DNA of 35,313 bases from Erysipelotrichaceae bacterium. Lineage in GTDB: Bacteria; Bacillota_I; Bacilli_A; Erysipelotrichales; Erysipelotrichaceae. The DNA is taken from NCBI GenBank assembly GCA_029974225.1, contig JARKSP010000027.1, positions 1-35,313 of the forward strand. Reading direction: 5' to 3'. The notes under the pieces were generated by a model. The model was not told the origin of the DNA and did no database searches. It was given only the letters and a program-made list of their open reading frames with translations. The translations under genes were made by a program, and so were the position numbers. This document shows, piece by piece, positions 1 to 35,313 of the stretch. Within the stretch, counting starts at the first letter, position 1. The number at the start of each line of letters is the position of its first letter.

Positions 1-10
1 TGTTATTCAT
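1..10 (-). CDS. Start of a downstream gene, cut by the window edge
   Basis: Reading the minus strand past the NAD kinase stop, there is an AAGGA ribosome binding site followed seven bases later by ATG (complement of bases 8-10), and the window ends three codons in. The spacing and context suggest the next gene of the NAD kinase operon. In Bacillus subtilis a pseudouridine synthase of the RluD type follows the NAD kinase gene, but nothing in three codons can show that here. This is a start site call only. Confidence 0.35.
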
Positions 11-27
11 TACTAATCCTTCCCATA

Positions 28-798
28 TTAAAATAGTTGTTTCAAGTTATCTATCCACTTATGTTGCTTGTAGTGGGCAATTTGCACAAATTTATCTGAA
101 AGAGTGCAGGTAATCTGAAACCTGCCATCTAAATCAATATCATATCGGTCAAAGCATAATTTTGTGTTGCTGAAATCATCGCTGATTAAATCAATTTTTG
201 CGGAATCCAGAAAAATAATCGGATTGACAATAGAGCGATAATGAGAATGGTGAATGCCTCCCACTTCTTTTAGCTGAATGACATTTAAGCCCGGCTGTAT
301 AATTGCTCCTGACACTGATCTGCTGTATCCTGTTGAACCTGTCTGTGTTGATATACATATTCCCAAGCCATGAAATCTCTCCATTTTTTCATCATTCAGT
401 AAAACATCGATTGCCTTCGTTTTATAACTTTCAACTCTCATCTCATTTACTGCATAAAAAGTCTTTCCATTAGAAAGGACTATTTTAAGCAAATATCTTT
501 TTTCAACCTCTGGCGTTTTTGTTAGGATATCATTAATGCATTCTTTCATTTCTTTTAATGTATAATCAGCAAAAAAGCCTAGAGTTCCTGTATGGATTCC
601 CGTAAATATCGTTTTATCCAGTCTATGAATATATTTGTGTATTGCCGACAAAAAAGTGCCATCTCCACCGATAACACACACGATATCCGGGTTGTTGTCA
701 TCATATTGCATGTTGCCTTCCAATAGTTGTTTCCTGATTGTCATTGCAACCTTTATAGATACAGTGTCTTTTTTAGACACAATAGCGAACTTTTCCAT
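28..798 (-). CDS. nadK: NAD kinase
   Basis: Cytosolic enzyme that phosphorylates NAD to NADP using ATP or polyphosphate, the only route to NADP. The 256-residue product has the diagnostic GGDGTFL motif at residues 44-50 and the family's GSTGYS NAD-binding motif in the middle, followed by GAIIQPG. The length matches the short Gram-positive NAD kinases (about 260 residues). The start is fixed by an AGAAGGA ribosome binding site upstream of ATG at 798. It is divergent from the CYTH-domain gene with 57 bases between them. In B. subtilis the NAD kinase and a CYTH protein also belong to one neighbourhood (yjbK-yjbN), so the pairing is partly conserved although the orientation differs. Identification is secure. 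Confidence 0.95.
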   Translation of the reverse strand: MEKFAIVSKKDTVSIKVAMTIRKQLLEGNMQYDDNNPDIVCVIGGDGTFLSAIHKYIHRLDKTIFTGIHTGTLGFFADYTLKEMKECINDILTKTPEVEKRYLLKIVLSNGKTFYAVNEMRVESYKTKAIDVLLNDEKMERFHGLGICISTQTGSTGYSRSVSGAIIQPGLNVIQLKEVGGIHHSHYRSIVNPIIFLDSAKIDLISDDFSNTKLCFDRYDIDLDGRFQITCTLSDKFVQIAHYKQHKWIDNLKQLF

Positions 799-855
799 AG
801 AATTCTTTCCTTCTCTGTTTTATTATTGTATCATATCTGAGAGGTTTTTATCCAT

Positions 856-1380
856 ATGAAACAGCAACTTGAAATAGAATTTAAAACACTGGTTGATAAA
901 GAACAGTTTGACAGGATTGCTCATCTATATCGTCCTTTATTGTTCTTAAAACAGCATAATTATTATTATAATTCTCCTTTTTCCGATTATTCTTTTAGAG
1001 TAAGAGTAAAAGAAGAGCAGAAAATATTTACTTTGAAGCAAAGATTGGATGACAGAATCTTAGAGCACGAAAAAGCGTTTACCGGCCACTTTTATGAGGA
1101 CGCGGAAATCAGAAATGTTCTTAATAGCCTTAATATCTTTCCTCCTTTCAGTCTGGAAGGCGAACTGATTACCTATCGGGCAACTGTTGAAAATAATCTG
1201 GCAGAGTTGTGTCTGGATATCAACTGCTACAACAGTCTGATCGATTATGAAATTGAATACGAAATGAAAAAAGACCACGACGGTCTTAAGGCATTTGAAG
1301 AAATTCTGTCTGCAGTCGGCATCAGATATGAACCTTCCTATGCTTCCAAATATTACAGATGTATTTCAACAAAAGAATAG
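856..1380 (+). CDS. CYTH-domain phosphohydrolase-like protein (YjbK type)
   Basis: A 174-residue soluble protein with the ExExK signature of the CYTH superfamily at its N-terminus (E6, E8, K10). Further alternating charged strands (RVRVKEEQ, FTLKQRLD, YEIEYEMK) are the pattern that lines the CYTH tunnel and coordinates divalent metal and triphosphate. Relatives include thiamine triphosphatase, inorganic triphosphatase and class IV adenylate cyclase; the Firmicutes YjbK branch has no firmly assigned physiological substrate, so triphosphate hydrolysis is a family inference. A GAGAGG ribosome binding site lies 11 bases upstream of ATG 856. The stop codon lies inside a perfect hairpin shared with the convergent neighbour. 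It is one of very few plus-strand genes on this arm, so it is transcribed against the replication fork. Confidence 0.85.
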   Translation: MKQQLEIEFKTLVDKEQFDRIAHLYRPLLFLKQHNYYYNSPFSDYSFRVRVKEEQKIFTLKQRLDDRILEHEKAFTGHFYEDAEIRNVLNSLNIFPPFSLEGELITYRATVENNLAELCLDINCYNSLIDYEIEYEMKKDHDGLKAFEEILSAVGIRYEPSYASKYYRCISTKE

Positions 1381-1399
1381 TGCTGACACTATTCTTTTT
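1371..1399. terminator. Bidirectional terminator, both stop codons inside
   Basis: A perfect 12-base-pair stem (AAAAGAATAGTG / CACTATTCTTTT) with a CTGA loop. T-runs follow it on the plus strand and A-runs precede it, so it can terminate transcription from both sides. The TAG stop of the CYTH gene (1378-1380) and the TAG stop of the convergent 304-residue gene (1389-1391) both lie within the stem. Confidence 0.85.
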
Positions 1400-2303
1400 C
1401 ATACAGATAAGTTACCCCTATTCTATTTAACATCTCTATTTGTAATCTGCTGAACTCTCTGTTGGAAACGACAATAATCTTAATTTTTTCATCTGTCGTA
1501 TGTTCAATACTCTGCATCAGACAGACTAACTGTCCAATCATTTTATAATAATTGTTTTTGCTGTCCCTAAGGTTAGACTGAAACAAATAATATAGCGTAT
1601 TCGGTTTACCAAAATTTATAAAGCCAATATGCCTGTTGTTTATCCATAGATGATTTTCGATGCTATGCTTTTTCGCTACCTTTTTATAATACTTGCTTGT
1701 TATCTCTTCGTCTATTCCCAGCGATTCAACTATAGTTGCAATTTTATACTGCATAAGCTGCTGATTAAAGCTGGTTTCATCCGCTGCTCCTTGAATTGAA
1801 CTCCATAAATCTAAACCAATTTTCTGGGCTTCTTCCAGTATTCTTAAAGTCTGTTTCCCTTCATGCTTGTCCAAATAAGTGAAACTCTCTAAATTGCTGG
1901 AAATTCGATAGCCTAAGTCCGATAAATAGATTGGACTTCTAAAGAAAACAACTCTATCTAAAACCAGGCAATCGATTTTCTCCGGCATGTTTTCTGTCTT
2001 TTTGCTTTTTTCAATCGCATCATATAATTCTTTTTTTGATATGTAACCTGTCTTTGACTTGTGCTTTCGCCACATTGTCGTAATTGACATCGATGAAGAA
2101 CCCATAAAGCGGCCATAACCCACCAACCCTTTTTCCTTCCTGGTTTTAGTGGTATTGTCTTTAGATAAGAAAAACAGCAAATCACCAATATTAAAACCCG
2201 AAAATTTCTTTGTTGACAAGCGCCAGAACACTATCGAGTTTGATCCATTCACTCGATGATATTCAATCATCTTTTCATCTGTAACATAAGCGATTGCTGC
2301 CAT
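1389..2303 (-). CDS. Unassigned protein, possible PUA/EVE-like N-terminal domain
   Basis: I do not recognise this 304-residue protein with certainty. Residues about 35-75 (FNIGDLLFFLSKD, then KGLVGYGRFMG) read like the start of a PUA-superfamily EVE/ASCH domain, in which a beta-rich pocket binds modified bases; this is a pattern impression, not a proven match. The C-terminal half is mixed alpha/beta with a hydrophobic strand near the end (KIKIIVVSN), followed by a helix and the ending GVTYLY, a layout compatible with many nucleotide or nuclease folds. No signal peptide or membrane segment is seen. An AGAGGTG site four bases before ATG 2303 supports the start. It follows recR after 10 bases, so it is probably co-transcribed with tadA-dnaX-recR, which hints at a link to DNA or RNA metabolism only by association. 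Confidence 0.6.
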   Translation of the reverse strand: MAAIAYVTDEKMIEYHRVNGSNSIVFWRLSTKKFSGFNIGDLLFFLSKDNTTKTRKEKGLVGYGRFMGSSSMSITTMWRKHKSKTGYISKKELYDAIEKSKKTENMPEKIDCLVLDRVVFFRSPIYLSDLGYRISSNLESFTYLDKHEGKQTLRILEEAQKIGLDLWSSIQGAADETSFNQQLMQYKIATIVESLGIDEEITSKYYKKVAKKHSIENHLWINNRHIGFINFGKPNTLYYLFQSNLRDSKNNYYKMIGQLVCLMQSIEHTTDEKIKIIVVSNREFSRLQIEMLNRIGVTYLYEKE

Positions 2304-2313
2304 AATTCACCTC

Positions 2314-2907
2314 TTATTGTTTAATTCTTCCCTTGAAGGCATGCATTAAAGTGAGTTCATCAGCATAATCAAGGTTACTGCCTGTAGGCAAACCCGAAGC
2401 CAGTCTTGTCACCGTAAGATTTGTATTTGGCTTTAAAATCTTACAGATATATAATGCTGTCGTGTCTCCCTCCATAGTGGAATTTGTCGCAATAATAATT
2501 TCCTCAGTATTTTCATCTATTCTGTCAAATAGATTCTGAAAATCTAAGTCCTCTGGTAAAATGCCTTTAATTGGCGAAATAGCACCGTGTAATACGTGAT
2601 AAACACCATTATATGAGCCCATTTTTTCTATCGCAATTAAATCCTTGGTTTGCTGTACTACGCAGATAACTTTTCTATCTCTGGTGGAATCTTCACAGAT
2701 TCTACACTTTTCCCCTTCTGTCAAATTGCCACAAACAGCACATTTGTGAATTCTTTCTTTCACTAGCATCAATTGGTTCGCCAGAGCTTCGATATCTTCC
2801 TTTGGAAGTTCCAATAGCCTCATGGCATATCTTTCAGCTGTCTTTTGCCCTACTGAAGGAAGCACCTTTAATAGTTCAATCAGTTTTTCTAATGTTTCAG
2901 GATACAT
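2314..2907 (-). CDS. recR: Recombination mediator RecR
   Basis: RecR acts with RecF and RecO to load RecA on single-stranded gaps. The 197-residue protein shows the N-terminal helix-hairpin-helix (LLKVLPSVGQKTAERYAMRLL), a four-cysteine zinc motif (CAVCGN...CRICED), and a TOPRIM segment (VICVVQQTKDLIAIEKMG, then VLHGAISPIKG). Length equals the family norm of about 198. Its ribosome binding site GGAG overlaps the dnaX stop codon, so translation is probably coupled; the genes are three bases apart. In many bacteria a ybaB/yaaK gene lies between dnaX and recR and is missing here. RecF is encoded about 10 kb away in the same window. Confidence 0.96.
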   Translation of the reverse strand: MYPETLEKLIELLKVLPSVGQKTAERYAMRLLELPKEDIEALANQLMLVKERIHKCAVCGNLTEGEKCRICEDSTRDRKVICVVQQTKDLIAIEKMGSYNGVYHVLHGAISPIKGILPEDLDFQNLFDRIDENTEEIIIATNSTMEGDTTALYICKILKPNTNLTVTRLASGLPTGSNLDYADELTLMHAFKGRIKQ

Positions 2908-2910
2908 ACT

Positions 2911-4533
2911 TTATTCTCCAACAATATCAAAGCCATCTTTCCCAAATAGTGAAGCCAGCCTTTCTTCCGGACTTTCAGTTTCTTCCTGCTTTTTTTCTTC
3001 CTCTTTTTTTGGTTTCTGCGCCTTGCTTCTTTCGTTTTTAAAATAAGTGATCAGGAAGTCTCTTTCCTCTCTGGTTACACAAACTATATCTTTTTTGTTC
3101 GGAAGATATTTTTCCATCATTTTTTCCACTATCTCATTATTTTCCATGTTATTGATAAAATTTGCTTCAGTTCGATTGCCGACTGTCAGAATTATATTCG
3201 TTTTACTTGAAGCCATAATTTCTGCTTCTTTTACCAAATCAATCAGCTGTTTTTCCTTGCCAAGAAAATTATCAGCAAAAATACCACTGATTATTTTAGC
3301 ATCCACCTCTTTAATCTTTTTAGTTGCCTTTAACAGCATCTGATAGTATTGTTCATCAGTATATGATTTATTTTCAATAACCACGGGTTTCTTTACTTCT
3401 TTTGGCACTTCTTTTACTACAATTACTGGCTCCTCCGTTTTAACAGTAACCGGCTCTTCTTTGTATTCAACCATTTTTAAAAGACAGACCTCTAAATAAG
3501 TCATTGTATTTGTAGCATCACGATATTTTGACAAGGTATCTATCAGATAGTCGATATACTTCAGTAAAGCATTTGAATCAAACATAGAAGCCATTTCCTT
3601 GGCATTTTCTTCACTTAGTACACTTAATGTATCCATATTTTTACTATAGATATAGACAACCGTTTCCTTGGCAATATTAATAAGATCGGTTGTTAATCTT
3701 CTAATATCAATACCGTTTGTTTCTATTTCTGACAGTTTTTCAATTAATTGCTTTACATCCTGTCTGTAAATCAGCTGATATAGCTCAATTTTATCAGCTG
3801 TAGTTGCTACACCATAAACATCGCTGACATCCTGTACTGTAATATCATCCTGAGCATAGGCAATGCACTGATCCAGAATACTTAGTGCATCTCTCATGCC
3901 CCCATCTGCCAAATCAGCTATCAGAGAAACAGCTTCTTTTGAACAGTTAATACTTTCCTTATTGCACACCAGCATCAGATTGCTTTGAATTACCTTCTTG
4001 CTGAGTTTTTTGAAATCAAAGCGCTGACAGCGAGATATGATTGTTGAAGGTATTTTATGAGGTTCAGTTGTTGCCAGAACAAAAATACAGAAAGAAGGAG
4101 GCTCTTCAATTGTTTTTAGCAGAGCATTAAAAGCCCCGGTCGTCATCATATGAACCTCATCGATTATATAGACTTTATATTTCCCGCTCATAGGAGCATA
4201 TTTGACTTTTTCAACAAGCTCTCTAGCTTCATCTACTCCATTGTTTGAAGCCGCATCCATCTCGACAACATCTGGATGAGCCGATTCCTGAATATCAATA
4301 CAACTGGCACATTTGCAGCACGGTCTTTCAGCTTCTGATTCACAGTTAACCATTTTAGCCAGTATTTTAGCAACTGTCGTTTTCCCTGTTCCTCTCGGAC
4401 CACAAAAAAGATAAGCGTGTGCCAATTTGTTATTTTCAACCGCATTTTTCAATGTTTCTACAATATGCTGCTGACCAAACACTTCGTCAAATCTGCTTGG
4501 TCTATATTTGCGATACAGTGCTAAATATGCCAT
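2911..4533 (-). CDS. dnaX: DNA polymerase III subunit gamma/tau
   Basis: Clamp-loader ATPase that assembles the beta clamp (DnaN) on primed DNA and ties the polymerases of the replisome together. Visible motifs are Walker A GPRGTGKTT near residue 46, a four-cysteine zinc module (C..CCKCASC), the DAASNNGVDEAR segment, Walker B IIDEVHMM and the sensor/arginine-finger region PSTIISRCQRFDF. Residues after about 370 are a charged, low-complexity tau-type tail (many EEP, KEV and KKEE repeats) followed by a small folded end. The product is 540 residues, shorter than E. coli tau but usual for small Firmicutes. An AGAGGT site precedes ATG 4533. It sits between tadA and recR in one operon. I see no convincing frameshift signal at the place where gamma would be made. 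Confidence 0.96.
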   Translation of the reverse strand: MAYLALYRKYRPSRFDEVFGQQHIVETLKNAVENNKLAHAYLFCGPRGTGKTTVAKILAKMVNCESEAERPCCKCASCIDIQESAHPDVVEMDAASNNGVDEARELVEKVKYAPMSGKYKVYIIDEVHMMTTGAFNALLKTIEEPPSFCIFVLATTEPHKIPSTIISRCQRFDFKKLSKKVIQSNLMLVCNKESINCSKEAVSLIADLADGGMRDALSILDQCIAYAQDDITVQDVSDVYGVATTADKIELYQLIYRQDVKQLIEKLSEIETNGIDIRRLTTDLINIAKETVVYIYSKNMDTLSVLSEENAKEMASMFDSNALLKYIDYLIDTLSKYRDATNTMTYLEVCLLKMVEYKEEPVTVKTEEPVIVVKEVPKEVKKPVVIENKSYTDEQYYQMLLKATKKIKEVDAKIISGIFADNFLGKEKQLIDLVKEAEIMASSKTNIILTVGNRTEANFINNMENNEIVEKMMEKYLPNKKDIVCVTREERDFLITYFKNERSKAQKPKKEEEKKQEETESPEERLASLFGKDGFDIVGE

Positions 4534-4561
4534 AATCTACCTCTTTTGCACCTATATTATA

Positions 4562-5035
4562 CTATAATAACTGTTCTTTTTGTTGCTTAGCCCTAATGTT
4601 TTTGAAAAAGGACTGTATTAATTGTGCGCACTCTTTTTCCATAATCTGTTTTCTGACAATCGGATAATGGGAAAATCCCTGAATCGCTGTCAAATCAAAA
4701 ACCGAACCAAAGGCGCCTGCTTTTTCATCTGCAGCACCATAGTAAACGTTCGCAATTCTTGACTGCATAATGGCTCCAGCACACATCGGACAAGGTTCAA
4801 CGGTGACAAAAATAGAACAATTATCGAGTTTCCAACTGCCAAGAGTTTTACAAGCCTGTTCGATTGCCATTATTTCAGCATGACCAGCTACTGATTTTTC
4901 GTTTTCTCTGCAGTTATGTCCTCTGCCAATTATTTCATCATTAAAAACAACGACAGCACCTATCGGAACTTCATTTTTTTCTAATGCTTTTTCAGCTTCT
5001 TTTAAGGCTTCCTTCATATAGTGTCTTTTGTCCAT
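4562..5035 (-). CDS. tadA: tRNA-specific adenosine deaminase
   Basis: Zinc-dependent deaminase that converts A34 to inosine in the tRNA-Arg(ACG) anticodon. The HAE motif (within AGHAEIMAI) and PCPMC are the zinc and catalytic residues of the cytidine-deaminase fold. I choose the ATG at 5035, giving 157 residues, because AGGAG lies six bases upstream and the protein then begins like other TadA sequences (MDKRHYMKEAL). The frame remains open to an upstream ATG at 5122, but that codon sits only about eight bases after the predicted transcription start and has no ribosome binding site. It is first in the operon with dnaX, recR and the 304-residue gene. No SRP RNA gene is found between tadA and dnaX, where B. 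subtilis has one; only 26 bases separate them. Confidence 0.94.
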   Translation of the reverse strand: MDKRHYMKEALKEAEKALEKNEVPIGAVVVFNDEIIGRGHNCRENEKSVAGHAEIMAIEQACKTLGSWKLDNCSIFVTVEPCPMCAGAIMQSRIANVYYGAADEKAGAFGSVFDLTAIQGFSHYPIVRKQIMEKECAQLIQSFFKNIRAKQQKEQLL

Positions 5036-5136
5036 CTTATACTCCTGCAAATTAAAAGGTACACACACATCTCGCTTACGTGGCTGCTTCATTCCTGACC
5101 TGACCAAATTAAAGTCTGACATGTTGTACCACTTAT

Positions 5137-5164
5137 ATTATACTAAATTTATTCTTTTTTTCAA
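5137..5164 (-). promoter_or_regulatory. Promoter of tadA-dnaX-recR operon
   Basis: On the minus strand a TTGAAA (complement of 5159-5164) is separated by 16 bases from a perfect TATAAT (complement of 5137-5142). Transcription should begin near 5130, leaving a leader of about 95 bases before the favoured tadA start. The -35 element ends 20 bases from the parS site at 5185-5200. Confidence 0.75.
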
Positions 5165-5184
5165 TGTTTAATAGCATTTACAAA

Positions 5185-5200
5185 TGTTTCACGTGAAACA
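5185..5200. other. parS centromere site 1
   Basis: TGTTTCACGTGAAACA, a perfect 16-base palindrome identical to the Bacillus-type parS consensus bound by ParB/Spo0J. It directly abuts the stop codon of the vanY gene (5201). It lies about 11.5 kb from the origin, as expected for origin-proximal parS. No parA or parB gene is in the window. Confidence 0.95.
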
Positions 5201-6457
5201 TTAATACCCTTTGACAAAATAGGTGTAATATTCATCAAAGGTTATATCATGCTCTTTAATATACAAAGCAACTTCTTTTCCTACATATCTGTAATGCCAG
5301 CTTTCTTCCTGATACCCTGTTAAATGTTCTTTCCCCGCCTGATATCGGTAAATAAAGCCAAATTCCCAGCAGTTTTCTTTTACCCAGTCATACCTTGAAG
5401 AATAAGAATAGGTTCTGTTCCCTTCTAAAATAATGACTTCTATATCAACGGCCAGACCCGTCTGGTGCTCGCTGTGTCCTGCTCTGGCGCTGCATTCATC
5501 GGCCCCCTCTGTCCCATAAACATATTCGTAATATCCATATAATTCATTTTGATGATTATAGCTTCTGTAACCATTGTCTCCTGCCACTATAATGTACAAC
5601 AGATTCTCTTTTGCTGCCTCACACATTTCAACAAAGGCATCATAAGCTGTCTTTTCCATTCTTGCACCATAATAGCTATATTTCCCGTCAACAACAACTA
5701 AATTTTCTGGCACATAATCCTTTTCTAAGTAGTTGAATTTGTTGTTAATAACCAATAATCCTTTAGATAGGTCAGAAGGCACTATATTAGTATAAAATTG
5801 CTGGTCAGCATCGCAGTTAACAATCTCTACCACCTGTCTTGGCGAAAAACTTTCGTTTTCTTCATAATACTTAATATATCTTTCTATTCTGGCAGGCAAA
5901 AAGAAGTCGGTATAAATCAAACTTAAAAAATGTTTTGAAGGATTTATATCTTCTAGCCCTAAATCAACAATATAAATTACATCAGCCGTTTCAATTTCGC
6001 TATGTTTCTTTGAATAATCAACACACTTTCTGATTATTGATCCTTCAAGATCCAAATAAAGATACTCTGCTAAGACATTGTCGTAATCCAAATCCAGTAA
6101 CTGTTTAGAGTTTATATTAATCACATCATTTATCGACGCTTCTTTGTTGTTGAAATAGTATTTAATACAGTCGACATAGTTCGGCTGCTTAATCAGATCT
6201 ATAAAGCTGTCATAATATAATACTTTTCCTTCCTTTTCATTAACATCAGATATTATTGTGTCCAGTTCAAAAGTTGGATGTATCTTATGATAATTAAAAT
6301 AATCTTCAGCCTTTTCTTCTCTATATTCTTTTAAAACACATATTCCGCTAATAAATTGCTTCTTTTCATTAATTTTTTCTATTCTGCTATAGCTCCAAAA
6401 CAACATAATCGAGAAGCACAGTATTAATAGCGTGAATTTAATTGCTTTTTTTATCAT
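5201..6457 (-). CDS. VanY-family D-alanyl-D-alanine carboxypeptidase, membrane-anchored
   Basis: Zinc peptidase acting outside the membrane on peptidoglycan stem peptides. A single N-terminal hydrophobic segment (about residues 6-23) with flanking lysines is a signal anchor. Residues about 30-250 are an uncharacterised extracellular region. The C-terminal catalytic domain has SEHQTGLAVD (zinc ligands H331 and D338) and EESWHYR (catalytic glutamate about 385, zinc ligand H388), the VanY/LdcB signatures. Whether it cuts D-Ala-D-Ala or an L,D bond cannot be read from the motifs. GAGGTG lies just before ATG 6457. It is a single-gene unit between serS and tadA, flanked on both sides by perfect parS sites, one of which overlaps its promoter. 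Confidence 0.88.
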   Translation of the reverse strand: MIKKAIKFTLLILCFSIMLFWSYSRIEKINEKKQFISGICVLKEYREEKAEDYFNYHKIHPTFELDTIISDVNEKEGKVLYYDSFIDLIKQPNYVDCIKYYFNNKEASINDVININSKQLLDLDYDNVLAEYLYLDLEGSIIRKCVDYSKKHSEIETADVIYIVDLGLEDINPSKHFLSLIYTDFFLPARIERYIKYYEENESFSPRQVVEIVNCDADQQFYTNIVPSDLSKGLLVINNKFNYLEKDYVPENLVVVDGKYSYYGARMEKTAYDAFVEMCEAAKENLLYIIVAGDNGYRSYNHQNELYGYYEYVYGTEGADECSARAGHSEHQTGLAVDIEVIILEGNRTYSYSSRYDWVKENCWEFGFIYRYQAGKEHLTGYQEESWHYRYVGKEVALYIKEHDITFDEYYTYFVKGY

Positions 6458-6474
6458 TTTTACACCTCATAAAG

Positions 6475-6505
6475 AGTATAGCACTAAAATGTTTCACGTG
6501 AAACA
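6475..6505 (-). promoter_or_regulatory. vanY promoter overlapping parS
   Basis: On the minus strand an extended -10 element TGCTATACT has its TATACT at the complement of 6475-6480. Seventeen bases upstream the -35 position reads TTTCAC, which is part of the parS palindrome at 6490-6505. The promoter therefore depends mainly on its extended -10, and ParB binding at parS would cover the -35 region. Confidence 0.6.
6490..6505. other. parS centromere site 2
   Basis: A second perfect TGTTTCACGTGAAACA palindrome, 1305 bases from the first. It lies between the serS terminator and the vanY start, within the predicted vanY promoter. Two identical sites so close together should form one strong ParB loading zone. 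Confidence 0.95.
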
Positions 6506-6506
6506 T

Positions 6507-6530
6507 AAAAAACGACCTTTGGGCCGTTTA
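6507..6530 (-). terminator. Terminator of serS
   Basis: On the minus strand AACGGCC pairs with GGTCGTT (one G-U pair) around a CAAA loop, followed by a run of six T. It begins 15 bases after the serS stop codon and ends next to parS site 2. Confidence 0.85.
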
Positions 6531-6544
6531 ATTTGTTTGGCTAG

Positions 6545-7831
6545 TTATTGCTTAGGCAGGACAGCTTCTTTCCCGCCCATATATGGCTGCAATGCTTTAG
6601 GTATGCTTATAGAACCATCTTCATTTAAGTTGTTTTCTAAAAAAGCAATTAGCATTCTTGGTGTAGCTACCACGGTATTGTTCAAAGTATGAGCAAAGTA
6701 CTTGTCGTTTTTACCTTGAACTCTGATTCCCAGTCTTCTTGCCTGAGCATCAGTCAGATTAGAACAGGAACAAACTTCAAAGAACTTCTGTTGTCTTGGA
6801 GACCAGGCTTCAATATCGCAGCTTCTATACTTCAAATCCGCTAAATCACCAGTACAGCAAACCAGCTGTCTTGCCGGTATGTCTAATGTCTGCAGGATTT
6901 CAACAGAATACTTCCACATTTTTTCGTACCACAGATCGCTTTCTTCAGGTTTACAGATAACGATCATTTCCTGCTTTTCAAACTGATGAACTCGATAGAC
7001 TCCTCTTTCTTCAATGCCGTGGGCACCCACTTCTTTTCTAAAACAAGGAGAATAAGATGTCATAGTTATTGGCAGCTGTTCTTCTTTGAGGATCTGATCT
7101 TTGTATTTGGCAATCATTGAATGCTCTGATGTACCAATGAGATACAGATCTTCGCCCTCGATTTTGTACATCATTCCTTCTTTTTCAGCAAAAGACATAA
7201 CTCCATCTACAGCGCTTCCTCTTATCATAAATGGGGGAATACAGTAGGTAAATCCTTTTTCAATCATAAAATCCCTGGCATAGGCTAAAACAGCTGAATG
7301 AATTCTGGCAACATCGCCCATAATATAATAAAATCCTGCCCCTGACACTCTTCCTGCTGCATCTTTATCTAATCCATCAAAACTTGACATTATTTCTGAA
7401 TGATAAGGAACTTCATAAGCCGGAACTTTTGCTTCACCAAATCTGGCCATTTCCACATTATCTTCATCGTTTCTGCCTAAAGGAACATCGTCAGCCACCA
7501 TATTAGGAATCATCATTTGGATTCTGTTTACTTCTGCATATAGCGATTCCTCTTTGTGCTCATTTTCCTTCAACTGACTGGCAATCTCCAAAACCTGTTC
7601 TCTTATTGCTTTAGCCTCTTCTTTTTTCCCCTGACCAATCAGGACGCCTATCTGTTTTGACAATTGATTTCTTTGGCTTCTCAATTCGTCATCCATAACC
7701 TTATAGCTTCTATACTGCCTGTCTAATTCTATAATTTCATCAACCAACGGCAATTTATCATCCTGAAATTTTCTTTTAATATTTGTTTTTACCAATTCTG
7801 GATTGTTTCTAATAAAATTCATATCTAGCAT
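6545..7831 (-). CDS. serS: Seryl-tRNA synthetase
   Basis: Class II synthetase that charges tRNA-Ser (and tRNA-Sec where present). The N-terminal helical arm (residues about 1-110, rich in K/E/Q heptads) is the coiled coil that grips the long variable arm of tRNA-Ser. The catalytic core shows TSEHSMI, motif 2 FRKEVGAHG and motif 3 with TPRMLIAFLEN. I choose ATG 7831 (428 residues) because GGAGGAAAGAGT precedes it and the protein then starts MLDMNFIRNNPE as in other SerRS; the open frame extends ten codons upstream into the T-box terminator. Motif wording (GAHGIEERGVYRVHQFEKQEM, LNNTVVATPR) differs from the E. coli/Bacillus type. It is controlled by the serine T-box leader upstream. Confidence 0.96.
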   Translation of the reverse strand: MLDMNFIRNNPELVKTNIKRKFQDDKLPLVDEIIELDRQYRSYKVMDDELRSQRNQLSKQIGVLIGQGKKEEAKAIREQVLEIASQLKENEHKEESLYAEVNRIQMMIPNMVADDVPLGRNDEDNVEMARFGEAKVPAYEVPYHSEIMSSFDGLDKDAAGRVSGAGFYYIMGDVARIHSAVLAYARDFMIEKGFTYCIPPFMIRGSAVDGVMSFAEKEGMMYKIEGEDLYLIGTSEHSMIAKYKDQILKEEQLPITMTSYSPCFRKEVGAHGIEERGVYRVHQFEKQEMIVICKPEESDLWYEKMWKYSVEILQTLDIPARQLVCCTGDLADLKYRSCDIEAWSPRQQKFFEVCSCSNLTDAQARRLGIRVQGKNDKYFAHTLNNTVVATPRMLIAFLENNLNEDGSISIPKALQPYMGGKEAVLPKQ

Positions 7832-7844
7832 ACTCTTTCCTCCT

Positions 7845-8053
7845 AAAATAAAAGACATCATCCAAAGGGACGATGTCTCGTGGTGCCACCCTTCTTAATC
7901 AGCATAAAACTGATCTCTCAATTAGATAACGGTTTTAACCGGGAAGTTTTTCTTCCAGTTCCAAGATAGATTCAATGAGTTTACGTAATGTTTTTCACCA
8001 ACCAACATCTCTCTGCAACTTAACCTCATCTACTGGTTCTCTTCATTACTGTT
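7845..8053 (-). promoter_or_regulatory. T-box riboswitch leader (serine) with terminator
   Basis: The leader RNA on the minus strand has the T-box core AAGGGTGGCACCACG (complement of 7879-7893). The UGGC bulge is complementary to the GCCA end of tRNA-Ser. Stem I carries AGTAGATG and GGTTGGTGAAAA signatures. The specifier loop reads GAA-UCU-A, with the serine codon UCU at the complement of 7968-7970. The competing terminator is a 10-base-pair stem with loop CTTT (complement of 7854-7877) followed by TTTTATTTT. Uncharged tRNA-Ser should pair with the specifier and UGGC, favour the antiterminator, and raise serS transcription. Confidence 0.93.
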
Positions 8054-8059
8054 ACAAGT

Positions 8060-8088
8060 ATTATAATTTATTATGAGTCTGTATTCAA
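8060..8088 (-). promoter_or_regulatory. Promoter of T-box-serS unit
   Basis: On the minus strand TTGAAT (complement of 8083-8088) and a perfect TATAAT (complement of 8060-8065) are 17 bases apart. Transcription should begin close to 8053, just upstream of stem I of the T-box. The promoter lies immediately after the gyrA stop codon and I see no terminator for gyrA before it, so some read-through into the T-box is possible. Confidence 0.75.
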
Positions 8089-8092
8089 CTTT

Positions 8093-10636
8093 TTAGTTTT
8101 CTTCTTCTAATAATTCTGTTTTCAACTCTCTGTTTTCTGTTTTTTCCGGCTTTTCTATACCGTTTGTTTCTTCCTCTTCGTGTTCAACAACTGTTACAGC
8201 AGCCAGTTTAGAATTATCTACATTAATTAGTTTCACCCCTTGGGTATTTCGACCATAAATAGCTACAGTATCTAATGAAATCCTGATTATCGTTCCATCA
8301 TCACTCATCAACAGTGCGTCCTCATCCCCGTTAACAGCTTTTAAACACATCAGTTTGCCATTCTTTTCGGTAATGTTGATGGTAGCAACCCCTTTCCCGC
8401 CTCTGTTTGTTTTTCGATACTCATCTATCAGTGTTTTCTTGCCATAGCCATTTTCAGTGATAGATAGAATATACTGCCCTGAGGCACTGGTTGCTATTCC
8501 AACGACTTTACCGCCATCAGTATCAAATCCCTTGACACCTGAAGCGTTGCGGCCCATTGGTCGAACATCGTTTTCATTAAATCTGATTGCCTTGCCGTTA
8601 TCTCCGGCAATAATAATCTCATCTTCTCCAGAAGTTACCTGAACACCGAACAGTTCATCGTCTTCTCTAAGTGTGACCGCAATTTTTCCTGTCTGTCTGA
8701 TTGAGATAAATTCTGGCAGTGCAACTCTTTTTATCAGACCGTTTCTGGTGACAAAGCATAAATACTTATGCTCTAAGTCTTCATCTGGAGTAATGCCTAC
8801 CAGTGCTCTTACTTTTTCGTTTTCACTTAAATTCAATAGATTGACTACCGGCATACCTTTTGCTGTTCTGCCCGCTGAAGGAACATTATATCCCTTTATA
8901 CGATAAACCTTTCCAAAATTGGTAAACAGCAATAAGTCATCATGAGTTGACATGATAATCATTTCATCAACAATGTCATCACTGTTCAATCCCATTCCTT
9001 TGATACCTTTTCCACCTCTGTTTTGAGTTTTATAAGTATCGACTGTTGTTCTTTTGATGTAATCGTTATGGGTGATTGAAATAACAACTTCCTCAACCGG
9101 AATCAGTGACTCATCATCGATATCGCCTTCTGATTCATTAATCTCCGTTTTTCTTTCATCGCCAAATTTAGCCTTGACCTCATTCAGTTCATTTTTAATA
9201 ATCTCTAATACTCTTTCCTGGCGATTGAGAATATCTCTTAAATCCGCAATTTGGACTAGCAGTTCATTATACTCATCTTCAATTCTCTGCCTTTGAAGAC
9301 CGGTCAGCCTTCTCATCTGCATATCTAAAATTGACTTGCCCTGAATTTCCGATAATCCAAATCTTTCCATCAGTCGGTTTAAAGCTACATCATCATTTGA
9401 ACTGGTCTTAATAATATCGACTATTTCATCAATGTGGTCAATCGCAATTCTTAATCCTTCCAGAATATGAGCTCTATCCAAAGCTTTATTTAAATCAAAT
9501 CTTGTTTTTCTGGTTACTACATCTATCTGATGATCTAAATAAACCTGAAACAACTCCTTAATCGACAAAACTCTTGGAGCATTATCAACTAAAGCTAGCA
9601 TATTTATACCATAAGAAATCTGAAGCTGTGTTTTACGATACAGCTGATTTAACAGAACTTCTGGCTGAACATCTTTTCGACATTCGATAATAATCTTAAT
9701 GCCGTCCATGTTTGATTCATCAACAGTATTGGTAATGCCTTCAATTTCTTTGTCTTTAGCTAAATCAATAATTTTGCGATAAAGGTTTAATTTATTAACT
9801 CCATACGGCAACTCAGTGATAATAATTTCATGTTTTCCGTTTTCCAGTTCTTTTATATCCGCTTTGGAACGAATATAAATGGTTCCTTTACCGGTTTCAT
9901 AAGCTTTCTTGATACCGCTTCTGCCTAAAATAATACCTCCTGTAGGAAAATCAGGACCAGGAATATAATTGTCCATTAATTCAATAACCGGAATATCAGG
10001 GTCATCAATTAAAGCATTCAAAGCATCAATTGTCTCACTTAAATTGTGCGGAGGCATATTGGTTGCCATACCAACTGCAATTCCAGTGGTTCCATTAACC
10101 AGCAGGTTAGGGAACTTGGCCGGTAAAACTACCGGTTCTCTTTCTTCTCCGTCGTAGTTATCCGCAAAATCAACAGTATCCTTCTGAATATCTTTTAACA
10201 TTTCCATTGAAAGTTTTGACATTCTGGCTTCGGTATAACGTTGAGCCGCCGCGCTGTCGCCATCTACTGAGCCAAAGTTGCCGTGACCATCGACTAGAGG
10301 GTAGCGATATGAAAACGGCTGAGCCATTCTTACCATAGCTTCATAAATTGAGCTGTCGCCATGAGGGTGATATTTACCCATAACTTCACCAACAATACGG
10401 GCACTCTTTTTATAAGCTGTGTTGGCATAATTCCCTAAACCATGCATTCCATATAAAATTCTTCTTTGAACCGGTTTCATACCGTCTTTTGCATCTGGCA
10501 GAGCTCTGGCTACAATAACGCTCATAGCATAATCTAAAAACGAACTTTTTACTTCAGTAGAAATATTTATGTATTCTATATTGTCATAAACGTTTTCTTC
10601 ATCATTTTCAATTACTGTTTCTTTTTCTTTTTCCAT
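8093..10636 (-). CDS. gyrA: DNA gyrase subunit A
   Basis: Breakage-reunion subunit of the A2B2 gyrase that adds negative supercoils. The active-site tyrosine is Y134 ([10 protein letters not shown]). The quinolone region reads [12 protein letters not shown], so the positions matching E. coli Ser83 and Asp87 are Ser95 and Glu99, the usual unmutated Gram-positive state. The GyrA box needed for DNA wrapping is present as [10 protein letters not shown] in the C-terminal beta-pinwheel, which separates it from ParC. The 847 residues end in a glutamate-rich tail of about 40 residues. An AAGGAG site precedes ATG 10636, 12 bases after the gyrB stop, so gyrB-gyrA are co-transcribed. Identification is secure. 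Confidence 0.98.
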
Positions 10637-10648
10637 GATTTTCTCCTT

Positions 10649-13672
<3,024 letters not shown>

Positions 13673-13673
<1 letters not shown>

Positions 13674-13876
13674 CACTTTACCTCATACTTTTTATTTTCT
13701 ATTTCAACAGTAGAACCAGGATAAATCTTTCTTCCTCTTCTGTTCTCTTCTATTCCATCAACTTTAATCTTCAACTTTTTAACTGCTATTTTGGCTTCTC
13801 CTCCTGAAGATATCCAATCCGTCAGCTTTAAAAGCTGCTGTAACTCAATATACTCAGTATTAATTTTCACAATCAT
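13673..13876 (-). CDS. yaaA: S4-domain RNA-binding protein YaaA (RlbA)
   Basis: A 67-residue protein made of little more than an S4 RNA-binding domain (LQQLLKLTDWISSGGEAKIAV, then VDGIEENRRGRKIYPGSTVEI), the conserved companion of recF in Firmicutes. Relatives are linked to ribosome biogenesis; the exact RNA target is not known from the sequence. I choose the ATG at 13876, which follows an AAGGAG site by seven bases; the open frame extends ten codons further to a GTG that lacks one. It is the first gene of the yaaA-recF-gyrB-gyrA operon. Confidence 0.92.
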
Positions 13877-13901
13877 ACAAGGTCTCCTTAAAACACAAAG
13901 C

Positions 13902-13918
13902 AACACCTATATTATAAC
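13902..13918 (-). promoter_or_regulatory. Promoter of yaaA-recF-gyrB-gyrA operon
   Basis: On the minus strand an extended -10 element TGTTATAAT lies about 30 bases before the yaaA ATG. The -35 position is A-rich and poor, so the TG extension probably compensates. The dnaN terminator just upstream isolates this unit from dnaA-dnaN transcription. The remaining 125 bases up to dnaN are AT-rich and show nothing else. Confidence 0.6.
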
Positions 13919-14041
13919 ACAAAAAAATGGTTTTTCCTTATTTAAATAGCCTACAATAATTATTTTAATAAAATAATAGTTTATATACAAAAATTGAAAA
14001 ATCACTCAAAATGTCTTAAATTGCCTTATATGGAAAAATCG

Positions 14042-14066
14042 AAAAAAAAAGACCTTTTGGTCTTTA
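14042..14066 (-). terminator. Terminator of dnaA-dnaN
   Basis: On the minus strand AAAGACC pairs with GGTCTTT around an AAAA loop and is followed by a run of T. The stem begins directly after the dnaN stop codon, so dnaN transcription should end here. Confidence 0.9.
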
Positions 14067-15179
14067 GTTATAAGTTTTAATAGGAAGTACTAATTGCAGT
14101 ACATTCTGATCATCAACTGATTTTAATATGAATGGTTTCATATTTCCGCTAAATGAAATTTTAACATGGAAAGCATTTAAAACTCTTATTGCATCATAAA
14201 CATAATTTCCCTTGAAAGAAATGTTTAATGGATTACCAATATATTCAATCGGAGTTACTCTTTCTTCAGAAACCACATCATTGCTTCTGGAAGTGATAAC
14301 AATTTCATCTTCAGACATCTGCATTCTTACCAGATAAATACCTTCATTTTTAATAAAACTGGCTCTATCCAGTGCATTTAAAAGATCTCTGGCATCTACT
14401 AATAATTCATAGCTGAATTCAGAAGGAATCAATCTGCTGGTTTCTGGATATAAACCATCAATCAGTCTTGTCTGAACCAGAATATTATTGATAATAAACA
14501 ATACCTTTTTATCACTTAATGAAATTGTAATATCATTATCAGTATTTATGATTCTAGATACATCCTGAAGACTTTTAGCAGGAATAGTAATATTAAAATT
14601 GTGATTATTATTTAAAACAATTCTTTTTTGTGCTAATCGATATGAGTCTGTCGCAACACAGGTTAAAACATTACCCAGACAGTTAAAATTAACACCCGTT
14701 AAAACTGGTCTTGTTTCTTTTTCACTGGTCGCAAAGCAGGTCTGATAAATAATGTTTTTTAAGACATCGGCTTCCAGTTCAAAAGATTCAGCAGGTTGAG
14801 AAAAATCAATTACCGGATAGTTTTCTGATTTGATTCCGTTTAATTCGAAGTTTACCTGTAAACCTCTAATGTTAGTTAAACATCCATCAATAGTTTCTAC
14901 TTCAACAATTTCAGCATCAATTTTTCTAATCATATCCGATAAATATTTACCATCCAGCAGGACATCACCTTCTTCAAAGATTGTTAAATTTGATGTTTCA
15001 TCACTAAAAATTGATGTCTGGATTGAAATATCACCATCTGAAGCTGTCATTTGAATATAATTATCCTTTACTGATAATTTAATATTATGAAGCACAGGTA
15101 AAGGTGAATTCAGGGAAACTGCTCTAGAAACAATGTTGATATTGTCTAAGAATGCTTTTTTGTTAATCTTGAAGTACAT
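14064..15179 (-). CDS. dnaN: DNA polymerase III beta sliding clamp
   Basis: Ring-shaped processivity clamp loaded by DnaX-containing clamp loader. The 371-residue product has the three-fold repeat architecture: N-terminal ALDNINIVSRAVS-like start, a middle ATSEKETRPVLTGVNF segment (typical of beta clamps) and the C-terminal end QLVLPIKTYN, which is the family's terminal strand. AAGGAGG lies six bases upstream of ATG 15179. It follows dnaA by 137 bases; that gap contains two DnaA boxes and a possible promoter, so dnaN may have its own start as well as read-through from dnaA. Confidence 0.97.
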   Translation of the reverse strand: MYFKINKKAFLDNINIVSRAVSLNSPLPVLHNIKLSVKDNYIQMTASDGDISIQTSIFSDETSNLTIFEEGDVLLDGKYLSDMIRKIDAEIVEVETIDGCLTNIRGLQVNFELNGIKSENYPVIDFSQPAESFELEADVLKNIIYQTCFATSEKETRPVLTGVNFNCLGNVLTCVATDSYRLAQKRIVLNNNHNFNITIPAKSLQDVSRIINTDNDITISLSDKKVLFIINNILVQTRLIDGLYPETSRLIPSEFSYELLVDARDLLNALDRASFIKNEGIYLVRMQMSEDEIVITSRSNDVVSEERVTPIEYIGNPLNISFKGNYVYDAIRVLNAFHVKISFSGNMKPFILKSVDDQNVLQLVLPIKTYN

Positions 15180-15180
15180 G

Positions 15181-15240
15181 GTATCCTCCTTATAGTAATT
15201 AAGATAAATATAATTAATACTTATGTGGAAAAGTGGATAA
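15181..15240. other. dnaA-dnaN DnaA-box pair with AT-rich stretch
   Basis: The plus strand carries TGTGGAAAAGTGGATAA at 15224-15240: two DnaA boxes on the minus strand (TTTTCCACA and TTATCCACT, each one base from consensus) that share one base. Toward dnaN, 15190-15222 is almost pure A/T and could be the melting region, as in the Bacillus dnaA-dnaN half-origin. I do not see a clear DnaA-trio array, so the unwinding role is a guess. Confidence 0.65.
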
Positions 15241-15263
15241 ATTCAGAAAACCCTTTTTCTCTA

Positions 15264-15291
15264 AGTACATTTTAACATTTTTTAATGTCAA
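15264..15291 (-). promoter_or_regulatory. Possible dnaN promoter
   Basis: On the minus strand a perfect TTGACA (complement of 15286-15291) is followed after 16 bases by TGTACT (complement of 15264-15269), a four-of-six match to the -10 consensus. Transcription would start near 15257, just before the DnaA-box pair. Confidence 0.45.
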
Positions 15292-15316
15292 TTTGAATAG
15301 AATAATATGTTAATAA

Positions 15317-16660
15317 CTATTTAGTGAATATTTTCTCAATGTCACTAATAATTTTTCGATACATTTCATTTTCCTTTAATAGTCTTTCTATCTTCTCAAA
15401 AGCTGAAAGAACAGTTGTATGATCTCTTCCACCAAAATCATCGCCTATTTTTTCATAAGAATTATCTAAATGAATTCGACATAGATACATTGCCACATGT
15501 CTGGCAGTAGTAATATTCTTGGTTCTGCTTTTAGAAACAAGCTGTTTTTCAGTTAAACTGTAATAATCAGCGACAGCCTTGATAATTACTTTTGAAGAAA
15601 GTTCAGCATGACTATAGGAAGTAAACTGTAACTTATCTTTGAAAGCCTCTAGTGCTAAAGGCAGATCAATTTTCTGACCTTTAGAGAAGTTGATAGAATA
15701 AAATAAAAGTCTATTTAAGGCACCTTCTAGATTTCTAACATCAGTAGAAAAGTTTTTAGCAATAAAGGAAATTACATCACAATCAATGGAAGATTTATCA
15801 AGATGATGATTTTTAAGTTTTAATTCCAGAATTTTAACTGCTGTTTCAAACTCCAGGGAAGAAATTGTAACTGATAAACCTTGAGAAAAACGGGTTTTCA
15901 AGCGTTCTTCGATATCTTTTATCTGAACAGGAGGTCGATCAGAGGTTAAAACCACCTGTTTTCGATTATTAAACAGCTCATTATAGATAGTAAAGAAAAT
16001 TTCATTTGATTTCTGCTTACCAGATAAAAACTGAATGTCATCCACAAGCAGGATATCGACAGAATTTAATTGATTTTTATATTCTTCAATTGTATTATCG
16101 CGTAAAGATTTGCCAACTTCTTTAACAAAATCTAAACTGGTAATATATAAAACCTTTTTATCGTAATTATTCTGTTTAACATAGTTACCAATTGCGTGCA
16201 GCAAATGAGTTTTTCCCAGACCAGAATCACCATAGATAACTAAAGGATTGAAAAATTTTTCTCCTGGCTGCATAGCACAGGTTAAAGCTGCCATTTTAGC
16301 TTCCTTATTACTGGGTCCTTCAATAAAGTTATCAAACGAAAAATCAGGCAATAAATTGTCAGATAAATCTTTGGTGATAGTATCAATAATATATTTTTTC
16401 CGATAATCGTCGGTAGTCTCAATAACACAAGAGACATTCTGGTTCAAGAGAACTAAAAAACTATCATTAATTTCGGTTATTACATCAGATAACATAGCTT
16501 TATTGAAAACATAGGGAGTTACAATAATAGCATCATTTTCATCCAAATGAACAAGCTCGGATTCATCAAAATAATCAATATATGTAGACTTGCTTTTTTC
16601 ACGCAGTCTTTCATAAATTTTATCTTTCAACTGTTTATAAACGATATTCAAACTATACAT
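15317..16660 (-). CDS. dnaA: Chromosomal replication initiator DnaA
   Basis: AAA+ initiator that binds the DnaA boxes and melts the origin. Walker A is GDSGLGKTHLLHAIGN, Walker B DILLVDDIQFLSGK, and the domain IV signature is GDDFGGRDHTTVLSAFEKI, which reads TTATCCACA boxes. Domains I and II (first about 110 residues) are divergent and short, giving 447 residues. I choose ATG 16660 because GAG lies eight bases upstream; an in-frame GTG at 16669 sits too close to the site. Upstream is the box-rich origin, and a degenerate box lies between the promoter elements, so self-repression is likely. Confidence 0.98.
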   Translation of the reverse strand: MYSLNIVYKQLKDKIYERLREKSKSTYIDYFDESELVHLDENDAIIVTPYVFNKAMLSDVITEINDSFLVLLNQNVSCVIETTDDYRKKYIIDTITKDLSDNLLPDFSFDNFIEGPSNKEAKMAALTCAMQPGEKFFNPLVIYGDSGLGKTHLLHAIGNYVKQNNYDKKVLYITSLDFVKEVGKSLRDNTIEEYKNQLNSVDILLVDDIQFLSGKQKSNEIFFTIYNELFNNRKQVVLTSDRPPVQIKDIEERLKTRFSQGLSVTISSLEFETAVKILELKLKNHHLDKSSIDCDVISFIAKNFSTDVRNLEGALNRLLFYSINFSKGQKIDLPLALEAFKDKLQFTSYSHAELSSKVIIKAVADYYSLTEKQLVSKSRTKNITTARHVAMYLCRIHLDNSYEKIGDDFGGRDHTTVLSAFEKIERLLKENEMYRKIISDIEKIFTK

Positions 16661-16686
16661 CTTTATCACTCTTTCATTTGGGTAAT

Positions 16687-16714
16687 ATTATATTAACCTC
16701 TAAGTGGACAAAAA
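16687..16714 (-). promoter_or_regulatory. dnaA promoter
   Basis: On the minus strand TATAAT (complement of 16687-16692) lies 27 bases before the dnaA ATG, with a weak TTTTTG at the -35 position 16 bases further. Between them is a degenerate DnaA box (AGTGGACAA on the plus strand, 16703-16711). Confidence 0.55.
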
Positions 16715-16739
16715 TCTATCAATATTTTTTCCGCTAAAA

Positions 16740-16791
16740 GTTATCCACAATAAAGAAGATGTAAAAAAGATATATAAACAAAGTAAATATT
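16740..16791 (+). repeat. Origin direct repeat, copy 1
   Basis: A 52-base unit beginning GTTATCCACAATAAAGAAG, i.e. a perfect DnaA box followed by an A-rich tail. It recurs 160 bases downstream with two differences (at 16772 and 16779). Confidence 0.95.
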
Positions 16792-16899
16792 TAGTTATCC
16801 ACAATAATCCACGACTTTTATATGTGGATAAACGGTGGATAAAAACTAATAACTGTGGAAAAAGTGGATAACTTGGACTAAAATTAATAATCCACAAGA

Positions 16900-16951
16900 G
16901 TTATCCACAATAAAGAAGATGTAAAAAAGATGTATAAATAAAGTAAATATT
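16900..16951 (+). repeat. Origin direct repeat, copy 2
   Basis: Second copy of the 52-base unit, identical to copy 1 at 50 positions. The offset between copies is exactly 160 bases. Both copies start with a perfect DnaA box. Confidence 0.95.
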
Positions 16952-16970
16952 GCAATGACGCACATTTTTC

Positions 16971-17031
16971 CACAGATGTGAATAACCCTATTATCAACAT
17001 GTGGAGATATGTTGATTAAAAAACATCTGTG
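16971..17031. repeat. Nested inverted repeats at the right edge of oriC
   Basis: CACAGATGT (16971-16979) is the exact reverse complement of ACATCTGTG (17023-17031). Inside it, ATCAACAT (16993-17000) is the exact reverse complement of ATGTTGAT (17009-17016). The two share nearly the same centre. The inner right arm overlaps the -35 region of the next gene. Confidence 0.85.
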
Positions 17032-17038
17032 ATATAAT
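17012..17038 (+). promoter_or_regulatory. Promoter of the glucosaminidase-cohesin-like-htrA genes
   Basis: An extended -10 TGATATAAT has its TATAAT at 17033-17038. TTGATT at 17012-17017 is a -35 candidate with a short 15-base spacer. The TAGGAG ribosome binding site follows at 17048. Confidence 0.65.
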
Positions 17039-17061
17039 ATAAACAGATAGGAGTTTTCATT

Positions 17062-18840
17062 ATGCTTAAAAAGGTTTTACTAACTTTATTAATATTGACA
17101 ATGCTTATTACCGGCAATGGTTTTAACAATGTTCTGGCAGAAGAAAACCAGCAAGAAGAAACTATGTATTTAGAAGTAATGCAGAATGATGTAAGGGTTA
17201 GAACAGGCCCTTCGACCAGTTATGAAATTCTTACCATAAACGGGGAGAATCAATACTATCTGGAAGATGTTTTATATAAGGTCATAGGAAAACAGACTAA
17301 TGAAAAAAATGAACTCTGGTATAACGTTATTAATATCATTAATAATGTTGAATATCAGACCTGGGTAAGAGAAGATTTTGTCCTGTTACACTACTATGAA
17401 TTAGATGCAGTCTTTGAAGCCCATTTAGAAAGTGAAGGTTTTCCAGAAGAATATCGAGACTATTTAAGATTTTTGCATACCAAATATCCAAACTGGATTT
17501 TTAAGGCTTTCCATACCAATATCGTCTTTGCGGATATTCTGGCAGCTCAAAGTGTGCTGGGCAAAAGTCTGATCAGCGGCAGCAACCTGGCCTTAAGAAG
17601 TACCCAGCCGGGAGCTTATGATCCATCTACCGGTCAGTATATCGCTTTGGACGGTTATAGCTGGTATCAGGCTAATCCGGCAACGATAGCTTATTATATG
17701 GATCCTAGAAATTTCTTGAATGAACAGGATATCTTCCAGTTTTCAAAACTGTCGTTTAATGAAAACGAAAGACCTGAATGTATTCAGCAGATATTAGATG
17801 GAACCTTTATGGCGGGAGAAGTTCAGGTAGATGCCAATACCAGTAAAAGCTATGCGACTATTTTCTATGAAGCCGGACAGTATGCTCAGGTATCACCGAT
17901 ATATTTGGCAGTCAAAGCCAGAAATGAACAGGGAGTTACCGGTTCAGCAGCGGTAGATGGCAGGACGTTTGAATATAATGGAGTAGTTTATTCCGGTATT
18001 TATAATTTCTACAACATTCATGCTTATTCAGGTCCAGACAACTGGAAATACGGTTTAGTGTATGCTGCTACACCTGGCAGTTATGGCAGACCTTGGAACA
18101 GCATTGAAAAGTCTATTAAAGGTGGAGCGCTGTGGATTGCGGACGGATATATCAGCGACGGCCAGGACACACTGTATTATCAGAAATTTAACTGTGTTAA
18201 CGGAGCTTACTGGCATCAGTATGCGACCAATATCAGAGCAGCGTTCTCAGAAGGCCGAATGATGTACTCGAATTATCTTTTGGCCAATATATTAGATCAG
18301 GAACTGACTTTCAGTATTCCGATATATCTGGAGATGCCTGAAAAAACAGCTTTACCGACAGAAGTTGTCTATCCGGAAGTCGAAGAAGAGGTTCCTAATG
18401 AGGAACACTATACCGGCGATCTGATATTAGACTTGGATTTACAGAATGATTCAGGTTATCTAACCGGTTTTGAAATTGGAGCGACCTATCAGCAAATGCT
18501 GGACAGAATAGCATTAATGAATACGGGAGTGAATATCAGAATTGAAAGAAATGATGAAGAAAAACCAAAAGACGCTCTGATTGCAACAGGAGATACCTTA
18601 ATAATTATTGATGATGCCGGTGAAAGTACCTATACCGTTATTATTAAAGGTGATATTGATGGTGATGGCATAATAGGAACACTTGATTATCTGCTTTATC
18701 GAAAAGCACTTTTAAACACTTATGAAATGAACAATCTTGAGATAAAAGCAGCTGAAATTAACGGCGAAAAGGAAATTTCAACGTTAGGTTATCTGCATTT
18801 AAGGAAATATTTACTGGGAACAGGAAATATTGAACAATAG
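17062..18840 (+). CDS. Exported glucosaminidase with SH3b and dockerin-like domains
   Basis: Secreted peptidoglycan hydrolase, probably an endo-beta-N-acetylglucosaminidase of the LytD/GH73 type. A signal peptide occupies residues 1-26 (KK, hydrophobic core, VLAEE). An SH3b-type domain (about 38-110, DVRVRTGPSTSYE) probably binds wall. The catalytic region (about 130-420) has the family wording YMDPRNFLNEQDIFQF and the likely catalytic glutamate E289 in VKARNEQG. The last 66 residues form a dockerin-like domain: the first calcium loop is intact (D531, D533, D535 ... D542 in GDIDGDGIIGTLD), the second is degenerate. TAGGAG lies eight bases before ATG 17062. The next gene encodes a cohesin-like membrane protein, so the dockerin may have a partner. 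Confidence 0.85.
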   Translation: MLKKVLLTLLILTMLITGNGFNNVLAEENQQEETMYLEVMQNDVRVRTGPSTSYEILTINGENQYYLEDVLYKVIGKQTNEKNELWYNVINIINNVEYQTWVREDFVLLHYYELDAVFEAHLESEGFPEEYRDYLRFLHTKYPNWIFKAFHTNIVFADILAAQSVLGKSLISGSNLALRSTQPGAYDPSTGQYIALDGYSWYQANPATIAYYMDPRNFLNEQDIFQFSKLSFNENERPECIQQILDGTFMAGEVQVDANTSKSYATIFYEAGQYAQVSPIYLAVKARNEQGVTGSAAVDGRTFEYNGVVYSGIYNFYNIHAYSGPDNWKYGLVYAATPGSYGRPWNSIEKSIKGGALWIADGYISDGQDTLYYQKFNCVNGAYWHQYATNIRAAFSEGRMMYSNYLLANILDQELTFSIPIYLEMPEKTALPTEVVYPEVEEEVPNEEHYTGDLILDLDLQNDSGYLTGFEIGATYQQMLDRIALMNTGVNIRIERNDEEKPKDALIATGDTLIIIDDAGESTYTVIIKGDIDGDGIIGTLDYLLYRKALLNTYEMNNLEIKAAEINGEKEISTLGYLHLRKYLLGTGNIEQ

Positions 18841-18849
18841 GTGAAATAT

Positions 18850-20172
18850 ATGAAAAGAAAAATTTGGGCATTACTAACAATAATTACGATAATTGTTTCA
18901 ACAATAAAACCAATTAAAGCAGACACAGGAACTGTAACTGCTTATTTATCCAGTGATTCGGTAGTATTATCTAATAAAGTCACATTAACGATAAAACTGT
19001 CCTGTGAAGGGGGAGTTGGAGGAGGAAAAATTCTTTTTTCCTATGACAAACAATATTTACAGTATTCTTCAAGCAACTTAAATGGGCGTGGACATATTGA
19101 AGGTAACCTGATAGTTGTTGAGCCAAGTGCAGATAAAACAGTAACTTTCACCATTACTTTTTCAACGATAAAAATAGGCTCAACCAACGTTCAGGTTAAC
19201 ACCTCACAGTTTGCCAGTTATGATCCGCCAAAATATGTGGGCGGTTATAACGAAAACATTGTCAAAGCATTACAGATTAAAGCTCAGACAACAAACAATA
19301 CGACAACTACCACACCTTTGTCTTCGGATGCTTCGCTGACATCCTTACAGATAGAAAACATCGAATTTGAACAGCCGTTTTCATCAGATGTCTACGAATA
19401 TACAGCCTATGCACCAATAAATACGGAAACAATCAGTGTCCTGGCTAAAGCCAGCAGTTCAAAAGCAACAATCAATAAAATAAATGAAAGTGTTAAAGAA
19501 GGCTGGAACGAAATAGAGGTAGTGTGTGTGGCCCAGGATAAAACAACAAAAACATATAAAATCAGATTATATGTTGAAGAGAAGCCTAAGATAGTTTATC
19601 AGGACAAAGATCTGGGAGTTGTTGTCAATCTGGATAAGGTCACAGATCCGGAAGGCTTTGTAAGAAAAGAAATTATCGTCAAGGAAAATCAGATAACCAT
19701 CTTTAACAAGGGAAAATTAAATCTGATCTATCTGGCTGATGGCGAAAATAACAAAGACTTCTATCTGTATGATGTCGAAAATGATAAGGTCGGAAGTAAG
19801 TTTGAACCGCTGGAAATTGATGGTAAACAATATTTAATAAACGAGATTGATTATACAGAATTTACCGAGATGGAGAAATTTTATAAGCCAATAAAGGTTA
19901 TCATCAACGGAAAACAGTTTGATGGCTGGATGTCTCTAGCAAACAATATGAATAATTATCGCCTGGTCTATTTAAAAGATCTTGAGGGCAATGATGGCAT
20001 CTACAGTTATGAAATGAGCGAAAAAACCCTACAGAAGTTTACTTTACCTTTGTATCCTGTTGAAGAGGATAAAATGGAAGTAAGAGAGATGCTGTATCTG
20101 ACAGCTGCTGTTGCCGGAACAGCAAGTTTAATTTTTGCGATATTCCTGACCCTGAAAAGAAAAGAAGGATAA
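18850..20172 (+). CDS. Membrane-anchored surface protein with cohesin-like and cadherin-like domains
   Basis: A 440-residue exported protein. Signal peptide is residues 1-24 (MKRKIWALL...IKADTG). Residues about 26-140 form a beta-sandwich whose layout (SDSVVLSNKVTLTIKLS, GGKILFSYDKQYLQY, TITFSTIKIGSTNVQV) resembles type I/II cohesins. A cadherin-like beta-sandwich repeat follows (about 155-240, SLTSLQIENIEFEQPFSSDVYEYTA, then KTYKIRLYVEE). The rest is an unassigned extracellular region, ending in one transmembrane helix (YLTAAVAGTASLIFAIFLTL) and a KRKEG cytoplasmic tail. I place the start at ATG 18850 because AGGTGA lies upstream; a GTG at 18841 touches the previous stop. It is translated directly after the dockerin-bearing glucosaminidase. 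The cohesin call rests on pattern, not on a database match. Confidence 0.75.
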   Translation: MKRKIWALLTIITIIVSTIKPIKADTGTVTAYLSSDSVVLSNKVTLTIKLSCEGGVGGGKILFSYDKQYLQYSSSNLNGRGHIEGNLIVVEPSADKTVTFTITFSTIKIGSTNVQVNTSQFASYDPPKYVGGYNENIVKALQIKAQTTNNTTTTTPLSSDASLTSLQIENIEFEQPFSSDVYEYTAYAPINTETISVLAKASSSKATINKINESVKEGWNEIEVVCVAQDKTTKTYKIRLYVEEKPKIVYQDKDLGVVVNLDKVTDPEGFVRKEIIVKENQITIFNKGKLNLIYLADGENNKDFYLYDVENDKVGSKFEPLEIDGKQYLINEIDYTEFTEMEKFYKPIKVIINGKQFDGWMSLANNMNNYRLVYLKDLEGNDGIYSYEMSEKTLQKFTLPLYPVEEDKMEVREMLYLTAAVAGTASLIFAIFLTLKRKEG

Positions 20173-20215
20173 CCGGATACTTATTTAAGTACGGTAGCAA
20201 GTTGGGAGGAATTCT

Positions 20216-21463
20216 ATGAATGAATCATATGAAAATAAAGAGGAAATAGTCAGCGAAGAACCTTCGAGTTTTGAAAAAGATTATGTGATTATCGGCAGAG
20301 ATGGAAATACAGGAACCATTTTTGAAACAATTGATAGAATAAAAAGAAAAAATGATAAGAATAAAAGCAATAATAGTTTTCCTATTGGATTTATTATATT
20401 GATGTGGGTTGTGACGATTTTAATCTCCACAATCAGCAGCTATGTGACAGCTAAAATGGTGCTGAAAAATGTGGAGAATAAGACAGTTGTAATTGAGCAG
20501 CCGAATCAAAACCTCAACAGTCCGACAGTCGTTATTTCAGGGAAAACTGATATTAGCGAGGTAGTAAGCAATATCAAAGACACGATTGTTGAAGTCTATA
20601 CCGAATCAACTAAATTCAGTGCTTTTTATGATGAATATATCATCGAAGGAGCAGGATCAGGTGTTATTTATACCAGTGACGGATATATTATTACCAACAA
20701 TCATGTCATTGAAGGCGCTAATACTATCATGGTAGTATTGACTAACGGCGAAAAATATAACGCCAGACTGATTGCCAGCGATCTGGTCAGTGATATTGCG
20801 GTAATTAAAATTGATGCTCAAGGACTGAAAGCAGTAACTATCGGTGATTCCAGTCAGATTAAAGTTGGTCAGATTTGTATTGCGATAGGAAATCCGCTGG
20901 GAACATTAGGCGGAACAGTTACCGATGGAATTATCAGTGCTCTAAGCAGAGAAATCACCATTGATGGACAGAAGATGAACTTGCTGCAGACAAATACCGC
21001 TATCAGTCCAGGAAATTCTGGCGGAGGACTGTTTGATGTTGCCGGCAACCTGATTGGTATTATCAATGCCAAAAGTGCTGGTGAGTATATAGAGGGAATT
21101 GGCTTTGCGATTCCGGTAAATAATGCAGTTGATGTCGCAAAACAGTTAATTGCCCAAGGATATGTTGAAGGAAGGCCACAGCTGGGTATCAAAGGTGTAT
21201 CAATTGAAACGATGCAGCAGGCCTGGGACTACAGTGTCAGTACCTTTGGAGTGTATGTTTTAGAAGTGCTTACTGAATCAGCAAAAAAATCAGGAATAAA
21301 AGTTGGAGATGTAATTGTAAATTTTGCAGGCGTAGAAATAACATCTATTACTGACCTAAGAATAGTGTTATGTAATTACTCTGCTGGTGATACAGTAGAA
21401 ATTCAAGTAGTAAGAGGACAAAACACGTTAACCTTACTTCTCACATTAGAACAAAAGAAATAG
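20216..21463 (+). CDS. htrA: HtrA/DegP-like membrane serine protease
   Basis: Surface quality-control protease that removes misfolded exported proteins. A cytoplasmic N-terminus of about 54 residues is followed by one transmembrane helix (about 57-79). The trypsin-like domain has the triad H163 (TNNHVIEG), D193 (SDIAVIKI) and S268 (SPGNSGGGLFD). A single PDZ domain occupies the last 90 residues (GVYVLEVLTESAKKSGIKVGDVIV). The 415 residues and one PDZ match Firmicutes HtrA/HtrB/YyxA. GGGAGG lies six bases before ATG 20216. A bulged hairpin (20173-20194) without T-run lies between it and the preceding gene. It follows two secreted proteins, which fits a role in their folding or turnover. Confidence 0.94.
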   Translation: MNESYENKEEIVSEEPSSFEKDYVIIGRDGNTGTIFETIDRIKRKNDKNKSNNSFPIGFIILMWVVTILISTISSYVTAKMVLKNVENKTVVIEQPNQNLNSPTVVISGKTDISEVVSNIKDTIVEVYTESTKFSAFYDEYIIEGAGSGVIYTSDGYIITNNHVIEGANTIMVVLTNGEKYNARLIASDLVSDIAVIKIDAQGLKAVTIGDSSQIKVGQICIAIGNPLGTLGGTVTDGIISALSREITIDGQKMNLLQTNTAISPGNSGGGLFDVAGNLIGIINAKSAGEYIEGIGFAIPVNNAVDVAKQLIAQGYVEGRPQLGIKGVSIETMQQAWDYSVSTFGVYVLEVLTESAKKSGIKVGDVIVNFAGVEITSITDLRIVLCNYSAGDTVEIQVVRGQNTLTLLLTLEQKK

Positions 21464-21483
21464 CGAGATTAATCGCTATTTTT
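21458..21483 (+). terminator. Terminator after htrA
   Basis: AAATAGCGA pairs with TCGCTATTT around a GATTAA loop, followed by T. The htrA stop codon TAG is inside the stem. The 140 bases from here to the GntR gene are AT-rich; I see only a weak AAACCA/TGGTTT hairpin near 21552. Confidence 0.85.
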
Positions 21484-21623
21484 AAAGTTTTAACTGTTAA
21501 ATATTATATTAATATCATATTTATGAAAAGGCTAAGAATAAATGTCATATTAAAACCATTTTTCATTAAGCTGGTTTATATTTTTGGCTTTTTTTGAATA
21601 AAAGAAGTTTTAATTATGAAAAA

Positions 21624-22337
21624 TCAGGCCTTTGAATATATATATTTACTAGTAAGAAAGTACTGAGTATTAATATAAATTATTTTTTCATTTTGATTTA
21701 GAACAGTTTGCTTTATTTCTAGCAAGGGAGTGCCTAAAGGACATTGCAGATACTTAGAACTTTCTTTATTGGAAAAAGAAATCGTGTAGTTGTCGATGAA
21801 TTTAGTAGGCACATTTTCCGTGTTTTTTTCAATAAGAGTAGTCAATGAAGAATCTGTTAAATCCAGTGATAGTAAAAAACTAAAGCTGTCAGGCAGATAA
21901 TCTATTTCAATAATGCATGGAATATCATCAACTTTTCTAATGCGTGTAAGTTTGATTAATTTGTCACTTTTACATTTCAGCTTGTTTAATAAGTCGCTGC
22001 TTCCCTTGGTTAATGTAGCTTCAATGATTTCGGTAGATGGTTTGGCATTGTTCTTCAGGCAGTTAGCTGTAAAACTGTTGTCAAAATGAAATTCAGATTT
22101 ATAGACCTTCTCCTTAACAAATGATCCTTTTCCGTGTTTTTTTACTATGTATCCCTCATTTACTAAACGCTTTATTGCGTTTCTTACTGTAACTCGGGAT
22201 ACAGAAAACATTTCAGCAAGTTGGTGTTCCGTCGGAATTTTATCCCCCGGCTTATAACTTCCGTCAGCAATTGATTTTAAGAGCTCATTATAAAGCTGCT
22301 CTTGCAATGTTATAGGACTTAACTGTTTTAATATCAT
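21624..22337 (-). CDS. GntR-family (HutC/UTRA type) transcriptional regulator
   Basis: Sugar- or phosphosugar-responsive repressor or activator. The N-terminal winged helix is clear (PITLQEQLYNELLKSIADG, KIPTEHQLAEMFSVSRVTVRNAIKRLVNEGYIVKKHGKGSFV), followed by a UTRA ligand-binding domain (about 90-237) with the family's TRIRKVDDIPCIIEIDYLP. I place the start at ATG 22337 (237 residues). A perfect TATAAT ends only six bases upstream of it, with no ribosome binding site, so the mRNA would be leaderless; an open frame extends 13 codons further to a GTG. It is divergent from the BtpA-PTS operon and most likely controls it through the repeated TGTAT/ATACA sites. Confidence 0.9.
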   Translation of the reverse strand: MILKQLSPITLQEQLYNELLKSIADGSYKPGDKIPTEHQLAEMFSVSRVTVRNAIKRLVNEGYIVKKHGKGSFVKEKVYKSEFHFDNSFTANCLKNNAKPSTEIIEATLTKGSSDLLNKLKCKSDKLIKLTRIRKVDDIPCIIEIDYLPDSFSFLLSLDLTDSSLTTLIEKNTENVPTKFIDNYTISFSNKESSKYLQCPLGTPLLEIKQTVLNQNEKIIYINTQYFLTSKYIYSKA

Positions 22338-22343
22338 GGGAAC

Positions 22344-22373
22344 ATTATACCATATAAAGGCTGCTTTTATAAA
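22344..22373 (-). promoter_or_regulatory. gntR promoter, probably leaderless start
   Basis: On the minus strand a perfect TATAAT (complement of 22344-22349) and a weak TTTATA (complement of 22368-22373) are 18 bases apart. The -10 element is six bases from the ATG at 22337, so transcription should begin at or next to the start codon. Confidence 0.65.
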
Positions 22374-22381
22374 CACCTACG

Positions 22382-22411
22382 TTGACAGACCTTTAAATGA
22401 TGTATTATAAT
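22382..22411 (+). promoter_or_regulatory. Promoter of BtpA-PTS operon
   Basis: A perfect TTGACA (22382-22387) and perfect TATAAT (22406-22411) are 18 bases apart. A second TATAAT lies at 22416-22421 as part of a tandem 10-base repeat. The candidate GntR operator overlaps this promoter. Confidence 0.85.
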
Positions 22412-22437
22412 GTATTATAATGATACAACTAAATACA
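22401..22437. promoter_or_regulatory. Candidate GntR operator: two TGTAT and two ATACA half-sites
   Basis: TGTAT at 22401 and 22411 and its reverse complement ATACA at 22423 and 22433 form a symmetrical array centred on 22419. Within each side the half-sites are 10 bases apart, one turn of the helix. The array covers the -10 region of the PTS promoter, a position suited to repression. Confidence 0.6.
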
Positions 22438-22463
22438 ACAAGTTATGATTTTAAAGATTAATA

Positions 22464-22479
22464 CAGCTTCTAAAAGCTG
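22464..22479 (+). other. Leader hairpin of PTS operon
   Basis: CAGCTT pairs with AAGCTG around a CTAA loop in the leader, upstream of the AAGGAGG site at 22490. There is no T-run, so it is not a terminator; it may stabilise the mRNA. Confidence 0.45.
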
Positions 22480-22510
22480 ATAATAATAGAAAGGAGGAAA
22501 AGACCACGAA

Positions 22511-23257
22511 ATGAAAAGAAACGATTTTTTAGGTGTATTCAAGAATACGAAACCAATAATAGGAATGCTTCATTTAAAAGGCAATAGTCCTGATGATGTT
22601 TTCGAGAGATTCAAAAAGGAATTGAATATCTATATTCAATCTGGCATCGATGGAGTAATGGTAGAGAATTACTACGGAAATTATGAAGATCTAAAAAGAG
22701 CACTGGAATATATCAAATCAAATAAGATCAGTATTCCTTACGGGGTAAATTGCCTGAATATTGATTATATGGGGTTCTATCTGGCAAGAGAATTTGAATG
22801 TGATTATATTCAAATTGATTCAGTTGTTGGACATGTAAAACCTCGCGATGAGTATTCTTTACAGGCATTTTTTGATTTGATGAGAAAAGAATATGATGGC
22901 TATGTTTTAGGCGGAGTAAGATTCAAATATCAACCGGTTCTTTCTGAAAAATCATTGAAAGAAGATCTTGAAATTGCCAAAAAGCGTTGTGATGCTGTTT
23001 GTGTCACTCAAGATCGGACAGGGGAAGAAACATCTTTGGAAAGAATCATTGAATTTAAAAAGGAGTTAAATGATTTTCCGCTTATTGTTGCTGCTGGAGT
23101 GACAAAAGATAATGCAAAAAAACAGCTTAAATATGCAGATGGAGCTATAATAGGAAGCTATTTTAAAGACAATTATCAGGATAATGGCGAATTATGTCTT
23201 GAACATATTGAAGAATTGCTTAAAACAGTTAGAGAAATTCGTGGTGAAACAAAATGA
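22511..23257 (+). CDS. BtpA/SgcQ-family TIM-barrel protein
   Basis: A 248-residue cytosolic protein of the BtpA family, named after a cyanobacterial photosystem I factor but common in bacteria inside sugar gene clusters (E. coli SgcQ). Visible family features are PIIGMLHLKG near the N-terminus, GIDGVMVENYYGN, the IDSVVGHVKPRD segment and C-terminal VAAGVTKDNAKK followed by ADGAIIGSYFK, the phosphate-binding end of a TIM barrel. The enzymatic reaction is not established; a phosphosugar or nucleoside substrate is inferred from the fold and the PTS context. AGGAGG lies 13 bases upstream of ATG 22511, a long spacing. It overlaps the PTS IIB gene as ATGA, so translation is coupled. Confidence 0.85.
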   Translation: MKRNDFLGVFKNTKPIIGMLHLKGNSPDDVFERFKKELNIYIQSGIDGVMVENYYGNYEDLKRALEYIKSNKISIPYGVNCLNIDYMGFYLAREFECDYIQIDSVVGHVKPRDEYSLQAFFDLMRKEYDGYVLGGVRFKYQPVLSEKSLKEDLEIAKKRCDAVCVTQDRTGEETSLERIIEFKKELNDFPLIVAAGVTKDNAKKQLKYADGAIIGSYFKDNYQDNGELCLEHIEELLKTVREIRGETK

Positions 23258-23724
23258 TAGTTCTTACACGTATTGACCACAGACTGTTACATGGACAGGT
23301 GGCATTTCTATGGGTTAGAAATGTGGGAGCAGATTGCATATTGATTGCAAATGACAGTCTTGCTCAAGATGAATTACGTATGAGTGCAGTCAGGATAGCT
23401 AGGCCATCTGGAGTTAAATTAGTTATGAAGAGTGTTAATGATTCCATAAAATCAATTAATTCCGGTGAAACCGATAAGTACAAACTTTTGATAATTACAG
23501 AAAGTGTAGATGACGCTCATAGACTGGCATTAAGTTGTCCTGCAATCACCAGTGTCAATATTGGGGGAATGAAAAATGCCGATGATAGGAAACAGATATC
23601 AAAGGCGGCATTTGTTTCCGAAAGCGATATTGAAAAATTAAAAGAAATGCATGAAAAAGGAATCGAACTGGAAGTCAGAATGGTTCCAAATGATCAGAAA
23701 ACAGATGTCATGACATTAATTTAG
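23254..23724 (+). CDS. PTS mannose/fructose/sorbose-family IIB component
   Basis: Cytosolic phosphocarrier that passes phosphate from IIA to the incoming sugar. The N-terminal RIDHRLLHGQV contains the phosphorylated histidine H13 in the HGQV context of the mannose family. The remainder (IANDSLAQDELRMSAVRIA, then VNIGGMKNADDRK) matches family IIB domains. Length of 156 residues is normal for a stand-alone IIB. The operon has IIB, IIC and IID but no IIA, so phosphate must come from a IIA encoded elsewhere. The sugar cannot be named from the sequence. Confidence 0.94.
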   Translation: MIVLTRIDHRLLHGQVAFLWVRNVGADCILIANDSLAQDELRMSAVRIARPSGVKLVMKSVNDSIKSINSGETDKYKLLIITESVDDAHRLALSCPAITSVNIGGMKNADDRKQISKAAFVSESDIEKLKEMHEKGIELEVRMVPNDQKTDVMTLI

Positions 23725-23737
23725 GGAGGGAAAAAAT

Positions 23738-24499
23738 ATGAGTTTGACATTACAAACCCTACTGATATTCGCTGTAGCATTTTTTGCTTACATGCACTGC
23801 TATTTCGGTTCTACAATGTGGAACAGACCAATAGTAGTATCAACATTGGTAGGTGCAGTATTAGGTGATTTAACAACCGGATGTATGGTTGGAGCGATGC
23901 TTGAGCTGGCTTTTTTGGGAGCAGTCCCTATTGGTGCTTCAAATCCTCCAGACATGGTATCTGGCGCGGTTATTGGCACTGCCTATGTTGTTTTACAAAA
24001 CACTGATATTGAAACAGCAGTAGCCTTAGCTATTCCTGTAGCTGCTCTGGTAGCTATTTTTGACAACTTCTTGATGATGTTTGTCTTGCCTGAAGCAGCA
24101 CATATGTGTGATAGACTTGCAGATAAAGCAGATGCAGACAAGATTGATCTTGTTGTAAGAGTTGCTTCTATTGGAAACAAAGTGGCTTTGGCTTTAATTG
24201 TAGCACTTGGATTCTACTTTGGAATTCCAGTGATAGAAAGAATATTGGCAAGTATTCCTGAATTTGTTATCCATGCCATGGATGTAGTCGCAGGCATATT
24301 ACCTGCTATTGGGGTTGCAATTTTAGCAAGAAATATGATGTCAAAAGAATTGGCACCATGGCTAATGTTCGGCTTCTTAACAACGGCATATTTAAATGTT
24401 CCAACATTTGGAATAGCGCTTTATGGAATAGGTGTGGCAATGTTATTTTTCTTCAGAAAAGAAGAAGTGTTGGAAGGAGTTGACGACAATGAGTTCTAA
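23738..24499 (+). CDS. PTS mannose-family IIC permease component
   Basis: Integral membrane subunit of the mannose-family permease, 253 residues with several hydrophobic segments. The region GDLTTGCMVGAMLELAFLGAVPIGASNPPD is the conserved IIC signature, and the remaining helices (VALALIVALGFYFGIPV, FGIALYGIGVAMLFFF) fit the family. A strong GGGAGGG site precedes ATG 23738. It forms the translocation complex with IID, whose gene overlaps its end by 11 bases. Confidence 0.93.
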   Translation: MSLTLQTLLIFAVAFFAYMHCYFGSTMWNRPIVVSTLVGAVLGDLTTGCMVGAMLELAFLGAVPIGASNPPDMVSGAVIGTAYVVLQNTDIETAVALAIPVAALVAIFDNFLMMFVLPEAAHMCDRLADKADADKIDLVVRVASIGNKVALALIVALGFYFGIPVIERILASIPEFVIHAMDVVAGILPAIGVAILARNMMSKELAPWLMFGFLTTAYLNVPTFGIALYGIGVAMLFFFRKEEVLEGVDDNEF

Positions 24500-25304
24500 C
24501 GTAAAGAAAATTACTAAAAAAGAGTTGAATCAGGTATTCTTAAGATCTTGTACATTGGATTCAGGCTGGAATTATGAACGTCAGCAACACATTAATTATT
24601 GTTTCACAATGATTCCGGTATTGAAGAAATTATATTCAGATGATGATGAGAAAATGAAGAGAGCTTTACATAGGCACTTGGAATTTATGGCATGTACACC
24701 TCACATTGTTACTCTTCTTGCAGGAATAACTGCGGCAATGGAGGAAGAAAACGCAAACAACCCATCTTTTGATGAACAGTCAATTAGTGCCGTTAAAACA
24801 TCATTAATGGGGCCAATGGCAGGGTTTGGGGATTCGGTATTCTGGGGATCTCTGTTGACGATTGCAGTTGGCATTGGTACTTCGTTTGCTTCGCAAGGCA
24901 GTATTTTAGGTCCTATTTTATTTTTCCTGACAATTAATGTTCCTGGATTTTTATCAAGATATTATGGTCTGAAAATCGGTTATGATTCTGGAACAGCATT
25001 CTTTGCTAATATGGAAAAGAGCGGAATGATTAATAAGCTCAGTAAAGCAGCAACAATCTTAGGTTTGCTTGTAGTAGGCTCTATGGCTGCTTCACAGATT
25101 TCCATAACCATTCCATGGGTAATTGAAATAAACGGAATAGTTACACCAATTCAGGAATATATTGATTGGATTATGCCTAGTTTCTTGCCGGCATGTGCTT
25201 TCGTCCTGATTTACTGGCTGTTAGGAAAGAAAATAAAAACAACAACTTTGTTGTTATGGACATTTATTGTTTGTATTATACTTTCTTATTTCCAGATTCT
25301 ATAA
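24489..25304 (+). CDS. PTS mannose-family IID permease component
   Basis: Second membrane subunit of the permease, 271 residues. The family signature is visible at the N-terminus (LNQVFLRSCTLDSGWNYERQQHINYCF) and in the middle (KTSLMGPMAGFGDSVFWG); hydrophobic helices lie in the C-terminal half. I place the start at ATG 24489, with GGAG nine bases upstream inside the IIC gene; an open frame runs further up but overlaps IIC without support. It is the last gene of the operon. No glycosidase or IIA follows. Confidence 0.93.
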   Translation: MSSNVKKITKKELNQVFLRSCTLDSGWNYERQQHINYCFTMIPVLKKLYSDDDEKMKRALHRHLEFMACTPHIVTLLAGITAAMEEENANNPSFDEQSISAVKTSLMGPMAGFGDSVFWGSLLTIAVGIGTSFASQGSILGPILFFLTINVPGFLSRYYGLKIGYDSGTAFFANMEKSGMINKLSKAATILGLLVVGSMAASQISITIPWVIEINGIVTPIQEYIDWIMPSFLPACAFVLIYWLLGKKIKTTTLLLWTFIVCIILSYFQIL

Positions 25305-25389
25305 ACTGCACCTGGATAATAACGTTTCAACTAAAATATTATTATTTGGTAAATGTTTATAACCAGCAGGTAATAAAATAGTTAAAAGT

Positions 25390-25425
25390 ATAGCCCATAA
25401 AATTGTGTGACAGATTCTGGGCTAT
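25390..25425 (+). other. Stem-loop in the PTS operon 3' region
   Basis: ATAGCCCA (25390-25397) pairs perfectly with TGGGCTAT (25418-25425) around a 20-base loop, just before the shared terminator. Together they give a compact structured 3' end. There is no open reading frame of note in the 172-base gap. Confidence 0.5.
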
Positions 25426-25430
25426 GCAAG

Positions 25431-25460
25431 AAAAAGGTGGTTGATGTGAACCGCCTTTTT
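25431..25460. terminator. Bidirectional terminator between PTS operon and yggS
   Basis: AAAAAGGTGGTT pairs with AACCGCCTTTTT (one G-U pair) around a GATGTG loop. It has T-runs on the plus strand and, read on the minus strand, also ends in T. It can serve both the plus-strand PTS operon and the minus-strand YggS gene. Confidence 0.85.
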
Positions 25461-25476
25461 AACTATTCAAAAAAAC

Positions 25477-26112
25477 TCAGGCACTTTCCTTTGCAAACAT
25501 AATTGTTCCCAATCTTAGAAGATTACTGTTAGCCTTCAAGGCCAGTTTATAATCGCTGGACATACCAGCTGAATAGGTATTAATACAAACATTAGGCTGT
25601 TTTATTTCTTTACATCGGTTGTATAGGTCATATCCCTTGTAGAAAACATCTAAAATTGCCTTCTCATCATCAACGTTAGGTCCAATAACCATTATTCCTC
25701 TGATAAGAATGTGATTGAAAACGACAGCTTTTTTTATGATATCAGGCACTTCGATTTCCTCAAAGCCGAACTTACTGTCTTCTAATGCAAGGTTGACCTG
25801 AAGCAGAACATTAGTAATAATATTTTGCTTTTTCGATTCTTTTTCAATTTTCTCCAACAGTTTGAAACTGTCAACAGAATGAATCAACGTACACAGACCT
25901 ATTACTTTTGAAACTTTGTTTCTCTGTAGATGGCCAACAAGATGCCAGGTGATATCTTTTGGAGTACCGGCAGCTTTTACAAGAAGTTCCTGAACTCTGT
26001 TTTCGCCGAATATTCTAAAACCCTGATGGTACAGTTCCATAATTTCCTCAACCGAACGATTTTTACTGACAATCACGATTTTATCTTTTAGTTCCAGCAA
26101 TTCTTTTTTCAT
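25477..26112 (-). CDS. yggS: YggS/PLPBP-family pyridoxal phosphate homeostasis protein
   Basis: PLP-binding protein of the YggS/YlmE/PROSC family that keeps free PLP and amino-acid pools in balance; no catalytic activity is known. Visible motifs are the PLP lysine in IVIVSKNRS (K17 from the chosen start), GENRVQEL, WHLVGHLQRNK, IHSVDS and the C-terminal SAGMSSDYKLAL, followed by LRLGTIMF. I choose ATG 26112 (211 residues). GAGG lies 12 bases upstream; ATG 26133 is a possible alternative, and the open frame extends to 26226. The protein lacks about 10 residues of the usual N-terminal helix. It is divergent from the DapL aminotransferase, itself a PLP enzyme, with overlapping -10 elements. Confidence 0.9.
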   Translation of the reverse strand: MKKELLELKDKIVIVSKNRSVEEIMELYHQGFRIFGENRVQELLVKAAGTPKDITWHLVGHLQRNKVSKVIGLCTLIHSVDSFKLLEKIEKESKKQNIITNVLLQVNLALEDSKFGFEEIEVPDIIKKAVVFNHILIRGIMVIGPNVDDEKAILDVFYKGYDLYNRCKEIKQPNVCINTYSAGMSSDYKLALKANSNLLRLGTIMFAKESA

Positions 26113-26158
26113 AGCTACCCACTTCCTCAACATAAAGAAACACCACTTTCTATATTTT

Positions 26159-26168
26159 AGTATATAAT
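26159..26168. promoter_or_regulatory. Overlapping divergent -10 elements of yggS and dapL
   Basis: AGTATATAAT reads TATAAT on the plus strand (26163-26168) for dapL and TATACT on the minus strand (complement of 26159-26164) for yggS. The -35 positions are weak on both strands. RNA polymerase could occupy only one direction at a time. Confidence 0.5.
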
Positions 26169-26191
26169 AAAAAAAGAAAGAAGGTGTCAAA

Positions 26192-27355
26192 ATGCTTAAT
26201 AAAGATTTACTGCAGATGGAAACCAAAGACGTTTATGCCAGCGTGATGGAAAAAGTAAATGCTTTTAAAAGGGAAAATCCTCAGGCAAAGATAATTTCAT
26301 TAGGCATAGGAGATGTGTCTAAACCGATAATAAGACCGATTATTGAAGCGATGCATCAGGCTGTTGAGGATTTGGCTAGCATGGATACTTTCAAAGGATA
26401 TGGAGGCTATTATGGCTACGATTTTTTAAGGGAAGCAATACTGAAGAATGAATATCAGAAATATGGCATTACCAAAGATGAAATATATGTCTCTGACGGA
26501 ACAAAGACCGATTCAACCAGTATTCTGGAACTGTTTGATAAAGATAGTACAATCCTGCTGGGTAACCCAACATATCCAATCTATCGTGATGGAGCAGCGG
26601 CCTTAAGTAGAAAAGTGGAATACACGACGGTTGATGAAGATTTTGTGATGCAAATTCCCGATAAAAAATATGATATTGTCTATATCTGTTCGCCAAATAA
26701 TCCGGTTGGTAACGCCTATAGTAAAAAGGATCTGGCAAAATGGATTGATTATGCCCTTAAAAATAAAGCGGTCATTGTTTTTGACAATGTCTACCAGGGT
26801 TTTGTCAGAAGTAAAGATGTCCCAAACAGTATTTATGAAATTGAAGGGGCTAAAAACTGTGCTATTGAAATGCGAAGTTTTTCAAAAGTAGCTTCTTTCA
26901 CTGGGCTGAGATGCTCTTATTATGTTGTTCCCGAACAGATTTGTAAGGGTATAAATGTATTGTGGAAAAGAAGAACAATGAATAGATTCAACGGCGCAAG
27001 CTATGTCGCTCAAAAAGCAGCTGAAGCAGTCTATTTGCCAGAGTCACAAAAACTAATTAAAGAAAATATCGATTATTATCTGGAAAATGCCCGAATCCTG
27101 AAAGAAGGTTTTGAAAAGGCCGGCTACAAGGTTTTTGGCGGAAAAGACGCGCCGTTTATGTGGGTAAAGTCAAAAGACCAGAAGACAGGCTGGCAAATGT
27201 TTGACTATTATTTAAATAAACTTAATATTATAGTTATTCCGGGCATAATATTTGGCAGCCAGGGAGATAACTATGTTAGAATATCGGCATTAGGCCAAAG
27301 AGAAGAGGGCATCGAATGCATCGAAAGGATTTTAAAAGATGAAGAAGAGAACTAG
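26192..27355 (+). CDS. dapL: LL-diaminopimelate aminotransferase
   Basis: PLP enzyme that makes LL-diaminopimelate from tetrahydrodipicolinate in one step, bypassing the succinylase or acetylase routes, and so supplies lysine and cell-wall diaminopimelate. Fold-type I features are NPTYPIYRDGA, SPNNPVGN (167-174), D198 in VFDNVY and the Schiff-base lysine K232 in SFSKVASFTGLR. The GYGGYYGYDFLREAI segment is the DapL wording. Length is 387, slightly shorter than the usual 410. AAGGTG lies upstream of ATG 26192. A general class I aminotransferase is the alternative, less likely. It overlaps the following symporter gene by 17 bases. Confidence 0.88.
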   Translation: MLNKDLLQMETKDVYASVMEKVNAFKRENPQAKIISLGIGDVSKPIIRPIIEAMHQAVEDLASMDTFKGYGGYYGYDFLREAILKNEYQKYGITKDEIYVSDGTKTDSTSILELFDKDSTILLGNPTYPIYRDGAAALSRKVEYTTVDEDFVMQIPDKKYDIVYICSPNNPVGNAYSKKDLAKWIDYALKNKAVIVFDNVYQGFVRSKDVPNSIYEIEGAKNCAIEMRSFSKVASFTGLRCSYYVVPEQICKGINVLWKRRTMNRFNGASYVAQKAAEAVYLPESQKLIKENIDYYLENARILKEGFEKAGYKVFGGKDAPFMWVKSKDQKTGWQMFDYYLNKLNIIVIPGIIFGSQGDNYVRISALGQREEGIECIERILKDEEEN

Positions 27356-28517
27356 TTTTCTGACAATTACGGCATTGCTGCTGGCGATAGTCTGTGGATT
27401 GCTGTTTAAAGAAAAAGTAACAGCCATAGATTTTATTGGGACAATCTATATAAACTTGTTGAAGTTTATGATTGGACCAATAGTTTTTACCAGCATTGCG
27501 GAAACCATTTACGATTCTTCCAGAAAAAGAGGTCATTTAATAGTCAAATCAGTTTTAATATTTACTGTAATGTTTCTGGCAACTTTCTTCTTAACCTCAA
27601 TTCTGGTATTAATTATCAATCCAGCTAAAGGATTTACCTTTGAATTATCAGATTATGAAGGAGCCCTGGGGAGTTTAAGCATCAAGGATATTATTATCAA
27701 TCTTTTTCCAACAAACCTTATCAGCATGTTTCAGGCAAACCAGCTGTTTGCGATTATCTTTTTTGCCTACCTGGTGGGCTATTGTGCTACCAAAGCTGAA
27801 AAAGGCGATGCTGTTATCGATGTTATTAAAGGGTTTAAGAACGTTCTGTTTAAATTATTAGAGTATATTATGTATCTGACACCTCTGGCAGTTTTCTCGC
27901 TGATGTCAAATACTATTGCCAAATATGGAGCGGTTGTCTTTGAGGTGGGAATCAAATACATTTTAACCGCCTATTTAGCCGGTTTTGTTACGATAATTGT
28001 AATAATGATTTTACCGGTTTGGGTTTTTGCCAAGATGAATCCTTTCACCTTTGTTAAAAAGACCTATAAAATCTGGCTGATAACTGTGACAACCTGTTCA
28101 TCAGCAGCTACTTTACCGACCACGATGAAAGTGTGCAAAGAAGACCTGAATATTGATAAGGAAATAACGGATATTGTTGTTCCGTTGGGCTGTACTATTC
28201 ATATGTGTGGTGGAGCAGTATCATTTGCGCTACTGGGATTATTCTGCAGCAGCCTGTTTGGGATTGAAGTCAATTTAACCACTTACATCATTATGATAGT
28301 AGCATCACTGCTGATAAATATGTCAGCTCCAGGAATACCAAATGGCGGGGTGGTAATAGGAGCGACCTATTTACAGCTGTTAGGAATTCCGTTAGATTTT
28401 ATCGGATTCTATAGCGGTATTTATAAAATACTGGATATGCTATATACAACTTTAAATGTCAGCGGCGATATAACTGCTAATGTGATTATCAATTATTCAG
28501 AAAACAAGGGAAAATAA
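27339..28517 (+). CDS. Dicarboxylate/amino acid:cation symporter (DAACS family)
   Basis: Secondary transporter of the GltP/GltT/SstT family, moving acidic or small neutral amino acids or dicarboxylates with Na+ or H+. The 392-residue protein shows about eight hydrophobic segments plus re-entrant loops. The conserved serine-rich HP1 region appears as TCSSAATLPT, followed by PLGCTIHMCGGA (the NMDGT region of glutamate carriers is replaced, so substrate is uncertain) and HP2 SAPGIPNGGVV. AAAGGA lies nine bases before ATG 27339, inside dapL. It is probably co-transcribed with dapL, suggesting an amino-acid link. Confidence 0.88.
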   Translation: MKKRTSFLTITALLLAIVCGLLFKEKVTAIDFIGTIYINLLKFMIGPIVFTSIAETIYDSSRKRGHLIVKSVLIFTVMFLATFFLTSILVLIINPAKGFTFELSDYEGALGSLSIKDIIINLFPTNLISMFQANQLFAIIFFAYLVGYCATKAEKGDAVIDVIKGFKNVLFKLLEYIMYLTPLAVFSLMSNTIAKYGAVVFEVGIKYILTAYLAGFVTIIVIMILPVWVFAKMNPFTFVKKTYKIWLITVTTCSSAATLPTTMKVCKEDLNIDKEITDIVVPLGCTIHMCGGAVSFALLGLFCSSLFGIEVNLTTYIIMIVASLLINMSAPGIPNGGVVIGATYLQLLGIPLDFIGFYSGIYKILDMLYTTLNVSGDITANVIINYSENKGK

Positions 28518-28539
28518 AGACAAAAGACAAATATGAATT

Positions 28540-29274
28540 ATGGAAACCATATCTGTCTTTTTTATTGGCGCTGTCTTCGGCAGTTTTGTCAATGCGACAG
28601 CTTATAGAACAGTTAGAAACAAAAACTTTATTTTTGAGCGTTCTAACTGTCCGGTCTGCGGTAAACAGCTGTCTTTTTTGGATATGGTACCAGTAGTCAG
28701 CTACCTGCTAAAGAAAGGCAAATGCAGGTACTGCCAGAATAGAATTGCCAGAAGATATCTTTTCACCGAAATATTAGGCGGCATAAACGGAACAGTGTGC
28801 TGGCATATGGCTGAGGTATTGGAAGCAAAAATACTGTTTTTCTTTATCTTGAATTTTTTACTGTTTATGGCATTAATAGATATCGAAATAATGGAAATAA
28901 AAGACATATATCAGCTGCTATTATTAATTTTGGCAGCAGTAACGATCTCCATAGAAAAATGGAGCATAAACAACCTAATTGGAGCATTAATTATCAGTTT
29001 ACCGCTTTTAGTACTGGCGGCAGTGACAGAATCCATCGGCGGAGCAGATGTAAAAGTGTTTTTTATTTTAGGAATGCTAGCTAAAGAAAAAGGAATAATG
29101 GTTATTTATCTGTTAACAATTGGGCTGGCCAGTGTTTTTGCTTTATATCGGTTGCAGAAAGGAAGCAACAGAAAAGAAGAAATTCCGCTGCTTCCATTTA
29201 TCTATCTGGCCTTTCTGACCTATAAGGGTTTTGAAAAATACTTGCTGAATTGTGTGATATTGTGGTTGACTTAA
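28540..29274 (+). CDS. Type IV prepilin peptidase (A24 family)
   Basis: Membrane aspartic protease that trims and often N-methylates prepilin-like proteins for type IV pili or competence pseudopili. The N-terminus has GSFVNATAYR and two CxxC pairs (CPVCGK and CRYCQN, the zinc loop). The catalytic aspartates are in ALIDIEIMEIKD and GGADVKVF, where the usual GxGD appears as GGAD. About seven hydrophobic segments fill the rest of 244 residues. The start has no clear ribosome binding site; it lies 22 bases after the symporter stop. No pilin or competence genes are in the window, so its substrates are encoded elsewhere. Confidence 0.9.
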   Translation: METISVFFIGAVFGSFVNATAYRTVRNKNFIFERSNCPVCGKQLSFLDMVPVVSYLLKKGKCRYCQNRIARRYLFTEILGGINGTVCWHMAEVLEAKILFFFILNFLLFMALIDIEIMEIKDIYQLLLLILAAVTISIEKWSINNLIGALIISLPLLVLAAVTESIGGADVKVFFILGMLAKEKGIMVIYLLTIGLASVFALYRLQKGSNRKEEIPLLPFIYLAFLTYKGFEKYLLNCVILWLT

Positions 29275-29294
29275 AAGACAAACTTTAGTATTAT
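29266..29294 (+). promoter_or_regulatory. rpmH promoter
   Basis: TTGACT (29266-29271) and TATTAT (29289-29294) are exactly 17 bases apart, each one base from consensus. The -35 lies within the last codons of the prepilin peptidase gene. A GGGAGGTG ribosome binding site follows before ATG 29339. Confidence 0.8.
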
Positions 29295-29338
29295 GATAAG
29301 GCAATTGCTCTATTATTAATTTTCGGGAGGTGTCTAAA

Positions 29339-29473
29339 ATGAAAAGAACTTATCAACCGAGCAAAAGAAAACGTTCAAGAGTCGTAGGCTTTAGAGCACG
29401 TATGAAGACTGTTGGCGGACGTAGAATCTTAGCAAGAAAACGCGCTAAAGGCAGAAAAGTAATATCTGAATAA
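29339..29473 (+). CDS. rpmH: 50S ribosomal protein L34
   Basis: A 44-residue, highly basic protein ([20 protein letters not shown] at its start, then [20 protein letters not shown]), the invariant L34 sequence of bacterial ribosomes. GGGAGGTG lies ahead of ATG 29339. It is followed by rnpA, yidC and jag as in most bacteria, but is separated from dnaA by about 12.7 kb, unlike the usual direct neighbourhood. Confidence 0.98.
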
Positions 29474-29477
29474 AGAG

Positions 29478-29500
29478 AGTTGTCATTGGCAACTTTTTTT
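29478..29500 (+). terminator. Attenuator-like hairpin between rpmH and rnpA
   Basis: AGTTGT pairs with GCAACT (one G-U pair) around a CATTG loop, followed by seven T. It lies five bases after the rpmH stop and 12 bases before the rnpA start. It would let most transcripts end after rpmH, giving far more L34 than RNase P protein. Confidence 0.75.
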
Positions 29501-29512
29501 ACCTGTTGAATT

Positions 29513-29842
29513 ATGAAAAAAGAATATCGAGTCAAAAGTAATGAAGAATTTCAAAAAATTATAGCTTGTGGCAAGTGCAAAACAAGTCGCAGCTTTGTTA
29601 TGTACTATCATCCCGCAGAGAAAGAACATGATCGGATAGGAATTTCGGTAGGTAAAAAAATCGGCAATGCTGTTGAAAGAAACAGAGTAAAAAGGCAGGT
29701 AAGAATGATGATTGTAGAATCGTGTGATTTTAATTCAGGATATGACTATGTATTCATTATCAGATCCAGGTTTTTGCAGTCTGATTACCAAAACAACAAA
29801 AAAGATTTGTCACGACTATATAATTCAGTTTATAATAGATAG
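29513..29842 (+). CDS. rnpA: Ribonuclease P protein component
   Basis: Basic protein cofactor of the RNase P ribozyme that matures tRNA 5' ends. The signature GKKIGNAVERNRVKRQVRMM (residues about 45-64) is diagnostic, preceded by the YRVKSNEEFQKI start. Length is 109, within the family range. No ribosome binding site is visible in the TTTTTTTACCTGTTGAATT before ATG 29513, which suggests low translation on top of the attenuator hairpin upstream. The next gene, yidC, begins 30 bases later with a clear GAAGGAGAA site. Confidence 0.96.
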   Translation: MKKEYRVKSNEEFQKIIACGKCKTSRSFVMYYHPAEKEHDRIGISVGKKIGNAVERNRVKRQVRMMIVESCDFNSGYDYVFIIRSRFLQSDYQNNKKDLSRLYNSVYNR

Positions 29843-29872
29843 TGGCAACCTTAACGAAGGAGAATTTGAATA

Positions 29873-30766
29873 ATGAGAAAAATTATTTCTAACAAAAAGA
29901 CATTGATCATAATTATATTGGTTATGATGGCCGTTCTTACCGGATGTCAAAGAAATGTTGATCAAAGCGGTATTACTTTACCGGAAAAAATAATTTATTT
30001 ATCAACACCATGGAAAGATATGCTTAGTGAAAGTTTTTTTACGGCAATCTTTGTTTATCCGTTAGCACAATGTGTTAACTTTATCGGCACAAAATTAGAC
30101 AGCAGCTTTTTAGGTATTGTTATAACAACACTTCTATACAATATTATTACTTTGAGTCTTACAGTAAAGTCTACTATATCAGGCCAGAAAATTCAGATGC
30201 TTCAACCTGAACTGGCTAAAATCCAGGCCAAGTATGAAAACAGAGATGATGAGAATGCCAGAATGATGCAGGCTCAGGAAATGCAGGCTTTATATAACAA
30301 GCATGGTATTAATCCGTTAGGATCACTGGTAACACCGTTTTTACAGTTTCCAATTATGATTGCGATGTTATATGCTGTTCAAAGAGCTGATATTGTATGT
30401 AATGGTTCATTTTTAAATATTCCACTTTCAATTAAACCATCTGAAGCTTTTAAGGATCTGGCTAATGGCTGGCCAATTGCGGTTTTATTCGTTTTAATGG
30501 CAATAAGCCAATTTATTTCCAGCAAGATTCCTCAAATGTATGCCGAAAAGAAAAGAAAAGAAGCTAAAAACTATCGTGCTTACAAAGAGGAAGGTCAAAA
30601 AGCTCCTAATACCAATATGATGATGTATAGCATGATTGGTATGGTTGTATTGTTAGGTTTAAACTGGCCGGCAGCTATGACAATCTACTGGCTGGTAAGC
30701 GCGTTCGCTAATATTGTGAAAACAGTATATATTCAGAAGAGGTACATTGACAATGAAAAGATATGA
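29873..30766 (+). CDS. yidC: Membrane protein insertase YidC/SpoIIIJ
   Basis: Insertase that folds membrane proteins into the bilayer alone or with Sec. The 297-residue protein has a lipoprotein signal peptide with lipobox LTGC (acylated C25), then five transmembrane segments in the YidC/Oxa1 order, including FFTAIFVYPLAQ, FLGIVITTLLYNIITLSL, SLVTPFLQFPIMIAMLYAV and GMVVLLGLNWPAAMTIYW. The linker KIQMLQPELAKIQAKYENR and a basic C-terminus are typical. By my alignment the conserved groove arginine of the second core segment (R73 in B. subtilis SpoIIIJ) is Asn90 here. It overlaps jag by 14 bases and lies in the rpmH-rnpA-yidC-jag block. Confidence 0.95.
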   Translation: MRKIISNKKTLIIIILVMMAVLTGCQRNVDQSGITLPEKIIYLSTPWKDMLSESFFTAIFVYPLAQCVNFIGTKLDSSFLGIVITTLLYNIITLSLTVKSTISGQKIQMLQPELAKIQAKYENRDDENARMMQAQEMQALYNKHGINPLGSLVTPFLQFPIMIAMLYAVQRADIVCNGSFLNIPLSIKPSEAFKDLANGWPIAVLFVLMAISQFISSKIPQMYAEKKRKEAKNYRAYKEEGQKAPNTNMMMYSMIGMVVLLGLNWPAAMTIYWLVSAFANIVKTVYIQKRYIDNEKI

Positions 30767-31367
30767 AGCTAAAACTGTCGAAGAAGCAATCGAACTTGCC
30801 TGTGCTGACAAGAGAGTCAGCAGAGAAAATCTGAATCACTTTGTTATTGAAGAAAAACCAGGTGGTATATTTGGTATAGGTGCAAAAGCAATAATTGAAG
30901 CTTATTGCCTGAAAGATATTGAAAATTTTATCTTTGATTATATTAAACAGTATTTTGAAAACATTAATATGGCATGTGACATTGTAGTTGAATCAGACGA
31001 AGAAGGGTTTGAAGTCAAATTAAACGCTGATAATAATGCGGTAATCATCGGTAAAGCCGGGCAGACACTGCAGGCTATTACCAATGTCGTGAAAGGGGCA
31101 GCAAGCTCAAAGTTTAAAAGACATATCAACCTGTTAATTGATGTAAACAACTACAAGGAAGAGCGTTACGAAAAACTGAAGTCAATGGTTGGAAGAGTTG
31201 CTAAAACAGTTCAGAGAACAAAAGTTTCAGCTAGATTAGGGCAAATGACAAACGATGAAAGAAAAATAATTCATCAGTACCTGTCAACATTTACCAATAT
31301 TAAGACTGAATCAGAAGGCGAAGGAAACAATCGACGACTCAAGATTATTTACGATTCAAAAAAATAA
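30753..31367 (+). CDS. jag: RNA-binding protein Jag/KhpB
   Basis: Cytosolic RNA-binding partner of YidC, linked in Gram-positive bacteria to cell elongation. Domain order is Jag_N (about 1-50, KRYEAKTVEEAIELAC, GGIFGIGAK), a KH domain (about 80-140, NNAVIIGKAGQTLQAITNVV, containing the GKAG loop) and a C-terminal R3H domain (about 145-204, LGQMTNDERKIIHQYLS, containing the R-x3-H core ERKIIH). I place the start at ATG 30753 (204 residues); GAGG lies ten bases upstream, and an in-frame TTG lies two codons earlier. Transcription probably ends in the hairpin at 31378-31416. Confidence 0.95.
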   Translation: MKRYEAKTVEEAIELACADKRVSRENLNHFVIEEKPGGIFGIGAKAIIEAYCLKDIENFIFDYIKQYFENINMACDIVVESDEEGFEVKLNADNNAVIIGKAGQTLQAITNVVKGAASSKFKRHINLLIDVNNYKEERYEKLKSMVGRVAKTVQRTKVSARLGQMTNDERKIIHQYLSTFTNIKTESEGEGNNRRLKIIYDSKK

Positions 31368-31377
31368 TTAGGAAATT

Positions 31378-31416
31378 ACACCTTTACTTACAATAAATAA
31401 TTAGAGGTGTTTTTTT
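31378..31416 (+). promoter_or_regulatory. Hairpin that is both terminator and ribosome-site lock
   Basis: ACACCT (31378-31383) pairs with AGGTGT (31405-31410), followed by seven T in a row. The 3' arm contains the GAGGTG ribosome binding site of the ABC ATPase whose ATG is at 31417. The same structure can end jag transcription and hide the site on read-through transcripts. The loop is 21 bases. Confidence 0.6.
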
Positions 31417-32262
31417 ATGCTTGAAGTAATTAATCTGTCAAAGAAATATGATAAAAAAGAGGTTTTAAGAAATATCAGTTTTACCATAGAAAAAGGGAAA
31501 ATAGTCTCAGTTTTAGGAAGTAATGGCAGCGGTAAAACAACACTGTTTAAAATGATATTGGATCTTCTGGAAAAAGATAATGGAGAAGTAGTATTTGAAA
31601 AGAAGAGGATAGAGCATAAAATTGCCGGTTATTTGCCAGAACAAAGAAGTTTGTATCAGGACTGTACCGTGTATCAGCACCTGAAACTGATAACAGGAAT
31701 AAACGAAATCGAAAACGAGAAAGAAGTGATTGATAAATGGCTCTACAAGATGGGACTGGCTGAATACAGGGACAAAAAGGTTTATACCCTGTCTAAAGGA
31801 AATCAGCAGAAATTGACTTTAATAGTCTGCTTAATTAAAAATCCGCAGATAGTGGTAATGGATGAGCCTTTTACAGGATTGGATTATGAGAATATAGAAA
31901 TCTTTTTAAATGAAATTAAACAGCTGAAGAAAGAAAATAAGATAGTGTTAATTTCTTCTCATATCTATCAGCCTATCAATCAGATATGTGACAGATATAT
32001 TTATCTAAATAGGGCTAGAATTAAACTGGATATTGAAAAGAAAAATCTTCTTAAAGAAAAAAGGAAAGCCATAGAAATAAATGATAAAAACATATTGGAA
32101 GACGAAAATATATCAGCAAAAGTAATTAACGACAAGTCAGTAAGATATATTGTTGAAAACAGAAAAGCAGCCCAGGAAATGGCTGAAAGAATGTTGCAGG
32201 AAAACAGGATTATAACCTACTATGGTCCCTTGACAATCGAGGATAAAATAAGGCATTTATGA
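31417..32262 (+). CDS. ABC transporter ATP-binding protein
   Basis: Nucleotide-binding subunit of a two-gene ABC-2-type exporter. Walker A is GSNGSGKTTL (about residue 34-43), the Q-loop region is LPEQRSLYQDCTV, the signature motif reads LSKGNQQKLTL and Walker B is IVVMDEPFTGLD. The 281-residue length and the C-terminal extension fit the NatA/DrrA-type exporters of ions, peptides or drugs. The cargo is not determinable. Its stop overlaps the permease start as ATGA. Translation is probably limited by the hairpin that contains its ribosome binding site. Confidence 0.9.
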   Translation: MLEVINLSKKYDKKEVLRNISFTIEKGKIVSVLGSNGSGKTTLFKMILDLLEKDNGEVVFEKKRIEHKIAGYLPEQRSLYQDCTVYQHLKLITGINEIENEKEVIDKWLYKMGLAEYRDKKVYTLSKGNQQKLTLIVCLIKNPQIVVMDEPFTGLDYENIEIFLNEIKQLKKENKIVLISSHIYQPINQICDRYIYLNRARIKLDIEKKNLLKEKRKAIEINDKNILEDENISAKVINDKSVRYIVENRKAAQEMAERMLQENRIITYYGPLTIEDKIRHL

Positions 32263-33395
32263 AAGAACTGATTAAGTTTGACATAAGAAGAAGGTTTAAC
32301 AATAAAACAGCTATTATAGTTAATATTCTACTGTTTGTGATGATTTTATGCTGTTTTCATATCGATTATATTCTGCAGGATGAAATATTAATTGATACAG
32401 TACTGATTGATACCAGCTTAATGGAATACCAGCAGTTGTTTGTTGAGTTGAGCGATGAAGAGTTAACATATAAGGTTTCTGATAAGGAGAATCAGGAAAA
32501 TGAGGTAATCCTACATCTGAGTGAAAACTGGCAGATAATAACCAAATATGAATTAGATCAGAATATTAGAGACAGAATAATTAACGATATAAAAAAAGCA
32601 GTGACAAAGAAATATAAGCTATCGCATCAGTTTTTAAGTTCATTTATTGATGAATATGTAAATATAAACCCTGAAGTCATTGTAAAAAATAAAGAAATAA
32701 TTGACGGAAGTATTGTGATAGTCCTGGCAGTTTCATTTTTTCTGATTATTAATTATGGCTGTTCATCCAGCAATGAAATAATAATAGAAAAATCCAGCGG
32801 AGTTTTAAACATTATCCTGACCAATATAGACGCCAAAAAACATCTGCTGGAAAAAATCATAGTTTCGTACATTATCTTTCTGATACAGATAGCCATAATA
32901 ATCTTTCAGTTATTAATCAGCTATCTTATCAGATTTATTCAAGATGGCTGTTCGGGCTTACTATTATTTGCTAACAGGTTTCTAATAATGTCGACTGAAA
33001 GCGAGGCGGCAGGACTAACCATAGAAAAAATAATACTGCTGGCGATAGTTATGATTTTCAATCTGCTGTTAATCCAACTGATTATTATTCTAATAACCAG
33101 CAAATACACCAATGGACAGCAGATGGCTTCTTTTCAGGGACTGCTGTATGTCGGATTGCTGATTGCCTATTATTTGATTATGATTGTCAGTGAACAGCTG
33201 ATAAAGTCCCGCTTAATCAAATACCTCAGCTATCTGCCGTTATTTTCGATGGTTTTTGTTCCCCAAAGGATAATAAGCTCCAATATCAGTACTTTTAGCG
33301 CACTTATAGCTTTAATTCTGGTGTTACTGGCAATAATCTTTTTGGTGATAAGGCACTCAGAGAACTATAAAAGAAATCTGCTGATACAAAAATAA
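32259..33395 (+). CDS. ABC-2-type permease
   Basis: Membrane partner of the preceding ATPase. A first transmembrane segment (TAIIVNILLFVMILCCFHI) is followed by a large extracytoplasmic loop (about 45-140), then five more hydrophobic segments in the C-terminal half, the ABC-2/NatB layout of 378 residues. Segments include IVIVLAVSFFLIINYG, VSYIIFLIQIAIIIFQLLIS and ALIALILVLLAIIFLVI. The cytoplasmic stretch IIIEKSSGVLNIILTNIDAKKHLLEKI after the second helix is the ABC-2 coupling region. The stop codon lies inside a perfect palindrome shared with rarA. Confidence 0.85.
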   Translation: MKELIKFDIRRRFNNKTAIIVNILLFVMILCCFHIDYILQDEILIDTVLIDTSLMEYQQLFVELSDEELTYKVSDKENQENEVILHLSENWQIITKYELDQNIRDRIINDIKKAVTKKYKLSHQFLSSFIDEYVNINPEVIVKNKEIIDGSIVIVLAVSFFLIINYGCSSSNEIIIEKSSGVLNIILTNIDAKKHLLEKIIVSYIIFLIQIAIIIFQLLISYLIRFIQDGCSGLLLFANRFLIMSTESEAAGLTIEKIILLAIVMIFNLLLIQLIIILITSKYTNGQQMASFQGLLYVGLLIAYYLIMIVSEQLIKSRLIKYLSYLPLFSMVFVPQRIISSNISTFSALIALILVLLAIIFLVIRHSENYKRNLLIQK

Positions 33396-33416
33396 TCGTG
33401 AATTCACGATTATTTT
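33389..33416. terminator. Perfect 28-base palindrome, bidirectional terminator
   Basis: AAAATAATCGTG followed by AATT and CACGATTATTTT is fully self-complementary. The permease stop TAA (33393-33395, plus) and the rarA stop TAA (33410-33412, minus) both lie within it. It is symmetric, so it works from either side. Confidence 0.85.
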
Positions 33417-34669
33417 AATGTTTTCAGTTTATTTGTTCGATAATACTGTTTAAGTTTAAAATAGTTTTTAACTAATGACTCTTCATAAGGATTACTGATA
33501 TTGTTATTGGGAACGAAGAACTCCATATCTTTCAGTTCATCTGGCAAATACTGTATTCTGCTGAATTTGTGATAGCCACTATAATCATATTTATCCTCAT
33601 CAGCTAAACCAACAGGATTTAAACGAAGATAAACGGGAACAGCATATGGTGATTTTTCAGCAACTCTGTAGGCATTGTGAACACTATCGACAGCGCTTCG
33701 GCTTTTTGGCGACAGGGCCAGTTCAATAACAGAGACCCCAAGCGGAATCAATGCTTCAGGAAAGCCAATTCTTCTGGCTGCATCAAGAGCATTGACTGTT
33801 CTGGCACAGGCTGCCGGATTAGCTAAGCCAACATCTTCATAGGCAATAACCAACAGTCTTCTTTCAATAGAATCTAAGTCGTTAGCCATTGCCAGCCTAG
33901 ACAGATAAAATAGTGCAGCATTTACATCACTTCCTCTAATGGATTTCTGAAAGGCACTGACCGCATCATAATGACCATCTTCGTCATGGTCATAATGCAT
34001 ATTAGCCATGGAAGAATACTTTTTAACCAGTTCGACATCAATATGGTTATTGAAACAGCCCATAGCACAGATTTCAATCAGATTGTAGGCATATCTTAAA
34101 TCACCGTTGCAATGGTAGGCAATCAGCCTTTTAGCATCAGCATCAATAGAGATGGTACCTTTATAACCTTTTTCACTTGTTAAAGCAAAGTCAATGGCTT
34201 TTTCTGCATCGTCAACCGTTAGAGATTTAACTTCCAGTAAATGGCAACGGCTTCTGACTGCCGGATTAATCGCAAAATAGGGATTTGAGGTGGTTGCCCC
34301 AATTACAGTTATCAGTCCTGTTTCAATATGAGGCAGCAGCAGATCCTGCTTGTCTTTATTTAAACGGTGAATTTCATCGATAATCACTATCAGACCGTTT
34401 GATAGTTTAGCCTGTTCAAAAATCTCGACCAGATCTTTTTTATTCCCGGTAACAGCACTGATGGAACGATAAGGAAGATTAAGTTCGCTGGCTAAGGCCA
34501 GGGCTAAAGTGGTTTTTCCAAATCCGGGAGGGCCATAAAAAATCATTGAAAACAGATGCTGCTGGCTGACACAACGTCGTAATAACATGTTTTCACCGGT
34601 TAAATGTTGCTGACCAAATACTTCATCCAGTTTTGTTGGCCTTAATCTGATAGCTAAAGGTTGCTGCAT
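33410..34669 (-). CDS. rarA: Replication-associated recombination protein RarA (MgsA)
   Basis: AAA+ ATPase of the clamp-loader branch that acts at stalled forks with SSB. Walker A is GPPGFGKTTLALALA (about residue 46), Walker B VIIDEIHRLNK, sensor region GATTSNPYFAINPAVRSRC, followed by the tetramerisation/MgsA C-terminal domain (KSIRGSDVNAALFYLSRLAMANDLDSI, then IAYEDVGLANP). The N-terminal RPTKLDEVFGQQHL is typical. Length is 419, normal for the family. AAGGAG lies ahead of ATG 34669. It runs against the fork, convergent with the ABC exporter and divergent from dtd. Confidence 0.96.
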   Translation of the reverse strand: MQQPLAIRLRPTKLDEVFGQQHLTGENMLLRRCVSQQHLFSMIFYGPPGFGKTTLALALASELNLPYRSISAVTGNKKDLVEIFEQAKLSNGLIVIIDEIHRLNKDKQDLLLPHIETGLITVIGATTSNPYFAINPAVRSRCHLLEVKSLTVDDAEKAIDFALTSEKGYKGTISIDADAKRLIAYHCNGDLRYAYNLIEICAMGCFNNHIDVELVKKYSSMANMHYDHDEDGHYDAVSAFQKSIRGSDVNAALFYLSRLAMANDLDSIERRLLVIAYEDVGLANPAACARTVNALDAARRIGFPEALIPLGVSVIELALSPKSRSAVDSVHNAYRVAEKSPYAVPVYLRLNPVGLADEDKYDYSGYHKFSRIQYLPDELKDMEFFVPNNNISNPYEESLVKNYFKLKQYYRTNKLKTLK

Positions 34670-34707
34670 AATTTTCTCCTTACAGATATTTTAACATTAA
34701 TCAAAAT

Positions 34708-34717
34708 AGTATAAAAT
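34708..34717. promoter_or_regulatory. Overlapping divergent -10 elements of rarA and dtd
   Basis: AGTATAAAAT reads TATAAA/TAAAAT on the plus strand for dtd and TATACT on the minus strand for rarA, in a gap of only 54 bases. The dtd ATG lies eight bases or fewer past the -10 and has no ribosome binding site, so its mRNA may be leaderless. Confidence 0.45.
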
Positions 34718-34723
34718 AGAAAT

Positions 34724-35200
34724 ATGAAAATAGTGATTCAAAGAGTAAAAAGAGCTTCAGTAGCAATTGAAGGGCAAATATACAGTTCTATAGAAAAAGG
34801 ATATCTGATACTTGTCGGATTTTCAGCAGCTGATGAAGAAGAAGTTCTTATTCCGATGGCCAAAAAACTGCTGGAACTTAGAATTAATGAAGATCAGCAG
34901 GGGAAAATGAACTTATCAATCATGGATATTGAAGGAGAGATTCTTTCTGTATCACAATTTACGCTATATGCTGACTGCCGAAAAGGAAGAAGACCTTCTT
35001 TTACCAATGCCTGTTCCCCTGAAAAAGCCAGCCAGTTATATGATAGGTTTAACGATATTTTAAAACAGAGTGGCCTTAAGGTTGAAACAGGAGTTTTCCA
35101 GGCTCTGATGGAAGTTGAATTAATTAACGATGGACCTGTGACTGTAATCTTAGATAGTGATATAATGTTAAAGAGACCTACTATGAAAAATCAAGTGTAA
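34724..35200 (+). CDS. dtd: D-aminoacyl-tRNA deacylase
   Basis: Dimeric proofreading enzyme that frees tRNAs wrongly charged with D-amino acids (and glycine on tRNA-Ala). The N-terminus MKIVIQRVKRASVAIEGQ is typical, the active-site motif SQFTLYADCRKGRRPSF (about residues 78-94) is intact, and the cross-subunit GPV motif is present in NDGPVTVILDS. The GVFQALMEVELINDG segment differs from the usual GxFGADM wording. Length is 158, slightly above the common 145. The start ATG 34724 has no ribosome binding site. In many Firmicutes dtd follows relA; here it stands alone beside rarA. Confidence 0.95.
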   Translation: MKIVIQRVKRASVAIEGQIYSSIEKGYLILVGFSAADEEEVLIPMAKKLLELRINEDQQGKMNLSIMDIEGEILSVSQFTLYADCRKGRRPSFTNACSPEKASQLYDRFNDILKQSGLKVETGVFQALMEVELINDGPVTVILDSDIMLKRPTMKNQV

Positions 35201-35241
35201 ATTAAGTTAATTTGAAAATCATAGTAAAAAGAACCTTAAAT

Positions 35242-35286
35242 AAAGATTTGTAAAAATATACATTATATTTTTAAAAAATGATCTTT
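35242..35286. repeat. AT-only nested inverted repeat after dtd
   Basis: AAAAATATA (35252-35260) and TATATTTTT (35264-35272) are exact reverse complements around CAT, enclosed by AAAGAT (35242-35247) and ATCTTT (35281-35286). It may serve as a weak terminator for dtd, but the stem has almost no G/C. Nothing else is seen in the last 113 bases. Confidence 0.4.
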
Positions 35287-35313
35287 GAAAATTTATTACT
35301 TGAACTAGTTGAT

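Follow-up and report, generated by a model that had tools for sequence, protein, structure and literature searches.

Organization of the locus

The window, i.e. the whole stretch of 35,313 nucleotides that was analysed (contig JARKSP010000027.1 of an Erysipelotrichaceae bacterium), contains two genes, P1 and P2, the second of which directly follows the first on the same strand. The features of the pair and of the gene downstream are:

17062..18840, plus strand: P1, 592 aa, an exported glucosaminidase of the SagB-like GH73 kind that ends in a type I dockerin
17587..18276, plus strand: GH73 catalytic region of P1, residues 176-405 (NCBIfam SagB match and PDB SagB/autolysin matches)
17926-17928, plus strand: conserved glutamate E289 of P1 (alignment of relatives)
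18646..18816, plus strand: dockerin of P1, residues 529-585 (Pfam Dockerin_1, E 8.6e-6; same coordinates in the genome scan)
18652..18687, plus strand: dockerin calcium loop 1, D531-D542, intact; contacts T540, L541, R547, K548 and L551 within or after the loop
18754..18789, plus strand: dockerin loop 2, residues 565-576, degenerate ligands E565, E569 and G576; contacts T574, L575, R581, K582 and L585
18850..20172, plus strand: P2, putative membrane-anchored receptor, 440 aa from ATG 18850; GTG 18841 possible
18850..18921, plus strand: P2 signal peptide, approximately residues 1-24 (sequence; helix 2-17 in the predicted model)
18916..19287, plus strand: P2 N-terminal domain of predicted cohesin fold (N-domain), approximately residues 23-146 (AlphaFold pLDDT mostly >85; 2jh2 match; family profile)
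19336..19572, plus strand: P2 Cadherin-like beta sandwich, residues 163-241 (Pfam PF12733, E 1.6e-8)
19582..20043, plus strand: P2 conserved domain with no Pfam match, approximately residues 245-398 (conserved in relatives; beta-rich in the model)
20080..20166, plus strand: P2 C-terminal membrane helix, residues 411-439 (single hydrophobic helix, basic residues at its end)
20216..21463, plus strand: HtrA-type protease, starting 43 bases after P2; unlikely to belong to the docking device

An AGGTG that overlaps the stop codon of P1 is suitably spaced for the ATG at 18850, and therefore this codon is the likely start of P2, rather than the GTG at 18841. At positions 15317-17061 of the window, the intergenic region on the origin side is common to dnaA (minus strand) and the hydrolase gene (plus strand); dnaA, the pair and htrA occur together only in the genus of the window and one more. 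A gene for HtrA likewise stands beside the pair in two genera only, that of the window and one other. The suggestion of the first-pass annotation that HtrA controls the complex is therefore unsupported.

The enzyme and its dockerin

P1 has a signal peptide. In its catalytic region it resembles SagB-like GH73 enzymes: PDB sequence matches include 6fxo (1.4e-10) and SagB itself (6u0o, 2.8e-9), and E289, which is conserved among the aligned relatives, occupies the position of the GH73 catalytic residue. The NCBIfam model amidase_SagB matches P1 with E 2.6e-16, far under the model's curated cut-off of 425 bits, and P1 is thus best classed as a relative of SagB rather than SagB proper.

The dockerin scores 26.3 bits, above the curated Dockerin_1 gathering score of 22.9. 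The first-pass annotation had described the loop D531-D542 as intact and the second loop as degenerate, and this is borne out by loop 2 (EINGEKEISTLG), where ligand positions 1, 5 and 12 are occupied by E, E and G. The P1 dockerin does not, then, possess two intact calcium loops. Both loops are retained in the dockerins of most relatives, and that of P1 ranks among the more degenerate members of its family. Because the ligands of loop 2 have decayed, the plug of P1 is, judged by its sequence, a degenerate type I dockerin.

The receptor

For the protein following the hydrolase, the first reading had listed a signal peptide, a cohesin-like domain, a cadherin-like domain and a C-terminal helix. 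All of these were recovered, the cohesin-like domain by fold search and family profile. The AlphaFold model of P2 has a mean pLDDT of 86.8, and in it the whole N-domain adopts the cohesin jelly roll. Cohesins are the best structural matches of the N-domain model (VIA), as the idea of a cohesin-like partner had anticipated, with 2jh2 at the top (Z 12.9, 2.4 A, 118 residues), followed by 2vo8 (Z 12.8), the cellulosomal 1g1k (Z 11.6) and numerous other cohesins; the top cohesins are Clostridium perfringens modules (2jh2, 2vo8, 2w1n). Non-cohesin structures score near them, namely the CLIPPER adhesin domain (Z 12.6) and pilins (about 11), so that the cohesin fold by itself is not exclusive for P2.

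A profile of the long-type N-domain was built from 12 sequences of the genus of the window and one further genus. When it is compared with all PDB sequences, the first three matches are all cohesins (2y3n_A, 2.9e-5; 1tyj_A, 1.8e-4; 5g5d_A, 6.2e-3). Pfam Cohesin (PF00963) has no match in P2, and it found neither P2 nor the other receptors in the genome scans; it is also absent among the 25 commonest families listed for 49 receptors. The case for a cohesin-like P2 is therefore made by the fold search together with the family profile, and the N-domain, as modelled, is a cohesin-fold domain and not a Pfam cohesin.

Conservation of the gene pair

Of 148 genomes sampled from the order, 45 have a homologue of the receptor. 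With a more sensitive profile, 98 of 316 genomes have a receptor match, some of these being mere Cadherin-like repeats of other proteins. Within the order, 80 distinct pairs of neighbouring genes have the dockerin gene first and the receptor gene second, with gaps mostly of -17 to +23 bases, and in another family of the class the same pair is present at 19 of 20 loci. Wherever a receptor has the N-domain and its upstream flank is available, a dockerin gene ends beside it, with the exception of L122, L152, L157 and L159. The first two represent an orphan paralogue in the genus of the window, and the last two have a dockerin close by in another arrangement. At one locus (L087 in G040), a run of N in the record makes the upstream gene translate to X at its dockerin end, which affects the last repeat.

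Three receptor homologues (L106, L107 and L108) have no N-domain, and a dockerin neighbour is absent beside all three. The beta-rich domain that corresponds to 19582-20043 of P2 is retained even in these homologues.

At the level of genomes, the first-pass annotation had proposed that the two domains should co-occur among related genomes, and they do: in addition to the adjacent pairs, a dockerin is present in 41 of the 45 genomes with the receptor as against 35 of the 103 others (Fisher p 5e-11, with relatedness of the genomes ignored). Since the pair is conserved across genomes, a chance origin of the P1-P2 arrangement is excluded.

Symmetry of the dockerin contact surface

In type I dockerins, the contact positions of each F-hand are 11, 12, 18, 19, 22 and 23 (PMC4728124), which are 10, 11, 17, 18, 21 and 22 in the numbering of this analysis. 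Among 66 non-redundant dockerins, five of the six published positions are identical between the two half-repeats in 76-100% of cases, compared with 13-39% expected by shuffling, while the sixth shows little symmetry (56% vs 44% expected) and the calcium-ligand positions have hardly any excess. The symmetry of the contacts was reproduced in an independent set of 18 dockerins from the other family of the class. Positions 13, 14 and 20, which are outside the published list, are mirrored as well.

The P1 dockerin consists of two F-hand repeats with mirrored contacts (T540/T574, L541/L575, R547/R581, K548/K582 and L551/L585), despite its lost loop 2 ligands. The decayed second loop might be taken to mean that the dockerin is vestigial; this reading is disfavoured, as the contact residues remain mirrored between the half-repeats. 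Such symmetry would be the expected appearance of a dual-binding dockerin under selection to bind. Because two mirror-image contact surfaces are kept, the P1 dockerin can probably dock in either of two orientations.

Co-change of the contacts and the receptor domain

Co-change along the branches was computed for contact columns comprising the published positions together with 13, 14 and 20, the latter picked from the symmetry result. On the tree of the cadherin and C-terminal domains, the mean z of the contact positions with the N-domain, an average over noisy parsimony counts, is 1.09, and 7.2% of the column pairs exceed 3. On the same tree, there is no co-change of the contact positions with the cadherin (0.12), C-terminal (0.04) or catalytic (0.08) columns. 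The value against the N-domain is 1.28 on the catalytic-domain tree; on the tree of all regions concatenated it is lower, at 0.76. No value above 0.22 is obtained from 108 contiguous control windows or from rate-matched resampling with 5,000 draws. The co-variation of the two domains for which the first-pass annotation had called is present. The signal is spread over the entire N-domain and maps no interface.

Since the dockerin and the receptor domain adjoin in the DNA, the two might be co-transcribed with no mutual binding, each of them binding wall or calcium, and the co-change might come from recombination of adjacent DNA. The non-contact columns of the dockerin also co-change somewhat with the N-domain (mean z 0.54), as this explanation would have it. 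Against it, the signal peptide of the receptor, although encoded between the two domains, has values of only 0.26 and 0.11 where the N-domain has 1.02 and 0.83, which argues that the co-change is not simple linkage; the contact columns have about twice the value of the non-contact columns on every tree; and the same contact residues are kept by both half-repeats. An arrangement without binding is therefore considered very improbable.

A different partner is conceivable too. The source genome encodes a second cohesin-like, cadherin-like and membrane-anchored protein of 347 aa, the orphan paralogue mentioned above (L152:4431-5474, minus strand, which is G000:C7; also L122 in G002). It has 21.3 bits against Pfam Cohesin, under the cut-off but above the score of P2, and the P1 dockerin could bind this or some other cohesin-like protein, P2 being a mere neighbour. 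The paralogue, however, has no dockerin neighbour, whereas dockerin gene and receptor gene are neighbours in dozens of genomes and the dockerin co-changes with the N-domain of its own neighbour. We regard it as improbable that P2 is only a bystander. The single dockerin of the genome may instead have two receptors, with the orphan paralogue as an additional one.

Some other comparisons were set aside. In a comparison of distance trees of the dockerin and receptor domains, shared ancestry confounds the result and no specific link emerges, and column mutual information mostly reflects a single divergent clade and the C-terminal columns. A relation between K/R at contact position 17 and aromatic or acidic N-domain residues (0 of 10 R-type vs 29 of 42 others) was picked post hoc, and the difference between the contact codes of two pairs within one genome is not significant (p 0.29).

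Cargo enzymes in relatives

Dockerin_1 is found in all 47 of the upstream proteins and Pfam Glucosaminidase in 33 of them; other cargo in this set includes GH25, Amidase_2 and metallo-beta-lactamase. In the other family, the cargo is SagB-like at 16 of 20 loci and an M6 metalloprotease at two, and subtilases occur among the cargo in further sets. The catalytic domain is thus swapped among the upstream proteins while the dockerin is kept. The first-pass annotation had seen in the pair a complex for cell-wall turnover. This holds in so far as peptidoglycan hydrolases are the commonest cargo, but it is too narrow, because relatives carry metallo-beta-lactamase, M6 protease and subtilase cargo. 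The device would be, on present annotation of domains, a general tether for surface enzymes.

Several loci illustrate the range of the upstream proteins. L086:2536-3756 and similar short genes in L071, L092 and L095 encode dockerin proteins of 406-435 aa; L086 carries a metallo-beta-lactamase domain, which four members of the set have, and would thus bring to the same socket a cargo that does not look like a wall hydrolase. In the other family, L161 and L165 encode dockerin proteins of 941-978 aa with no glucosaminidase. L161 has an M6 metalloprotease domain; the second M6 match is probably L165, with 52% identity to L161. More distant receptors in other genera of the family (L153, L154, L156 and L158) have dockerin neighbours of 858-1507 aa; two proteins in their alignment have subtilase domains. 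This is a further branch of the device.

The variety of the cargo bears on what binding would do. P2 might bind the hydrolase but act mainly as its regulator, either activator or inhibitor, and not as a tether. In Staphylococcus, the active site of SagB is oriented by its membrane partner SpdC (PMC10581084), and P2 has a further conserved domain to which no role is assigned. On the other hand, one kind of anchor serves enzymes of several unrelated families, as would be expected of a tether more than of a control specific to one catalysis. A mainly regulatory P2 is accordingly rated as rather unlikely, and the tether itself as probable.

The short receptor form

Most relatives have an N-domain of only some 90 residues with a compact, Ig-like fold. 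A model of such a short domain (91 residues, pLDDT 98.1) finds Ig-like and PKD-like structures as its best matches (Z 9.3-7.6) and has no clear match to a cohesin; the lone cohesin, 2jh2 (Z 7.8), is at rank 27, level with unrelated Ig-like domains, a placing that speaks neither for nor against a cohesin. The long and short forms are homologous (hhalign probability 96.5), and we infer that the short N-domain is a reduced cohesin. A class-wide picture may be drawn from this, in which each dockerin is paired with one membrane-anchored receptor, and in which the binding domain of these receptors has been reduced from a cohesin to an Ig-like domain of about 90 residues. It would amount to a new type of dockerin receptor and to a tether of general use for self-directed surface enzymes, and we lean towards it by a little.

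Comparison with known systems

The pair shares with the type I pairs of cellulosomes a two-half-repeat Pfam type I dockerin, mirrored contacts at the published positions, a predicted cohesin fold in the receptor of the window, and the placement of enzyme and anchor on separate proteins. It differs in having one cohesin per anchor, no scaffoldin and no plant-polymer dockerin enzyme, in the direct anchoring of the receptor in the membrane, and in the receptor domain of about 90 residues in most relatives. The source genome (95% complete) has a single Dockerin_1 match, that on the GH73 enzyme P1, in agreement with the earlier view of a one-enzyme, membrane-tethered complex not directed at plant polymers. 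The set of a multi-cohesin scaffoldin and several plant-polymer dockerin enzymes that marks a cellulosome was not found in this genome, where one sub-threshold Pfam Cohesin match lies elsewhere.

The closest functional parallel is SagB-SpdC of Staphylococcus aureus, in which a SagB-like GH73 glucosaminidase is held by a membrane protein and is proposed to release nascent glycan (PMC10581084). By this analogy we infer a wall role for P1. SpdC is an integral-membrane CAAX protease homologue, whereas the partner here is a single-pass beta-sandwich protein with a predicted dockerin contact. In the single-cohesin 'nonSLH-anchoring scaffoldins' of Herbinix luporum and Clostridium cibarium, one cohesin is likewise combined with a C-terminal membrane helix, and their partners are reported as unclear (PMC11557425). 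Those proteins come from genomes screened as cellulosome producers; here, in contrast, the putative partner is the product of an adjacent wall-hydrolase gene.

The cohesin-like modules of C. perfringens (GH84C and relatives), which provide the best structural matches of the N-domain, are also non-cellulosomal, but they are cohesins on glycoside hydrolases that are thought to join enzymes pairwise (PMC12997984), while P2 is a non-catalytic membrane anchor. A dockerin on a peptidoglycan hydrolase is known from Ruminococcus champanellensis, as far as the citation in PMC6403190 goes; according to the same citation it is part of a plant-fibre cellulosome, in contrast to the self-contained two-gene pair without a cellulosome in the window. 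The pairing had been called little described in the first-pass annotation, and we found no account of such a dockerin/receptor pair in the literature, of which few subscription papers were reached by the search. The self-contained two-gene pair and the shrunken receptor appear to be new.

Proposed mechanism and its meaning

Taken with the computed domains, pairing, symmetry and co-change, P1 and P2 very probably constitute a dedicated enzyme/anchor pair, in which the dockerin would bind the cohesin-fold N-domain and the membrane helix would serve as the tether. P1 would be secreted and its dockerin, the decayed second calcium loop notwithstanding, would dock to the N-domain of P2 through either of its mirrored surfaces. 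The C-terminal helix would hold the receptor in the cytoplasmic membrane, and the glucosaminidase, instead of diffusing off, would stay on the side of the wall that faces the membrane, where it could trim new glycan strands. The same plug-and-socket module is present class-wide, with other surface enzymes as cargo in some lineages.

Dockerins and cohesins are known chiefly from plant-fibre complexes, and stray ones elsewhere are often unexplained. Here, the dockerin has a named, adjacent and co-changing partner in many genomes, and therefore a concrete and cheap binding test is possible. Natural variation among dozens of such plugs and sockets offers material for reading the specificity code, and the pairs point to a putative dockerin-binding domain that is much smaller than a cohesin. 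It appears that the docking device of plant-fibre degraders has been reused for tethering the bacterium's own surface enzymes singly, and the pair hints at a way in which autolysins may be retained at the membrane of these bacteria.
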